Below, one piece after another: positions 1-64,000 of a stretch of DNA of 64,000 nucleotides. The notes beneath the pieces were generated by a model that saw nothing but the letters and a program-made list of their open reading frames with translations, was not told the origin of the DNA and did no database searches. Source of the stretch: Streptococcus sp. Marseille-Q5986 (lineage in GTDB: Bacteria > Bacillota > Bacilli > Lactobacillales > Streptococcaceae); NCBI RefSeq assembly GCF_946902915.1, contig NZ_CAMPPY010000001.1, forward strand, positions 186,001 to 250,000, written 5' to 3'. Made by a program: the position numbers and the translations under genes. Positions within the stretch are counted from its first letter, which is position 1. Every line of letters begins with the position of its first letter.

Positions 1-801
1 ACCATCGCGGTCAATGGTTCCTGTACCGGCAACGATACGGCCATTTCTAAGGCCAGGGTCAGCTATTTGGGTATAGATGGCCAGACTAAACATGAGACCT
101 GCACTTGGACCGCCGATACCGGCTGTTGAAAAGCGAATTGGGACATCACTGGTCACTTCTGTACGGTCAATCAAACCGATTCCAATCCCATTTTTTCCAT
201 TTTCCAAGCTGATAATCTTACCTTCTGCAGACTTGGTTTGCCCATCCTCTTCATAGGTGACCTTGACGGAGTCCCCTAGTTTTTGAGAATTGACGTAATC
301 AATCAAGTCTTTGGAACTATCAAATGTCTGATCATTGACTGCGGTAACTGTATCAGAGATGTTAAGAATCCCTTTAAAGGTCGAATTATCCGTCACAGTC
401 AAAACATAAACCCCAAGATATTTTAGTTCGATATCCTTACCAGCTGTTTTTAGACCTTGATACTTGGCCATATTTTGTGATGTTTGCATGTAGAATTGAT
501 TGATTCGCATAAATTCAATATCGGAAGTTCCACCTGTAGTCTCCTGAGCACTCCGAATATCTGTAAAAGGCGTCAACCACGCATAAATCATATGGGCTAA
601 AGTAGCGTGCTGGACACCAACCGTAACGAATTGATAGGCACCAGCTTCCTTATCTTCTGTGTCATTGACTTTAAGGACTTGGCGAATATCTTCCGAACCA
701 CCTGGCACCTCTATATAGTAGGGCAAGGGCACTACAAATGCCAAGAAAGTCACAATCAAGGCCGCAATGACATATAAGGGCCATCTAATCTTTTTTTTCA
801 T
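1..801 (-). CDS. sepM: SepM-like PDZ/Lon-type membrane protease, partial
   Basis: This frame stays open from the ATG at 801 to the window edge, giving 267 visible residues. It starts [17 protein letters not shown], a short basic stretch followed by one membrane segment at about residues 7-27. A PDZ-like region follows at about 110-190 ([25 protein letters not shown]). The start of a Lon-type S16 protease domain is then seen, with [11 protein letters not shown] placing the presumed nucleophile Ser at about residue 233. The family is membrane-anchored with the protease outside the cell. In S. mutans SepM trims the competence peptide CSP; that role is not established for this protein. Its ATG overlaps the coaD stop as ATGA, so it is the third gene of rsmD-coaD-sepM. 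The catalytic Lys and the C-terminus lie outside the window. Confidence 0.9.
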
Positions 802-1274
802 TTCTTAATTTCCTCCAAAATACTCTCGGGAACATGGCAGGCAATATCTTGACCAAACTTCAAAAGCTCTCTAACACCGGATGAACTGAGATAGAGATGT
901 TCAGGTCGGCTATGTAAATAAATAGTCTCTATATCAGAAGACAGCTGATGATTGTAGTAATCAAAACTAGCTTCATATTGCAAATCCGATGCATTCCTCA
1001 ACCCCCGTACTAGGAAAGTAGCCCCCAGTCTTTTTGCAACATCAACCACCAATTCATCATAAGAAGACACGACTTCAACATTTTCCAAATGTTTCACAGC
1101 CTTTTCTAACCCCCGTTTACGATTTTCTATGGGGAGAAATCCTTGTTTGTGGGGATTAAAAAAAATACCGACATAGAGCTTATCAAAGAGTTTGCTCGCC
1201 CGTTCAATCATATCCAGATGCCCATTTGTCATCGGATCAAATGAGCCTGTGAATAAGCCAATCTTATCTGACAT
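798..1274 (-). CDS. coaD: Phosphopantetheine adenylyltransferase
   Basis: CoaD transfers AMP from ATP to 4'-phosphopantetheine to make dephospho-CoA, the penultimate step of coenzyme A synthesis in the cytoplasm. The protein has 158 residues, normal for the family. The nucleotidyltransferase motif [17 protein letters not shown] sits at residues 10-26 with the TxGH-type signature (TNGH). The C-terminal LSSSGVREL corresponds to the ISSTxIR-like motif. It overlaps rsmD by 11 bases at its start and sepM by 4 bases at its end, so the three genes are translationally coupled. The rsmD-coaD pairing is very common in Firmicutes, which supports the call. Confidence 0.97.
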
Positions 1275-1803
1275 AGACTGTCACCTTACTAATTCCATAA
1301 ATCTTTTCCTTCCAGATACCCAGGCAGGCAATTTCTTCTGGAAGTTCAACGGCCTTATCCGTCTCACACACGACCATGACATCTTCAGAAAAAAGCTCTC
1401 TCTCAGCCATTTTTTCAATATCTGCTACAATTTGTTCCTTGGCATAAGGAGGATCTAAGAAAATGAGGTCAAATTCCCCAGATACCTGTTCCAATGCCCT
1501 GTCTGCATCCATCTTGAGGAGTTGAAATTTTCCAACTTCCTTGGTCATCTGAATATTTTCAGCCACGATAGCCTGAGCCTTACGGTCTCGCTCCACCAAA
1601 ACAGCGCTGGACATGCCACGCGATACTGCCTCGATAGATAAACCACCACTACCTGCATAAAGGTCCAAGACTCGTCCCCCTTCAAAGTAGGGACCAATCA
1701 TGTTAAAAATGGCTCCCCTAACCTTATCCGAAGTGGGCCTTGTCGTCTTGCCTTCTAGTGTCTTGAGGGGACGTCCCCCATAGATTCCTGATACGATTTT
1801 CAT
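1264..1803 (-). CDS. rsmD: 16S rRNA (guanine966-N2)-methyltransferase
   Basis: RsmD methylates G966 of 16S rRNA in the small subunit using S-adenosylmethionine. The protein has 179 residues, typical length. SAM-binding motif I is [19 protein letters not shown] at about residues 45-63. The catalytic DPPY of the N6/N2-methylase type is in [11 protein letters not shown] at about 113-123. The N-terminal [15 protein letters not shown] is the usual start of the family. No Shine-Dalgarno sequence precedes the ATG. Instead an extended -10 box ends 7 bases before it, so the mRNA may be leaderless. It heads the rsmD-coaD-sepM operon. Confidence 0.96.
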
Positions 1804-1810
1804 ACCGTTT

Positions 1811-1816
1811 ATTATA
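1811..1816 (-). promoter_or_regulatory. Extended -10 promoter of rsmD operon, possibly leaderless
   Basis: Read on the minus strand the sequence is TGG-TATAAT followed by seven bases (AAACGGT) and the rsmD ATG. This is a perfect -10 with the TGn extension. Transcription starting about 7 bases below it would begin at or next to the ATG. No good -35 box is seen. Confidence 0.6.
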
Positions 1817-1837
1817 CCAAATTATGGGCGAAAAGAG

Positions 1838-1862
1838 AAAGAAAACCGAACCTTGCGGTTCG
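1838..1862 (-). terminator. Terminator of asnA
   Basis: Read on the minus strand, a perfect 6-bp stem CGAACC/GGTTCG with loop GCAA lies just after the asnA stop and is followed by a T-rich tract (GTTTTCTTTCT). It separates asnA from the rsmD promoter. Confidence 0.8.
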
Positions 1863-1867
1863 ATTCT

Positions 1868-2860
1868 CTATAAAATATTTTCGTAAGTATCGCGGACTTC
1901 TTGAGGCCAAACACTTGTTTGCACCTCTCCGATGTGTTTCTTGCGAAGTAGGAACATAGCCATACGAGATTGTCCAATTCCTCCACCGATTGTCAATGGG
2001 AATAGACCATTCAACAAAGCCTTGTGCCATTCCAATTCTAAGCGGTCTTCATCACCTGTAATTGCAACCTGACGGCGAAGGGTTTCTTCATCTACACGAA
2101 TCCCCATAGAAGACAACTCAAAGGCTCCATCTAAAGACTCATTCCAGACAAGAATATCACCATTTAGACCCTTGTAGCCATTCTCAGACTCGCTTGTCCA
2201 GTCATCATAGTCTGGTGCACGTCCATCGTGCGGTTTACCATCTGGCAACTCGCCACCGATACCAATCAAAAAGACGGCTCCAAATTCTTTACAAATCGCA
2301 TTTTCACGTTCTTTCGGTGTCAAGTCTGGGTAGCGTTCTACCAACTCTTCTGTATGAATGAAAGTGATTTGTTTTGGCAAGATTGACTCGATGTCATAGC
2401 GGGCTTCAACAGCTAACTCCGTCAGGCGAATAGCCTTGTAAATCTTCTCGACGGTTTCTTTTAGGTAGGCAATATTACGTTGTCCATTTGGAATGACCTT
2501 TTCCCAGTCCCACTGATCCACAAAGACAGAGTGGGTTGCATCCAGCGAGTCTTCGTCTGGACGAAGGGCTTTCATGTGAACGAAAAGACCTTCCCCCTCA
2601 CCAAAACCAAAACGAGCCAAAGTATGACGTTTCCATTTGGCAAGGGAGTGCACCACTTCATAAGTAGCATCAGGGATTTGGAGAACCTTGACCGATACGG
2701 CATTCTCCACACCTGATAAATTATCCTGCATCCCGTCACCGACCCTACTCAAGATAGGACCTTGAACTTCGACAACTTCTAGCTTGTCTTTCAAATACTG
2801 GGTAAAAGTGTTTTTGACAAAGGAAATTTCTTCTTGTTGGTGGATAAAACTTTTCTTCAT
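1868..2860 (-). CDS. asnA: Aspartate--ammonia ligase (asparagine synthetase A)
   Basis: AsnA makes asparagine from aspartate, ammonia and ATP through an aspartyl-AMP intermediate. It is related to class II aminoacyl-tRNA synthetases. The protein is 330 residues, the full family length. It begins [19 protein letters not shown] and carries [18 protein letters not shown] near residue 40. The C-terminal glycine-rich motif-3-like segment is [20 protein letters not shown]. The start is preceded by a clear GAGGAG ribosome-binding site. The gene is monocistronic: a TATAAT box lies at 2891-2896 on the minus strand and terminators stand on both sides. A separate asparaginyl-tRNA synthetase is encoded at 35369 and an asparaginase at 19990. 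Confidence 0.97.
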
Positions 2861-2929
2861 AAGCTACTCCTCAAAAATTTAATTAAAAGCATTATACACC
2901 TATTTCCAAGAAAAGGAAAGAGCAAATTT

Positions 2930-2959
2930 AAAAAAATCAGTGCTCCTTCGAACACTGAT
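2930..2959 (-). terminator. Terminator of the Bax-inhibitor-like gene
   Basis: Minus strand: 7-bp stem ATCAGTG/CACTGAT around a 10-base loop, followed by a run of T residues. It lies just after the stop of the gene ending at 2972. Confidence 0.85.
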
Positions 2960-2971
2960 GTTAAATACCTT

Positions 2972-3655
2972 CTAGTCATTGCGACCGAAGATACGTAGAA
3001 TACTTAGGAAAAGATTGATAAAATCAAGATAGATACTGAGAGCCATTGACACAACCCAACCTGTCGCTACACGGCCTTGTGATTGTTCATAAGCGAGACG
3101 AATTCTTTGGTTGTCCCAAGCAATCAACCCTGAGAAAACCAAAACCATGGCTACGCTAATCATATAATCAAAGAAACCACTAGCCAAGAAAATATTGACT
3201 ATCATAGCAATCAGCAAACCGATGAGAGCTGCCATCATCGCTCGACCAAGACCACTCAAGTCTTTCTTGGTGAAGATACCAACTGCCGCCATGACAAAGA
3301 AGAGAAGGGCGCTCGATACAAAGGCAGATAAAACTGTACCTGGAGTATAGAAGGCCACCACAAAACTGAGTGTAAAACCGTTTAAAACAGAGTAAAGCAA
3401 AAATACTGGAAGAGCAGCTGGACTATTCTTTAAGGCCATACTACTGGCAACGAAAACCAAGGCCAACTCCGCAAAAGTAGCAATGGTCAACCAGAGACGC
3501 CCCTGCATCAAAAAGTAAAGCAACTGAGACTGAAAGACCGTCAACATAAGGCCTGATACCAAAGCAGATAGTCCGATTCCCAGACCAACAAAGGCATAAA
3601 CCTTAGCGTAAAATTGATTGAGACCTGCACGGTCATGTATAATAGTGTGATTCAT
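2972..3655 (-). CDS. Bax inhibitor-1 / YccA-family membrane protein
   Basis: This is a 227-residue integral membrane protein with about seven hydrophobic segments. Features of the BI-1/YccA (TMBIM) family are visible: an N-terminal short polar region (MNHTIIHDRAGLNQFYAKVY), repeated small-residue-rich helices, and a C-terminal part with AWDNQRIRLAYEQS and a final LYLDFINLFLSILRIFG. The last is the family's C-terminal signature. Members behave as calcium-leak channels or interact with membrane proteases; the role in streptococci is unknown. The frame is open 24 bases further upstream, but the ATG at 3655 is preferred because AAGGGGAAAAGG stands directly before it. It is a single-gene unit with its own terminator and a TATAAT at 3689-3694 on the minus strand. 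Confidence 0.9.
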   Translation of the reverse strand: MNHTIIHDRAGLNQFYAKVYAFVGLGIGLSALVSGLMLTVFQSQLLYFLMQGRLWLTIATFAELALVFVASSMALKNSPAALPVFLLYSVLNGFTLSFVVAFYTPGTVLSAFVSSALLFFVMAAVGIFTKKDLSGLGRAMMAALIGLLIAMIVNIFLASGFFDYMISVAMVLVFSGLIAWDNQRIRLAYEQSQGRVATGWVVSMALSIYLDFINLFLSILRIFGRND

Positions 3656-3710
3656 CCTTTTCCCCTTTTCTATGAACATCTTTCCTTGATTATAGCAAAA
3701 AAAGTTAAAA

Positions 3711-4451
3711 TTAGCTTAAATGAAAAATTAAAATACCGGCTGCAACCGCAACATTGAGACTCTCGGCCTGCCCCTTCATGCTAATATGGGCCAACTGGTC
3801 TGCACTTTCAGTCATGAGGGGACTAATTCCTTGACCCTCATTTCCCATGACTAGTACAAAATTTTCTATAGGAGGCAGTTCTCTGTAATCAACAGAATCT
3901 TTAGATAGGGTTGTTGCCAGTACTGGAATAGCTGCCTTTTTAGCTTTCTCGAGAAGCGCTTGACTAGACATCCGGTAAATAGGCAGATGGAAATGACTGC
4001 CTTGCATGGAACGTAAGGTCTTGAGACTGTAGATATCTGCTGACTTATCTGAAACAATCACTCCAGTAAAACCTGCTGCATCCGCAGTCCGAATGATAGT
4101 TCCCACATTACCAGGATCTTGCACATCTTCCAAAAACAAGAATTTACCCTGACTCAAATCAGCTTGTCCTACTTCTTCTTTTTGAACCACCGCAACAATG
4201 CCCTGTGGAGTCTGAGAATCCGTCAAATCTAGCAAAATATCCTCTGAAACCCAGACAGTTTGCGGAAAAGCAGCTAACTGATCTCGGTAATTTTCTAAGG
4301 CAAAGATTTTCTCAATCGTCACTCCAGCTTGAACAGCTTCTTCAAACAAGTGCCAGCCTTCAATCAAATAGGCTGACTTGCGGTATTTTTTTTGGTGTAA
4401 TTTCTTGGTATTTTTTACCACAGAATTGGCTTTTGAGGTTATAATAGTCAT
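3711..4451 (-). CDS. TrmH/SpoU-family RNA 2'-O-methyltransferase
   Basis: The protein of 246 residues starts MTIITSKANSVVKNTKKLHQ. It has the substrate-binding N-terminal domain (KYRKSAYLIEGWHLFEEA) and a C-terminal SPOUT knot domain. The SPOUT motifs are visible: FLFLEDVQDPGNVGTIIRTA (motif 1, about 98-117), then FVLVMGNEGQGIS (motif 2), then SLNVAVAAGILIF (motif 3). Such enzymes methylate ribose 2'-OH groups of rRNA or tRNA; the target nucleotide cannot be read from sequence. An upstream in-frame codon would add six residues. The ATG at 4451 is chosen because it aligns with family starts and because the -10 box lies six bases before it. It is divergent from acyP. Confidence 0.92.
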   Translation of the reverse strand: MTIITSKANSVVKNTKKLHQKKYRKSAYLIEGWHLFEEAVQAGVTIEKIFALENYRDQLAAFPQTVWVSEDILLDLTDSQTPQGIVAVVQKEEVGQADLSQGKFLFLEDVQDPGNVGTIIRTADAAGFTGVIVSDKSADIYSLKTLRSMQGSHFHLPIYRMSSQALLEKAKKAAIPVLATTLSKDSVDYRELPPIENFVLVMGNEGQGISPLMTESADQLAHISMKGQAESLNVAVAAGILIFHLS

Positions 4452-4457
4452 AGAAAT

Positions 4458-4463
4458 ATTATA
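4458..4463 (-). promoter_or_regulatory. Extended -10 promoter of TrmH-family gene, possibly leaderless
   Basis: Minus strand reads TGT-TATAAT, then ATTTCT, then the ATG of the TrmH-family gene. There is no room for a ribosome-binding site if transcription starts at the usual distance. A plus-strand TATAAT at 4440-4445 could serve acyP, giving back-to-back promoters. Confidence 0.55.
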
Positions 4464-4484
4464 ACACAATCAAAGGGGTTTGGT

Positions 4485-4763
4485 ATGCAAAAGGTTAGAA
4501 TGATTGCCCAAGGTAGGGTACAGGGAGTCGGCTTTCGTTGGGGTGTTTACAGCTTGGCACTTGAAATTGGTGGCATCACAGGCCGAGTATGGAATAACGA
4601 CGATGGCACAGTGGAAATTTTAGCCCAAGCAGACTCATCTGCTATCATGGCAAAATTTATCCAAGAAATCCGAAAAGGACCCACACCTTTTTCAAAAGTC
4701 AGCTACTTAGATGTCCAACTGAGCAACTTTCCTCCCTATCCTGACTTTAAAATCGCAAATTAG
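4485..4763 (+). CDS. acyP: Acylphosphatase
   Basis: Acylphosphatase hydrolyses carboxyl-phosphate bonds of small acyl phosphates in the cytoplasm. The 92-residue protein has the signature GRVQGVGFRWGVYSLA at residues 10-25 with the phosphate-binding loop and catalytic Arg. The catalytic Asn is in GRVWNNDDGTVEI at about residue 39. The AAAGGGG ribosome site lies 6-7 bases before the ATG. It is followed by yidC with a separate promoter. Confidence 0.95.
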   Translation: MQKVRMIAQGRVQGVGFRWGVYSLALEIGGITGRVWNNDDGTVEILAQADSSAIMAKFIQEIRKGPTPFSKVSYLDVQLSNFPPYPDFKIAN

Positions 4764-4776
4764 GTCTCCAGAACTA

Positions 4777-4805
4777 TTGTATATTTTGTAAAAAAACAGT
4801 AGAAT
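4777..4805 (+). promoter_or_regulatory. Sigma-A promoter of yidC
   Basis: TTGTAT at 4777-4782, a 17-base spacer, and TAGAAT at 4800-4805. It lies 35 bases before the GTG start of yidC. Confidence 0.75.
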
Positions 4806-4840
4806 AGAAAGGTATAATTTTTAAAGAAGGAATAAAAACA

Positions 4841-5761
4841 GTGAAATCTATTAAACGTTTTGCACTCTCAGCTATGGGAGTGGCTATGTTGCTAGTCTTA
4901 ACTGGCTGTGTCAATGTCGATAAAACCACAGGTCAGCCGACAGGATTTATTTGGAATACCATCGGAGCCCCTATGGCTGAAGCTATCAAGTACTTCGCTA
5001 CTGATAAAGGTCTAGGCTTCGGTGTCGCTATCATCATCGTAACTATTATCGTGCGCTTGATTATCTTGCCACTTGGTATCTACCAATCATGGAAGGCAAC
5101 GCTTCACTCTGAAAAGATGAACGCCCTCAAGCACGTCCTTGAGCCACACCAAACGCGTCTCAAAGAAGCAACTACTCAAGAAGAAAAACTCGAAGCCCAA
5201 CAAGCTCTCTTTGCTGCTCAAAAAGAGCACGGTATCAGCATGTTTGGCGGTGTAGGATGTTTCCCTATCCTCCTTCAAATGCCTTTCTTCTCTGCTATCT
5301 ACTTTGCTGCCCAACATACTGAAGGTGTTGCTCAAGCAAGCTACCTAGGCATTCCTCTAGGTTCTCCAAGTATGATTTTGGTTGCCTGCGCTGGTGTCCT
5401 TTACTATCTTCAATCGCTCCTTTCACTTCACGGGGTAGAAGATGAAATGCAAAGAGAACAAATCAAGAAAATGATTTACATGAGCCCACTCATGATCGTC
5501 GTCTTCTCCCTCTTCTCACCAGCTAGTGTCACACTTTACTGGGTTGTCGGTGGTTTCATGATGATTCTCCAACAGTTTATCGTCAACTATATCGTTCGTC
5601 CAAAACTTCGCAAAAAAGTCCGTGAAGAACTAGCCAAGAACCCACCAAAAGCAAGTTCAGCATCAACTACAGGCGGGCGAAAAGATATTACTCCTAACCA
5701 AGCAACTGCAATTACGACTACTAAAAAACGTAATGCTGGTAAACAACATTCTAGAAAATAA
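4841..5761 (+). CDS. yidC: YidC/Oxa1-family membrane protein insertase (lipoprotein)
   Basis: YidC inserts and folds membrane proteins with or without the Sec translocon. The 306-residue protein starts with GTG preceded by AAAGAAGGA. It has a lipoprotein signal peptide with lipobox VLTGC (Cys at about 23), as in Gram-positive YidC/SpoIIIJ. After it come five hydrophobic segments. The conserved intramembrane Arg is in IIIVTIIVRLIILPLGIYQ at about 72. The region MFGGVGCFPILLQMPFFSAI precedes TM3, and ASVTLYWVVGGFMMILQQF is TM5. The C-terminal tail is basic (KKRNAGKQHSRK), suited to ribosome contact. Streptococci carry two YidC paralogues. This one is not beside rnpA and appears to be the stand-alone copy. 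Confidence 0.95.
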   Translation: MKSIKRFALSAMGVAMLLVLTGCVNVDKTTGQPTGFIWNTIGAPMAEAIKYFATDKGLGFGVAIIIVTIIVRLIILPLGIYQSWKATLHSEKMNALKHVLEPHQTRLKEATTQEEKLEAQQALFAAQKEHGISMFGGVGCFPILLQMPFFSAIYFAAQHTEGVAQASYLGIPLGSPSMILVACAGVLYYLQSLLSLHGVEDEMQREQIKKMIYMSPLMIVVFSLFSPASVTLYWVVGGFMMILQQFIVNYIVRPKLRKKVREELAKNPPKASSASTTGGRKDITPNQATAITTTKKRNAGKQHSRK

Positions 5762-5763
5762 GA

Positions 5764-5780
5764 AAAAAGCTTAGCTTTTT
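5764..5780 (+). terminator. Terminator after yidC, merged with the IS1182 end
   Basis: AAAAAGC-TTA-GCTTTTT forms a 7-bp stem ending in T residues two bases after the yidC stop. The right half (TAGCTTTTTC from 5772) is already shared with the second IS1182 copy at 41214, so the hairpin straddles the element boundary. Confidence 0.55.
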
Positions 5781-5784
5781 CATT

Positions 5785-7167
5785 TTAAGTCGTTCTCTTA
5801 TTGTATTTTAGGAGCTTATTTGCCATAAGTACCAATCCCATGTCAATTCTCACTTGACGCATCCCTCTCAGATTACCTCTCTTGTACCCCAAACAAGCCT
5901 TTATCTGTCCAAAGACAGGTTCCACATCAATCTTGCGTTGAGCGAAAATCTGTCTACCTTGGGGAGATAAAAGCGCCTGGCATTCTTTATTTTTTAAGTG
6001 CTGATAGCCTTCATTCATATACAGTCCCTTTTGAGGAGCTGATTCAGATTCATCAGCGTAGTAAACCTTGATTTCCTCTTGAAAGTCCGTCTCTGTTTTC
6101 TGATGTTTGATAGGGCGAAAACGATAACACCAGCCATCAGGATGTGTGTAGCTATCCTCCTTGCCATTATAGTACCAATTCCCTAAGTTTCTAGCTGACT
6201 GTGTATACCTTCTCTTTTGTTCCTTATCAAACATGGCATATTTCATCAGATGGTTCACCTCCTTTTCATCTAAACGAAGGAGGTTCTCTTCACTTCCATA
6301 TCCAGCATCTGCGACAACTGTCTTTAGGTCATGTGGATAGGTTTCAAGTAAGGGGAGAAGAGTCTTGGTATCTGTATCTGTTTTGGAAAAGCTGTTGCGA
6401 CCTACAAAAGTTTCTTGATCCTTCTCCTATTTTTCAGCACGTACTGAAAAATCATCTTTGACTTTAGGCAAGATTTTCTTGAGTTTCCGACCTTTGGTTT
6501 TACGCTCATCTTTTCCTTTAAGGAGTGTCTCCTCCATGTCTTGGCAATTCTTCTTCAAGGACGTGAGAGAGTTCAATCAACTGCCCTGAGGAGATAGGCT
6601 CTTGTGTCTCTAGTTCGATAGCTTGATGGATAAGAGGAATGATTTCTTCTTGACAATAAATCTGGATCTGTTCTTGCAGTTTGACGGAAAACTTGTCCCT
6701 TGCTTTTTTCCACACGAAACGATACTTGTTGGCATTGGCTTCAATCTTAGTCCCGTCAATACACAAACAATCTAAGATCACTAACTCTTCCGTTTTTAAA
6801 CGAAGATTGAGGTCGATGAAAAGATCACGAATGAGTTCTTCCATCCCTTCGGCGACACGAAAACGCTTGATGGTGCGATAGCTAACAACCAACTGCCCTG
6901 TTAGGTACTGCATGGCGAGATTTTCAATCATCATTTTTTCAATTTTTCGAGCAGAGAAAATCCCTTGTGAAGAGGCAAATAGAAGAGTAGATACAAGCAT
7001 TTTAGGGTGCTAAGACGGGCGAGCAGAGGCATGACAGAAGGTAGGGAAATGACGATCTTCCAAGGTATTCAGCACTTTTTCAATAGTAAAGACGAGAAGT
7101 CTTGTGGCAAGAAAGAACGAATTTCTAGTGGTAAAGTTGTTTGATTTTTGTTATAGTGAATATGCAT
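5785..7167 (-). pseudogene. IS1182-family transposase, broken
   Basis: The intact frame would start MHIHYNKNQTTLPLEI at 7167. In order one sees an early reading-frame break near 7080, an in-frame TAG at the RPS-stop-HPKM position near 7010, the segment SARKIEKMMIENLAMQYL, the catalytic IDGTKIEANANKY, a frameshift near 6520, an in-frame TAG near 6430 (AEK-stop-EKDQETFVG), and the C-terminal FGQIKACLGYKRGNLRGM. At least four lesions make it inactive. The downstream lesions are present identically in the copy at 41227, and the AEK-stop TAG also in the fragment at 45688. Confidence 0.88.
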
Positions 7168-7230
7168 GAGATAGCCTTTCTAAATGGTGTATTGTGCAAT
7201 TCTATTTTACCAAGACTATCGCAACCATGC

Positions 7231-7259
7231 AAAAAGCAACGGCAAATCCGTTGCTTTTT
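7231..7259. terminator. Symmetric terminator at the end of manLMN
   Basis: Perfect 12-bp stem AAAAAGCAACGG/CCGTTGCTTTTT with loop CAAAT. It has T runs in both directions and so can end transcripts of manLMN (minus strand). The same hairpin occurs at 42664-42692 beside the second IS copy, so it travels with the repeated block. Confidence 0.75.
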
Positions 7260-7315
7260 TGGGGATAAGAGACTATTGTCCTAGGGTTTTTTATCTATAT
7301 TCTCGATGGTTTGGA

Positions 7316-8227
7316 TTACATGATACCGAGGAAACGAGCTGCAATACCTACTGCAAAGAGAGCAAGGATGATTGCGATTGGTGATACTTTTTTCTTAAGC
7401 AACCACATGCAGAAGAAAGTAAGGAGAAGTCCCATCAATCCTGGAATCAATAAGTCCAACTGACCTTGTAGAGTTTGAGGTTGAACGCTATCTAAGCTCA
7501 GACCACTAAGAGCCTGACCAAGAATTCCCTTCAATTCTCCACCTGTTACAGCACCTTCTGGGAAGTTGATATAAGCACCTTCAGCCAATTGTCTACCCGG
7601 AAGGTTAACAGTGAAGTTGATAGACACCCAACGTTGTACAAGAACGGCAAGGATGAACATACCAAGGATAGATGCTCCTTTGGTGATGTCTTTCAAGATA
7701 CCACCAGACATGTCTTTAGTGATTTCAGATCCAGCTTTGTAACCGAACTCTTGTGTATACCATAGGAAGGCCATACGGATAGCATTCCATCCAAAGAAGA
7801 AGAGAAGGGGGCCAACAATGTTACCAGATGCAGCAAGTGATGCACCAAGGGCTCCAAGGATAGGACGAACTGTGTACCAGAATACTGGGTCACCGACACC
7901 AGCAAGAGGTCCCATCATACCAATCTTAACCCCTTGGAGAGCTGCGTCGTCGATTTCAACACCGTTAGCGCGTTCTTCTTCAAGTGCAAGAGTAACCCCC
8001 ATGATTGGAGCAGCGACGTATGGGTGAGTATTGAAGAACTCTAGGTGACGCTCAAGAGCAGCCGCTTGGTCTTCTTTTTTAGTGTATAATTTTTTGATAG
8101 CTGGCATCAATGAATAAGCCCAACCCAAGTTTTGCATACGCTCGTAGTTCCAAGAACCTTGAAGGAATTGTGAACGCCACCAAACTTTTTGACGATCTGA
8201 TTTTGATAATTGAATTTTTTCAGTCAT
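7316..8227 (-). CDS. manN: Mannose-family PTS transporter subunit IID
   Basis: EIID is one of the two membrane components of the mannose/glucose phosphotransferase permease. The 303-residue protein opens with KIQLSKSDRQKVWWRSQFLQ, then GSWNYERMQNLGWAYSLMPA, the usual EIID start. It carries GVKIGMMGPLAGVGDPVFWY (about 98-117), the conserved EIID loop. Hydrophobic segments dominate the C-terminal third, with the family ending in a short hydrophobic tail (VGIAARFLGIM). It lies 14 bases below manM in the manL-manM-manN operon. ManN with ManM is also a known receptor for class IIa bacteriocins in related bacteria. Confidence 0.96.
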   Translation of the reverse strand: MTEKIQLSKSDRQKVWWRSQFLQGSWNYERMQNLGWAYSLMPAIKKLYTKKEDQAAALERHLEFFNTHPYVAAPIMGVTLALEEERANGVEIDDAALQGVKIGMMGPLAGVGDPVFWYTVRPILGALGASLAASGNIVGPLLFFFGWNAIRMAFLWYTQEFGYKAGSEITKDMSGGILKDITKGASILGMFILAVLVQRWVSINFTVNLPGRQLAEGAYINFPEGAVTGGELKGILGQALSGLSLDSVQPQTLQGQLDLLIPGLMGLLLTFFCMWLLKKKVSPIAIILALFAVGIAARFLGIM

Positions 8228-8241
8228 GATTGTTCCCCTTT

Positions 8242-9054
8242 CTAGTAGTCTTCTAGGATATCACCGATTGGGTCGTTAGAAGTCGTAGCTCCGCCGCCAT
8301 CGTTTCCGCCTTGTTTTGTAAGGTTAAGGTAGATGAAGGCAAGGGCAACACCGATGATACCAAAGGCAATCAAAGTCAATTGAGAGATTGCTGCAAGAGC
8401 AAAACCGATAGCGAAGAATGGCCATACTTCACGAGTTGCCATCATGTTGATAACCATAGCGTAACCAACGGCAACGACCATAGCACCACCGACAGCCATA
8501 CCACCACTCAACCAGTCTGGCATCAATTTAAGAGCATCTTGAACGGTAGAAGCGGGGATAGCGATAAGGAAGGCTGCAGGGATAGCGATACGAAGACCTT
8601 GAAGAACAAGGGCAAAGTAGTGAGCGCGTTCAACAGCCGCAATGTTTCCTTCTTTTGCAGCTGTGTCAGCTGAGTGAACCAAGGCAACTGAGATTGTACG
8701 AACAATCATTGTCAAGAAAAGTCCAGCTACGGCAAGAGGGATAGCTGTGGCTGTTGCGACGCCGATACCTTCAGTAGTAAAGTTACCACCTTTAATCATG
8801 ATGATTGCAGCAGCGACAGAGGCAAGAGCCGCGTCAGGAGCTACGGCAGCTCCGATGTTTGCCCAACCAAGGGCGATCATTTGAAGAGATCCACCAAGCA
8901 TAACACCTGCTTCGAAGTTACCTGTCACAAGTCCGATAAGGGTACATGCTACGATTGGTTGATGGAATTGGAATTGGTCGAGGATACCTTCAAGACCTGC
9001 AAAGAAGGCAACAACTACAACCAAGATAGCAGAAATGATTGAAATATCTGACAT
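8242..9054 (-). CDS. manM: Mannose-family PTS transporter subunit IIC
   Basis: EIIC forms the sugar-translocating channel with EIID. The 270-residue protein has the family signatures GLEGILDQFQFHQPIVACTL (about 20-39), GNFEAGVMLGGSLQMIALGW (about 45-64) and NIGAAVAPDAALASVAA. There are several membrane segments and a short hydrophilic tail. It is the middle gene of manLMN, with a 74-base gap to manL and 14 bases to manN. Confidence 0.96.
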   Translation of the reverse strand: MSDISIISAILVVVVAFFAGLEGILDQFQFHQPIVACTLIGLVTGNFEAGVMLGGSLQMIALGWANIGAAVAPDAALASVAAAIIMIKGGNFTTEGIGVATATAIPLAVAGLFLTMIVRTISVALVHSADTAAKEGNIAAVERAHYFALVLQGLRIAIPAAFLIAIPASTVQDALKLMPDWLSGGMAVGGAMVVAVGYAMVINMMATREVWPFFAIGFALAAISQLTLIAFGIIGVALAFIYLNLTKQGGNDGGGATTSNDPIGDILEDY

Positions 9055-9128
9055 GGTTTTATTCCTTTTCTATTTAATTATAATAAGGTGAAAAATTTTC
9101 TTAGAATTCTTCTATAGTTTAATGTCTA

Positions 9129-10118
9129 TTATTGAACGTTGGTTTTGTTAATCAAGTCAAACAAATCTTTTTTCGTGTCGTTTGGTACTTTACGTACATC
9201 AAATTCAACACCGAGGTCACGCATTTTTTCAAAGGTTGCAACGTCGTCTTTGTCCATAGACAAGACGTTGTTGATCATTGTTTTACCTGTTGAGTGGGCT
9301 AGAGAACCGACGTTAAGGGTTTTGATTGGCACGCCCCCTTCGATGGCACGAAGGGCATCTTGAGGTGTTTCAAATAAGATAAGAGCATGTGTGTTACCAA
9401 AACGAGGATCTTTTGCAACTTCAATCAATTTTTTGATTGGTACAACGTTCGCTTTTACTCCGTTAGGAGCAGCTTGCTTGATCAATTCTTTACGCAATTC
9501 GTCATTTGCAACGTTATCTGAAACAACGATGATACGGTCTGCTTTTGAATCTGGTGTCCAAGCAGTTGCAACTTGTCCGTGAAGAAGACGTGTGTCAAGA
9601 CGGGCAAGATTGATTTTCAATTTACCATCTCCGATAACAGTTCCTTCTGGAATAGCAGCTTGGGCAACTGGAGCAGCCGCAGCACTAGCCACTTCCTCAA
9701 CTGGATTGAGCTCTTCTGGAAGAGCTTTGATGCCATCTTTGGCTTCTTTAATGATATTCGCAGCGACTTTATCCACACCTGCAGTAGCGTCCATCAGGCG
9801 CTCTGTGTAGGCTTGGATCAACATCGGCAAGTTCAGTCCTGTGATGATGGCAAACTTACGCTCAGGATTTTCTCCCATCACGCGGCTAGCTTGGTTGAAT
9901 GGAGAACCACTCCAAAGGTCAGCCAATACTAGAACCTCATCTTCTGCGTCAAATGCAGCCACAGCGTTGTTGAATTTAGCGTAAAGATCATCTGGACCTT
10001 CATTTGGCATAAAGGTTACAACTTGAACCTTTTCTTGTTCACCAAAGATCATAGATCCTGACTGATGAATACCCGCAGCAAATTCGCCGTGGCTCGCAAT
10101 AATGATTCCGATACTCAT
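9129..10118 (-). CDS. manL: Mannose-family PTS transporter subunit IIAB
   Basis: ManL passes phosphate from HPr to incoming mannose, glucose, glucosamine and related sugars. The 329-residue protein has an EIIA domain with the phosphorylated His in [14 protein letters not shown] (about residue 9). An Ala/Pro-rich linker (about 145-160, [13 protein letters not shown]) follows. The EIIB domain has its phosphorylated His in [14 protein letters not shown] (about residue 178). The ATG at 10118 is preferred over the one 9 bases upstream because GGAGG then stands 10 bases before the start. It is first gene of manLMN. The promoter overlaps a CcpA operator, and ccpA is encoded in this window. Confidence 0.96.
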
Positions 10119-10180
10119 TATTGTCATTCCTCCTTTTAAAATGTTTGACTGTGTGTTTAAGAAAACTTTAAGTCTAATTA

Positions 10181-10209
10181 AGTATAAATCGTTTTCATTA
10201 AAAAATCAA
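10181..10209 (-). promoter_or_regulatory. manLMN promoter
   Basis: Minus strand: -35 TTGATT (10204-10209), 17-base spacer, -10 TATACT (10181-10186). It lies 63 bases before the manL start codon. The spacer and -10 are covered by a cre-like site. Confidence 0.75.
10184..10197 (-). promoter_or_regulatory. CcpA operator (cre) in the manLMN promoter
   Basis: Minus strand TGAAAACGATTTAT matches the cre consensus TGWAARCGNTWNCW at 13 of 14 positions; only the C near the 3' end differs. It lies between -35 and -10 and overlaps the -10, so bound CcpA would be expected to block RNA polymerase. Confidence 0.7.
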
Positions 10210-10231
10210 GTATTTGATATAGAATTTCTAA

Positions 10232-10267
10232 AGAATAATATATATATATATATATATATATTATTCT
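10232..10267. repeat. 36-bp perfect (TA)n palindrome upstream of manL
   Basis: A run of alternating T and A flanked by AGAAT and ATTCT, symmetric over all 36 bases. It begins 22 bases upstream of the manLMN -35 box. It can extrude as a cruciform and may vary in length by slippage. Confidence 0.85.
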
Positions 10268-10349
10268 GAAAAATATATGAAAATAGCAATAGAAAATTTA
10301 ATATAAAAATACTGAAAATGAGCGATCTTTATGAAAATAGAATGAAAAC

Positions 10350-10377
10350 AAAAATGAAAGATTGCAGGATAGCAATC
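10350..10377 (-). terminator. Terminator of the Cof-type hydrolase gene
   Basis: Minus strand: stem GATTGC/GCAATC with a 6-base loop, then TTTCATTTTTG, directly after the stop of the gene ending at 10385. Confidence 0.65.
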
Positions 10378-10384
10378 CTCCTTT

Positions 10385-11197
10385 TTATAGGAATAAAGTT
10401 TGTAAAGCGTGGGCTACCCCGTCTTCTTCATTGGTCAGAGGAAGTTGTTCGTCTGCATATGGAAGAAGAGAAGGATTGGCGTTTTTCATAGCATATCCCT
10501 TGCCTGCAAATGCTAACATTTCCGTATCATTATGCTCATCGCCAAAGGCGATTAAGTCTTTTTTATCACGATTCATCACATTGAGCAAGTACTCTAGAGC
10601 AAAGGCCTTGTTTACGCCCTTGGGAGTACATTCGAGGATGTTGAGGGGACCACCCCAGGTGTTGATAGCTAGTTGATGCTGATAAAAACGATTCATCTCG
10701 TCCGCTAGAGCGTATTTGTCTTCAACCCTTGTTTGCAAGAGAATGCAGTTAGGATTCTTGGTTACTCGTTCGGGTTTGAATTGATTTTCCGGTTGGAAGT
10801 TCTCTACGCCAAATAGTTTAGGGTCTGCAATTTCTTCATTCGGAGCTGTAATGTAAAATTTCTTACGGTATTCTCCGGCAATAAAATCAGCCTGGATATC
10901 CTCTTTACGTTTGACCATATCTAGGAGATATTTTTTGTCCAAGGTTAAGCACTTTTCATGCTCCCAAGCCTGTCCTGGTAGATGGGTGAGGGAACCGTTA
11001 AAGTTAATCATAGGAGTATGTAGCTCTAGTTCGCGGTAGAAGTCTTTTGCCATGCGATACGGACGCCCCGTCGTGATGATGACATGGTGTCCTTTTTCTG
11101 AAATTTTTTTGATTGTCTCTTTGGTAAAATCGGAGAGCTTGCTTTCGCTATTCAGTAGGGTTCCGTCCAAATCGACTGCGATAATTTTTTTAGTCAT
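10385..11197 (-). CDS. Cof-type HAD-IIB sugar-phosphatase-like hydrolase
   Basis: A 270-residue HAD phosphatase of the Cof subfamily. Motif I is VDLDGTLLNSES (nucleophile Asp at about 8), motif II IITTGRPYRM (about 40), motif III Lys in NKAFALEYLL, and motif IV FGDEHNDTEMLAFAG near 219. The cap domain sits between motifs II and III, as in class IIB. Such enzymes dephosphorylate sugar phosphates, FMN or PLP; the substrate here is unknown. It lies upstream of manLMN in the same orientation but has its own extended -10 (TATAAT at 11236-11241) and terminator, so it is likely transcribed alone. Confidence 0.9.
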   Translation of the reverse strand: MTKKIIAVDLDGTLLNSESKLSDFTKETIKKISEKGHHVIITTGRPYRMAKDFYRELELHTPMINFNGSLTHLPGQAWEHEKCLTLDKKYLLDMVKRKEDIQADFIAGEYRKKFYITAPNEEIADPKLFGVENFQPENQFKPERVTKNPNCILLQTRVEDKYALADEMNRFYQHQLAINTWGGPLNILECTPKGVNKAFALEYLLNVMNRDKKDLIAFGDEHNDTEMLAFAGKGYAMKNANPSLLPYADEQLPLTNEEDGVAHALQTLFL

Positions 11198-11321
11198 ATA
11201 AACCTTCCTAGTCGTTTCCAGATAAGATGTCTACTATTATATCAAAAAGAAAGAAGAAAAGCAGACTCGAGATAAAAAAACAAAAATTACTCCAATTTGC
11301 TAAATAAACCAAATAAACATA

Positions 11322-11350
11322 TTGAAAATATGAATGATAAGTGATATAAT
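11322..11350 (+). promoter_or_regulatory. Promoter of the purine permease gene
   Basis: TTGAAA (11322-11327), 17-base spacer, TATAAT (11345-11350), 37 bases before the start codon. No purine-riboswitch aptamer is visible in the short leader. Confidence 0.8.
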
Positions 11351-11387
11351 GCTAATATTGTTCGTAAAAAATAGAAGGAGATTCATA

Positions 11388-12806
11388 ATGGACAAACTAT
11401 TTAAACTAAAAGAGAACGGGACGGACGTTCGTGCGGAGGTTCTCGCTGGTTTAACAACTTTCTTTGCAATGAGTTACATTCTCTTTGTAAATCCACAAAT
11501 GCTTGCGCAGACAGGGATGCCTGCTCAAGGTGTCTTCCTAGCAACGATTATTGGTGCAGTAACTGGTACCCTGATGATGGCCTTCTATGCCAACCTGCCA
11601 TACGCTCAAGCACCAGGTATGGGACTCAATGCCTTCTTTACCTTTACAGTCGTATTTGGGCTTGGTTATTCATGGCAAGAGGCCTTGGCTATGGTCTTTA
11701 TCTGTGGGATTATTTCGCTAATCATTACCTTAACAAATGTTCGTAAAATGATTATTGAATCCATTCCCAATGCGCTTCGTTCGGCTATTTCAGCAGGTAT
11801 CGGTGTCTTCCTTGCCTATGTAGGGATTAAGAATGCTGGTCTTTTGAAATTCTCTATTGATCCAGGAAGTTATACAGTTGCTGGTGAGGGTGCTGATAAG
11901 GCCCAAGCAGCCATTACAGCAAACTCTTCAGCAGTTCCAGGTCTGGTTAGCTTTAATAATCCGGCTGTTTTAGTGGCTATTGCAGGTTTGGCTATTACGA
12001 TTTTCTTTGTTATTAAGGGCATTAAGGGAGGAATTATTCTTTCTATCTTAACAACGACAGTTCTTGCTATCGCTGTTGGTTTGGTTGATGTATCAAGCAT
12101 TGATTTTTCTAATAACCATGTAGGTGCAGCCTTTGAAGATTTGAAGACAATCTTTGGTGCAGCACTTGGCTCACAAGGATTGGGGGCTTTAATCTCAGAC
12201 ACTGCTCGTCTACCGGAAACACTTCTGGCTATTCTGGCCTTCTCATTGACAGATATTTTTGACACAATTGGTACCTTGATTGGTACAGGTGAAAAAGTCG
12301 GTATCGTAGCGACAAATGGTGAAAATCACCAATCAGATAAGTTGGATAAGGCTCTTTACTCTGACTTGATTGGTACTTCAATTGGTGCTATCGCAGGTAC
12401 TTCTAACGTGACAACCTATGTTGAGTCTGCAGCAGGTATCGGTGCAGGTGGACGTACTGGCTTGACTGCCTTGGTAGTTGCGATTTGTTTTGCAATTTCA
12501 AGTTTCTTTAGCCCACTGCTAGCTATCGTACCTTCATCTGCTACAGCTCCAATTTTGATTATCGTTGGGATTATGATGCTCGGTAGCTTGAAAAACATCC
12601 ATTGGGATGATATGGCTGAAGCTGTCCCTGCCTTCTTTACATCTATCTTCATGGGATTCAGCTACTCTATCACACAAGGGATTGCAGTTGGTTTCTTGAC
12701 TTATACATTAACAAAAGTTGTCAAAGGTCAAGCCAAGGATGTGCACGCGATGATTTGGATTTTGGATGCCTTGTTTATCCTTAACTATATCAGTATGGCG
12801 CTTTAA
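11388..12806 (+). CDS. NCS2-family purine permease (AzgA/PbuG-like)
   Basis: The 472-residue membrane protein starts MDKLFKLKENGTDVRAEVLA after AGAAGGAG; upstream in-frame codons belong to the promoter region. The family hallmarks are GLTTFFAMSYILFVNPQML (about 17-35), the substrate-binding segment APGMGLNAFFTFTVVFGLGY (about 79-98), and SLTDIFDTIGTLIGTGEKVG (about 287-306). About 12-14 hydrophobic helices are present. This AzgA-like group imports adenine, guanine or hypoxanthine with protons. It ends 29 bases before the CPBP protease gene and the two may be co-transcribed. Confidence 0.9.
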   Translation: MDKLFKLKENGTDVRAEVLAGLTTFFAMSYILFVNPQMLAQTGMPAQGVFLATIIGAVTGTLMMAFYANLPYAQAPGMGLNAFFTFTVVFGLGYSWQEALAMVFICGIISLIITLTNVRKMIIESIPNALRSAISAGIGVFLAYVGIKNAGLLKFSIDPGSYTVAGEGADKAQAAITANSSAVPGLVSFNNPAVLVAIAGLAITIFFVIKGIKGGIILSILTTTVLAIAVGLVDVSSIDFSNNHVGAAFEDLKTIFGAALGSQGLGALISDTARLPETLLAILAFSLTDIFDTIGTLIGTGEKVGIVATNGENHQSDKLDKALYSDLIGTSIGAIAGTSNVTTYVESAAGIGAGGRTGLTALVVAICFAISSFFSPLLAIVPSSATAPILIIVGIMMLGSLKNIHWDDMAEAVPAFFTSIFMGFSYSITQGIAVGFLTYTLTKVVKGQAKDVHAMIWILDALFILNYISMAL

Positions 12807-12835
12807 ATGATATAATAGTAAGAAGGGGGTATAGC

Positions 12836-13543
12836 ATGAAAGAAAAGACGATCTGGCGAGAGGTTTGGGACAGAGGGAAGTGGATCCTCATCCTTTTAGT
12901 AGCTTTTGTCCTATCACAATTTCCTTTAGGGTTATCCGCTTGGTTGACTTCTAGACAATTTCCTCTTTTGCAGTCAGGACTCTTAGTTGGTGCTTTATCT
13001 ATTGTCGTTTTGGTAGTATTCATCATTGGTGCGCGAAAAACAAAGCTTGCTACCTTTAATCTATCCTTTTTTAAAGCTAAGGATCTAGCTCGCTTGGTAT
13101 TGAGTTATCTAGCGATCTTTGCTACTAATTTGTTGGGCTCAGCTTTGCTTCGCATGATGAATGAAACAACGACAAGTAATCAATCAACGCTGAATGGTTT
13201 GGTTCAGAATAGTTCCTTGATTTCTACCTTCTTCTTGATTGTATTGGTTGCTCCGATTTGTGAGGAAATTCTGTGTCGTGGGATTATTCCCCAAAAGATC
13301 TTCCGTGGAAAAGAAAAACTAGGTTTTATTGTGGGTGCAATCGTCTTTGCCTTGCTCCATACGCCAACTAATTTGCCTTCTGTGATTATTTATGGAGGGA
13401 TGTCAACGGTTTTAACTTGGACAGCCTACAAGACGGGACGTTTGGAGATGTCAATCCTGCTTCATATGATTCTCAATGGTATTGCTTTTTGTTTAATAGC
13501 CTTGGTAGTCTTGATTAGTAAAAATCTAGGCCTATCATTCTAA
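12836..13543 (+). CDS. CPBP-family intramembrane metalloprotease
   Basis: The 235-residue multi-spanning membrane protein contains the CAAX/Abi (CPBP) motifs. CEEILCRGIIPQKIF near 143 is the EExxxR motif 1, FALLHTPTN near 173 supplies the motif 2 His, and HMILNGIAF near 213 is motif 3. In streptococci the family includes bacteriocin self-immunity and protein-processing members; nothing nearby indicates a bacteriocin. The ATG follows AGAAGGGGG at good spacing. A TATAAT at 12811-12816 could give it its own promoter. Confidence 0.88.
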   Translation: MKEKTIWREVWDRGKWILILLVAFVLSQFPLGLSAWLTSRQFPLLQSGLLVGALSIVVLVVFIIGARKTKLATFNLSFFKAKDLARLVLSYLAIFATNLLGSALLRMMNETTTSNQSTLNGLVQNSSLISTFFLIVLVAPICEEILCRGIIPQKIFRGKEKLGFIVGAIVFALLHTPTNLPSVIIYGGMSTVLTWTAYKTGRLEMSILLHMILNGIAFCLIALVVLISKNLGLSF

Positions 13544-13560
13544 GCCATTGACCTACTTGG

Positions 13561-13596
13561 AAAAGATGAATACTAGCGTGTCCATCTTTTTCTTTT
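13561..13596 (+). terminator. Terminator between the CPBP gene and folP
   Basis: Stem AAAAGATG/CATCTTTT with a 14-base loop, then TCTTTTT. An extended -10 (TGG-TAAAAT, TAAAAT at 13602-13607) immediately follows and probably drives the folate operon. Confidence 0.7.
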
Positions 13597-13609
13597 TATG
13601 GTAAAATAG

Positions 13610-14593
<984 letters not shown>

Positions 14594-14594
14594 G

Positions 14595-15914
14595 ATGAAC
14601 AAAATTCAAAACAATCAGTGGCTTGCCCACTACCGGACGGATCAACCGCATTTTGGTTTGGAGCGAATGGTAGAACTCCTAGCTTTACGAGGCAATCCCC
14701 ATCTCAAACTCAAGGTTATCCATATCGGCGGAACAAATGGTAAAGGTTCAACCATTGCTTTTTTGAAAAAGATGCTGGAAAAGCTAGGTCTGAGAGTTGG
14801 GATGTTCAACTCGCCCTATCTCATTCATTATACAGACCAGATTAACATCAATGGAGAATCCATCCCAGAAGCGAGGCTGGAGGCCCTCATGGCAGACTAT
14901 CAGTCTTTGCTTGAGGGGGAGAGGAGCGCTGCATTACAAGGCACAACCGAGTTTGAGATTATCACAGCTATAGCTTATGATTACTTTGCCTCAGAGCGAG
15001 TAGACGTGGCCATCATGGAAGTCGGTATGGGCGGACTTTTGGATAGTACCAATGTCTGCCAGCCCATTTTGACAGGAATTACGACCATTGGATTGGACCA
15101 TGTAGCCCTTTTAGGTGACAGCTTGGAAGCCATAGCAGATCAGAAGGCAGGTATTGTCAAACAAGGTATTCCCTTGGTGACAGGTCATATTGTTCCTGAA
15201 GCCTTGACTGTGATCGTTCCTATTGCAGAAGCTAAAAATGCGCCGAGACTTGTCTATGGAAGTGATTATCAAGTCAGTCATCAAGAAAGTGTGGTAGCGG
15301 GTGAAATTTTTGATTATACCAGTTCTGTCAGACAAGGTCGCTTTCAAACAGGTCTGATTGGTTTGCATCAGATAGAGAATGCGGGGATGGCACTTGCTCT
15401 CCTAGACACTTATTGCCAGGAGACTGGGCGAGAATTAGCAAGCAATGACTTGATTGGTCAAGCTCTGGAAGAAACAAGATGGCCAGGGCGTTTGGAGGTT
15501 GTGTCTAGTGACCCCTTGCTGCTTTTGGATGGGGCTCATAATCCCCATGCTATCAAGGCTTTGTTGGCAACCTTGCGAGAACGCTTTGCGGATTATCATA
15601 AGGAAATTCTCTTTACTTGCATCAAAACCAAGGCTTTGGAGGATATGCTGGATTTGCTAGAAACGGTGCCAGATAGTCAATTGACTTTAACCCATTTTGA
15701 CGATAGTCGGGCGACTGATGAAAACGTGCTGAAAGAGGCAGCTAAGTCTAGAAATCTCAATTACCAAAACTGGCAGGAATTTTTAGAACAGAAAATGACA
15801 GAAGATAAAAAGAAAAAAACAGTTAGGATTGTCACGGGTTCCTTGTATTTCTTGAGCCAAGTGAGAGCCTATCTGATGGAGAGGAAGAACGAGAATGGAT
15901 ACACAAAAGATTGA
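14595..15914 (+). CDS. folC: Dihydrofolate/folylpolyglutamate synthase
   Basis: FolC couples glutamate to dihydropteroate and extends folate polyglutamate tails with ATP. The 439-residue protein has the ATP-binding loop [19 protein letters not shown] at about 42-60, the Mur-ligase-like [15 protein letters not shown] segment near 74, and [18 protein letters not shown] near 147. The C-terminal domain carries [16 protein letters not shown] near 311. The gene starts one base after the folP stop and its last 20 bases overlap folE, indicating tight coupling. Confidence 0.95.
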
Positions 15915-16449
15915 AACGGCTGTAAAAATGATTATTGAGGCCGTCGGCGAGGATGTTAACCGCGAGGGATTACAGGAGACACCCGCTCGTGTAGCCAGTA
16001 TGTATCAAGAGATTTTTTCAGGTCTTGGCCAAACTGCTGAGGAACATTTGTCAAAATCTTTTGAGATTATTGATGACAACATGGTAGTGGAAAAGGATAT
16101 CTTTTTCCACACTATGTGTGAGCACCACTTCTTGCCATTTTATGGGAGAGCCCACATTGCCTACATTCCAGATGGACGTGTGGCAGGCTTGTCCAAGCTA
16201 GCCCGTACGGTTGAAGTTTATTCTAAAAAACCACAGATTCAAGAACGGTTGAATATCGAAGTGGTCGATGCCTTGATGGACTATCTGGGGGCTAAGGGAG
16301 CCTTTGTTGTCATTGAGGCCGAGCATATGTGTATGAGCATGCGCGGTGTCAGAAAACCAGGAACTGCAACCTTGACAACAGTAGCGCGAGGTGTATTTGA
16401 AACAGATAAAGACCTCCGAGACCAGGCTTATCGTTTAATGGGACTATAA
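15895..16449 (+). CDS. folE: GTP cyclohydrolase I
   Basis: FolE converts GTP to 7,8-dihydroneopterin triphosphate, the first step of folate synthesis. The 184-residue protein has the zinc site Cys/His in [20 protein letters not shown] (about 77-96) and the second Cys in [36 protein letters not shown] and [16 protein letters not shown] are conserved core segments. It overlaps the end of folC. A hairpin with T residues lies between folE and folBK. Confidence 0.97.
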
Positions 16450-16453
16450 AAAG

Positions 16454-16477
16454 AATCCGCTTCGTGCGGATTTTTCT
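16454..16477 (+). terminator. Hairpin inside the folate operon, between folE and folBK
   Basis: Perfect 7-bp stem AATCCGC/GCGGATT, loop TTCGT, then TTTCT, four bases after the folE stop. It has the form of an intrinsic terminator but sits inside the operon. It may partly end transcription or protect the 3' end, lowering folBK output. Confidence 0.7.
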
Positions 16478-16491
16478 AGAAAGGACTAGTT

Positions 16492-17313
16492 ATGGATCAA
16501 CTGCAGATTAAAGATTTGGAAATTTTTGCCTATCATGGTCTTTTTCCTAGTGAGAAGGAATTGGGGCAAAAGTTTGTCGTTTCAGCCATCCTATCCTATG
16601 ATATGACCAAGGCGGCTACAGACTTGGATTTGACAGCCTCTGTCCATTACGGAGAATTGTGTCAGCAGTGGACGACCTGGTTTCAGGAAACTACTGAGGA
16701 CTTGATTGAAACGGTAGCCTACAAACTAGTTGAACGTACCTTTGAGATCTATCCTCTTGTCCAAGAGATTGAGTTGGAACTCAAAAAACCTTGGGCTCCA
16801 GTGCATTTACCGTTGGATACCTGCTCGGTGACCATTCACCGTCGTAAGCAGCGGGCCTTTATTGCTCTTGGAAGCAATATGGGAGACAAAAAAGCAAACT
16901 TGGAGCAAGCCATTGACAAACTGCGAACTCGAGGTATCCATATTCGCAAAGAGTCCAGTGTCTTGACGACGGACCCTTGGGGGGGTGTGGAGCAAGATAG
17001 CTTTGCTAATCAAGTGGTTGAGGTAGAAACCTGGCTACCAGCACCAGTCTTGTTAGAAACATTATTAGCCATTGAGTCAGAAATGGGACGGGTGAGAGAA
17101 GTGCATTGGGGGCCTCGCTTGATTGATTTGGACCTGCTTTTTGTGGAGGACCAGATTATTTACACAGACGAGCTCATCTTGCCTCATCCTTATATAGCAG
17201 AACGCCGCTTTGTCCTTGAACCGTTAGTGGAAATAGCTCCCCATTTTATCCATCCAATCCTAAAGCAACCAATTCGTTACTTGGTTGACCAGTTGGAGCA
17301 AGGAAATGCCTAA
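16492..17313 (+). CDS. folBK: Bifunctional dihydroneopterin aldolase / HPPK
   Basis: The 273-residue protein fuses two consecutive folate enzymes. Residues 1 to about 118 are dihydroneopterin aldolase ([20 protein letters not shown], then [10 protein letters not shown] and [13 protein letters not shown]). Residues from about 122 are 6-hydroxymethyl-dihydropterin pyrophosphokinase ([20 protein letters not shown], then [20 protein letters not shown], and [17 protein letters not shown]). This fusion is the SulD arrangement known from pneumococcus. It follows folE after a hairpin, and its stop codon is overlapped by the next gene. Confidence 0.96.
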
Positions 17314-17995
17314 ACTTTCCGATACCTATAGCAAGTGGAAGAGTATCGGGGAGGGACTGCTTGCTATTTTAGGGCTTCTCTTGATTCGTTTTGGACAGGT
17401 TATGCCGCGGATAGGGTACCAGTTGCTGATGGGCTACTTTTCCTTATCAGCAGTTTGGCACTTGTTGACTCGCTGGTTTCAGGATAAAAAAGGTCGGGAA
17501 AATATCTTTGTAGCTCTGGCCAAGCTGGTGGTCGCGGCTCTCGTGTTTGACTCTATCATCTTGCAAGACCTTGCCCTCTATCTCCTTGTTTTTATCATTG
17601 CGAGCTACCAGCTGTTTACGGGCATCATTAGTCTTGTGACCTGGTCTCTCTATCGAAAAAATGCTATTCATCCTCGGCTTCACCATCTCTTTGATGCTGT
17701 ACGGATGATAGGATTTGGGCTTTATAGCATCTCTCCTTTTCACGATGCAGCGAATTTTGAATTGCTCTTGCTTGGGTTTTACTTGCTCATGCTAGGAGCC
17801 AGTAGCCTTCGGGACGGTTTCTTTTTTGAAAAGATAGAAAATAATCCCAAGCTGAAACGACGAATGCGAATGCCCCTGCCTATCTTTGTGACAGCTTTGA
17901 TCCCTATTAGCACCTTGCGCAAACTAAATGAGTGGCTGTCAAATCATGAAAGTCAAGAAGGGGAAGTCAGAAGACCTTGTTTGCTTATGGTCTGA
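17306..17995 (+). CDS. Multi-spanning membrane protein, DUF308-like
   Basis: A 229-residue protein starting [20 protein letters not shown]. Six or so hydrophobic segments are visible ([85 protein letters not shown] and [13 protein letters not shown]). The pattern of short helices resembles HdeD/DUF308 proteins, but no catalytic motif is seen and the function is unknown. Its ATG overlaps the last codons of folBK, so it is the fifth gene of the folate transcript. The C-terminal residues after SNHESQEG look out of frame with what follows, so the gene may have lost its natural end. Confidence 0.65.
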
Positions 17996-18357
17996 GTTTG
18001 ACGGACTAACAGAAAGCAGCCATCCAAGCTTGTCTAGCAGAGATAGAAGACCTGTTAATTCCCTGGGAACCAAGTTCACAGTTGATGAAAAGAAGAGAGG
18101 GAGAGGTCAAGCATACCTACTCCTACCAACAGAAAGAGGAAGCAGATGCGACTCTCTATAAATTCAGCTCATCTGAGTTTAAGACCTACTTTGTTCTCGG
18201 TACCAATTGTGTTTTGCTGGCAGACTCTATCGTAGGAAAAGCTGGGACTGATATATTGAGTCCCCAAGGTTTCATTGTGCCAGGGACTTATCAGGATTAC
18301 CTTGATTTAGAGTATACAAAACCAAACGGTCTAGTTGTCAGTCGCTCTATTTATTAG
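17945..18357 (+). pseudogene. Decayed small gene of unknown function
   Basis: Coding-like sequence continues after the membrane protein but in two frames. One begins [11 protein letters not shown] at 17947. The other is open from about 18019 (QKAAIQACLAEIEDLLIPW) and runs through LMKRREGEVKHTYSYQQKE and FKTYFVLGTNCVLLADSIVG to LVVSRSIY at the stop at 18357. An in-frame TAA separates the latter from anything upstream. The last 90 codons alone (from about 18082) form an open frame but lack a good ribosome site. I do not recognise the family. A frameshifted gene is the likeliest reading, possibly a lost C-terminal part of the preceding membrane protein. Confidence 0.5.
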
Positions 18358-18360
18358 AAA

Positions 18361-18405
18361 AAACTCTAGTTCCTCAGCAGTTTGCACCGAGAAGCTAGAG
18401 TTTTT
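18361..18405. terminator. Bidirectional terminator
   Basis: AAACTCTAG (18361-18369) pairs with CTAGAGTTT (18395-18403), followed by T residues on the plus strand and preceded by A residues that give T on the minus strand. It separates the folate transcript from the convergent DUF960 gene. Confidence 0.75.
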
Positions 18406-18721
18406 AAAATAGGTCATTTTCTTCTGGAAGGAGGATGGTTTCTCTGCCGTCCAGGTCTAAAACAAGGACCCTAGGAGGGTAAAGCGGATCAAAAGGATGA
18501 TTGAAATCAAAATCAATGCTAGTCGGAAGGTGCTGGCTAGAAAAATGGAAGGTGATGGCCCCCTTATTGTTGAGCAGTTGAAACTCAAGTTCTTCTTCTA
18601 ATTCAAAGACATTTTTCAGAAAATGATCAATAATATACCATAAAGAGTCAATGACATCGTCAGGCAGGCTGGTCACGACACCAAAACTAGCAGAACGTCT
18701 CTGTCTATTTGTAAAAGCCAT
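18404..18721 (-). CDS. DUF960-like small protein
   Basis: A 105-residue acidic cytoplasmic protein, MAFTNRQRRSASFGVVTSLP, then DDVIDSLWYIIDHFLKNVFE. The N-terminal half with FGVVTSLPDDVIDSLWYIID matches my recollection of the DUF960 family of Firmicutes. No enzymatic motif is visible and the function is unknown. The second Met is chosen as start since GGGAGGAAAAC precedes it. It is a single gene between the folate operon and ccpA. Confidence 0.7.
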   Translation of the reverse strand: MAFTNRQRRSASFGVVTSLPDDVIDSLWYIIDHFLKNVFELEEELEFQLLNNKGAITFHFSSQHLPTSIDFDFNHPFDPLYPPRVLVLDLDGRETILLPEENDLF

Positions 18722-18846
18722 GTTTTCCTCCCTCATTTATTTTTCCTTATCATACAGCAAAATATCTCAAAAATCAAGAAATCGTACTCGCTTTTTCAAA
18801 ATGAGAATGAAGAATGAAATTTTTTCAAAGTTTCTCTTAAAAATAC

Positions 18847-18875
18847 TTGAAAGTGTTTACAATAAGTGATAAAAT
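18847..18875 (+). promoter_or_regulatory. ccpA promoter
   Basis: TTGAAA (18847-18852), 17-base spacer, TAAAAT (18870-18875), 51 bases before the ccpA start codon. Confidence 0.8.
18848..18861 (+). promoter_or_regulatory. cre-like site on the ccpA promoter
   Basis: TGAAAGTGTTTACA fits the cre consensus TGWAARCGNTWNCW except for T in place of the central C. It covers most of the -35 box and the upstream spacer. A second, weaker match (TGAAAGCGAAATTT, 18892-18905) lies in the leader. Both suggest that CcpA controls its own gene. Confidence 0.6.
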
Positions 18876-18926
18876 GGAGTAAGTAGATGCGTGAAAGCGA
18901 AATTTTCATTATAGAAAGGAAACGGA

Positions 18927-19937
18927 ATGAACACAGATGATACAGTAACGATTTATGACGTTGCCCGTGAAGCAGGAGTTTCAATGGCAACGGTTAGCCG
19001 TGTCATTAATGGCAACAAGAATGTTAAAGAGAACACTCGAAAAAAAGTCTTAGAAGTGATTGAACGCTTGGACTATCGCCCCAATGCGGTAGCACGTGGT
19101 TTGGCTAGCAAGAAAACAACGACAGTTGGAGTTGTGATTCCTAACATTACCAACGGTTATTTCTCAACACTTGCTAAGGGGATTGACGACATTGCTGAAA
19201 TGTACAAGTATAACATTGTCCTTGCAAATAGTGATGAGGATGATGAAAAGGAAGTTTCAGTGGTCAATACTCTCTTTTCAAAACAAGTCGATGGGATTAT
19301 CTTTATGGGCTATCACTTGACTGAAAAAATTCGTTCAGAATTCTCTCGTTCACGGACACCGGTTGTTCTTGCTGGTACTGTGGATGTTGAACACCAACTT
19401 CCAAGTGTGAATATTGACTACAAGCAAGCAACGATTGATTCAGTGAGCTACCTTCTCAAAGAAAACGAAAAGATTGCTTTTGTAAGTGGATCACTTGTCG
19501 ATGATATCAATGGTAAGGTTCGTTTGATTGGTTACAAGGAAGCGTTGAAAAAAGCCGGACATTCTTATAGCGAGGGCTTGGTCTTTGAGTCAAAATACAG
19601 CTATGACGATGGTTATGCCTTGGCAGAACGCTTGATTTCATCACAAGCTACAGCCGCAGTTGTAACAGGTGATGAATTGGCGGCGGGTGTGTTGAATGGT
19701 TTGGCTGACCACGGTGTATCTGTACCAGAAGAGTTTGAAATCATTACGACAGATGACTCTCAGATTGCACGATTCACTCGTCCAAACTTGACAACTATTG
19801 CTCAGCCTCTTTATGACCTAGGTGCTATCAGCATGCGTATGTTGACTAAGATTATGCATAAGGAAGAGTTGGAAGAACGCGAAGTTCTCCTACCTCATGG
19901 TTTGACAGAACGCCGCTCTACACGAAAACGTAGATAG
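18927..19937 (+). CDS. ccpA: Catabolite control protein A
   Basis: CcpA is the LacI-family master regulator of carbon catabolite control in Firmicutes; it binds cre sites with HPr-Ser-P as co-repressor. The 336-residue protein has the helix-turn-helix TIYDVAREAGVSMATVSRVI (about 8-27) and the hinge helix NAVARGLASKKTTTVG (about 51-66). The periplasmic-binding-like effector domain runs to the C-terminal DLGAISMRMLTKIMHKEELE. The start follows AAAGGAAACGG. It stands alone between its own promoter and a terminator. Predicted targets inside this window are manLMN and itself. Confidence 0.97.
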   Translation: MNTDDTVTIYDVAREAGVSMATVSRVINGNKNVKENTRKKVLEVIERLDYRPNAVARGLASKKTTTVGVVIPNITNGYFSTLAKGIDDIAEMYKYNIVLANSDEDDEKEVSVVNTLFSKQVDGIIFMGYHLTEKIRSEFSRSRTPVVLAGTVDVEHQLPSVNIDYKQATIDSVSYLLKENEKIAFVSGSLVDDINGKVRLIGYKEALKKAGHSYSEGLVFESKYSYDDGYALAERLISSQATAAVVTGDELAAGVLNGLADHGVSVPEEFEIITTDDSQIARFTRPNLTTIAQPLYDLGAISMRMLTKIMHKEELEEREVLLPHGLTERRSTRKRR

Positions 19938-19972
19938 AAAAATCAGGGAATCGTGAAGATTTCCTGATTTTA
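19938..19972. terminator. Bidirectional terminator between ccpA and asparaginase
   Basis: AAATCAGG (19940-19947) pairs with CCTGATTT (19963-19970), with A and T runs on the outer sides. It can serve both convergent genes. Confidence 0.8.
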
Positions 19973-19989
19973 CGTACTTGAGAAGAGGA

Positions 19990-20952
19990 TTAGCCTTCCA
20001 TATAGTCTTTTAAAGCCTGTCCTTTTAGTCCAGCATTAAGGGCAATTAATAATTTGAGGCGAGCTTTTTGAGCGTTGAGTTCTTTGACAAAGAAAACACC
20101 CGCTCGTTGCAACTGCACACCTCCACCTTGGTAGGCGTAGACAGGTTCAGCAATACCATTAAAACATCGTGAAACCAAGGCGACTGGAATCCCTTTTTGG
20201 AGGAGATTTTCCAACTTTTGAGCTGTTTCTTTGGGGACATTGCCTGCTCCAAAAGCCTGAATGACTAAGCCATCCAGCTGGTCTAAGTCTAACATATCAA
20301 TCAGCTCATCTGTCATACCTGCATAGGCTGAGATGATGGGAACCAGACCTTGAATATGCTCGAGATCAAACCGGACACGAGGTTCAGCCGTTTTGAAGTA
20401 GAGGATTTCTTGCTTCATGATGAGGCCAAGTGGTCCATGTGTTGGGGTTTGAAAGGTGCTGACATTGGTCGTATGAGTTTTGGTAACATACTTGGCTGCG
20501 TGGAACTCGTCGTTCATGACGACCAGCACACCTTTGTCGGCTGCTTTATCATCGCTGGCAACTCGCAAAGCGCTCAGATAGTTATAAACACCATCGCTAC
20601 CAAGTTCGTTTGAACTACGCATGGCCCCTGTTAGAACGATGGGGATGGATGGAATTTTCATGGTATCAAGGAAGTAAGCTGTTTCTTCTAAGGTATCTGT
20701 ACCATGTGTGATGACAACCCCGTCGTAGTTATCAGCCTCCTCTTTGATTTTATGATAGAGTGCAAGCATATGTTTGGGTTTGATATGAGGACTGGGCAGA
20801 TTAAAAAAGTTTAGGGCATGCACCTCAATCCCTTCAAGTGGATTGGAAACATGGTTCATGGGATTGTCCTGACTAGTTACAACGGCACCAGTGGCGTCTG
20901 CTTGCATGGAAATAGTCCCACCTGTATGTAAAACAAGGATTTTCTTAGGCAT
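19990..20952 (-). CDS. ansA: L-asparaginase
   Basis: Asparaginase hydrolyses L-asparagine to aspartate and ammonia. The 320-residue protein has the first catalytic Thr in LVLHTGGTISMQ (about 6-17) and the second in VVITHGTDTLEETAYFLDT (about 80-98), with the Thr-Asp pair of the active site. GVLVVMNDEFHAAKYVTKTH and GLVIQAFGAGNVP are further family segments. There is no signal peptide, so it is the cytoplasmic type. It is transcribed divergently from the HAD/MazG-like gene. Confidence 0.93.
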   Translation of the reverse strand: MPKKILVLHTGGTISMQADATGAVVTSQDNPMNHVSNPLEGIEVHALNFFNLPSPHIKPKHMLALYHKIKEEADNYDGVVITHGTDTLEETAYFLDTMKIPSIPIVLTGAMRSSNELGSDGVYNYLSALRVASDDKAADKGVLVVMNDEFHAAKYVTKTHTTNVSTFQTPTHGPLGLIMKQEILYFKTAEPRVRFDLEHIQGLVPIISAYAGMTDELIDMLDLDQLDGLVIQAFGAGNVPKETAQKLENLLQKGIPVALVSRCFNGIAEPVYAYQGGGVQLQRAGVFFVKELNAQKARLKLLIALNAGLKGQALKDYMEG

Positions 20953-20979
20953 GATTTAGTCACTCTTTCTGAAATGTGG

Positions 20980-20985
20980 TATAAT
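20980..20985 (+). promoter_or_regulatory. Extended -10 for the HAD/MazG-like gene
   Basis: TGG-TATAAT, 33 bases before the ATG at 21018. On the other strand the same 30 bases contain TGT-TACAAT, so the two divergent genes probably share an overlapping promoter region. Confidence 0.5.
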
Positions 20986-21017
20986 CATTGTAACACAAAA
21001 GGAGAGAATGGGATAGG

Positions 21018-22406
21018 ATGGAAGTCAAGGCTGTTTTTTTTGATATCGATGGAACCTTGGTCAACGATCGCAAGAGTGTTTTGAAATCCACTAAGGACGC
21101 GATTAAGATTGTCAAAGAACAAGGGGTGCTTGTCGGCGTAGCGACAGGACGAGGCCCTTTTTTTGTTAAGGAATTGATGGACGATTTGGATCTGGATTTT
21201 GCGGTAACCTATAATGGCCAGTATATCTTTAATAAAGAAAGAGTCTTGTTTACGAGCCCTATTTCCAAGTTACACTTGCGCCAGCTAATTACTTATGCTA
21301 AAAAAGAGGGCAAGGAGATTGCCCTAGGGACCAAGGATGCCATGTTGGGTTCTAAAATCATGTCCTTTGGTTTGGGTTCTTTTTCTCAACGAATCAGTCG
21401 CTTCGTTCCCTCAGTTTTAACTCGGACGGTGAGTCATTCCTTTAATCGTATGGTCAGCAAGGTTGTTCCCCAAAAGGAAGAAGACCTGCTTCACCTGATG
21501 AATCAGCCTATCTACCAAGTTTTGATGCTGATGACGCCAGAAGAATCTGAGAAGGCGGCAGCTGATTTTGAAGACTTGAAATTGACACGTAGCAATCCTT
21601 TTGCAGCAGATGTCATCAATCAAGGAAACTCTAAATTGGAAGGTATACGTCGAGTCGGAAAAGAATATGGCTTTGACCTCAACCAAGTCATGGCTTTTGG
21701 TGACTCCGATAACGACCTAGAAATGCTGGCCGGTGTCGGTATGTCGGTCGCTATGGGAAATGGTAGTAGCAGTGTTAAGGAGGTGGCTAAGCACATTACC
21801 ACCAGCAATCAGCAAGACGGAATCCACAAGGCCCTGGAACATTTTGGTGTTCTGGCCTCAGAAAAAGTCTTTGTCAGCCGTGACTATCATTTCAATAAGG
21901 TCAAGACCTTCCACCACATGATGGATGAACGAACCCAAGAAGAACCACGAGCTTGGGATTTAGAAGGTGCAACCCACAGGGCTGGCTTTAAAATAGAAGA
22001 ATTGGTGGAGTTTGTTCGAGCTGCCAGCCCTTCTGAAGAGGATTTTAGTCAAGCTCTATTGCAACTTCATCAGGCTCTTGATAAGGCGGCAGATAAAGTA
22101 GCTAAGAAGACGCCTGCCCAGCAAGATTTGATAGGGCAAGTGGATGCCTTGATTGACACGCTTTACTTCACCTATGGTAGTTTTGTTTTGATGGGGGTGG
22201 ACCCAGAACGTATTTTTGACATTGTCCATCAGGCCAATATGGGGAAAATTTTCCCAGATGGCAAGACCCATTTTGATCCAGTGACCCACAAAATCTTAAA
22301 ACCAGATGATTGGGAAGAAAAATATGCTCCAGAACCTGCTATTAAAAAGGAACTGCAGCGCCAGCTCAAGGCTTATGAACGCCATAAAGAGAGAAATAAA
22401 CAGTAA
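21018..22406 (+). CDS. Cof-type HAD hydrolase fused to a MazG-like domain
   Basis: A 462-residue two-domain protein. Residues 1 to about 270 are a HAD-IIB phosphatase: FFDIDGTLVNDRKSVL (motif I, about 7-22), GVATGRGPFF (II), SKLEGIRRVGKEYG (III, Lys) and MAFGDSDNDLEMLAGVG (IV). From about 290 a helical domain follows with FNKVKTFHHMMDERTQEEPR, then FKIEELVEFVRAAS and VDALIDTLYFTYGSFVLMGV, then HQANMGKIFPDG. The EELVE and DALID helices and the QANMGK segment look like the all-alpha NTP pyrophosphatase (MazG/PRA-PH) fold with metal-binding acidic residues. The combination suggests hydrolysis of nucleotide-like phosphates, but the substrate is unknown. A terminator lies at 22410-22435. Confidence 0.85.
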   Translation: MEVKAVFFDIDGTLVNDRKSVLKSTKDAIKIVKEQGVLVGVATGRGPFFVKELMDDLDLDFAVTYNGQYIFNKERVLFTSPISKLHLRQLITYAKKEGKEIALGTKDAMLGSKIMSFGLGSFSQRISRFVPSVLTRTVSHSFNRMVSKVVPQKEEDLLHLMNQPIYQVLMLMTPEESEKAAADFEDLKLTRSNPFAADVINQGNSKLEGIRRVGKEYGFDLNQVMAFGDSDNDLEMLAGVGMSVAMGNGSSSVKEVAKHITTSNQQDGIHKALEHFGVLASEKVFVSRDYHFNKVKTFHHMMDERTQEEPRAWDLEGATHRAGFKIEELVEFVRAASPSEEDFSQALLQLHQALDKAADKVAKKTPAQQDLIGQVDALIDTLYFTYGSFVLMGVDPERIFDIVHQANMGKIFPDGKTHFDPVTHKILKPDDWEEKYAPEPAIKKELQRQLKAYERHKERNKQ

Positions 22407-22409
22407 ACA

Positions 22410-22435
22410 AAAAGGAGCTCTGGGCTCCTTTTCTT
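22410..22435 (+). terminator. Terminator of the HAD/MazG-like gene
   Basis: AAGGAGC/GCTCCTT stem with loop TCTGG, followed by TTCTTC, directly after the stop at 22406 and before the convergent universal stress protein gene. Confidence 0.7.
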
Positions 22436-22440
22436 CGTGA

Positions 22441-22893
22441 TTATAAGGTTTTTTCTTGTTCTCTCACAACCAGCAAATCGACCTTAGCATGGCGGAGGAT
22501 GTATTCAGATGAAGATCCGACCAAGAGGCGTTCAAAGGCGTTGAGACCAGTTGCGCCAACGAGAATGAGGTCCACTTCCTCTGCATCTGGAATAGTACGT
22601 GCCAAGAGAGTCTTTGGATTTCCCATTTCAATAACGATGTGAACATCTGTCACACCAGCATCTTTCGCACGTTTTTCGTACTCTTTCATCAAACTTTCAG
22701 CGTCGACTTGGAGTTCTTCGTAAACTTCAGCATCAAAGGTGGATACGCTTTGGAGTGCGCGTGTGTCAATGACATGAGCGATGGTGAGTTTAGCGTCGTT
22801 TCGTAGAGCAGAATGAACTCCCTTGACAAAAGCCAAGTCCGCTTCCTTAGAACCATCGATTGCGACCATAATATTTTGGTAACGTTGTGCCAT
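22441..22893 (-). CDS. Universal stress protein (UspA family)
   Basis: A 150-residue UspA-fold protein. The N-terminal IMVAIDGSKEADLAFVKGVH carries the nucleotide-binding Asp. The C-terminal LILVGATGLNAFERLLVGSS is the GxxGx(8-9)G(S/T) ATP-binding loop, ending SSEYILRHAKVDLLVVRE. It probably binds ATP and responds to stress; the exact role is unknown. The ribosome site is AGGAGG. It is a single gene with its own promoter at 22924-22952. Confidence 0.93.
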   Translation of the reverse strand: MAQRYQNIMVAIDGSKEADLAFVKGVHSALRNDAKLTIAHVIDTRALQSVSTFDAEVYEELQVDAESLMKEYEKRAKDAGVTDVHIVIEMGNPKTLLARTIPDAEEVDLILVGATGLNAFERLLVGSSSEYILRHAKVDLLVVREQEKTL

Positions 22894-22923
22894 AATGAAA
22901 CCTCCTGAAATTTTCTTACTATA

Positions 22924-22952
22924 ATTGTAAACCTTTTTACTATAGAAGTAAA
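22924..22952 (-). promoter_or_regulatory. Promoter of the universal stress protein gene
   Basis: Minus strand TTTACT (22947-22952), 17-base spacer, TACAAT (22924-22929), 31 bases before the start codon. Confidence 0.7.
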
Positions 22953-23057
22953 GTAAAAAAAGTATTTTTCAAAAGAATGTTAGCGCTTAAAAACTATATA
23001 AATATATGATAAAATAAAAGAAAGGATAGCAGGAAACAAGTGAAGGGAGGGAGAATG

Positions 23058-23357
23058 ATGAAAAACTCTTTTCAAGAATCAAAAAAATCAAATTTCCTTT
23101 ATTATGGAATCATCCTAGCCTCTGTCTTGGTAGAAGTGATTATGATCTGGCAATTAGATAGGTTGATTCCGCTTCTTTATCCAGGTTTTGTTGGCTTTTT
23201 AGTCTTTCATTTACTCTACCATTTGGTATTATTCCTAGTCGCTAAAAGAAGTGGTCGCTGGGATTACTTGATGATATGGGGGCTTTTCCTCATGTTTAAT
23301 CTTCTCTATGACTCCTTTCTAGGCTTGCTTTTTCTAGGTTTATCTTTTGGTATGTGA
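23058..23357 (+). CDS. Small membrane protein of unknown function
   Basis: A 99-residue protein, MKNSFQESKKSNFLYYGIIL, with three hydrophobic stretches (YYGIILASVLVEVIMIWQL, FVGFLVFHLLYHLVLFLVA, LMIWGLFLMFNLLYDSFLGL). It looks like a three-helix integral membrane protein with a basic N-terminus inside. I do not recognise the family. The start is the second of two adjacent ATG codons after GGGAGGGAG; the frame is open from a GTG at 23040. It lies alone between the universal stress gene and the aminotransferase, with a terminator at 23396. Confidence 0.65.
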   Translation: MKNSFQESKKSNFLYYGIILASVLVEVIMIWQLDRLIPLLYPGFVGFLVFHLLYHLVLFLVAKRSGRWDYLMIWGLFLMFNLLYDSFLGLLFLGLSFGM

Positions 23358-23395
23358 TGTTTTTTGGCAAAACACCTGCTATCTCAACTGTCTTG

Positions 23396-23419
23396 ACCTC
23401 GCTTTTAGTGAGGTTTTTA
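23396..23419 (+). terminator. Terminator of the small membrane protein gene
   Basis: ACCTC/GAGGT stem with a 9-base loop, followed by TTTTTATT. Confidence 0.65.
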
Positions 23420-23453
23420 TTCTATCTGAATCTAGTAACACATTTCAGCAAAC

Positions 23454-23482
23454 TTGTCGCATTCTCTTTCTAGTGGTATAAT
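23454..23482 (+). promoter_or_regulatory. Promoter of the aminotransferase gene
   Basis: TTGTCG (23454-23459), 17-base spacer, TGG-TATAAT (TATAAT 23477-23482): a -35 plus an extended -10. The ATG is 31 bases downstream. Confidence 0.75.
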
Positions 23483-23512
23483 GTTACTATCCTGACGAAT
23501 TGAGGAAAAAAG

Positions 23513-24727
23513 ATGAAAGAATTTAACAAATCTAGCAAGCTAGAGCATGTTGCTTATGATATCCGTGGTCCTGTTTTAGAAGAAGCCATGCGGATGCGAG
23601 CAAATGGAGAAAAGATTTTACGCTTGAATACAGGGAATCCAGCAGAATTTGGCTTTACAGCGCCGGATGAGGTCATTCATGATTTGATTATGAATGCGCG
23701 TGATAGCGAAGGGTACTCTGATTCTAAAGGGATTTTCTCAGCCCGTAAGGCTATCATGCAGTATTGCCAACTGAAGAAATTCCCAAATGTGGATATTGAT
23801 GATATTTACCTTGGAAATGGTGTCAGTGAGCTGATTGTCATGTCCATGCAGGGACTTTTGGACAATGGAGATGAGGTCTTGGTTCCTATGCCGGACTATC
23901 CTCTCTGGACAGCGGCTGTCAGCCTAGCTGGGGGAAATGCTGTTCACTATATCTGTGATGAGGCTGCAGAATGGTACCCTGATATTGACGATATCAAGTC
24001 AAAAATCACTTCAAATACCAAGGCTATTATTCTCATCAATCCCAATAATCCGACAGGAGCCCTTTATCCCAAGGAACTCTTGTTAGAGATTATCGAGATT
24101 GCACGTCAAAACGACTTGATTATTTTTGCGGATGAAATCTACGACCGTATGGTCATGGACGGTCATGAGCATGTCTCAGTAGCTAGTCTAGCTCCAGATG
24201 TCTTCTGTGTTAGCATGAATGGGCTTTCAAAATCTCACCGCATCGCTGGTTTCCGTGTAGGGTGGATGGTCTTATCTGGACCTAAGACACATGTCAAAGG
24301 CTATATTGAAGGTCTTAATATGCTGTCCAACATGCGCCTTTGTTCTAACGTTTTGGCCCAGCAAGTCGTACAAACCTCGCTAGGTGGGCACCAGTCAGTG
24401 GATGAATTGCTCCTTCCTGGTGGACGGATCTACGAGCAAAGAAACTTCATTTACAATGCCATTCAAGATATTCCTGGTTTATCTGCTGTTAAACCCAAAG
24501 CCGGACTTTATATTTTCCCTAAAATTGACCGCAATATGTATCGCATTGATGATGATGAACAGTTTGTCCTCAATTTCTTGAAGCAAGAGAAGGTTCTCTT
24601 GGTTCATGGTCGCGGTTTTAATTGGCAGGAAGCAGACCATTTCCGTATTGTTTACCTTCCACGTGTGGACGAATTGGCGCAAATCCAAGAAAAGATGACT
24701 CGTTTCTTGAAACAGTATCGTAGATAG
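23513..24727 (+). CDS. Class I/II aminotransferase (AlaA-like)
   Basis: A 404-residue PLP enzyme of fold type I. LRLNTGNPAEFGFTAPDEVI is the N-terminal substrate segment, and IILINPNNPTGALYPKELL (about 176-194) is the conserved NPNNPTG. FADEIYDRMV holds the PLP-binding Asp/Tyr. The lysine is in SMNGLSKSHRIAGFRVGWMV (about 237-256), Arg binding follows in MRLCSNVLAQ, and HFRIVYLPRVDEL is at the end. The family makes alanine from pyruvate using glutamate or valine; the exact donor is not settled by sequence. It is a single gene with a strong promoter. Confidence 0.92.
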   Translation: MKEFNKSSKLEHVAYDIRGPVLEEAMRMRANGEKILRLNTGNPAEFGFTAPDEVIHDLIMNARDSEGYSDSKGIFSARKAIMQYCQLKKFPNVDIDDIYLGNGVSELIVMSMQGLLDNGDEVLVPMPDYPLWTAAVSLAGGNAVHYICDEAAEWYPDIDDIKSKITSNTKAIILINPNNPTGALYPKELLLEIIEIARQNDLIIFADEIYDRMVMDGHEHVSVASLAPDVFCVSMNGLSKSHRIAGFRVGWMVLSGPKTHVKGYIEGLNMLSNMRLCSNVLAQQVVQTSLGGHQSVDELLLPGGRIYEQRNFIYNAIQDIPGLSAVKPKAGLYIFPKIDRNMYRIDDDEQFVLNFLKQEKVLLVHGRGFNWQEADHFRIVYLPRVDELAQIQEKMTRFLKQYRR

Positions 24728-24768
24728 GGCTTACATTCGAAAAAGCTGGAAACATTTGCCTAGAGCTA

Positions 24769-24797
24769 TTGACAAAAGTATCAGAATCAGATAGAAT
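24769..24797 (+). promoter_or_regulatory. rpmH promoter
   Basis: TTGACA (24769-24774), 17-base spacer, TAGAAT (24792-24797): near-consensus, as expected for a ribosomal protein gene. In the 74-base leader GTTTAG (24808-24813) can pair with CTAAAC (24836-24841) around a self-complementary AGCCGGCT. Confidence 0.85.
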
Positions 24798-24871
24798 AGA
24801 AAAGTATGTTTAGTAACTGATCACTTTATAGCCGGCTAAACGAATACAAAATCTATGAGGAGGTATTCATC

Positions 24872-25006
24872 GTGAAACGTACTTATCAACCAAGTAAAAT
24901 TCGTCGTGCGCGCAAACACGGATTCCGTAACCGTATGTCAACTAAAAACGGTCGTCGCGTATTGGCAGCTCGTCGTCGTAAAGGACGCAAAGTTTTGGCT
25001 GCATAA
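24872..25006 (+). CDS. rpmH: 50S ribosomal protein L34
   Basis: A 44-residue, extremely basic protein, [20 protein letters not shown], then [20 protein letters not shown] and VLAA. It is full-length L34 of the large ribosomal subunit. The start is GTG, preceded at 8 bases by GAGGAGGT. It has its own near-consensus promoter and a strong terminator. It is not adjacent to rnpA here. Confidence 0.97.
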
Positions 25007-25026
25007 TCCAAACAAATTCAGCAAAG

Positions 25027-25061
25027 AAGCCAGTAGGAACTCGAGTCTACTGGCTTTTCTT
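25027..25061 (+). terminator. Terminator of rpmH
   Basis: AAGCCAGTAG/CTACTGGCTT perfect 10-bp stem with a 10-base loop, then TTCTTTTT. Confidence 0.9.
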
Positions 25062-25147
25062 TTTATCTTAAAGGGTGCATTGTCCACGAAATCGTCAATT
25101 TCAAATGGAACTCATGGAGGGCTCATTTAAAAGGTCACATACAAAAA

Positions 25148-25186
25148 ACTCAAAACCAGATATAAGTTACTGATTTTGAGTTTTTG
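25148..25186. terminator. Bidirectional hairpin after the KimA-like pseudogene
   Basis: AACTCAAAA and TTTTGAGTT pair around about 20 bases that also contain CCAG/CTGA complementarity, with A and T tracts on the outside. It ends the minus-strand pseudogene and could back up the rpmH terminator. Confidence 0.65.
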
Positions 25187-25187
25187 T

Positions 25188-27025
25188 TTATTCTTTTAAG
25201 TGAAAAGAGTAGCTAGCGACAACGACGTCTTCGTGCCATCTGAGAGCGTATTTTAGTTTGAGGCTCATTTGATTGTGCAGGATATTTTGTCAAGGTTTAT
25301 TAGGGATAAACTGGGGAACGAGGACAGTGACTGTATAGTTCTTTTTCTGGGCATCCTCAGAGATTCGTTTGACATACTTGACAGTAGGGGTGATGATGTA
25401 GCGGTAGCTGGTATTGATATTCTTCAGAGTGATATTTGGGAAATAATCGGCAAATTCCTGAAGGATTTCTTGATCTTTTTCTGCTGTTTCCTTGGTAGAA
25501 ATATGCATGGCTAGGACTTCATCACCGATACTTTGAGCGTAGTTAATGGCTCCGACGCTGACTCGGGTGACATTAACTACTAGGACTAGAACCAGATTGC
25601 CGTCGTAAGTAGGTTTTTCGATTCCTTCATAGAGTCGCAGTTGTTGGGATACTTTTTGGTAATGACTGTGAATGGCCAAGAAGAGTAGGGTGAGTACGAG
25701 AATAATCGGGAAGAAAGGTCAGATATCACTGATACGGAAAAAGAGCAAGATTAGTACAATCGCGTAGCAAATGATGGCCCCAAGGATATTGGCAAGGGCA
25801 GATTTTAAGAAGTTTGCTCCTTTTTCCAATGGTGAATCATCCCAGTCTGAGAAAGGGCAAAGGGAACGAAGACTCCGATAGCATAAAGGGGAATCAAACG
25901 TTCGGTATTACCATTAAAAATGAGAAGAAGGATCATAGCTCCAAAGGCCAGAGTTAAGATTCCGTTGGAGTAGCCTAGGCGGTCTCCTTTTTCCATAAAG
26001 AGATGGGGCATGTAGTTGTTTTTAGCCATATTGTAGGACAGCATAGGGAAGGCTGAAAAGCCAGTATTTGCAGCTACAGCTAGAATCAAGGCTGTGGAGA
26101 ATTGTAAGAGATAGTAGCTAGCATGACCAAAGAAGGAATTACCAAGGATGCCTTGAGCCATCTGTGAAAGAATAGTTTCTCCGTGTTGAGGCATAATCCC
26201 CATCCAGTAGTTTAGGAAGATAATACCTGCAAAAAGAAAACCTAGAATCAGTGACATGATGGTCAAAGTCTGAGCAGCATTCTTTTCTTTCGGAGTTTTA
26301 AAAAATGGTACCGCATTTGAAATAGCCTCAATCCCTGTCAGAGAGGCAGAGCCACTGGTAAAGGCTCTCAATAGGAGAACGATAGACAGACTCGGTACAG
26401 CATGCCCGATAGGAGAAGTTGTCTGATAGCTGGGAGAACCTGTCATTAGTTGAAAGATTCCATAGAGCAAGAGAAAGACTGTACTGATGATAAAGAGATA
26501 GACAGGAATCATCAGTGAACTGGCAGATTCTTTTAAGCCCCGTAAGTTCAAGAGCATGAGCAAGCAAACCAGAAAAATGGAGATGTGGAGGTTGTAAGGG
26601 TGGAGAGCAGGGGTGGCTGCAGTAATAGCATCAGCTCCAGAAGCAACGGATACGACTACTGTCAGCATATAGTCAACAAGGAGGCTGCCTCCTGCATTCA
26701 AGCCTAGTTCAGGGGAGAGATTTTCCCGAGTGACCATATAAGCTCCTCCACCTTGAGGATAGGCATGAATGATTTGACGATAGGAAGTGGTCAAACTAGC
26801 GAGGAGTAAGAGGACAAAAATACCGATGGGGCGGCTCCACCAAATAGCGAGAGGAGAGAGACTGACTAATACGAGAATGACTTGTTCGGGTCCATAGACA
26901 ATAGAAGACAGATCATCACTGGATAATATTGCAAGTGCCTGCATTTTTCCCAACAATCCCCCTTAGCCGTCTGTGAGAGACTTGAGTGGTCGACCGATAA
27001 AGATATATTTTAATTTTCTAAACAT
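25188..27025 (-). pseudogene. kimA: KimA-like potassium importer (APC/KUP-related), broken
   Basis: Read through its lesions, this is a complete protein of about 612 residues. It starts MFRKLKYIFIGRPLKSLTDG (ATG at 27025), then KMQALAILSSDDLSSIVYGP, SYRQIIHAYPQGGGAYMVTR, LTGIEAISNAVPFFKTP and AANTGFSAFPMLSYN. It ends in a soluble C-terminal domain, ...VKYVKRISEDAQKKNYTVTV. Order and motifs match my memory of B. subtilis KimA (YdaO), a high-affinity potassium importer inhibited by c-di-AMP. Four lesions are seen: in-frame TAA at 26963-26965, a one-base loss near 25815-25820, in-frame TGA at 25719-25721 and in-frame TGA at 25290-25292. The two TGA codons stand where the family has Trp. The longest intact piece is 25805-26956, containing most of the membrane domain. 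Confidence 0.85.
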
Positions 27026-27176
27026 TTTCTTGTCCTTTGTTGAAAATTTCAATAAGCTTTATTATACTGCTTTGAAAAAGGGCAGTCAAGGGAGAATGAC
27101 TGGTATTAGAATATTTTTACAAGCCGAGGGATGTTATTTTTGGTATAATAGATGGAAGAAAACGAGGTTAGAAGAG

Positions 27177-27950
27177 ATGATTTTTGATACACATACACAC
27201 TTGAATGTAGAAGAATTTGCTGGTCGTGAGGCAGAAGAAATCGCCTTGGCTGCTGAGATGGGTGTGACACAGATGAATATTGTTGGTTTTGATAAACCGA
27301 CGATAGAGCGTGCCTTGGAGTTGGTAGATGAGTATGACCAACTTTACGCGACTATTGGTTGGCATCCGACAGAAGCTGGGACGTATACAGAGGAGATTGA
27401 AGCCTACTTGCTTGACAAGCTCAAGCATCCCAAGGTTGTTGCTTTAGGTGAGATTGGTTTGGATTATCATTGGATGACAGCGCCAAAAGAGGTGCAGGAG
27501 CAGGTTTTTCGCCGTCAGATTCAGCTATCTAAGGACTTGGATTTGCCTTTTGTTGTCCATACCCGTGATGCGCTGGAAGATACCTATGAGATTATCAAAA
27601 GTGAGGGCGTTGGTCCTCGAGGTGGCATCATGCATTCATTTTCGGGAACTCTTGAATGGGCAGAGAAGTTTGTCGCGCTTGGCATGACTATTTCCTTCTC
27701 AGGAGTGGTGACTTTCAAGAAGGCAACTGACATCCAAGAAGCAGCTAAAGAGTTACCTTTGGATAAGATTTTGGTGGAAACAGATGCGCCTTACTTAGCA
27801 CCTGTACCCAAGCGTGGTCGTGAAAATAAAACAGCCTACACTCGCTATGTAGTGGACTTTATCGCTGACTTGCGTGGGATGACGGCAGAAGAGCTAGCGG
27901 CGGTAACAACTGCAAATGCAGAACGAATTTTTGGATTGGACAGCAAGTAA
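27177..27950 (+). CDS. tatD: TatD-family metal-dependent DNase
   Basis: TatD proteins are metal-dependent nucleases of the amidohydrolase fold with 3'-5' exonuclease activity in E. coli. The 257-residue protein starts MIFDTHTHLNVEEFAGREAE with the HxH metal pair. ALGEIGLDYHW (about 87-97) has the bridging Glu, PFVVHTRDALEDTYE and GIMHSFSGTLEWAEKF have the other His residues, and ILVETDAPYLAPVPKRG the Asp. The open frame extends far upstream, but the ATG at 27177 gives the family start. An extended -10 (TGG-TATAAT, 27143-27148) lies 28 bases before it. It starts the tatD-rnmV-rsmA-rsgA-rpe-thiN cluster. Confidence 0.94.
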   Translation: MIFDTHTHLNVEEFAGREAEEIALAAEMGVTQMNIVGFDKPTIERALELVDEYDQLYATIGWHPTEAGTYTEEIEAYLLDKLKHPKVVALGEIGLDYHWMTAPKEVQEQVFRRQIQLSKDLDLPFVVHTRDALEDTYEIIKSEGVGPRGGIMHSFSGTLEWAEKFVALGMTISFSGVVTFKKATDIQEAAKELPLDKILVETDAPYLAPVPKRGRENKTAYTRYVVDFIADLRGMTAEELAAVTTANAERIFGLDSK

Positions 27951-28516
27951 TGAAAGAGAAAATTTCCCAAGTTATCGTGGTGGAAGGTCGCGATGATACG
28001 GCAAATCTCAAACGTTACTTCGATGTAGAAACCTATGAGACACGAGGTTCTGCCATCAATGACCAGGATCTAGAGCGGATTCAGTGCCTGCACCAACGTC
28101 ATGGAGTCATTGTCTTTACAGACCCAGATTTTAATGGGGAGCGGATTCGTCGTATGATTATGACGGCTATTCCAACAGTGCAACATGCTTTTCTCAAACG
28201 AGATGAAGCTGCTCCTAAGTCCAAGACCAAGGGACGTTCTCTGGGAATTGAACATGCTAGCTATGAAGACCTGAAAACGGCTCTAGCTCAGGTGACAGAA
28301 CAATTTGAACATGAGAGCCAGTTTGATATCAGCCGTAGCGACTTGATCCGCCTTGGTTTTCTAGCAGGAGCAGATAGCCGTAAGCGACGAGAATATCTAG
28401 GAGAGGCTCTCCGAATTGGCTATTCCAACGGCAAGCAACTCCTCAAACGCCTAGAGTTGTTCGGGGTCACCTTGGCAGAAGTGGAAGAAGCTATGAAATC
28501 TTATGAGGACAGCTAA
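27950..28516 (+). CDS. rnmV: Ribonuclease M5
   Basis: RNase M5 matures the 5' and 3' ends of 5S rRNA. The 188-residue protein has the Toprim fold: VIVVEGRDDTANLKRYFDV (about 8-26) with the catalytic Glu, and VIVFTDPDFNGERIRRMI (about 53-70) with the DxD pair. The C-terminal part LIRLGFLAGADSRKRREYLG is typical of M5 and absent from the small Toprim proteins. Its ATG overlaps the tatD stop by one base, so the two genes are coupled. Next is rsmA, the usual order in Firmicutes. Confidence 0.96.
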   Translation: MKEKISQVIVVEGRDDTANLKRYFDVETYETRGSAINDQDLERIQCLHQRHGVIVFTDPDFNGERIRRMIMTAIPTVQHAFLKRDEAAPKSKTKGRSLGIEHASYEDLKTALAQVTEQFEHESQFDISRSDLIRLGFLAGADSRKRREYLGEALRIGYSNGKQLLKRLELFGVTLAEVEEAMKSYEDS

Positions 28517-28580
28517 GCAGACCCCAAATGTAAGGGGAATGTGTTACAATAGAAGTAACAGATAGTAGAAAAGAGAATAG

Positions 28581-29453
28581 ATGAGAATTGCAGATTATAG
28601 CGTGACCAAGGCAGTGCTGGAGCGTCACGGTTTTACCTTTAAAAAGTCCTTTGGGCAAAATTTCTTGACGGATACCAATATCCTACAAAAAATCGTGGAT
28701 ACGGCTGAGATTGATGACCAGGTTAATGTCATCGAAATCGGGCCAGGGATTGGTGCCTTGACAGAATTTTTGGCTGAGCGTTCAGCTCAAGTCATGGCAT
28801 TTGAGATTGACCACCGTTTGGTACCGATTTTGGCAGATACTCTGCGTGATTTCGACAATGTTACAGTGGTTAATGAGGATATTCTCAAGGTCGATTTGGC
28901 GCAACATATCCAGAATTTCAAAAATCCTGACCTGCCAATCAAGGTAGTAGCTAACTTGCCTTACTACATCACGACGCCTATTCTCATGCACTTGATTGAG
29001 AGTGGCATTCCTTTTAGTGAATTTGTGGTCATGATGCAAAAAGAGGTAGCTGACCGCATTTCCGCTCAACCGAATACCAAGGCTTATGGTAGCTTGTCGA
29101 TTGCGGTTCAGTACTACATGACAGCCAAGGTTGCCTTTATCGTACCTCGTACGGTCTTTGTGCCAGCGCCAAATGTGGACTCAGCCATTTTAAAAATGGT
29201 GCGTCATCCAGAGCCAGCCGTAGTAGTGGAAGACGAGAACTTCTTCTTTAAGGTTTCCAAGGCTAGTTTCACTCATCGTCGTAAGACCTTGTGGAACAAT
29301 TTGACAGGCTACTTTGGCAAGACCGAAGAAGTCAAGGAGAAATTGACCAAGTCCTTGGATCAAGCGGGCTTGTCACCAAGTGTGCGTGGGGAAGCTCTCA
29401 GCTTGGCAGAATTTGCCAGTCTAGCAGATGCACTTAAAGGGCAAGGACTCTAA
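28581..29453 (+). CDS. rsmA: 16S rRNA (A1518/A1519-N6)-dimethyltransferase
   Basis: RsmA (KsgA) dimethylates two adjacent adenines in helix 45 of 16S rRNA late in 30S assembly; its loss gives kasugamycin resistance. The 290-residue protein has [20 protein letters not shown] (about 21-40), SAM motif [17 protein letters not shown] (about 49-65) and the catalytic [15 protein letters not shown] (about 123-137). A C-terminal helical domain ([12 protein letters not shown]) completes it. It is preceded by an extended -10-like TGT-TACAAT near 28545. rsgA follows immediately. Confidence 0.97.
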
Positions 29454-29454
29454 G

Positions 29455-30333
29455 ATGCAGGGACAAATTATTAAAGCCTTGGCAGGATTCTACTATGTGG
29501 AAAGCGATGGCCAGGTTTATCAAACACGGGCGCGTGGGAATTTCCGTAAAAAAGGCCATACCCCTTACGTTGGGGATTGGGTAGATTTTTCTGCCGAGGA
29601 AAATTCAGAAGGTTATATCCTCAAAATTCACGAACGGAAAAACAGTCTGGTTCGCCCACCTATTGTCAATATTGACCAAGCTGTAGTAATCATGTCTGTC
29701 AAGGAACCTGATTTTAACAGCAATTTGCTAGATCGGTTCTTAGTTCTTTTGGAGCACAAGGGCATCCATCCTATTGTTTATATTTCTAAAATGGACCTGC
29801 TGGAAGATAGAGGAGAACTGGATTTTTACCAACAAACTTATGGTGACATTGGCTATGACTTTGTGACCAGTAAAGAGGGGCTCCTGCCTTTATTAACAGG
29901 TAAAGTGACGGTCTTTATGGGGCAGACAGGTGTTGGGAAGTCAACTCTTCTCAATAAAATCGCACCGGATCTTAATCTTGAGACAGGAGAAATATCAGAT
30001 AGTCTGGGGCGCGGTCGCCATACCACTCGAGCTGTTAGTTTTTACAACCTTAATGGGGGTAAAATCGCGGACACACCAGGTTTTTCATCATTGGATTATG
30101 AAGTATCAACGGCTGAAGACCTCAATCAGGCCTTTCCAGAGCTTGCCAGTGTCAGTCGAGATTGTAAGTTCCGTGCTTGTACCCATACCCATGAGCCGTC
30201 TTGTGCGGTCAAGCCAGCAGTTGAAGAAGGTACCATTGCACCCTTCCGTTTTGACAACTACCTGCAATTCCTCAGCGAAATTGAAAATCGCAGAGAAACC
30301 TATAAAAAAGTCAGCAAAAAAATTCCAAAATAA
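29455..30333 (+). CDS. rsgA: Ribosome small-subunit-dependent GTPase A
   Basis: RsgA is a circularly permuted GTPase that checks the decoding centre of the maturing 30S subunit. The 292-residue protein has an N-terminal OB fold ([20 protein letters not shown]), then the permuted G domain with G4-like [10 protein letters not shown] before G1 [16 protein letters not shown] (about 160-175) and G3 DTPGFSSLD (about 210). The zinc knuckle C-x-A-C-x-H-x-x-E-P-x-C is in [16 protein letters not shown]. The ATG at 29455 is used since the longer open frame only adds nine residues that overlap rsmA. It lies two bases after rsmA. Confidence 0.96.
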
Positions 30334-30343
30334 GGAGAAACCT

Positions 30344-31000
30344 ATGTCTCAATACAAGATTGCTCCGTCAATTCTGGCAGCAGATTATGCCAACTTTGAA
30401 CGTGAAATCAAACGCCTAGAAGCAACTGGGGCAGAATATGCCCATATCGATATCATGGATGGTCACTTTGTACCACAAATCAGTTTTGGTGCAGGTGTGG
30501 TTGAAGCTCTTCGTCCCCATAGTAAGATGGTCTTTGACTGTCACTTGATGGTGGCTAATCCAGAGCATCATTTAGAAGACTTTGCGCGTGCGGGTGCGGA
30601 TATCATCAGCATCCATGTGGAAGCAACTCCCCATATTCATGGTGCCCTCCAAAAAATTCGCTCTCTCGGCGTTAAACCTTCGGTCGTTATCAATCCTGGT
30701 ACGCCTGTTGAAGCCATTAAGCACGTTCTTCACCTAGTTGACCAAGTCTTAGTCATGACAGTGAACCCAGGCTTTGGTGGACAAGCCTTTCTACCAGAGA
30801 CCATGGATAAGGTCCGTGAGTTGGTTGCTCTTCGTGATGAAAAAGGCTTGAACTTTGAAATCGAGGTGGATGGCGGGATTGATGACCAAACTATTGCCCA
30901 AACCAAAGAAGCTGGTGCGACAGTTTTTGTAGCAGGTTCCTATGTCTTTAAGGGAGATGTCAATGAGCGAGTACAAACTCTCAGAAAACAACTGGACTAG
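30344..31000 (+). CDS. rpe: Ribulose-phosphate 3-epimerase
   Basis: Rpe interconverts ribulose-5-phosphate and xylulose-5-phosphate in the pentose phosphate pathway. The 218-residue TIM-barrel protein has KIAPSILAADYANFEREI, then HIDIMDGHFVPQISFGAGVV (metal His/Asp), FDCHLMVANPEHHLEDFARA, VMTVNPGFGGQAFLP, and the C-terminal IEVDGGIDDQTIAQTKEAGA. The ATG follows AAGGAGAAACCT. The reading frame is open far upstream inside rsgA in another frame, but that part is not coding. Its end overlaps the thiN start by 38 bases. Confidence 0.97.
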   Translation: MSQYKIAPSILAADYANFEREIKRLEATGAEYAHIDIMDGHFVPQISFGAGVVEALRPHSKMVFDCHLMVANPEHHLEDFARAGADIISIHVEATPHIHGALQKIRSLGVKPSVVINPGTPVEAIKHVLHLVDQVLVMTVNPGFGGQAFLPETMDKVRELVALRDEKGLNFEIEVDGGIDDQTIAQTKEAGATVFVAGSYVFKGDVNERVQTLRKQLD

Positions 31001-31625
31001 GGTTGCCGTTTTTGCCGGTGGAGACCGTGGTCATTATCGGAAGGATTTTGATTGCTTTGTCGGTGTGGATCGAGGCTCGCTCTGGGTCTTGGAAGAAGAT
31101 TTGCCTCTTGCTCTAGCAGTTGGAGATTTTGATTCTGTCACTGCAGAAGAGCGACAGGTGATTCAAAAATGTGCCCAGCATTTTGTCCAAGCCCGACCAG
31201 AAAAAGATGATACGGATCTGGAACTGGCTCTCTTGACTATCTTTGAACAAAATCCTCAGGCTCAAGTTACTATTTTCGGTGCTTTGGGTGGTCGTATTGA
31301 CCATATGTTGGCCAATGTCTTTCTGCCTAGCAATCCCAAATTAGCACCCTTTATGCGCCAGATAGAAATTGAGGATGGGCAAAACTTGATTACCTATTGT
31401 CCGGAAGGGGCCAGTCAGCTACAGACTCGTTCAGACTATGACTATCTAGCCTTTATGCCGGTTCGGGATAGCCAGTTGACCATTCTTGGTGCCAAGTATG
31501 AGTTAACAGAGGAAAATTTTTTCTTTAAAAAAGTGTACGCTTCTAACGAATATATAGATAGGGAAGTGTCGGTGACTTGCCCGGATGGCTATGTAGTCGT
31601 ACTGCATAGCAAGGACAGGAGGTAG
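30963..31625 (+). CDS. thiN: Thiamine diphosphokinase
   Basis: The enzyme makes thiamine diphosphate from thiamine and ATP. The 220-residue protein starts MSEYKLSENNWTRVAVFAGG. It has FVGVDRGSLWVLEEDLPLAL, then AVGDFDSVTAEE (metal Asp pair, about 60-71), EKDDTDLELALL and TIFGALGGRIDHMLANVFL, all conserved in thiamine pyrophosphokinases. The C-terminal domain is the beta-barrel thiamine-binding part. The ATG at 30963 is chosen because AAGGGAG lies 6-7 bases upstream; it overlaps rpe. It is usual to find it after rsgA-rpe in Firmicutes. Confidence 0.93.
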   Translation: MSEYKLSENNWTRVAVFAGGDRGHYRKDFDCFVGVDRGSLWVLEEDLPLALAVGDFDSVTAEERQVIQKCAQHFVQARPEKDDTDLELALLTIFEQNPQAQVTIFGALGGRIDHMLANVFLPSNPKLAPFMRQIEIEDGQNLITYCPEGASQLQTRSDYDYLAFMPVRDSQLTILGAKYELTEENFFFKKVYASNEYIDREVSVTCPDGYVVVLHSKDRR

Positions 31626-31626
31626 G

Positions 31627-32883
31627 ATGGAAAGTTTACTTGTTCTATTATTAATTGCCAACCTAGTTGGTATCTTTCTGATTTGGCAAAGGCAGGATAA
31701 GCAGGAAAAACATCTCAGCAAGAGCTTGGAGGATCAGGCAGATCATTTGTCAGACCAGTTGGATTATCGCTTTGAACAAGCCAGACAAGCCAGCCAGTTA
31801 GACCAAAAAGACTTGGAAGTGGCTGTCAGCGACCGTTTGCAGGAAGTCCGTATTGAACTACACCAAGGTCTGACGCAAGTCCGTCAAGAAATGACAGAGA
31901 ATCTCCTCCAAACCAGAGACAAGACCGACCAACGCCTTCAAGCCCTGCAGGAATCAAATGAGCAACGCTTGGAGCAAATGCGCCATACAGTCGAAGAAAA
32001 GTTAGAGAAGACCTTGCAGACGCGCTTGCAGGCTTCCTTTGAGACAGTTTCCAAGCAACTGGAATCTGTCAATCGTGGTCTTGGAGAGATGCAGACAGTT
32101 GCCCGTGATGTTGGAGCTCTTAACAAGGTTCTCTCTGGAACCAAGACACGAGGGATTCTGGGAGAATTGCAACTGGGGCAAATCATCGAAGACATTATGA
32201 CCCCTGCCCAGTATGAACGAGAATACGCAACGGTTGAAAATTCTAGTGAACGAGTGGAGTACGCCATTAAGCTACCTGGGCAAGGCGACCAGGAATATGT
32301 CTACCTGCCGATTGACTCTAAGTTTCCACTAGCTGATTATTACCGCCTAGAAGAAGCCTATGAAGCAGGTGACAAGGATGAAATCGAACGCTGTCGCAAG
32401 TCACTTCTAGCAAGCGTTAAGCGCTTTGCCAAGGATATCAGGAGCAAGTACATAGCACCGCCTCGGACGACCAATTTTGGAGTTTTGTTTGTTCCAACAG
32501 AAGGTCTCTACTCAGAAATCGTCCGCAATCCGGTCTTCTTTGATGATTTGAGACGGGAAGAACAGATTATCGTTGCAGGGCCAAGTACCCTGTCAGCCCT
32601 CCTCAATTCCCTATCAGTTGGTTTCAAAACTCTCAATATCCAAAAGAGTGCAGACCATATTAGCAAAACGCTTGCCAGTGTCAAGACCGAGTTTGGCAAG
32701 TTTGGTGGCATTCTGGTCAAGGCACAAAAACACCTCCAACATGCCTCTGGCAATATTGATGAACTATTAAACCGTCGTACCATAGCTATCGAGCGGACGC
32801 TCCGTCACATTGAGTTGTCAGAAGGTGAGCCTGCGCTTGATTTACTCCATTTCCAAGAAAATGAGGAAGAATATGAAGATTAG
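31627..32883 (+). CDS. rmuC: RmuC-family DNA recombination protein
   Basis: RmuC limits DNA inversions at short inverted repeats in E. coli and is predicted to be nuclease-related. The 418-residue protein has an N-terminal membrane segment (LLVLLLIANLVGIFLIW) and a long coiled coil from about 25 to 165, rich in Gln, Glu, Arg and Leu. The RmuC domain follows with LGELQLGQIIEDIMTPAQYE (about 178-197), LPIDSKFPLADYYRLEEAYE and GVLFVPTEGLYSEIVRNP. The gene begins one base after the thiN stop and overlaps the start of yhaM by 11 bases. Confidence 0.93.
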   Translation: MESLLVLLLIANLVGIFLIWQRQDKQEKHLSKSLEDQADHLSDQLDYRFEQARQASQLDQKDLEVAVSDRLQEVRIELHQGLTQVRQEMTENLLQTRDKTDQRLQALQESNEQRLEQMRHTVEEKLEKTLQTRLQASFETVSKQLESVNRGLGEMQTVARDVGALNKVLSGTKTRGILGELQLGQIIEDIMTPAQYEREYATVENSSERVEYAIKLPGQGDQEYVYLPIDSKFPLADYYRLEEAYEAGDKDEIERCRKSLLASVKRFAKDIRSKYIAPPRTTNFGVLFVPTEGLYSEIVRNPVFFDDLRREEQIIVAGPSTLSALLNSLSVGFKTLNIQKSADHISKTLASVKTEFGKFGGILVKAQKHLQHASGNIDELLNRRTIAIERTLRHIELSEGEPALDLLHFQENEEEYED

Positions 32884-33814
32884 TCACATGAAAAAAGATG
32901 AGCTGTTTGAAGGCTTTTACCTAATCAAGTCAGCTGACCTGAGGCAAACTCGAGCTGGGAAAAACTACCTAGCCTTTACCTTCCAAGATGATAGTGGCGA
33001 GATTGAAGGGAAACTCTGGGATGCCCAACCTCATAATGTTGAGGCCTTTACCGCAGGTAAGGTTGTTCACATGAAAGGACGCCGAGAAGTTTATAACAAC
33101 ACCCCTCAAGTCAATCAAATTACTCTCCGTCTGCCTCAACTGGGCGAACCCAATGATCCAGCCGATTTCAAGGTCAAGTCGCCAGTTGATGTCAAGGAAA
33201 TCCGTGACTATATGTCGCAAATGATTTTCAAAATTGAAAATCCTGTCTGGCAACGAATTGTTCGAAATCTCTACACCAAGTATGATAAGGAATTTTACTC
33301 TTATCCAGCTGCTAAGACCAACCACCATGCCTTTGAAACGGGATTGGCCTATCATACGGCGACCATGGTGCGTTTGGCAGATGCCGTTAGCGAGATCTAT
33401 CCTCAGCTTAATAAGAGTCTGCTCTATGCAGGAATTATGCTACATGACTTGGCCAAAGTTATTGAGTTGACGGGACCAGACCAAACTGAGTATACAGTGC
33501 GAGGCAATCTCATTGGGCATATCGCCCTCATCGATAGCGAAATTACCAAGACAGTCATGGAGCTCGGTATCGATGATACTAGAGAAGAAGTGGTGCTACT
33601 GCGCCATGTCATCCTCAGTCATCATGGCTTGCTGGAGTATGGAAGCCCAGTCCGTCCACGTATTATGGAGGCAGAGATTATCCACATGATTGATAATCTA
33701 GATGCTAGCATGATGATGATGTCAACAGCTCTTGCTTTGGTGGACAAAGGAGAGATGAGCAATAAAATTTTCGCTATGGACAATCGTTCCTTCTATAAAC
33801 CAGATTTAGATTGA
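32873..33814 (+). CDS. yhaM: 3'-5' exoribonuclease YhaM (Cbf1 type)
   Basis: YhaM is a 3'-5' exonuclease that trims RNA ends; the pneumococcal homologue is known as Cbf1. The 313-residue protein has an N-terminal OB-fold domain (DELFEGFYLIKSADLRQTRA to VVHMKGRREVYNNTPQVNQI) and a C-terminal HD domain. The HD metal ligands are in TNHHAFETGLAYHTATMVRL (about 142-161), LHDLAKVIEL (about 187-196) and LRHVILSHHGLLEYGSPVRP. The start overlaps rmuC. It is the last gene of the cluster before the palindromic repeats and the IS30-family element. Confidence 0.93.
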   Translation: MKISHMKKDELFEGFYLIKSADLRQTRAGKNYLAFTFQDDSGEIEGKLWDAQPHNVEAFTAGKVVHMKGRREVYNNTPQVNQITLRLPQLGEPNDPADFKVKSPVDVKEIRDYMSQMIFKIENPVWQRIVRNLYTKYDKEFYSYPAAKTNHHAFETGLAYHTATMVRLADAVSEIYPQLNKSLLYAGIMLHDLAKVIELTGPDQTEYTVRGNLIGHIALIDSEITKTVMELGIDDTREEVVLLRHVILSHHGLLEYGSPVRPRIMEAEIIHMIDNLDASMMMMSTALALVDKGEMSNKIFAMDNRSFYKPDLD

Positions 33815-33839
33815 TAATTTAAGAAAAAGCTAAATTCCC

Positions 33840-33934
33840 AAACTAAGTTCCACCGCTAGTAGAAGTGGAAGTTAGTCTGAAAAAAATTCTAAAAACCAGT
33901 GGAAATCCGTGTCAGGGTAAGTTCCACTGGTTTT
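33840..33934. repeat. Palindromes with TTCCAC/GTGGAA cores, left of the IS30 element
   Basis: Two dyads follow each other. Around 33843-33875 ACTAAGTTCCAC pairs, with one mismatch, with GTGGAAGTTAGT. At 33892-33904 and 33922-33934 AAAACCAGTGGAA pairs perfectly with TTCCACTGGTTTT, which also resembles a terminator for yhaM. A third dyad (ATCTGAAA/TTTCAGAT, 34002-34020) and, right of the IS, TTCCACTT/AAGTGGAA (35209-35233) belong to the same cluster. Confidence 0.75.
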
Positions 33935-34031
33935 ACTAATGCTTGATTTCATCGCTTTTGTAGCCAAAAGGAATCGAAAAAAGAGGGCACAAAATCCCCT
34001 CATCTGAAAGCATTTCAGATTAAGTTCCGCT

Positions 34032-35187
34032 ATGGTGGAAGTTAGAGTGAGACGTTTGAATGGGGTTGAAGGTTCGTTTTTAGAACCTATATTGAAGTAA
34101 TTTAGAAGATTGACAGCCGTCTTCTGCAGGTATTTTAGAAATACCAAGAAGCTTAGGAATCCCTTCTCCGTAAGTAAAGGCAAAGAGTTCATAGGCTGAC
34201 TCTCCATTCAAAGCAGCTCGTTTGACACTGTTGACATGCGAACAGACGAGATGGATGTCCTCTTGAATGAAGTTATCAGAGGAAGTTCCTTTAGGTAGAA
34301 GGTCGCGAATCAGCGTGTGAATGTTCTCAATTCTCCCTTTCTGGTCAGAGCGATTAGGGTCACAAAAGAAGAGTTTACTTTCTCCTCGAATATCCATTTC
34401 GATGTCATCGCCCCTGGCAAACTCTCCACCATTATCGGTAAGAATGACGGGAAAGGGTTGGAAAAAGTCTTTGTTCGCTTGGTGAAGAGTGTTCTTAATA
34501 TCATGAGGTGTTTGGTAACCGCAAGGGCAGTTTGATTCTCCAGCAGCCTAGCGAAGATAAAGTTACAGAAGGAAAGATTGAAGGTGACTAGGATTTTACC
34601 TCCCATTCTGCCCATAACCGTGTCCATTTCCAGCCATGAGTCTAGTTGATTCAGGGCTAAATAGATTTGAAAATCCTCAGAGGAACGGTTTTTTAGCTTC
34701 TTTAGGGATGGAAGGTAGCTTATTTTTCCGTCTTTCTTTAAATTTAACGGCTCTGGCTAGGTCAATAGGAGCGATAGATAGGTATCCTTTTCGGAGTCCC
34801 AGAAAGTCTTGGAATTGAGAGGAGTTCCTTCACGATCCTCGACAAGAGTTTGTTCGTATTGCTTTTGAGCTTGTTTAGCAAGGCAGAAGATTTTTTTAAA
34901 TCCGCAATTTTGTCTTCTTTTAGGGCAATCATTACAGACAGAGGGAGCCTTATCGAGTAAAGTGCAAGGAAGGTTATCACACGTAGACTCTCGGCCTTGT
35001 CTATTTCTTTTGACTTCTTTTGAAACAGTAGTTGGGTCTTTTAGAATGGATTGTCCAATAGTTTTGAAGGTTTCACCGCGCTCTAAGCCTAGTTGGATAT
35101 CATTACGGTCTGAAAGGGTAAGGTGTTTCTGTTTGGTCAGAGTAGATCTCATTTCTAACTCAAACGTCTCACACTTAATTCCACCAT
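34032..35187. mobile_element. IS30-family element (defective)
   Basis: The ends are 28-base inverted repeats at 34032-34059 and 35160-35187 that match at 25 positions (core GTGAGACGTTTGA). The 1156-bp length is normal for the family. It contains one broken minus-strand transposase. No target duplication is visible, but flanking sequence on both sides contains further TTCCAC-type dyads. Confidence 0.85.
34083..35152 (-). pseudogene. IS30-family transposase, broken
   Basis: The N-terminal part (35152-34757) has the helix-turn-helix region HLTLSDRNDIQLGLERGETF and a Cys-rich stretch (CNDCPKRRQNCGFKK). The middle part (34627-34310) has DTVMGRMGGK with the first catalytic Asp. The last part (34397-34083) has FCDPNRSDQKGRIENIHTLI with the catalytic Glu and the family's C-terminal DLLPKG. 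At least two frameshifts separate the parts, so no active enzyme can be made. Confidence 0.85.
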
Positions 35188-35368
35188 GAAAATCCGTTTT
35201 AGACGAATTTCCACTTCGATCAGGAAAGTGGAAGTTACTTTGAGAAGTTATCTAATCGAAAATCTCGCGAATTTTCTCTAGTCGAACCTAGCTATCGCAA
35301 TCTATTTATGGTAAAATGGTGGGTAATGATGTCTTCGGACAAGTTAAACGAAAAAAGGAAGATAGATT

Positions 35369-36712
35369 ATGACAAAACGTGTAACAATCATCGATGTAAA
35401 AGACTACGTTGGCCAAGAAGTGACTATCGGAGCCTGGGTTGCCAACAAATCAGGAAAAGGGAAAATTGCCTTCTTGCAATTGCGTGATGGAACTGCCTTT
35501 TTCCAAGGTGTAGCCTTTAAACCAAACTTTATTGAAAAATTTGGTGAAGAGGTAGGTCTTGAAAAATTTGAAACGATCAAACACTTGAGTCAAGAAACGT
35601 CTGTTTATGTGACAGGTATTGTCAAAGAAGACCAGCGTTCTAAGTTTGGTTATGAGCTCGATATTACAGATATCGAAGTTATTGGTGAATCACAAGACTA
35701 CCCAATTACTCCAAAAGAACACGGAACAGACTTTTTGATGGACAACCGTCACTTGTGGCTGCGCTCTCGTAAGCAAGTGGCTGTCATGCAAATCCGTAAC
35801 GCTATCATTTATGCAACCTATGAGTTCTTTGATAAGAATGACTTCATGAAGTTTGACAGCCCAATTCTTTCAGGAAATGCGGCAGAAGATTCTACAGAAC
35901 TCTTTGAAACTGACTACTTTGGAACGCCAGCCTACTTGAGCCAATCAGGTCAGCTTTATCTAGAAGCAGGGGCTATGGCTCTTGGTCGTGTCTTTGACTT
36001 TGGTCCAGTTTTCCGTGCTGAAAAATCAAAAACACGCCGTCACTTGACTGAGTTCTGGATGATGGATGCTGAGTACTCATACTTGACACATGATGAGTCG
36101 CTTGACTTGCAAGAAGCTTATGTGAAAGCACTTCTACAAGGTGTTCTTGACCGCGCGCCTCAGGCCTTGGAAACCTTGGAACGTGATACAGAACTCTTGA
36201 AACGCTACATTGCAGAGCCATTCAAACGTATCACTTATGATCAAGCCATTGACCTCTTGCAAGAATATGAAAATGATGAAGATGCAGATTACGAGCATCT
36301 TGAACACGGTGATGACTTTGGGTCACCACACGAAACTTGGATTTCAAACCACTTTGGTGTGCCAACATTTGTCATGAACTATCCAGCAGCCATCAAGGCC
36401 TTCTACATGAAACCAGTTCCTGGAAATCCAGAGCGCGTGCTTTGTGCAGACTTGCTTGCTCCAGAAGGCTATGGAGAAATTATCGGTGGGTCTATGCGTG
36501 AGGAAGATTACGATGCCCTTGTCGCTAAGATGGATGAACTTGGCATGGATCGTACAGAATATGAATTCTACCTTGACCTTCGTAAATACGGTACAGTGCC
36601 ACACGGAGGATTTGGTATCGGTATCGAACGTATGGTAACCTTCGCAGCTGGAACCAAACATATCCGTGAAGCTATTCCATTCCCACGTATGTTGCACCGT
36701 ATCAAACCATAA
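35369..36712 (+). CDS. asnS: Asparaginyl-tRNA synthetase
   Basis: AsnRS charges tRNA-Asn. The 447-residue class IIb synthetase has an N-terminal OB-fold anticodon-binding domain ([20 protein letters not shown]). Motif 1 is around [19 protein letters not shown], motif 2 around [20 protein letters not shown] (about 212-231), and motif 3 is [13 protein letters not shown] near the end (about 412-424). An extended -10 (TGG-TAAAAT, TAAAAT at 35312-35317) and AAAAAGGAAGA precede it. No T-box leader is seen in the available space after the IS. Confidence 0.97.
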
Positions 36713-36719
36713 GAACAGG

Positions 36720-36743
36720 AAAACGCCCATGTGGCGTTTTTTC
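36720..36743 (+). terminator. Terminator of asnS
   Basis: AACGCC/GGCGTT stem with a 5-base loop and A/T tracts on either side, ending TTTTTT. Confidence 0.85.
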
Positions 36744-36785
36744 AAAGTAGAAGAAAGAAGAGGTGGAGAACATGTAAAGCACAGC

Positions 36786-36826
36786 TTAACAAGTGACAAA
36801 CACAAAAATACAAATACACTTGTTAA
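36786..36826. promoter_or_regulatory. Perfect 10-bp inverted repeat before the MFS gene
   Basis: TTAACAAGTG (36786-36795) and CACTTGTTAA (36817-36826) are perfect inverted copies separated by 21 bases; the second ends where AAAGGAG, the ribosome site, begins. The arrangement suggests a repressor operator of the TetR or MarR type, or an RNA hairpin that hides the ribosome site. Confidence 0.6.
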
Positions 36827-36836
36827 AGGAGAAACT

Positions 36837-38042
36837 ATGTTTAAACGAAATTACCGGAAGAATATCGGTCTCATGGCTGGTGTGGAATTTTTTGCCTTTC
36901 TGGGCATTACCAGCTTTTGGATTCTATTTCTCAGTCAAAATGGGATGTCGCTTTGGCTGATTGGCTTATTGGAAAGTATTTTTCATGCCACCAGTGTCAT
37001 CTGTGAAATTCCCTCTGGAATGTTAGCTGACCGCTACTCCTATAAAACCAATCTATATTTAAGTCGAATAGCTGGGATTACGTCATCTATTCTCATGTTA
37101 CTAGGACAAGGTAATTTTTGGATTTACGCACTCGCTATGGTGGTGAGTGCCTTGTCTTATAATTTTGATTCGGGGACGAGTGCAGCCATGGTTTATGATT
37201 CTGTCGTGGAGGCTGGATTAAAAGAGCGCTACTTGTCCATCTCCAGTTTTATGTCAGGAGTGGCAGAAGGAACTCGGTCTTTGGGGACCGTTTTAGCGGG
37301 ATTTTTTGTCCATGGTCAATTACACTTGACCTACTATATCATGATTGCTACTTCTATAATTGTTCTTTTCCTAACTTGGATGCTAAAAGAGCCTAGTGTT
37401 AAAGCGCAAAAATCTGAGCGCTTGACGATGAAAAAAATAATCTGGACTGTCAAAGAGGAGTTGCGGAGAAACCCCAGTCTTTTTAGTTGGATGATTCTTT
37501 CCCAAATCATCGGGACGCTGATGTGCATGTTTTATTTTTACTATCAAAATCAACTGCCTGACTTAGAAGGGTGGCAGATTTCGATGGTCATGTTGATGGG
37601 TAGTGTTTTGAATATCTGGGCAGTTTATCTAGCAAGTAAGATTGGAAAGAAGTATTCAGCCTTAAAGCTCTTTCCAATTCTTGTACTCTTGACGGGAGGA
37701 ACTTATTTGCTTTCCTACTTCGGAACGCCGCTGATTTATATTTTGGTTTATTGGATCAGCAACGCCTTATATGCTCTCTTTCAGCCGATTTTTGATAATG
37801 ATTTACAAAAGCGACTCCCAAGTGAGGTACGGGCAACCATGCTAAGTGTCTACTCTATGATGTTCAGCCTAAGTATGATTATCATTTTTCCTTTGACGGG
37901 ATGGTTGATTGACTATCTAGGATTTGTAGTAGCCTTCCTTTACTTAGGGCTCATTTTAGTACTAGCCAGCTTTTTGCTATTTTTCATTTTGAAAGAGATG
38001 GCCGGAGCTTTGAAACTCAAAGAGGATGTTATTTCTAAGTAA
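36837..38042 (+). CDS. MFS transporter, likely efflux
   Basis: A 401-residue membrane protein with about 12 hydrophobic helices. The start is MFKRNYRKNIGLMAGVEFFA, chosen because AAAGGAG lies directly upstream; the frame is open 57 codons further but crosses the asnS terminator. The loop between helices 2 and 3 has CEIPSGMLADRYSYKTNLYL, a form of the MFS G-x-x-x-D-R motif. The family exports drugs or small metabolites; no substrate can be named. It lies between asnS and rpsF with its own inverted-repeat control region, which points to regulated expression. Confidence 0.85.
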   Translation: MFKRNYRKNIGLMAGVEFFAFLGITSFWILFLSQNGMSLWLIGLLESIFHATSVICEIPSGMLADRYSYKTNLYLSRIAGITSSILMLLGQGNFWIYALAMVVSALSYNFDSGTSAAMVYDSVVEAGLKERYLSISSFMSGVAEGTRSLGTVLAGFFVHGQLHLTYYIMIATSIIVLFLTWMLKEPSVKAQKSERLTMKKIIWTVKEELRRNPSLFSWMILSQIIGTLMCMFYFYYQNQLPDLEGWQISMVMLMGSVLNIWAVYLASKIGKKYSALKLFPILVLLTGGTYLLSYFGTPLIYILVYWISNALYALFQPIFDNDLQKRLPSEVRATMLSVYSMMFSLSMIIIFPLTGWLIDYLGFVVAFLYLGLILVLASFLLFFILKEMAGALKLKEDVISK

Positions 38043-38073
38043 TAAAGTTATTTTTTACTTTTATCTTTTTCAC

Positions 38074-38102
38074 TTGCTATCTGTCAGTTTTTCTAGTATA
38101 AT
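38074..38102 (+). promoter_or_regulatory. Promoter of rpsF-ssb-rpsR
   Basis: TTGCTA (38074-38079), 17-base spacer, TATAAT (38097-38102). The leader that follows has GTGAG/CTCAC (about 38111-38125) and a G/C-rich stretch before AAAGGAGGA; it could bind S6:S18 as known for such operons, but I could not fit the known motif. Confidence 0.75.
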
Positions 38103-38176
38103 GGTTTATTGTGAGTGAACCTCACTTACCCTTTGCAAAGACTGGGGGTCATTAGACCAAAAGGAGGAATATATCA

Positions 38177-38467
38177 ATGGCTAAATACGAAATTCTTTAT
38201 ATCATTCGTCCAAACATTGAAGAAGAAGCGAAAAACGCTTTGGTAGCACGTTTTGACTCTATCTTGACTGACAACGGTGCAACTGTTGTTGAATCAAAAG
38301 ATTGGGAAAAACGTCGTCTTGCATACGAAATCCAAGATTTCCGCGAAGGACTTTACCACATCGTTAACGTTGAAGCTAACGACGACGTAGCTCTTAAAGA
38401 GTTTGACCGTCTTTCAAAAATCAACGCTGACATTCTTCGTCACATGATCGTCAAACTTGGCGCGTAA
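38177..38467 (+). CDS. rpsF: 30S ribosomal protein S6
   Basis: The 96-residue S6 starts [20 protein letters not shown] and contains [36 protein letters not shown] and [11 protein letters not shown], the usual S6 core and end. S6 binds S18 on the central domain of 16S rRNA. The gene follows AAAAGGAGGAATATATCA. It is first in rpsF-ssb-rpsR, the conserved bacterial order, here interrupted by a group II intron after ssb. Confidence 0.98.
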
Positions 38468-38478
38468 GAAGGTAGATT

Positions 38479-38949
38479 ATGATTAACAATGTTGTACTTG
38501 TAGGGCGTATGACGCGTGACGCTGAGTTGCGTTATACCTCATCAAATGTAGCAGTTGCGACTTTTACTCTTGCAGTAAACCGTACATTTAAGAGTCAAAA
38601 TGGCGAACGTGAGGCTGATTTCATCAATGTCGTTATGTGGCGTCAACAGGCTGAAAATCTTGCTAACTGGGCTAAAAAAGGCTCTCTTATCGGGATCACA
38701 GGTCGTATCCAGACTCGTAGTTACGATAACCAGCAAGGACAACGTGTTTACGTAACAGAAGTCGTGGCGGATAATTTCCAAATGTTGGAAAGCCGTGGAG
38801 TGCGTGAAGGACATTCAGGTGGCGCTTATTCTGCACCAACTGCTGGTCAATCAGCACCTGCAAACCCAGTACCAGACTTTTCACGTTCTGAAAATCCATT
38901 TGGAGCAACAAATCCATTGGACATTTCAGATGATGATTTACCATTTTGA
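38479..38949 (+). CDS. ssb: Single-stranded DNA-binding protein
   Basis: The 156-residue SSB has an OB fold at residues 1 to about 105 ([69 protein letters not shown]). A Gly/Ser/Pro-rich linker follows, then the acidic tip DISDDDLPF that recruits replication and repair proteins. This is the essential SSB of the rpsF operon rather than the competence paralogue. Its stop codon lies at the 5' edge of the inserted intron; the coding sequence is intact. Confidence 0.98.
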
Positions 38950-39486
38950 GCGCTCCGTCAAGCTTCACTCAATCTTACAGGTGAAAGTCCTGTCCTAGCA
39001 ATTAACCAGTTCGGCTAGGTAGCTATGGCATACATATGCGGAGTAATCCAAATGTGGAAGCAATGCCGACTAACGCGTCCCCAGTGGCTAATTAGTCTTA
39101 ACTCAGTCTGTGGGAGCGAGCAAACTTGCAGTCCGTAGCGAAAGTGAACTTCCGATAAGTGTCGTTAAGGTCAATCCAGCAGGTATAACTGAGAGAGCTG
39201 GAATTGATGATAGTTTTAACTGGTGGACACTATCGTCAGAACTCCCGGCATATAGGCATATAGAAGATGGAATGTTAGGAAAGATGAGTGGGGAACGAAA
39301 GAGACCCTATTCTATCCCGCCTTCCCAGCGGGTCAGGTTAGATATAAGGCAAACACCGAAGTTCTAACTGACGTAGGAACAGGGAGTCGGAGAGGTTCAT
39401 AGTACCGATAATTGCACGAGACAACAAAACTCGGCATAGGGAAGGAGCCTTACCTGTATCACTCTTACCGATGAAAGAGGAACTAG

Positions 39487-40755
39487 ATGATTGCTCAAAA
39501 GGCTATAAACATCTTTGAAAAGGTTCGAGTATTTCAACGGAAGATATATCTATCAGCCAAGTCAGACTTGAGACTAGCTTGGTATTATGTGAAGAATAAC
39601 GAGGGCTCTGCTGGAATAGATGACCTTACCATTAAGGAAATCGAAGACAAAGGAGTTCAAAACTTCCTAGACGAGATACAAGTGCAACTGAAAAGCAAGA
39701 AGTATCAACCTAAAGCGGTCAAGAGGGTTTATATTCCCAAAGCTAACGGTAAGAAACGACCTTTAGGAATCCCGACAGTGAAGGATAGAGTAGTTCAAAC
39801 GGCAGTGAAAATTGTCATTGAGCCAATATTTGAAGCTGACTTTCAGGACTTCTCCTATGGGTTTAGACCTAAGCGAAGTGCAAACCAAGCCATAAGAGAG
39901 ATATATAAATATCTAAATTTTGGCTGCGAATGGGTCATTGACACAGACTTGAAAGGGTATTTTGATACCATTCCTCATGATAAATTGTTGTTACTGGTCA
40001 AAGAACGAGTGATTGATAAGTCAGTTATCAAGCTGCTCAGTCTATGGCTAGAAGCAGGTATCATGGAAGATAATCAAGTCAGAAGCAATATCCTTGGTAC
40101 ACCACAAGGCGGGGTTATCTCACCGCTCTTGGCTAATATCTACCTAAACGCTTTAGACAGATACTGGACTAACAATAGACTGGTAGAAAGAGGTCATGAC
40201 GCTCACCTAATACGATATGCGGACGATTTTGTTATTCTGTGTTCAAACAATCCAAAGAAATACTATAACTATGCCAAACGGCGTATTAGTAAATTAGGGC
40301 TGACATTGAACGAAGACAAGACAAGAATTGTGCATGCGGGCGAGGGATTTGACTTTCTGGGATACACGCTCAGAAAAGGGAAATCACTCAAGACAGATAA
40401 GTATAAAACCTATTACTATCCGTCGAGAAAGTCTATGAAAGCTATCAAGGGTAAAATTAAAGATATAACCCAACACGGGTAACATCTGAAATTATCTGAG
40501 GTGGTTGAAAAGTTAAATCCTATCTTGCGAGGCTGGGCTAACTATTTCAAATCTGGTAATTCCAAGCAGCACTTTAAGAGTATTGACAATTATGTGACAT
40601 ACAATTTGACGATAATGCTTAGAAAGAAGTACAAGAAACCTGGCAAGGGATGGCGAGAACATCCGCCTGCGTAGTATTATGACTATTTCGGGCTTGTATG
40701 CCTGAGAAAGATATGTACGAACTTTGACCATGATAATCAGAGGTATCGCAGGTAG
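39487..40755 (+). pseudogene. Group II intron reverse transcriptase/maturase with nonsense codons
   Basis: The frame starts MIAQKAINIFEKVRVFQRKI. It has the reverse-transcriptase blocks VYIPKANGKKRPLGIPTVKD, FSYGFRPKRSANQAI, VIDTDLKGYFDTIPH, GTPQGGVISPLLANIYLN and LIRYADDFVILC with catalytic YADD (about residues 245-248). Then comes the maturase domain with LNPILRGWANYFKSGNSKQH. An in-frame TAA at 40480-40482 ends the first open part after 331 codons. The same frame resumes and meets TAG at 40672-40674, then continues as YYDYFGLVCLRKIC to a stop at 40755. Both nonsense codons fall in the maturase region, so the RT blocks remain but splicing help is probably lost. Confidence 0.85.
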
Positions 40756-40800
40756 GGAACTTGCACTGAGGCCGTAACGTCGAAGACAGAAGATACTGGG

Positions 40801-40834
40801 AAAGCCGTGTAAGGGAAAACCTTACGCACGGTTT
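40801..40834 (+). ncRNA. Group II intron domain V
   Basis: A 34-nt hairpin: AAAGCCGTG pairs with CACGGTTT, a CG bulge follows, then TAAGG pairs with CCTTA around a GAAA tetraloop. The catalytic AGC triad is at 40803-40805. Size, bulge and tetraloop fit the domain V consensus, so the ribozyme core appears intact. Confidence 0.88.
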
Positions 40835-40915
40835 GACGAGGGGTCGCTGAGGAGATAAATTCAAACTAGAGACCTACTCTACAATGGACAATTAATACTA
40901 TAAAGGAGAAAAAAC

Positions 40916-41155
40916 ATGGCTCAACAACGTCGTGGCGGATTCAAACGCCGTAAAAAAGTTGATTACATTGCAGCAAACAAAATTGAATATGTTGATTACA
41001 AAGATACTGAGCTTCTTAGCCGTTTCGTTTCAGAACGTGGGAAAATCCTTCCTCGTCGTGTAACAGGAACTTCAGCTAAAAACCAACGTAAAGTAACAAC
41101 AGCTATCAAACGTGCTCGCGTAATGGCTTTGATGCCTTTCGTAAACGAAGGTTAA
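40916..41155 (+). CDS. rpsR: 30S ribosomal protein S18
   Basis: The 79-residue S18, [20 protein letters not shown], with [20 protein letters not shown] and [20 protein letters not shown], is complete. It binds the 30S platform with S6. Its own ribosome site (AAAGGAGAAAAAAC) lies downstream of the intron, so translation does not depend on splicing, only on transcription through about 1.9 kb of structured RNA. Confidence 0.98.
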
Positions 41156-41183
41156 AAAAGAGGTCCGGGTGGACCTCTTTTTC
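41156..41183 (+). terminator. Terminator of the rpsF-ssb-rpsR operon
   Basis: AAAAGAGGTCC/GGACCTCTTTT stem with loop GGGT, then T residues. Confidence 0.9.
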
Positions 41184-41213
41184 ATGAGCTAGAGATTTCC
41201 AATTGCAGAACTC

Positions 41214-42717
41214 TAGCTTTTTCATTTTAAGTCGTTCTCTTATTGTATTTTAGGAGCTTATTTGCCATAAGTACCAATCCCATGTCAATTCTCACTTGAC
41301 GCATCCCTCTCAGATTACCTCTCTTGTACCCCAAACAAGCCTTTATCTGTCCAAAGACAGGTTCCACATCAATCTTGCGTTGAGCGAAAATCTGTCTACC
41401 TTGGGGAGATAAAAGCGCCTGGCATTCTTTATTTTTTAAGTGCTGATAGCCTTCATTCATATACAGTCCCTTTTGAGGAGCTGATTCAGATTCATCAGCG
41501 TAGTAAACCTTGATTTCCTCTTGAAAGTCCGTCTCTGTTTTCTGATGTTTGATAGGGCGAAAACGATAACACCAGCCATCAGGATGTGTGTAGCTATCCT
41601 CCTTGCCATTATAGTACCAATTCCCTAAGTTTCTAGCTGACTGTGTATACCTTCTCTTTTGTTCCTTATCAAACATGGCATATTTCATCAGATGGTTCAC
41701 CTCCTTTTCATCTAAACGAAGGAGGTTCTCTTCACTTCCATATCCAGCATCTGCGACAACTGTCTTTAGGTCATGTGGATAGGTTTCAAGTAAGGGGAGA
41801 AGAGTCTTGGTATCTGTATCTGTTTTGGAAAAGCTGTTGCGACCTACAAAAGTTTCTTGATCCTTCTCCTATTTTTCAGCACGTACTGAAAAATCATCTT
41901 TGACTTTAGGCAAGATTTTCTTGAGTTTCCGACCTTTGGTTTTACGCTCATCTTTTCCTTTAAGGAGTGTCTCCTCCATGTCTTGGCAATTCTTCTTCAA
42001 GGACGTGAGAGAGTTCAATCAACTGCCCTGAGGAGATAGGCTCTTGTGTCTCTAGTTCGATAGCTTGATGGATAAGAGGAATGATTTCTTCTTGACAATA
42101 AATCTGGATCTGTTCTTGCAGTTTGACGGAAAACTTGTCCCTTGCTTTTTTCCACACGAAACGATACTTGTTGGCATTGGCTTCAATCTTAGTCCCGTCA
42201 ATACACAAACAATCTAAGATCACTAACTCTTCCGTTTTTAAACGAAGATTGAGGTCGATGAAAAGATCACGAATGAGTTCTTCCATCCCTTCGGCGACAC
42301 GAAAACGCTTGATGGTGCGATAGCTAACAACCAACTGCCCTGTTAGGTACTGCATGGCGAGATTTTCAATCATCATTTTTTCAATTTTTCGAGCAGAGAA
42401 AATCCCTTGTGAAGAGGCAAATAGAAGAGTAGATACAAGCATTTTAGGGTGCTAAGACGGGTGAGCAGAGGCATGATAGAAGGTAGGGAAAGGACTATCT
42501 TCCAAGGTATTCAGATAATAAAGACGAGATGGTCTTGTGGCAAGAAAGAACGGATTTCTAGTGGTAAAGTTGTTTGATTTTTGTTATAGTGAATATGCAT
42601 AAGATAGCCTTTCTAAATGGTGTATTGTGCAGTTCTATTTTACCAAGACTATCGTAACCATGCAAAAAGCAACGGCAAATCCGTTGCTTTTTTGGAGATA
42701 AGAGACTATTGTCCTAG
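41214..42717. mobile_element. IS1182-family element, copy 2 (defective)
   Basis: This is the second copy of the block at 5772-7284, in the same orientation and identical over the downstream 1.2 kb. It is nine bases shorter because of an indel near 42515. It ends TTGTCCTAG like copy 1. It lies between the rpsR terminator and the DUF1827 gene and includes a symmetric hairpin at 42664-42692. Confidence 0.8.
41227..42600 (-). pseudogene. IS1182-family transposase, broken (copy 2)
   Basis: The frame that starts at 42600 (MHIHYNKNQ) is cut by a short deletion with an in-frame TGA around 42510-42520, a TAG at the RPS-HPKM position, a frameshift near 41960 and a TAG near 41872. The last three are the same lesions as in copy 1. 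The upstream deletion differs from copy 1, showing some independent decay after duplication. Confidence 0.88.
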
Positions 42718-42757
42718 TTTTTTTTGCAAGTGAAAACCAGCTTTGTAGCAGGTCTTA

Positions 42758-43057
42758 TTATTTTATAGGGATTGAAATCTCAATCAATTTATCCGAATAG
42801 AGGGTTTTGATATTGGCTTCGTCAATGCTTCCCTTGCCGATTTTACGTTTTAAGAAGAAGTCTTGGATGGTTTCAATTTCGGGTTCACGAATAGCACGGT
42901 GTTTGTTGGAAATGAGGATTTCATAGTGAAGCGGGGCTTGTGTGAAAACCACATCTGTATTTCCAGCAGAGTAGACCTCGACAAGAATTGCGTCAGTACT
43001 TTCTAATTGGCTTTTAACAAGTTGCGAGTGTGAATTAGTCGTGTTGATAAGCTTCAT
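42758..43057 (-). CDS. DUF1827-family protein
   Basis: A 99-residue cytoplasmic protein, MKLINTTNSHSQLVKSQLES, with DAILVEVYSAGNTDVVFTQA, then PLHYEILISNKHRAI and a C-terminal LYSDKLIEISIPIK. It matches my recollection of DUF1827, found in streptococci and relatives. No function is known. The start is preceded by GGAGGAACTGTT. It lies 59 bases below the Nudix gene in the same direction and has a TATAAT of its own at 43084-43089 (minus strand). Confidence 0.8.
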   Translation of the reverse strand: MKLINTTNSHSQLVKSQLESTDAILVEVYSAGNTDVVFTQAPLHYEILISNKHRAIREPEIETIQDFFLKRKIGKGSIDEANIKTLYSDKLIEISIPIK

Positions 43058-43116
43058 AACAGTTCCTCCGATTTTCTAACTCTATTATAGCACTTTTTGG
43101 ATAAAAATCGTGTAAT

Positions 43117-43569
43117 TTAGTCAATTCCATGCTGGATTTTCCAAGCTTCAATTCCCCATTTATGGCTACCACGTTTGAGTTTTTCAATTGCTTCATCAAT
43201 AGGAAACCAAGCAATATGATTAAAATCTTCCAATGGTTTTTGTACTTCTTGGAAAGAAATAGCTTCATAGAGATAAGCTGGGTTGTAGTAGTAGGTATCA
43301 CGGTGGCGAGAGTAGAAATACTCATCAGCTTGTCCATAATAGGTTCTGATTTCAGCTGTAAAGCCAAGTTCTTCGATTAGTTCTCTCCTCAGTGCTTCTT
43401 GATGATCTTCGCCTGCTTCAATTTCTCCACCTGGCAAGAACCAAGCACCATTGGGAGCTTGAACTAGAACAATTTGTTTTTTTTCTGTATCAGGAATAAC
43501 TGCGTAAACTCCGTAGCGGGTCTGGTAGGTTACATTTTCTTTTTTTTCACCAAAAAGTGGGCTTGCCAT
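43117..43569 (-). CDS. Nudix hydrolase (MutT-like)
   Basis: The 150-residue protein starts MASPLFGEKKENVTYQTRYG and carries a perfect Nudix box GEIEAGEDHQEALRRELIEE with LGF after it (G-x5-E-x7-R-E-U-x-E-E-x-G-U). It hydrolyses a nucleoside diphosphate linked to another group; the substrate is unknown. The open frame extends 63 bases upstream into the promoter, but GAGGAAAA before the ATG at 43569 marks the start. It has a near-consensus promoter at 43604-43632. Confidence 0.9.
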   Translation of the reverse strand: MASPLFGEKKENVTYQTRYGVYAVIPDTEKKQIVLVQAPNGAWFLPGGEIEAGEDHQEALRRELIEELGFTAEIRTYYGQADEYFYSRHRDTYYYNPAYLYEAISFQEVQKPLEDFNHIAWFPIDEAIEKLKRGSHKWGIEAWKIQHGID

Positions 43570-43603
43570 TGCATTTTCCTCATTCTCTAGTATCTTTATT
43601 ATT

Positions 43604-43632
43604 ATCATAATGGACGAGGGGATAGCTGTCAA
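43604..43632 (-). promoter_or_regulatory. Promoter of the Nudix gene
   Basis: Minus strand TTGACA (43627-43632), 17-base spacer, TATGAT (43604-43609). Confidence 0.8.
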
Positions 43633-43784
43633 GAATAAACCAACGAACTTGTGTAGAAATAGCTACTTTGTCTTGATCAATACTTGTCTAGTTAAACTTT
43701 CCAACACTAGCACTCTAACTGGTATAATAAAAGAGAGGTGATTTTATGGCAGAATCAAGACTATTTCGTATCCTATATCTACTT

Positions 43785-44563
43785 TTAGAACCTGTATTCA
43801 CAAAATGATAGAGCCTTTAAAAGCCGATTAATGTGTGAAAGTTTGACAAAAGCAAGCTCTGACGATACGGATTTTTCAACATCCTTAGCTAATCTTCGAG
43901 AGTGATTCAACCAAGAAAAAGTTCGCTCAACAACCCAAGGTTTGGGGATGATTTGCCAGCTGGCCTTGATTTTTTCAGAAATATCTACTGGGCAACCAAA
44001 CTCCTTCACCATCATCTCCTCAGAGCTTTTACGATAACCAGCATCGGCTGAAAAAGCCTTGATGGTTGGGAATTGTAGCATCACTTTGCGAGCCACTAAA
44101 AAGCCTGATTTTGTGTCGTGCAAATGAGCTGCATGAACCACCACATCAAGAAGATTTCCCATAGTATCCACAAGGATGTGGCGCTTCCTCCCTTTGACTT
44201 TCTTACCGCCATCAATCCCACGTTCCTCTGCAGCATCTGTTGTTTTCACGCTTTGAGAATCAATGATAGCATAGGTTGGAGGGGCTGCTCTACCAGCTTT
44301 CAGTCGCTTTTTTTAACCAGTTCCGTCAAAATGGTGTCCCACAAGCCGCTCTCTCTGGCACGACGAAAGAAACTCCAGACAGTTGGGGAAGGAGGGAAAT
44401 CATGAGGGAGCATACGCCATTGGCAACCTGTTTTAGTGATATACAAGGTGGCGTTCACGAGTTCTCGTTTAGCCCACTTATAGGTGCGATGTTGGGAGAA
44501 ATAGGGTTCAAGTTTAGCCCATTCTTGATCGGTTAAATCGGTATCATATGCTTTTCGTATCAT
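43785..44563 (-). CDS. IS5-family transposase, two frames joined by likely -1 frameshifting
   Basis: The first frame (44563-44300) reads MIRKAYDTDLTDQEWAKLEP, then TGCQWRMLPHDFPP, and ends TELVKKSD. The second (catalytic) frame continues as KKRLKAGRAAPPTYAIIDSQ, then SVKTTDAAEERGIDGGKKVK. It carries the first DDE Asp in IIDSQ, the second in AFSADAGYR, and the Glu in VVERTFSWLNHSRR. The frames meet at seven A residues (44308-44314 as T on the plus strand), a slippery site where -1 slippage gives the full protein. The stop codon TAA is formed by the target duplication itself (43785-43787). Apart from the shift, no lesion is seen, so this element may be active. Confidence 0.85.
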
Positions 44564-44599
44564 ATCTTTAGTTTAACATTTTTTTGTGAATACAGATTC
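43788..44599. mobile_element. IS5-family element (IS1381/IS427-like)
   Basis: An 812-bp element with ends GAACCTGTATTCAC and, inverted, GAATCTGTATTCAC. It is flanked by a 3-bp target duplication TTA (43785-43787 and 44600-44602), which fits the TNA targets of this IS5 subgroup. It carries two overlapping transposase frames on the minus strand. The single clean interruption of the host gene suggests recent insertion. Confidence 0.9.
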
Positions 44600-45517
44600 T
44601 TAGAAAAAGGCAGTACAACTGCTCCAGAATTAGCTCGATTGTTTGAAGTATCTGCACGTACGATTTATCGCGATATTGAGCGATTGAGTATGGCGGGGAT
44701 TCCTCTGTATTCGATACCTGGAAAGGCAGGTGGGATCTTTTTAATGAAAGACTTTGTTCTGGAGCGTACTCTAGTATCTGAGGATAAAAAATTAGAACTT
44801 CTGTCAGCTTTGCAAGGGATTCAAGCCCTGACCGATGACAGGCAAGACATGTTACTTGAAAAATTGGAATCTATTTTTCAAGTTTCTACCAGCTCTTGGA
44901 TAGAAGTAGACTTGACTGACTGGAGGAAGCGAGAAGGTCAAAAAGAATTATTTGATAACATCAAACATGCTATTCTAGAGAAAAGGCAACTGGTAATCAC
45001 TTATCTAGGTGGGAGAGGTCAGAAAACGATTCGTACAGTCGAGCCCTTTAGACTCATATTTAAAAAGAGAGATTGGTACCTTCATGCCTACTGTTGTTTG
45101 AAAGAAGAGTGGCGTTTTTTCAAATTATCCAGAATTAGGAATTATCACCTAACAACTGAAACTGTGAAGCAGAAAAATGTGCTGGATTGGGTTGATGGTT
45201 CAGATCAAGTGGTAAATCAAATCGAAGTTTCCTTGAAGTTTAGCACCAAGCTTGCTTTCCGGGTTTATGAAGATTTTTCAGAAGATGAGATTAGTTTGGG
45301 GAAAGATGGATGTTATTATGTCAAAACTGTCCTACCTGACCACGAAAGCATGTATACTTACCTCCTGTCTTATTTAGATAGAGTGGAAATACTCGCCCCC
45401 GATTATCTGAAGAAGGAACTGCTTTCTAGAGTAGAAAAAATCCAAAAACTTTACAAACCTTGACAAAAGATGTCAAGGTTTTAGTGCTATACTAGAGATA
45501 GAAAGGAGAAGAACCAA

Positions 45518-45700
45518 ATGAAATACGAATGGAGAAAAGAAGCGAAAGATCTTTATCAAGTGAAAGCTAGGCCCAGCATCTTGCAGGTACCAGGTCAATC
45601 CTATATCGTGATTGATGGTAAAGGCGATCCAAATCAAGAAGATTTTTCAGAACGCGTAGGGGCTTTATATGCCTTAGCCTATGCGATAAGGAAAAGATGA
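45518..45700 (+). pseudogene. GyrI-like small-molecule-binding protein, truncated
   Basis: The 60-codon frame, MKYEWRKEAKDLYQVKARPS, then ILQVPGQSYIVIDGKGDPNQ, EDFSERVGALYALAYAI, is the N-terminal quarter of a GyrI-like (SOUL/GyrI) domain protein of about 200 residues. At about 45688 it runs into IS1182-derived sequence and stops. It follows the WYL regulator by 54 bases with its own AAAGGAGAAG ribosome site. The two form the common regulator plus ligand-binding partner pair, now both broken. Confidence 0.75.
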
Positions 45701-45999
45701 GCGTAAAAACCAACGTCGGAAACTCAAGAAAGTCTTGCCTAAAGTCAAGGAAGATTTTTCAGTACGTGCTGAAAAATAGGAGAAGGATCAAGAAACTTTT
45801 GTAGGTCGCAACAGCTTTTCCAAAACAGATACAGATACCAAGACTCTTCTCCCCTTACTTGAAACCCCTAAAGACAGTTGTCGCAGATGCTGGATATGGA
45901 AGTGAAGAGAGCCTCCTTCGTTTAGATGAAAAGGAGGTGAACCATCTGATGAAATATGCCATGTTTGATCAGGAACAGAAGAGAGGGGATACACAGTCA
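45688..45999 (+). mobile_element. IS1182-family fragment
   Basis: About 312 bases of the IS1182 transposase gene, opposite in direction to the two long copies. It covers the region from GKDERK through the AEK-stop TAG (same nonsense codon as in the other copies) to EVNHLMKYAMF. It starts inside the GyrI-like gene and ends before the small membrane protein gene at 46052, so a deletion probably joined the two sides. Confidence 0.85.
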
Positions 46000-46051
46000 T
46001 CTCAAACGTCAATTAGAGACAGATGTAATTGTAGAATATTAGGAGGAAAAC

Positions 46052-46192
46052 ATGACTCTAACCAATATATTTTTTGGCATTGCTTTGGGACTCAGTCTCG
46101 CCTTTGGCATTTGTTTTATCATATTATTTATTGCATACAATATTCTTTACCATCGAGTGAACAAAAATTTTAAGGCGGTGAAACATGATTAG
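46052..46192 (+). CDS. Small membrane protein upstream of the glycosyltransferase
   Basis: A 46-residue protein, MTLTNIFFGIALGLSLAFGI, then CFIILFIAYNILYHRVNKNF, KAVKHD. One long hydrophobic helix is followed by a basic tail, so the C-terminus is probably cytoplasmic. A strong ribosome site, TTAGGAGGAAAAC, precedes it, and its last 8 bases overlap the glycosyltransferase start (ATGATTAG). Small single-helix proteins often accompany membrane polysaccharide synthases as partners. Its own frame is intact while the two genes after it are broken. The promoter region may have been lost with the IS1182 fragment. Confidence 0.7.
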   Translation: MTLTNIFFGIALGLSLAFGICFIILFIAYNILYHRVNKNFKAVKHD

Positions 46193-47488
46193 TCAAATTC
46201 TGATGATTTTTACCTTGCTTACAATTTGGATTTCTCTAGCATGGGGCTTGGTAATTCTCTTTTCAACTGCTCACTTTTGGTTTAAACACAGCGATTTTCG
46301 TGTAGACACTTCGCCACTACTTTATTATCCGAAGGTTACCATTGTCGTACCTGCTCATAATGAGGATGTGGTTATTGCACAGACGACAAAAGCTATCTTG
46401 GATATGAATTATCCTCACGACCGTGTGGAGTTGCTCTTGTTTGCGGATAACTGTTCGGATAACACCTATGCAGAGTATTTGCCTGTACAAGCTATGCCTG
46501 AATATACAGGAAGAAATCTGACTATTATCGACCGTACTGGTACAGGAGGAGAAGCAGGAGTTCTAAACGATGCCTTAGAGATGGCAATGGGTGAATATAT
46601 CTGTGTTTATGTTGCGGATGCTATGCCTGAAAAAATGCTCTTTATTTCCTTGTCAAAGAAGTGATGAAGGATCCAGAACATCACGTGGCATCTTTTGGTC
46701 GCAACAAGACTCGAAATGCCAATCAAAATTTCTTGACTCGTTGCATCAAGCAAGAAATCGTTGTTACTCAGCGTGTGCACCATGTTGGGATGTGGCATCT
46801 TTTTAAAATTGGGCGTATTCCAGGAACCAACTTTATCATTCAAACCGACTTTGTAAAGAGTATCGGTGGCTGGAAAAATGGTGCCTTGACAGAGGATACT
46901 GATATTTCCTTCAAAATCATGCAGAGCAGGAAATTGATTGCCCTTGCCTATAATTCAGAAGCTTTCCAACAGGAGCCTGAGATCTTAAAGAGTTACTATA
47001 TGCAACGGAAACGTTGGACAAAAGGAAATTATGAAGTTGTTCTTTCAAACTTTAAGGATTTATTTGGCAGAGCAAACTGGCGTGTCAAACTAGAAGTCTT
47101 TAACTATTCATGTTTCTTCTTTTGGTTTAACTTTGCCATTATCCTATCGGATTTGATTTTCCTAGCGAATGTGCTAGCAATTTTCCTGAACCTATTCATC
47201 CCAGATGTCAGGGTGCCATTTGCTTTTGATGCGGACAATATCTACATTGCCCAGCTTATGCTCTTCAACTGGATACTCATGATTGGTCTCTATTTAATGT
47301 ATTAATGCAAATTAAGTCAATTTGGACAAGCGACGACCGAACAAATCTGGTTAGCCTTGGCAGCCTATTTCTTTTATGAACAGATGTTTATCGTTGTATC
47401 CGTTGATTCTATTTCTTCGATCGTGCTGGACAAAGTACTTCGCCGAAAAGAAACCAAGTGGGTTAAAACCAAGCGATTTGCAGGATAG
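46185..47488 (+). pseudogene. Membrane GT2 polysaccharide synthase (BcsA-like), broken
   Basis: Reconstructed, the protein has about 434 residues. It has an N-terminal helix (LMIFTLLTIWISLAWGLVIL) and the GT2 core YPKVTIVVPAHNEDVVIAQT, then LLLFADNCSDNT and GEAGVLNDALEMAMGEYICV. After the break come IGRIPGTNFIIQTDFVKSIG, GGWKNGALTEDTDISFKI with the TEDTD catalytic base, YMQRKRWTKGN (the Q-x-x-R-W motif), and at least three C-terminal helices. Lesions are six A residues at 46630-46635 where the frame needs seven, and an in-frame TAA at 47303-47305. The group makes beta-linked exopolysaccharides; the product is unknown. Confidence 0.85.
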
Positions 47489-47496
47489 GAGGTTCT

Positions 47497-48599
47497 ATGA
47501 AAACGAATAAATTAAAATATGACTGGTTTGTGCTCATTCTTTCTATCTTTTGTTTAGCCTTGTTTTTGGCAAGGGGAAGGAGTAAAATTGAGATGCGCAA
47601 TCATCGCCTTTACAGCCAATGGAGTCAACAGTTCCTTGTTACAAAAGGCAATCAGTCTTATGTTCGTACAACGAATGATTCTGAGGAAACGACAGTTCTA
47701 TCAGAAACTCAAAGTTACGGCATGCTCATAACAGTTTTAGCAGCCCAAAAAGGGCAAGCAACACAAGCAGATTTTGATAGCTCTTATCGCTATTATCAAA
47801 ATCATCGTCTCGAGGGAACACAGTTGATATCTTGGAAGCAAGTTCTCAAAAATGATAGTGAAACTGTTGAAAAATAAAACGCAACTGATGGAAATCTCTA
47901 CATCGCTTATTCCTTGATTGAAGCTGCCAAGCAGTGGCCGGATAAAGCTCAGGAATACCAAGCGCAGGCTAAAAAATCTTAGAAGATATTCTTCAATACA
48001 ACTACAATGAAGGGACAGGTGTCCTAACAGTAGGGAACTGGACAAACAAGGATTTCGATTATTACTTGATGCGGACGTCTGATACCCTTCCTCACTATTT
48101 CCAATCTTTCTATGACTTGACTGGAAACAAACAGTGGTTAGACGTTAAGGATAAAATGCTTGGGCAACTGGAGCAAATTAGCTCTCGTTCGGATACGGAT
48201 CTCCTGCCAGATTTTATCTGGGCTGAGAAGTCAGACGCACGTCTTGTTGATGCTAACACAATAGAATCTCAATACGATGGGGCGTACTCTTATAATGCTT
48301 GTCGTTTGCCTTATCACTTGTCTCAAAGTCAAGATGAAAGAAGTCAAAAACTTGTTTAAAAGATGATGAATTTCTTTATGAAAGAGAGACGCGTTTATGC
48401 TGGCTATGATTTGAGCGGAACTGTCCTCAATCAATACCAGGCAGGTAGTTTCTTGGCATCGATTGCCTATGTAGTTGATAAGGGAGAAGGTTACCTGAAA
48501 CTCTTTCAACAAAATAAATACATTTTCACACAAGATTTACCTTTGGATAACTGCTATGATGCAACGATGATTACTATGATTGCTCTGGAGTTGTTCTAG
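47497..48599 (+). pseudogene. Glycoside hydrolase family 8 protein, broken
   Basis: The gene begins MKTNKLKYDWFVLILSIFCL with a signal-anchor helix, then has VLSETQSYGMLITVLAAQKG, the GH8 motif with the catalytic Glu (about residue 71). LISWKQVLKND, TDGNLYIAYSLIEAAKQWPD (conserved D-G) and YLMRTSDTLPHYFQSFYDLT follow, to LDNCYDATMITMIALELF. Lesions are in-frame TAA at 47875-47877, a lost A at 47971-47976 (six instead of seven), and in-frame TAA at 48357-48359. GH8 enzymes cut beta-1,4 glucans or related polymers and are found beside BcsA-type synthases (BcsZ; also in Listeria Pss). It starts 9 bases after the synthase. Confidence 0.83.
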
Positions 48600-48605
48600 G
48601 ATGAA

Positions 48606-48640
48606 AAGAGAGGGCGCTAGTTATACTAGCTCTCTTTTTG
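48606..48640 (+). terminator. Terminator of the GT2/GH8 operon
   Basis: Two nested stems, AGAGAG/CTCTCT outside and GCTAG/CTAGC inside, followed by TTTTTG. Confidence 0.8.
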
Positions 48641-48724
48641 ATAGGATTTTCATCTTTTTTCAAAAAAGGAATTTTATCAGCTTTATGGTATAATGGAAAG
48701 AGTTAGATTGAAAGAGGTAGAGAG

Positions 48725-50125
48725 ATGGATGCGAAATTAAAATACAAGGCAAAGAAGATTAAAATCGTCTTTTTTGATATTGATGATACCTTGCGTACGT
48801 CGAAGACAGGTTTTATTCCAGCTACAATTCCCACTGTCTTTAAGCAGTTACGTGAAAAAGGAATTTTAATAGGAATCGCCTCTGGGCGTGGTATTTTCGG
48901 TGTCGTTCCAGAGATTCGTGATCTCAAGCCGGACTTTTTTGTAACCCTGAATGGGGCCTATATCGAAGATAAAAAAGGTCAGGTCATTTATCAACATCAG
49001 ATTGACAAGTCAGATGTTGAGGAGTATATCTCTTGGACTAAGCGAGAGGGAATTGAATATGGCTTGGTTGGCAGTCATGACGCTAAACTCTCCACGCGAA
49101 CAGAACTGATCAGTGAGGCTATTGATCCGATTTATCCAAACTTGGATGTGGATCCAGATTTCCATGAGAAAGAAGATATCTATCAGATGTGGACTTTTGA
49201 AGATAAAGGAGATGACTTGAGCTTGCCTGACAGTCTCTCAGATAAACTTCGTATGGTTCGTTGGCATGAACATTCGTCTGATATCGTGCCAATTTCAGGA
49301 TCGAAAGCAACCGGTGTAGCTAAGGTGGTGGAGCACTTAGGCTTGAAATCAGAGAACGTCATGGTATTTGGAGATGGACTCAACGACTTGGAACTCTTTG
49401 ATTATGCTGGAATCAGCGTTGCAATGGGAATTTCTCATGATAAAATCAAAGAAAAAGCAGATTATATTACAAAAACAGTAGAAGAAGATGGTATTTTTGA
49501 TGCCTTAGAAGGATTTGGTATGGTAGAAAAAGAATTGCAATTCCCACAAGTAGATATTGAAACAGTAGAAGGTCCGATTGCGACCATTAAGACCAATCAT
49601 GGAGACTTGCGTATCAAGCTCTTCCCTGAACAGGCTCCAAAAACAGTAGCCAACTTTGTAGCTCTTTCAAAAGATGGCTACTATGATGGAGTTATTTTCC
49701 ACCGTATTATCAAGGACTTTATGATCCAAGGCGGGGACCCAACCGGTACTGGTATGGGAGGTGAGTCAATCTACGGCGACTCTTTTGAAGATGAATTTTC
49801 AGAAGAACTCTACAATATCCGCGGAGCTCTTTCTATGGCCAATGCTGGCCCAAATACGAATGGTAGCCAGTTCTTTATCGTTCAAAACCAACATTTGCCA
49901 TACTCTAAGAAAGAGATTGCGCGTGGTAGTTGGCCAGAACCAATCGCTGAGATCTATGCAGAGCAAGGTGGAACCCCTCACCTTGACCGTCGTCATACTG
50001 TTTTTGGGCAATTGATAGATGCAGAATCTTTTGCGGTCTTGGATGCCATTGCAGCTGTTGAGACTGGTGCAATGGACAAACCAGTTGAAGATGTAGTAAT
50101 TGAAACGATTGAAATTGAGGACTAG
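48725..50125 (+). CDS. Cof-type HAD hydrolase fused to cyclophilin peptidyl-prolyl isomerase
   Basis: A 466-residue fusion. Residues 1 to about 270 are a HAD-IIB phosphatase: [20 protein letters not shown] (motif I), [12 protein letters not shown] (II), the motif III Lys in [15 protein letters not shown] and [20 protein letters not shown] (IV). From about 280 a cyclophilin domain follows with [20 protein letters not shown] (catalytic Arg region, about 320-339), [35 protein letters not shown] and [20 protein letters not shown]. There is no signal peptide, so it is cytoplasmic. The combination is known in streptococci; why a phosphatase and a prolyl isomerase are joined is unexplained. cvfD follows one base after its stop. 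Confidence 0.92.
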
Positions 50126-50126
50126 G

Positions 50127-50486
50127 ATGAAAATTGGTGATAAGCTAACTGGGCGTATTACAGGAATTCAGCCCTATGGTGCCTTTGTCGAGATAGAGAC
50201 AGGGGTGACAGGGCTGATTCACATCTCGGAGATTCGGATGGGATTTATTGAAAATATCTATGACATTTTAAAAACTGGCGATGAAGTCCAAGTTCAGGTG
50301 GTGGATTTTGACGAATACACTGGGAAGACCAGTCTTTCCATCCGTACCCTGGAAGAGGAAAAACATCAATTACCTAGACGGAGACGTTTTTCTAATGATC
50401 AGATCAAGCACGGTTTTGCGCCCCTTGCTCGAATGATGCCTGTTTGGACACGTGAGGCATTAGATCATTTAAAGAAGAAACCATAA
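50127..50486 (+). CDS. cvfD: S1-domain RNA-binding protein (CvfD/GSP13-like)
   Basis: A 119-residue protein, MKIGDKLTGRITGIQPYGAF, then VEIETGVTGLIHISEIRMGF and VQVQVVDFDEYTGKTSLSIR, a single S1 RNA-binding domain at residues 1 to about 72. A basic, flexible tail follows (LPRRRRFSNDQIKHGFAPLA). This is the CvfD/general stress protein 13 type, described in pneumococcus as a post-transcriptional regulator. The ATG at 50127 follows GAGGACTAGG and lies one base after the stop of the HAD-cyclophilin gene, so the two are co-transcribed. Confidence 0.85.
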   Translation: MKIGDKLTGRITGIQPYGAFVEIETGVTGLIHISEIRMGFIENIYDILKTGDEVQVQVVDFDEYTGKTSLSIRTLEEEKHQLPRRRRFSNDQIKHGFAPLARMMPVWTREALDHLKKKP

Positions 50487-50539
50487 ATATGATTACCTAA
50501 AATATTTGCAATATTAACATAGTTTATTATAGTAGAAGT

Positions 50540-51289
50540 ATGAAAGAAGAACAATTATTAAAATCAGGAGAGCGAATCAACCAGCTCTTTTCGACAGATA
50601 TCAAGATCATTCAAAATAGAGAGGTGTTTAGCTATTCGGTGGATAGTGTTCTTTTGTCACGCTTTCCTCGCTTCCCTAAACGGGGGTTAATTGTGGACTT
50701 TTGTGCTGGAAATGGTGCAGTGGGGCTTTTTGCTAGCTCACGAACTCAGGCGCAGATAATATCTGTAGAGATTCAGGAGCGCTTGGCAGATATGGCAGAG
50801 CGTTCGGTTCAGTTAAATGGCTTGGAAGAGCAGATGCAGGTCATCTGTGATGATTTGAAAAATATGCCTGCCTATATCCAGGGAAGTAAGGTGGATATGA
50901 TCTTGTGTAATCCACCTTATTTCAAGGTGGATTCGCATTCTAATCTGAACGAGAGTGAACACTACCTTCTGGCCAGACACGAAATCACGACTAACCTAGA
51001 AGAAATTTGCCAAAGCGCTCAGAGTATTCTCAAGTCTAATGGTCGTTTGGCGATGGTTTATCGTCCAGATCGGCTCTTGGATATCCTAGACATGCTCAAA
51101 CGCCACAATTTGGCACCCAAGCGCATGCAATTTGTCTATCCTAAACGAGAGAAGGAGGCCAATATGCTCTTAATCGAAGCTATTAAGGATGGCTCAACGA
51201 GTGGCTTTAAGGTCTTACCACCACTCGTTGTTCACAATGATGATGGTTCCTATACCCCAGAAATTCAAGAGATTTACTATGGATCATAA
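50540..51289 (+). CDS. TrmN6-like tRNA1(Val) (adenine37-N6)-methyltransferase
   Basis: A 249-residue SAM-dependent methyltransferase. [20 protein letters not shown] (about 48-67) is motif [21 protein letters not shown] motif II, and [14 protein letters not shown] (about 130-143) the NPPY active site of amino-methylases. [20 protein letters not shown] and [20 protein letters not shown] complete the TrmN6/YabB family pattern. The family methylates A37 of tRNA-Val in E. coli; the substrate here is inferred. A TATTAT box lies nine bases before the ATG with no ribosome site between. The GIY-YIG gene overlaps its end by 11 bases. Confidence 0.88.
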
Positions 51290-51563
51290 GGCCTATATGT
51301 ATGTGGTAGAGTGTCGCGACGGTTCTTACTATACGGGCTATACAACGGATGTGAAGAGGCGCCTTGCCGTTCATAATAGTGGTAAGGGATCCAAGTATAC
51401 CCGAGCTCGCTTGCCAGTCAAACTCATCTATGCTCAGGGTTTTGCCAGTAAGGAAGAAGCCATGTCTGCTGAGGCTCTTCTCAAGCGTAAGAAAAGACCA
51501 CAGAAAGAACGATTTTTATCTGAAAATCAAGAGAAAAATCTAGTCAACGATATTGATATATAA
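51279..51563 (+). CDS. GIY-YIG endonuclease-superfamily protein (UPF0213/YazA-like)
   Basis: A 94-residue protein, [20 protein letters not shown], then [20 protein letters not shown] and [20 protein letters not shown], followed by a basic region [17 protein letters not shown]. The [17 protein letters not shown] segment is the GIY-YIG core with its catalytic Arg in [10 protein letters not shown]. The Glu comes later ([15 protein letters not shown]). It is a stand-alone single-domain member of unknown biological role, usually found after the TrmN6-like gene as here. The ATG at 51279 lies inside the end of that gene. Confidence 0.9.
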
Positions 51564-51616
51564 TAGCTCTTTTCTACCATTTGTCAAGTCTATCAAGGAC
51601 TTTAAGTAAAAAAGAG

Positions 51617-51656
51617 ATAAGACAGTAGCTATTCTGAGGTTACTGTCTTATTTTTA
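51617..51656 (+). terminator. Terminator after the GIY-YIG gene
   Basis: ATAAGACAGTA/TACTGTCTTAT perfect 11-bp stem with a 13-base loop, then TTTTA. A second hairpin (AAAACCCC/GGGATTTTTT type) lies at about 51675-51702. The rest of the gap to 51738 holds nothing recognisable. Confidence 0.85.
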
Positions 51657-51737
51657 CCACTTATTGCTCCATGCTAAAAAACCCCTCATCTGGGATTTTT
51701 TGAAACAAGGTGTTATAATAATACGGCATAGGCAGCC

Positions 51738-52890
51738 TTATCGATTTTGGGTCAGAGAGTAATCGTAAAGTTTGTTATGCGTAATGAGGTAATACATTGT
51801 TCGGTTGAAGCTATTGTTGCTTGTCTTTTTCGTTTCTCATAAAAGTCGGCGATATGGCAGGGATTGGTATGACGAGCTGAAGCGATGTTATGAATGGACT
51901 TGAACAAGATTTTTCTGGCAGAGGGATTCCCTCGTTTAGTAATGTGTTCCTTGGTGAGAAAGTTCCCAGATTCATAGTGTCTCAGGTCAATGCCAATGAA
52001 AGCGTTGCTTTGATTGGTAGACTGAAAGCGACGAATATCTCCCAATTCGCCAATGATAGATGTCGCTGTGGTTTCTGCGATGCCAGGAATTGACCGTAAG
52101 ATGTCATACTCTGCTAAAGGCTGAGCTAGAGCGACCATGTCGTCTAAGACAACCTGTCTGTGCTCAGAAAGACGAAGCAATTTTTGAGCATAGAAACGAA
52201 GCTCTTCCAGCATTGGAGAGGTTTTCTTGACCGCACAAAAAGATTGTTTAGCGAGTTTTATAAGTTTATCAGTCAGGTAAGCAATAGGCTTTTCAGGGAT
52301 TCGTTTGGAGGTAGATTGACGGATAATTTTCCACAATTCACCTTGAGATAGGCTTACTACAAACTCTTTGCATGGAAAAGCCATGACCAAGTTCCAATAT
52401 GGCTCTCCAGTTGGTGTGGATAAGAGATTTTCCAATTCAGGAAAGGTGACTTGTAAGACCTTGTGTAGACGGTTTTTAGCTCGAACAATGCCTTCTGTAA
52501 GATTTTGATAGAAAGGACTTAAATCACGCAGGTGTTGCTAAACTTCTTCCTGCGCATAAGTTTGTTTACGATTGAGTACAAACTGAGAATGAGCCAACTT
52601 TTCAGCGTCAATTTTGTCTATTTTACGAACTCGCAGACTGTCCGATTGCTTCTTAGCTTCCAGAGGATTCAGCTGTGTATAAGCGTAGTCGTATTCCTCA
52701 AGAAAGGATCGAAGACGCCTAGAATAGACAAATATAATCTCAGGGTTATGAACAGTTTTCAAGTCGTTCAAAAGACGATTGAAGCCAATGGGGTCATTGA
52801 GCCTAGTGTAGCCATGACTCTTCTCACCGTTGACTAAAATTGCCACCTCAGACTTGCCTTACTCACATCAATCCCAAATACTGTAGGCAC
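51738..52890 (-). pseudogene. IS110-family transposase, broken
   Basis: Read from a GTG at 52890: VPTVFGIDVSKAS with the DEDD-type first Asp, then VAILVNGEKSHGYTRLNDPI, IIFVYSRRLRSFLEEYDYAY and SLRVRKIDKIDAEKLAHSQF. After the break come LLSTPTGEPYWNLVMAFPCK, ILRSIPGIAETTATSIIGEL (the C-terminal helix-hairpin-helix), AFIGIDLRHYESGNFLTKEH and ITKRGNPSARKILFKSIHNI. Lesions are a lost T after KAS (near 52850), in-frame TAG at 52538-52540, and a frameshift near 51795 before YYLITHNKLYDYSL. The upstream non-coding side has AGTAGTGAG/CTCACTACT (53012-53052). Confidence 0.85.
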
Positions 52891-53057
52891 GATATTACCT
52901 CTTTTGTCTTGAATAATTCCGTGTTTTAGTGATTTTATTTTCAATACGCGACGTCTAGCACCAAAGAGCCCTACGACTTTACAAGACACCTTTACTTTAA
53001 CATAAAGAAAAAGTAGTGAGTACTCTCTCCCGTCGGAGATTTTCTCACTACTAATCT

Positions 53058-53382
53058 TAGAATGTTTGTCAACTGTAATGGGCTGAAGAAAAGTTATAAC
53101 TTGTAGAGGATCATTTTGTTCCTCTCCTTTTAATATTCAAAGCGATGAAGATTCTAGTTTTAAAGTTATCAAATTATCAAAGTTTTCGAAAGCCGAAAGC
53201 ATTGCGCTTGATGAGTTTGATGAGGCTATTGGTAGCTTCTAGTTTTGTGTTTTAGTAGGATAAGTCCATTGCATTCAGGCTCTTGTCTTTATCTTTCAAA
53301 AAGGTCTTAAAAACAGTTATAAAAATAGGATTTACATAAGAAATAGTACCTTCAATGAGTCCAAAGAATTGCCCAGCCTGTC
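53058..53382 (-). mobile_element. ISL3-family (IS1167-like) 3' remnant A
   Basis: Minus-strand reading gives ERQAGQFFGLIEGTISYVNP, FITVFKTFLKDKDKSLNAMD, a stop, then NTKLEATNSLIKLIKRNAFG, FRKL, the C-terminal end of an ISL3 transposase. It is followed by an end sequence (TTTGTCAACTGTAATGGGCTGAAG on the plus strand at 53069) shared with remnant B at 61386. The upstream part of the element is missing; it abuts the IS30-family remnant. Confidence 0.8.
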
Positions 53383-53384
53383 TC

Positions 53385-54225
53385 TCATGAAAATGGAAGG
53401 TAGATTTCATAATGTTCTCGTAGTTCTTGAGAGTAAGAGAGAAACTTTTCTAGAATTTCTTTGTTGGTTAGATGCATGCGAAAAGTAGGGAGATAAAATC
53501 GTTTATCACTTAGTTTCCGACTATTCTGTTGAATGAACTTACCGTAGCGCTTGATAGCCTTGTATTCATGAGATTTTCTATCAACCAACGTTAGATCACT
53601 TCCTTTTGGAAAATATTCTCTCGGTAGACCATTCGTATTCTCATTAGTCCCTCGTTGCCAAGGTGCATAAGGGTCTGGAAAATAAACTTCAATTTTCAAT
53701 TGATCACTCAATTTCTGATGATACGTGAATTTTTTCCCTCTATCAGGAGTTACTGTATGCTTTGTCAAGGGTTCTAACATTTTTACCATAGCTTCTATCA
53801 CCAACTTGCTTTTCTTGACTGCTACCTTCTGTATTTTTAGAAAGCGAGAATAACGGTTAGTTAGAGTCACTAAACAAGCTTTTCCAGTTTTACCTGCAAC
53901 AGTATCTGCTTCCCAATCTCCTATTCTAGTTCGGTTATTAGCGTCTTCTGGTCTTTCGTGAATTGTGATCTATTTCAAGCATCCGTTTCCGCCCATAGGG
54001 TGATTTAGCAATATGGTAAGATTCCTGTGCATGACTTGGAGAATAGCTTTCTTCTCTTAGATGTCGTTTCCACTCGCGACTAATACTAGACGGATGACGA
54101 TGGAGAAACTTAGCAATTTGAGAAAAATTTAGGCCTTGCATACGGTAAATGAGAATACTTTCACGCTCATCTACGGTAAAATGATGGTAGCTCATAAGAT
54201 TTCTTTTCGTAACTAGTTCGTTCAA
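53385..54225 (-). pseudogene. IS30-family transposase remnant (second type)
   Basis: The N-terminal piece (54225-53938) reads MSYHHFTVDERESILIYRMQ, GLNFSQIAKFLHRHPSSISR, the IS30 helix-turn-helix. It breaks off after HAQESYHIAKSPYGRKRMLE. The C-terminal piece (53870-53385) reads LTNRYSRFLKIQKVAVKKSK, then TPDRGKKFTYHQKLSDQLKI and PDPYAPWQRGTNENTNGLPR with the catalytic Glu. Between them the sequence encodes RIGDWEADTVAGKTGKACLV in another frame, and the central part of the protein, normally about 70 residues, is missing. The protein is unrelated in detail to the IS30 element at 34032. Confidence 0.85.
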
Positions 54226-54295
54226 TTCTATTTTACTAGAAAATCTTATGAGTTTTTATTGTGCACTTATATTGTATATTCAAGGCAACAAAAGA

Positions 54296-54345
54296 GGTTT
54301 CATAATATCCATAGGGGTTTTACCCACTATAGAAATTATAGAGCC
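54296..54345. repeat. 50-bp palindromic repeat, copy A
   Basis: The sequence from GGTTTCATAATATCC to ATTATAGAGCC is 50 bases long and identical to the repeat at 61627-61676 at 42 positions, in the same orientation. The arms are only partly complementary here. The rest of 54226-54714 holds a hairpin (CTCATAAGATTT/AAATCTTATGAG near 54192-54253), the operators and the prtA promoter; no gene is seen. Confidence 0.8.
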
Positions 54346-54498
54346 GAGATTTATTTTGTTTAATAGTGTTGATATTGCATCAATTATGCCTGTTTTCGTG
54401 TTTCTGGTAGTTGTTCAAGTGTATTGCTACTATTTTTGATGGTATGACGTGCTTATATTGTGTCTCAGTTAACTACGAAACTTTTTGATTTAATATCA

Positions 54499-54541
54499 TT
54501 TTTTAACGTATGTTAAAAAATAAATTAACGTATGTTAATTT
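54499..54541. promoter_or_regulatory. Two palindromic operators upstream of prtA
   Basis: Two palindromes with the same centre stand side by side: TTTTTTAAC-GTAT-GTTAAAAAA (54499-54520) and AAATTAAC-GTAT-GTTAATTT (54522-54541). The arms are perfect. Centres are 22 bases apart, two helix turns, and the second ends 3 bases before the -35 box. AT-rich TTAAC/GTTAA palindromes suit DtxR-family metalloregulators. In pneumococcus prtA is known to be under PsaR (manganese/zinc) control; binding of PsaR here is inferred. Confidence 0.7.
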
Positions 54542-54544
54542 TTC

Positions 54545-54572
54545 TTGACTTAAATTTTTTAAATGATATACT
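54545..54572 (+). promoter_or_regulatory. prtA promoter
   Basis: TTGACT (54545-54550), 16-base spacer, TATACT (54567-54572). A leader of about 135 bases follows before the ATG at 54715. Confidence 0.75.
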
Positions 54573-54714
54573 GTTTTTATGGAGAGATAACAATTATATA
54601 TAAATGTACTACTCTATTTCCTAGATAATACTTAGTAAAACTTTTTATAACAAATGCTAGCAAAGTTAAAGTTTTCTATCTATTGGAAGTTAAATAAATA
54701 TGTAAGGAATTAAA

Positions 54715-57700
54715 ATGAAAAAAGTACAGTATTGTCATTAACCACAGCTGCAGTTATTTTAGCAGCATATGTCCCAAATGAGGTAGTTTTAGCAGACACA
54801 TCTAGCTCTGAAGATGCTTTAACTATCTCTGATGAAGAAAAAGTAGTAGGTAAACAAAAAGAAAACAAAGAAAAACTTGAAGATGTTCATAATGCTAAGG
54901 AAACTTCACAGGATACTGAAGAGAAGAAAACAACGGTTATTGAGGAAAAAGAAGTTGTTAGTAAAGAATCTGTGATAGATAACAAAACTAGCAATGAAGA
55001 AGAAAAAATCAAAGAAGATTCTAATCAATCCCAAGGAGATAAAGCGGACTCGTCTGCAAGTAAAGACCCAGAAAGTCCCAAAAAAGAGGATAAAGTTATC
55101 TATATTGCTGAATTTAAAGATAAAGAATCTGGAGAAAAAGCAATCAAGGAACTATCCAATCTTAAGAATACAAAAGTTTTATATACTTATGATACGGTTT
55201 TAATGGTAGTGCGATTGAAACAACCCAAGATAACTTGGACAAAATGAAACTAATAGAAGGTATTTCATCGGTTGAAAGGGCACAAAAAGTCCAACCAATG
55301 ATGAATCATGCTAGAAAGGAGATTGGAGTTGAGGAGGCAATCGATTATCTGAAGGCCATTAATGCTCCATTTGGGAAAAACTTTGATGGTCGGGGTATGG
55401 TCATTTCAAACATCGATACTGGGACTGATTATAGACATAAAGCTATGAGAATCGATGATGATGCCAAAGCCTCAATGAGATTTAAAAAAGAAGACTTAAA
55501 AGGTACTGATAAAAATTTCTGGTTGAGTGATAAAATTCCTCATGCTTTCAATTATTATAATGGCGGTAAAATCACTGTAGAAAAATATGATGATGGAAGG
55601 GATTATTTTGACCCACATGGGATGCATATTGCAGGGATTCTTGCGGGAAATGATACTGAACAAGATATCAAAAACTTTAACGGCATAGATGGAATTGCCC
55701 CTAATGCACAGATATTCTCTTATAAAATGTACTCTGACGCTGGATCTGGATTCGCAGGGGATGAAACAATGTTTCATGCTATTGAAGATTCCATCAAACA
55801 CAATGTCGATGTTGTTTCGGTATCATCTGGCTTTACGGGAACAGGCCTTGTAGGTGAGAAATATTGGCAAGCTATTAGAGCGTTAAGAAAAGCAGGCATT
55901 CCAATGGTTGTCGCTACGGGTAACTATGCGACTTCTGCTTCAAGTTCTTCTTGGGATTTAGTAGCAAATAATCATCTGAAAATGACAGACACTGGAAATG
56001 TAACACGAACTGCAGCACATGAAGATGCGATAGCGGTCGCATCTGCTAAAAATCAAACAGTTGAGTTTGACAAAGTTAAGATTGGAGGAGAAAGTTTTAA
56101 ATACAGAAATATAGGTGCCTTTTTCGATAAGAATAAAATAATAACAAATGAAAATGGATCAAAAGCTCCTAGTAAATTAAAATTTGTATATATAGGTAAA
56201 GGTCGATACAAAGACTTGATAGGATTGGATCTTAAGGGCAAAATTGCAGTAATGGATAGAATTTATACAAAGGATTTAAAAAATGCTTTTAAACGAGCTA
56301 CGAATAAGGGTGCACGCGCCATTATGGTTGTAAATACTGTAAATTACTACAATAGAGATAATTGGACAGAGCTTCCAGCTATGGGATATGAAGCGGATGA
56401 AGGGACTACTAGTCAAGTTTTTTCAATTTCAGGAGATGATGGTGTAAAGTTATGGAACATGATTAACCCTGATAAAAAAACTGAAGTCAAAAGAAATAAT
56501 AAAGAAGATTTTAAAGATAAATTGGAGCAATACTATCCAATTGATATGGCAAGCTATAATTCTAATAAACCGAATGTAGGTGATGAAAAAGAGATTGACT
56601 TTAAGTTTGCACCTGACACAGACAAAGAACTTTATAAAGAAGATATCATCGTTCCAGCAGGGTCCACATCTTGGGGGCCAAGAATAGATTTACTTTTAAA
56701 ACCGGATGTTTCAGCACCTGGTAAAAATATTAAATCCACTCTGAATGTCATTAATGGGAAATCAACTTATGGCTATATGTCAGGAACCAGTATGGCAACT
56801 CCAATCGTGGCAGCTTCTACTGTTTTGATTAGACCGAAGTTAAAGGAAATGCTTGAAAGACCTGTATTGAAAAATCTTGAGGGAGATGACAAAATAGACC
56901 TTACAAGTCTTACAAAAATAGCCCTACAAAATACTGCACGACCTATGATGGATGCAACTTCTTGGAAAGAAAAAAGTCAATACTTTGCATCACCTAGACA
57001 ACAGGGAGCAGGGCTAATTAATGTTGCCAATGCTTTGAGAAATGAAGTTGTAGCGACTTTCAAAAACAGGGATTCTAAAGGTTTGGTAAACTCTTATGGT
57101 TCTATTTCTCTTAAAGAAATAAAAGGAGAAGAAAAATATTTTACAGTTAAGCTTCACAATACATCAGACAGACCTTTAACCTTTAAGGTTTCAGCATCAG
57201 CGATAACTACAGATTCTCTAACTGACAGATTAAAACTGGATGAAACATATAAAGACGAAAAATCTCCAGATGGTAAGCAAATTGTTCCAGAAATTCACCC
57301 AGAAAAAATCAAAGGAGCAAATATCACATTTGAGCATGACACTTTCACTATAGGCCCAAATTCCAGCTTTGATTTAAATGCGGTTATAAATGTCGGGGAG
57401 GCTAAAAACAAAAATAAATTTGTAGAATCATTTATTCGTTTTGAGTCAGTGGAAGAAATGGAAGCTCTAAACTCTAACGGGAAGAAAATAAACTTCCAAC
57501 CTTCTTTGTCGATGCCTCTAATGGGATTTGCTGGGAATTGGAACCACGAACCAATCCTTGATAAATGGGCTTGGGAAGAAGGATCAAAATCAAAAACAAT
57601 GGAAGGTTATGATGATGATGGTAAACCGAAAATTCCTGGAACCTTGAACAAGGGTATTGGTGGAGAACATGGTATAGATAAATTTAATCCAGCAGCTGTT

Positions 57701-60700
57701 ATTCAAAACAGAAAAGATAAAAATATTACATCACTAGACCAAGACCCAGACTTATTTGCCTTTAACAACCAAGGTATTCATGCAGAATCCACTAGTGGAT
57801 CTGATGTTGCTAGGGTATATCCACTTGACTCAAAGGGAGAACCACAAAGTGTTTCACTAGAAAGAGGATTAACACCTTCTCCACTTGTATTAAGAAGTGC
57901 AGAAGAAGGATTGATTTCAATAGTAAATACAAATAAAGAGGGAGAAAATCAAAGAGACTTAAAAGTCATTTCGAGAGAACACTTTATTAGAGGAATTTTA
58001 AATTCTAAAAGCAATGATGCAAAGGGAATCAAATCATCTAAACTAAAAGTTTGGGGTGACTTGAAGTGGGATGGACTCATCTATAACCCTAGAGGTAGAG
58101 AAGAAAACGAACCAGAAAGTAAGGATAACCAAGATCCAGCTACTAGGATAAGAGGACAATTTGAACCAATAGCTGAGGGTCAATACTTCTACAAATTCAA
58201 ATATAGATTAACCAAGGATTACCCATGGCAGGTTTCCTATATTCCTGTAAAAATTGATAATACAGCTCCAAAAATTATTTCAATTGATTTTTCTAATCCA
58301 AATAAAATTAAATTGATCGCAAAAGATACCTACCACAAGGTAAAGGATGAGTACAAACACGAAACCTTGTTTGCTAGAGACCAAAAAGAACATCCTGAGA
58401 AATTTGAAGAAGTAGCCAACGAAGTATGGTATGCAGGTGCAGCTCTTGTCGATGCGTATGGAGATGTTGAGAGAAATCTTGATGTAACTTACGCCGGAGA
58501 GGGTGAGGGAAGAAATAGGAAGCTTGATAAAAATGGAAATACCATCTACGAAATTAGCGGAGCAGGAGATTTAAGAGGAAAAATCATCGAAGTAATCGCC
58601 CTAGATGGCGCAAGCAACTTTACCAAAATCCATAGAATTAAATTTGCTGATAAGGCTGACAAAAATGGAATGATTTCTTATTACCTAGTAGATCCTGAGA
58701 AAGATGCTTCTTCTTACAAAAAACTAGGGGAAATTTCTGAAGATAAACTTAAAAATGCCCAAAGTCCAGAAGCCTCAAATAACGTAGAAGAAAAGAAAGA
58801 GACTGTTGAAGAAAAACCTATAGAGGGACCTTCAACTCTAGAGTTAGACAAAGAAATCTCTACTGTAAGAAACTTTGAAAATAAAGACCTAAAGAAACTC
58901 ATTAAAAAGAAATATAAGGAAGAAGAAGACTTTGTAAATGGCGGAAAAAGAAAAGTAGAGCTTGATTATCGATATGATGCTAAGGGAAATATAACTGCCT
59001 ATGTGGATGGAAGTGCTCTAGAATATGAGACTGAGAAACTTGATGATGTTAAATCAAAGCTTGGTGGTGTATTAAGCCCATCAAAGGATGGACATTTTGA
59101 AATTCTTGGAAAAGTAAGTAATGTATCCCAAAGTGCTAAGGCTTACTATGGCAATGACTTCAAATTAATAGAAATTAAGGCAAGTAAATACGACCCACAA
59201 ACAAAAACTCTAACCTTTGACTTATTCGCAAACACAAATGATGTAGTCGATGGTCTATCCTTTACGGGTGATATGAATATCCTTGTAAAAGATAAGGGTG
59301 AAACAAAAGCTAAAACTAAAATTAGAATGCCTGAAAAAAATAAGGAAACTAAAACAGAATATCCCTATGCATCAAGTTATGGGAATGTAATAGAATTAGG
59401 AGAAGGAGATCTTTCAAAAAATAAACCAAACAATTTAACTGAAATGGAATCTGGTAAAATCTATTCTGATTCAGAAAAACAACAATATCTGTTAAAGGAT
59501 AATATCATTCTAAGAAAAGGCTATGCACTAAAAGTGACTACCTATAATCCTGGAAAAACGGATATGTTAGAAGGGAATGGAGTCTATAGCAAGGAAGATA
59601 TAGCAAAAATACAAAAGGCCAATCCTAATCTAAGAGTCCTTTTAGAAACAACAATTTATGCTGATAGTAGAAATGTTAAAGATGGAAGAAGCACTCAATC
59701 AGTATTAATGTCGGCTTTGGACGGCTTTAACATTGTAAGATATCAAGTGTTTACCTTTAAAATGAATGATAAAGGGGAAGCAATTGATAAAGATGGAAAT
59801 CTTGTGACAGATTCCTCTAAACTTGTATTATTTGGTAAAGATGATAAAGAGTATCATGGGGAGGAATATTCTAATGTAGAAGCTATAAAAGAAGATGGCT
59901 CCATGTTATTTATTGATACCAAACCAGTAAACCTTTCAATGGACAAGAACTACTTTAATCCATCTAAATCTAATAAAATTTATGTACGAAATCCAGAATT
60001 TTATTTAAGAGGTAAGATTTCTGATAAGGGTGGTTTTAACTGGGAATTGAGAGTCAATGAATCGGTTGTAGATAATTATTTAATCTACGGAGATTTACAC
60101 ATTGATAACACTAGAGATTTTAACATTAAGCTTAATGTTAAAGACGGTGACATTATGGACTGGGGGATGAAAGACTATAAAGCAAACGGATTTCCAGATA
60201 AGGTAACAGATATGGATGGAAATGTTTATCTTCAAACTGGCTATAGTGATTTGAATGCGAAAGCGGTTGGAGTACACTATCAATTTTTATATGATAATGT
60301 TAAACCAGAAGTGAACATTGATCCTAAGGGAAATACAAGTATCGAATATGCTGATGGAAAATCTGTTATCTTTAACATCAATGATAAAAGAAATAATGGA
60401 TTCAATGGTGAGATTCAAGAACAACATATTTATGTAAATGGAAAAGAATATACATCATTTGATGCTATTAAACAAATAACAGACAAGACGCTAAACATTA
60501 AGATTCTTGTAAAAGATTTTGCAAGAAATACAACCGTAAAAGAATTCATTTTAAACAAAGATACGGGAGAGGTAAGCGAACTAAAACCTCATACAGTAAC
60601 TGTGACCATTCAAAATGGAAAAGAAATGAGTTCAACGATAGTGTCGGAAGAAGATTTTATTTTACCTGTCTATCAGGGTGAATTAGAAGAAGGCTATCAA

Positions 60701-61195
60701 TTTGATGGCTGGGAAATTGCTGGTTTTGAAGGGAAAAAAGACGTTGGCTATGTTCTTAATCTATCAAAAGATACCCTTATAAAACCTGTATTCAAGAAAA
60801 TAGAGGAGAAAAAGGAGGAGGAAAATAAACCTACTTTTGATGTATCGAAAAAGAAAGACAACCCACAGGTAAATTCTAGTCAATTAAATCAAAGTCATAG
60901 AAAAGAGGACTTACAAAGAGAAAATCCTTCACAAAAACCTGATTCAACTAAGGATGTTACAGCTACAGTTCCTGATAGAAATGATAAAAACTTTGAAAAT
61001 GAGAAGGAAGTTTATCTTAATGAACCAGAGAACATAGCTAATAAACATACCAATATCGATAGTAAATCGGATACTAACAATTCTGATAGATTGCCAAAAA
61101 CCGGAACAGTTAGAGAAGGTTTTACACCATTCATTGCTGGAATATTGTTTATAGTAGGATCACTCCTTGGATTGAAGAAAAAAGATCAAGATTAG
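54715..61195 (+). pseudogene. prtA: PrtA-type cell-wall subtilisin-like protease, frameshifted
   Basis: PrtA is a large LPXTG-anchored serine protease. The signal peptide would read MKKSTVLSLTTAAVILAAYV, but six A residues follow the ATG (54718-54723) where the frame needs seven. A second one-base loss at 55198-55201 (four T for five) breaks the propeptide. From 55235 a single frame of 1986 codons runs to the end. It has the catalytic Asp in SNIDTGTDYRH, His in DPHGMHIAGILAGND and Ser in GYMSGTSMATPIVAAS. A PA-like insert, an Fn3-like region, repeats of a large C-terminal region, and the sorting signal RLPKTGT with a helix and basic tail GLKKKDQD follow. The ribosome site is AAGGAATTAAA. As drawn, export is lost. 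Confidence 0.9.
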
Positions 61196-61349
61196 GACAA
61201 AAGCTATAGATGAAAAAAATGGTTTATGTACTGAGATAGTGTGATGATGAAACAGTTTTGTGAAAATAACTATTTAACATTTAATTCTTAAGTTTATGTT
61301 GATATTTATACTCTTTTAGAATGTATTAATGGGCTTAATTTAGATACCT

Positions 61350-61384
61350 AAAAAATCTTCTTATTACAAATAGGAAGATTTTTT
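61350..61384 (+). terminator. Terminator of prtA
   Basis: AAAAAATCTTC/GAAGATTTTTT perfect 11-bp stem with a 13-base loop, ending in T residues. The 150 bases between the prtA stop and this hairpin show no other feature. Confidence 0.85.
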
Positions 61385-61385
61385 G

Positions 61386-61626
61386 GATCTTTGTCAACTG
61401 TAGTGGGTTGAAGTCAGCTAATATCTAGAAAGGACAAATTTCGTCCTTTCTTTTTGATATTTAGAGCGATGAAAATCCGTTTTTTGAAGTTTTCAAAGTT
61501 CCGGAAACCAAAAGCATTGCGCTTGATAAGTTTGATGAGATTATTAGTCGCTTCTAATTTGGCGTTGGAATAGGGTAACTGAAGAGCGTTGATGATTTTC
61601 TCTTTGTCCTTGAGGAAGGTTTTAAA
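61386..61626 (-). mobile_element. ISL3-family (IS1167-like) 3' remnant B
   Basis: Minus strand reads AFKTFLKDKEKIINALQLPY, SNAKLEATNNLIKLIKRNAF, GFRNFENFKKRIFIALNIKK, then a stop: the last 80 or so residues of the transposase without a lesion. The right side carries the same element end as remnant A (TTTGTCAACTGTAGTGGGTTGAAG at 61390). The break on the upstream side is exactly at the 50-bp palindrome that begins at 61627. Confidence 0.82.
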
Positions 61627-61676
61627 GGCTCTATAATATCCATAGGGGATTTACCTATTATAAATATTATAGAGCC
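61627..61676. repeat. 50-bp palindromic repeat, copy B
   Basis: The arms GGCTCTATAATAT (61627-61639) and ATATTATAGAGCC (61664-61676) are perfect inverted repeats around 24 bases. It resembles two opposed IS ends with nothing between. The remaining bases to 61794 show only AT-rich sequence and the metC ribosome site (AAGG). Confidence 0.8.
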
Positions 61677-61794
61677 AGTTTCTCAAGAAACTATCGTTTT
61701 ATATAGTTTGAAACTATAACTAGCTCCTGAAAACAAGAAAATGAGTTGGCGAAAATAAATGATACAATAGTTACTATAGATTTGAAGGTATTGT

Positions 61795-62879
61795 ATGAGT
61801 AAAGAACTACACATTAATACAATTTTGGTCCAGGCGGGTATCAAATCAGATGAGGCAACAGGTGCCTTGGTAACGCCGCTTCATTTTTCTACAACTTATC
61901 AGCACCCAGAGTTTGGTCAGTCTACTGGATTCGACTATACTCGGACTGAAAATCTAACTCGCAGTAAGGCGGAGGAAGTCTTGGCGGCTATTGAGTCAGC
62001 AGACTATGCTTTAGCGACGAGCTCAGGAATGGCTGCGATTGTACTGGCTTTCCAGTAGGAAGTAAAGTCTTGGCTGTGCGAGATCTTTATGGGGGTTCTT
62101 TCCGTTGGTTCAACCAAGTGGAGTAGGAAGGTCGATTCCATTTTACCTATGCCAATACAGAAGAAGAGCTGATTACTGAGTTAGAAAAGGATGTGGGTGT
62201 TCTCTATATCGAAACGCCAACCAATCCCTTGATGTTGGAATTTGATATTGCAAAACTAGCCAAACTAGCTCATGCCAAGAGTGCCAATGTAGTAGTGGAC
62301 AATACCTTCTACAGTCCGATTTACCAACGTCCGATTGAAGACGGTGCGGATATTGTTCTTCATTCAGCTACCAAGTATCTAGCAGGGCACAATGATGTCT
62401 TAGCTGGGGTGGTTGTGACTAATGGTTTAGAACTATATGAACAACTTTTCTATAATCTCAATACGACAGGTGCGGTCTTGTCACTGTTGGATAGTTATCA
62501 GTTGATTCGTGGTCTCAAACCCCTGCCCCTTCGTATGGAACTTTCTACAGCCAATGCCCAAGAAGTAGTTGCTTTTTTGAAGGATTCACCTGCTGTCAAG
62601 GAAGTTCTCTATACAGGACGTGGGGGGATGATTTCCTTTAAAGTAGTGGATGAAAAGCGTATTCCTCATATTTTAAATAGCTTGAAGGTCTTCTCATTTG
62701 CAGAAAGTTTGGGTGGGGTAGAGAGTCTAATCACCTATCCGACAACTAAAACCCCTGCGGATATTCCAGCAGAAGTGCGCCATTCCTATGGATTGACAGA
62801 TGATCTCTTGCGCTTCTCAATTGGGATTGAAGATGCTAGAGATTTGATTGCGGACTTGCGACAAGTTTTGGAGGGATAA
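61795..62879 (+). pseudogene. metC: Cystathionine beta-lyase / gamma-synthase (MetC-like), broken
   Basis: The enzyme is a PLP-dependent trans-sulfuration protein acting between cysteine, cystathionine and homocysteine. The N-terminal piece reads MSKELHINTILVQAGIKSDE, STTYQHPEFGQSTGFDYTRT and ALATSSGMAAIVLAF. The C-terminal piece (from 62193) has LYIETPTNPLMLEFDIAKLA, VVVDNTFYSPIYQRP, SATKYLAGHNDVLAG with the PLP Lys, and the ending SIGIEDARDLIADLRQVLEG. A small deletion near 62053-62057, where the family has a few more residues after VLAF, shifts the frame. In the continuing frame KVLAVRDLYGGSFRWFNQVE is followed by an in-frame TAG at 62124-62126. All else looks intact. Confidence 0.87.
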
Positions 62880-62886
62880 GATAGAT

Positions 62887-64000
62887 ATGAGAAAATATGA
62901 TTTTACAAGCCTGCCCAATTGTTTTGGGCACCATACCTATAAATGGAAAGAAGTGGAAGCTGATCGAGAAGTTTTACCAGCCTAGATAGCAGATATGGAC
63001 TTTGTGGTTTTGCCTGAAGTTCGACAAGCTGTACAAGCCTACGCAGATCAGTTGGTCTATGGCTATGCTTATGCTAGTGATGTTTTGATTGAATCGGTTC
63101 AGGGCTGGGAAGCCACACAACACAGTTACCACTTTAACAAAGAGGCTCTCGTCTTTATCGAGGGTGTGGTACCAGCTATTTCAACAGCTATCCAAGCCTT
63201 TACAAAAGAAGGAGAGGCTGTTCTGATTAACACACCGGTCTATCCACCTTTTGCTCGCAGTGTCAAACTGAACAATCGCAGATTGATTACCAATCCTTTG
63301 GTGGAAAAGGATGGGCTGCTTGAGATTGACTTTGATCAGCTGGAGAAGGATTTGGTAGATGAGAATGTGAAACTTTATATTCTTTGCAATCCCCACAATC
63401 CTGGTGGATGTGTTTGGGAAAGGGAGGTCTTGAAAAGATTGGTCATCTCTGCCAAAAACATGGTGTTTTGTTGGTTTCAGATGAGATTCACCAAGATTTG
63501 GCTCTCTTTGATCACAAACACCAGTCTTTCAACACCATTGATCCCGCCTTTAAAGACTTCGCCCTTATCTTGAGCAGTGCTACTAAAACATTTAATATTG
63601 CTGGGACCAAGAATTTCTATGCAGTTATTGAAAATCCAAAGCTTCGAGTTGCTTTCCAAAAACGCCAGTTGGCCAATAACCAACATGAAATCTCAGGCTT
63701 GGGGTATTTGGAGACAGAAGCTGCCTACCGTTATGGTAAGGACTGGTTAGGAGAGTTAAAAGAAGTCATCGAGGATCGCATTAACTATGTAGTGGATGTT
63801 TTGGGCAACGAAACCAAGATTAAGGTCATGAAACCACAAGGTACCTACTTGATCTGGCTTGATTTTTCAGCCTATGACCTAACGGATGACCGCTTGCAAG
63901 AGCTTTTGAAGAATGAAGCCAAGGTTATCTTGAACCGAGGTTTGGACTTTGGGGAGGAGGGATCCCTTCATGCTCGCCTCAATGTGGCTATGCCGAAGTC
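62887..64000 (+). pseudogene. MalY/PatB-type aminotransferase / C-S lyase, broken and partial
   Basis: A fold type I PLP enzyme of the MalY/PatB group (cystathionine beta-lyase activity). It starts MRKYDFTSLPNCFGHHTYKW seven bases after the metC stop. Codon 33 is TAG (62983-62985) where the family has Trp (PAWIADMDF). The frame then reads YGYAYASDVLIESVQGWEAT and CNPHNPGGCVWEREVL to about 63432. There one G appears lost, and the next frame has GVLLVSDEIHQDLALFDHKH and ILSSATKTFNIAGTKNFYAV (PLP Lys), continuing to the window end. Both genes form a sulfur amino-acid unit that has decayed together. Confidence 0.86.

Follow-up and report, generated by a model that had tools for sequence, protein, structure and literature searches.

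The window analysed here, a stretch of 64,000 nucleotides on contig C1 of a 2.13-Mb draft Streptococcus genome in 17 contigs (G000), contains the rpsF-ssb-rpsR operon, in which a group II intron lies in the sense orientation between ssb and rpsR. Pfam matches to the S6, SSB and S18 families bear out the first-pass annotation of the operon, and an Rfam covariance search likewise supports its assignment of the insert, matching the D1–D4 model RF02003 at 38975–39143 (76.3 bits) and the D5/D6 model RF00029 at 40800–40882 (52.9 bits). The operon and insertion site are laid out as follows.

38177..38467, + strand: rpsF, ribosomal protein S6 (Pfam Ribosomal_S6)
38479..38949, + strand: ssb (ssbA), C-terminus D-D-D-L-P-F (Pfam SSB; junction; relatives' empty site TAA or TAG)
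38948..40882, + strand: degenerate group II intron, 1935 nt, GAGCG ... CTCTAC (Rfam, junctions, empty site)
40883..40909, + strand: exon 2, the AA of the original stop followed by a spacer that carries the ribosome-binding site of rpsR (same sequence as at the uninterrupted site in genome G237)
40916..41155, + strand: rpsR, ribosomal protein S18 (Pfam Ribosomal_S18)

The intron boundaries rest on uninterrupted loci in related genomes. An unbroken TAA or TAG is present at the ssbA site in all 18 other loci read, and ssbB sites are uninterrupted in 12 of 13 other loci, the thirteenth (L095) having no match to the end motif; both counts exclude loci L074–L084 and L099–L111. The nearest empty ssbA site, that of G237, reads CCATTC TAATGGACAATTAATACTATAAAGGAG, and the window reads AATGGACAATTAATACTATAAAGGAG on the 3' side of the intron. 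The intron therefore occupies 38948–40882 and interrupts the ssb stop codon between its first and second base (T|AA), so that a 5' end earlier placed at 38950 has to be moved to 38948, inside that codon. Since the intron starts with GAGCG, unspliced ssb ends TTT-TGA, the stop consisting of T38947 and the first two intron bases (GA), and it follows from the sequence that exact intron removal would give TAA. The distance from the ssb stop to rpsR is 1966 nt with the intron and 31 nt without it, and exon 2 and the rpsR ribosome-binding site are untouched. Nine promoter-like sites at 38040–41300 (both strands), against 6.0 (sd 2.4) in shuffled sequences, make no case for an rpsR promoter inside the intron, and no terminator-like site was detected in the scan adjoining the insertion site on the plus strand. 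At 38944–38947 the last ssbA codon and stop base are TTT-T, whereas TTC-T prevails among the related ssbA genes read; in the two nearest relatives ssbB ends with a TTT codon, and gene conversion from the ssbB copy may have left its mark here. Behind rpsR, on the minus strand at 41227–42442, lies a probable IS transposase remnant split into two frames, adjoined by the second of two copies of the Streptococcus sRNA SpF25 (RF02432, at 7164–7264 and 42597–42697).

A consensus fold of nine introns, in which 72 of 139 pairs show two-sided change in at least one sequence, defines the RNA domains.

38948..39299, + strand: domain I remnant, ends approximate, basal stem kept (consensus fold of nine introns)
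39197..39198, + strand: site of a 41-nt deletion, EBS1 hairpin gone (comparison with relatives; G000 without an exact match to the hairpin pattern)
39301..39452, + strand: domains II and III, approximate (consensus fold)
40801..40834, + strand: domain V hairpin, intact (Rfam match, fold)
40840..40882, + strand: domain VI region, weakened stem (fold)

The domain V hairpin folds as originally proposed; the domain VI stem, described at the same time as apparently intact, is weaker than in the two relatives folded (-8.9 kcal/mol in the window versus -12.1 and -17.5). With the 41 nt deleted after 39197 went a hairpin that is present in the eight other introns of the consensus fold, and the EBS1-hairpin pattern has no exact match anywhere in G000. 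Domain I thus keeps its RF02003 match and basal stem and has lost its EBS1 hairpin, so that a domain-by-domain analysis finds the core incomplete. The idea that the ribozyme core may still function is not sustained, in view of this deletion, the weaker domain VI and a reverse transcriptase (RT) lacking 51 nt. At the intron ends the 3' AC fits AY, and the 5' GAGCG departs from GUGYG at its second base; GAGYG recurs in 12 of the 13 ssb insertions described below, the other (in genome G1186) having GATCG. By descent the window intron is a degenerate group II member. Eight extra bases at 39247–39254 (GGCATATA), a direct repeat of adjacent domain I sequence, are missing from the eight other aligned introns.

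The intron-encoded protein is damaged at several points.

39487..40482, + strand: truncated intron-encoded protein ORF, 331 aa, RT domain only, RVT_1 (ORF list, Pfam)
39555..39586, + strand: 32-nt stretch with 97% identity to antisense leuS of the same genome (spans the RT deletion after 39566)
40480..40482, + strand: TAA stop, common to both intron copies of the genome (copy comparison)
40483..40671, + strand: maturase (GIIM) remnant, severed from the RT (Pfam GIIM, 64.3 bits)
40672..40674, + strand: TAG stop, window copy only (copy comparison)

Pfam recovers the expected RVT_1 domain, and TAA and TAG stand in the RT frame exactly where they had been read. RVT_1 is open, GIIM lies behind the TAA, confirming a broken maturase, and relative to related introns the RT lacks 51 nt after 39566, in both G000 copies. 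The 32-nt stretch at this deletion also matches leuS in four other genomes of the genus that were inspected, and it looks like a leuS-templated filler patch common to both copies.

That second copy, 99% identical, is on contig C6 of G000, where it again splits a stop codon as T|AA, in a gene named ssbB from its position before groES-groEL and from the kind of gene. It has the same EBS1 deletion, RT deletion and TAA, and a sense codon where the window has TAG. A search of the assembly for an intact copy of the same intron found none, the C6 copy being its only same-family member. The maturase once suggested to come from another copy thus has no evident source in the assembly: C6 shares the deletions and the TAA, and the other RT regions compared by identity (L008, L009, L010 and L187, whose score is equalled on C7 and C10) are 36–49% identical and match other D1–D4 models. 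The RT genes on C2, C7 and C10 (L187–L189) have equal scores and an open frame of 323 aa, L187 matching RF02001 and RF01998 and having no D5 at gathering score. Two further group II RT regions, C1:578984-579597 and C13:19877-20490, each in two pieces with three TGA within one matched stretch, are another pair of equally broken introns. No intron interrupts the end of a third ssb-like gene, on C2; the bases that follow the T of its stop (L014:1539-1552, GAGTGTTTTG) resemble the 5' end of the Javan introns of Streptococcus agalactiae prophages (GAGTGTTTCG), which may be chance or an intron trace.

The meaning of the lost hairpin emerges from the pairing between intron and exon, which was scanned and evaluated in 12 introns, nine in ssb and three at ectopic sites.

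38934..38939, + strand: IBS2 (TGATTT) (position from 12 relatives; window pairing 6/6)
38941..38947, + strand: IBS1 (CCATTTT), last 7 nt of exon 1 (position from 12 relatives)
39168..39173, + strand: EBS2 (AGGTCA), kept (scan, window check)

As a partner of exon positions -7 to -1 (EBS1), the loop of the deleted hairpin, mostly AGAAYGG, ranks first of 8,608 seven-base combinations, and EBS2 (ANRTCA, partner of exon positions -14 to -9) comes third of 8,640 six-base combinations, behind two EBS1 registers. Standard pairs account for 81 of 84 EBS1 and 66 of 72 EBS2 positions across the 12 introns, and the observed weighted scores were reached in fractions of 0.011 (EBS1) and 0.0009 (EBS2) of 20,000 exon shuffles, a calculation that ignores relatedness. 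One EBS1 mismatch occurs in three of the 12 introns (Efaec, L114 and the ectopic L165) and in G1186, and one EBS2 mismatch in six of the 12. EBS2 follows the codon before Pro, with G facing C or T of Leu, T facing A of Ile and C facing G of Val (the last in L115 only), and L114, with a Leu codon, is mismatched at that position. The AGAAYGG-type hairpin is deleted in both the window and C6 copies, and its loop was likely the window's EBS1, judging by the pairing in relatives. AAGATGG at 39264 could pair 7/7 with the window IBS1; relatives conserve this stretch, and the consensus fold has it base-paired. According to the available part of PMC3123198, EBS1–IBS1 pairing in the IIB intron RmInt1 is required and sufficient for excision in vivo, and without the hairpin, therefore, the intron should be unable to select its 5' splice site.

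On this evidence the window very probably holds a dead copy of a group II lineage that homes to the ssb stop codon, its capacity for precise splicing most likely lost. Both G000 copies have lost the EBS1 hairpin and some of the RT, their maturase domain is cut off, and therefore rpsR would probably be translated from an unspliced message 1935 nt longer than the original, or from processed products of it. SSB requires a free -P-F end for partner binding. Because the intron supplies the GA of a TGA codon, this C-terminus would be exact with or without splicing, and splicing would restore the original stop. Reading of rpsR from unspliced RNA is likelier than splicing by a maturase acting in trans; any change in the S6:S18 ratio is one that we infer. 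Residual or inaccurate splicing is possible, to judge by the retained domain V, EBS2 and domain I basal stem. Accurate splicing through a host factor or a trans-acting maturase, with rpsR expressed from spliced operon mRNA, is very improbable. It would be in keeping with the preservation of these elements and of domains II and III, and with the untouched exon 2 and rpsR ribosome-binding site, but it has to contend with the absence of the EBS1 hairpin from both copies, a maturase domain behind the common TAA, a weakened domain VI, and an assembly in which no intact same-family protein was found.

The lesions common to the two copies have a history of their own. The copies differ at ten positions, all at offsets 1726–1904 of 1935 and none in the first 1725, and the chance of all ten falling in the last 210 bases is about 2e-10 if differences were evenly spread. 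We read this clustering as the outcome of an older divergence followed by gene conversion that homogenised the first 1.73 kb. Short reads handle long identical repeats poorly, and the same 10/10 distribution could be expected had two different copies been collapsed over their first 1.73 kb in this 17-contig draft, which would make the common lesions an assembly artefact. Such a collapse is very improbable, since both copies lie inside contigs with flanks matching the empty loci of relatives, and gene conversion accounts for the mosaic equally well.

The lineage to which the window intron belongs was followed through 13 distinct ssb insertions, counting identical sites once, including both G000 copies and G1186 and leaving out ectopic copies. 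All 13 lie between the first and second stop-codon bases; unspliced, every one reads TGA, and spliced they would give six TAA, four TAG and three TGA. Two of the 13, L050 and L168, are in nearly the same ssb gene and differ in their 3' flanks. The closest relatives, at 83.6% identity to the 331-aa ORF of the window, occupy the same site in phage ssb genes of S. agalactiae prophages (Javan33, Javan26, Javan5 and phiGBSVK-E1, the last carrying GBSInt3), where they have an open protein frame, annotated 'retron-type RNA-directed DNA polymerase', and the EBS1 hairpin. Further carriers are an Enterococcus faecalis plasmid, the viral contigs L112–L115, Escherichia coli IncY and F-like plasmids, a Paraburkholderia plasmid, and G327, a genome of the same order as the window. 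The IncY plasmids we take to be P1-like, and one empty P1-like site that was read equals the two L050 flanks joined without the intron. In G327 the ssb intron adjoins a gene that is presumably AbiEii-like; RatA antitoxin RNA and rli28 sRNA matches lie a few hundred bases behind it (L162:3276-3609).

In the protein tree, ten ssb rows, the window protein among them, and one ectopic E. coli copy form a single clade (support 98/95), from which the Bdellovibrionales, Leptospira and other rows are separate; the Javan5, L168, G1186 and L178–L181 proteins are not part of this tree, which came with a warning of long outgroup branches. With one ectopic copy inside the clade, the ssb label needs two changes on the tree, and the Bdellovibrionales intron next outside it is not behind an ssb end. 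A held-out search with the EBS1-hairpin pattern and no protein gave one match in 398 genomes of the class, G1186, whose intron proved to interrupt the stop codon of an ssb gene flanked by rpsF and rpsR, EBS1 pairing 6/7 and EBS2 6/6, and the spliced stop being TAA. Its protein is broken into several frames and its EBS1 is kept, so that rpsF-ssb-rpsR has been entered in another genome of the class by a copy that has also decayed. Full-length open protein frames, a sequence criterion and no proof of activity, are found in 10 of 10 phage, plasmid or accessory-ssb copies and in none of three chromosomal ssbA or ssbB copies (Fisher 0.0035, or 0.015 with the two G000 copies merged), the ssb of G327 being classed as accessory from its neighbouring genes only.

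The ectopic E. coli copies, closely related to the introns on plasmids, lie antisense in hcaF (L166), beside an IS66 transposase (L165, L170) and on an IncF plasmid (L173). DNA upstream of them reads as an ssb tip in the frame of the intron (QDDIPF, TGIPF, NDKPF), and at two of the sites, which resemble ssb tip DNA, the exon frame has no stop codon. Thus DNA sequence is what is recognised, and the stop-codon position follows from it.

Surveys for further members returned few. Intron DNA matched 60 of 284 genomes of the genus, but the non-G000 matches listed span at most 153 nt, many being the 32-nt leuS stretch, and there was no near-full-length match in the 283 other genomes (one per species). 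Protein searches returned two of 395 genomes in the order (G000 and G327), six of 398 in the phylum at E<=1e-100 (G000 and five at 44–51% identity) and one of 105 in the family of G327; a scan of genome contigs gave one locus, L046, and three further protein scans gave nothing new. The EBS1-hairpin pattern hit one of 23 genomes in the family of G1186, at the same G1186 locus, and four stretches in viral contigs, all on those of the known members L112–L115; pattern matches L183 and L185 were rejected as false, having neither an intron end nor an RT frame. The protein profile found 50 loci in viral contigs, of which L112–L115 are 57–100% identical and the others at most 42%. The genome survey of Pseudomonadota covered E. 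coli, where a query of intron plus flank matched 71 of 5426 genomes, six over at least 80% of the query. Among the matches listed (60 rows), eight contain intron sequence, the other 52 being confined to the downstream flank of 247 nt, and the one flank-only row read, L171, is an empty site; this reading covered the records other than H134 (the record of L049), H136, plasmid CP057235 and two, two and one places in three chromosome records. L049 and L174 are without their original 5' junction, the 3' flank of L174 being that of L167, and the Serratia symbiotica copy L169 is degraded, its junction not found.

These observations suggest how intact members may travel. Target recognition by their RNA would depend on two pairings, one between EBS1 and the seven bases that end the exon, CCN-TTY-T (Pro and Phe codons plus the opening base of the stop), the other between EBS2 and six bases around the Asp-[Leu/Ile/Val] codons ahead of these. 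Insertion would take place between the first and second stop-codon bases; site and pairing come from comparison, and homing we infer. Accessory copies would ride on phage and plasmid ssb genes, the target doubling as the vehicle, and in this Streptococcus entry into ssbA of rpsF-ssb-rpsR and into ssbB would have been followed by decay. We consider it likely that a cross-phylum intron lineage has specialised on the DNA for the near-universal acidic SSB tip, carrying its own stop so that the C-terminal Phe stays exact even unspliced, with EBS2 re-tuned to the local Leu, Ile or Val codon, travelling on phages and plasmids with their own ssb and occasionally dying in operons of the host, rpsF-ssb-rpsR among them (two genomes of one class). 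That there is no ssb-specific lineage, the introns going to stop codons generally or the ssb cases being a few recent transfers, is very unlikely. The ectopic E. coli copies (L165/L170, L166, L173), the modest number of independent insertions and the near-identity of the ssb genes of L050 and L168 speak for it, and it is countered by 13 distinct ssb sites in at least two phyla, by the two ectopic sites that resemble an ssb tip where the exon frame has no stop, and by the variation of EBS2 with the Leu/Ile/Val codon. Very improbable too is an unspliceable intron retained for its effect as a spacer, reducing rpsR in relation to rpsF and ssb, for although the stop-to-rpsR gap of 1966 nt instead of 31 and a second, likewise broken copy in the same operon of G1186 would suit such a role, no near-full-length match was found in the other 283 genus genomes (one per species), and decay is ongoing.

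A lineage specialised on ssb would have a partial precedent. Group II introns in stop codons are already known from the Azotobacter groEL intron, which, going by the title of the paper, interrupts an essential gene in its stop codon (Ferat, Le Gouar and Michel 2003, cited in PMC8283771 and PMC4465626), and 'specialized lineages' of introns appear in Michel 2007, a work known by its reference. The Azotobacter intron resembles that of the window in its position and differs in its target, groEL rather than ssb. As described in the available part of PMC4465626, its subset has a large 5'-end insertion, and the consensus fold here shows none, a comparison by description only; an Azotobacter-like extra 5' hairpin was considered for the present introns and dropped, the fold pairing those bases with the 3' side of domain I. 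Closer in guide layout are RmInt1-type IIB introns without an endonuclease domain, for which PMC3123198, in the part available, gives IBS1 at -7 to -1, a one-base linker and IBS2 upstream, as here. The Javan33 protein similarly has no Pfam domain behind its maturase domain, but RmInt1-type introns have a different target and begin with GUGYG instead of the GAGYG of the ssb lineage. The group IIC introns S.p.I1 and S.m.I1 of pneumococcus and Streptococcus mitis B6, according to the accessible text of PMC2828477, are streptococcal and intergenic like the window intron; group IIC introns insert after terminators, as the consulted portion of PMC4424553 has it, whereas the window intron has an EBS1 plus EBS2 site at the ssb stop codon, an RF02003 match and, in the plus-strand scan, no terminator-like site next to it. 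The same portion reviews homing sites, terminators and attC as intron target types. From the excerpted texts of PMC6003770 and PMC8919778, respectively, bacterial group II introns seldom interrupt housekeeping or essential genes, for reasons that are debated, and broken intron-encoded proteins are common, about 30% of 1,949 representatives being incomplete. Literature that included few subscription journals yielded no report of ssb as a group II intron target, which thus appears unreported, and Michel 2007 may contain one.

The lineage points to a low-harm route into essential genes, by which an intron targets a gene with near-invariant final codons at its stop and supplies a stop of its own. 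The ssb tip would serve as one address for phages, plasmids and chromosomes alike, so that host-jumping can be tested, and the match between EBS2 and the codon it faces amounts to a natural experiment on an RNA guide following a protein constraint. The window would represent the end state of this course, in which dead introns persist in an essential operon.
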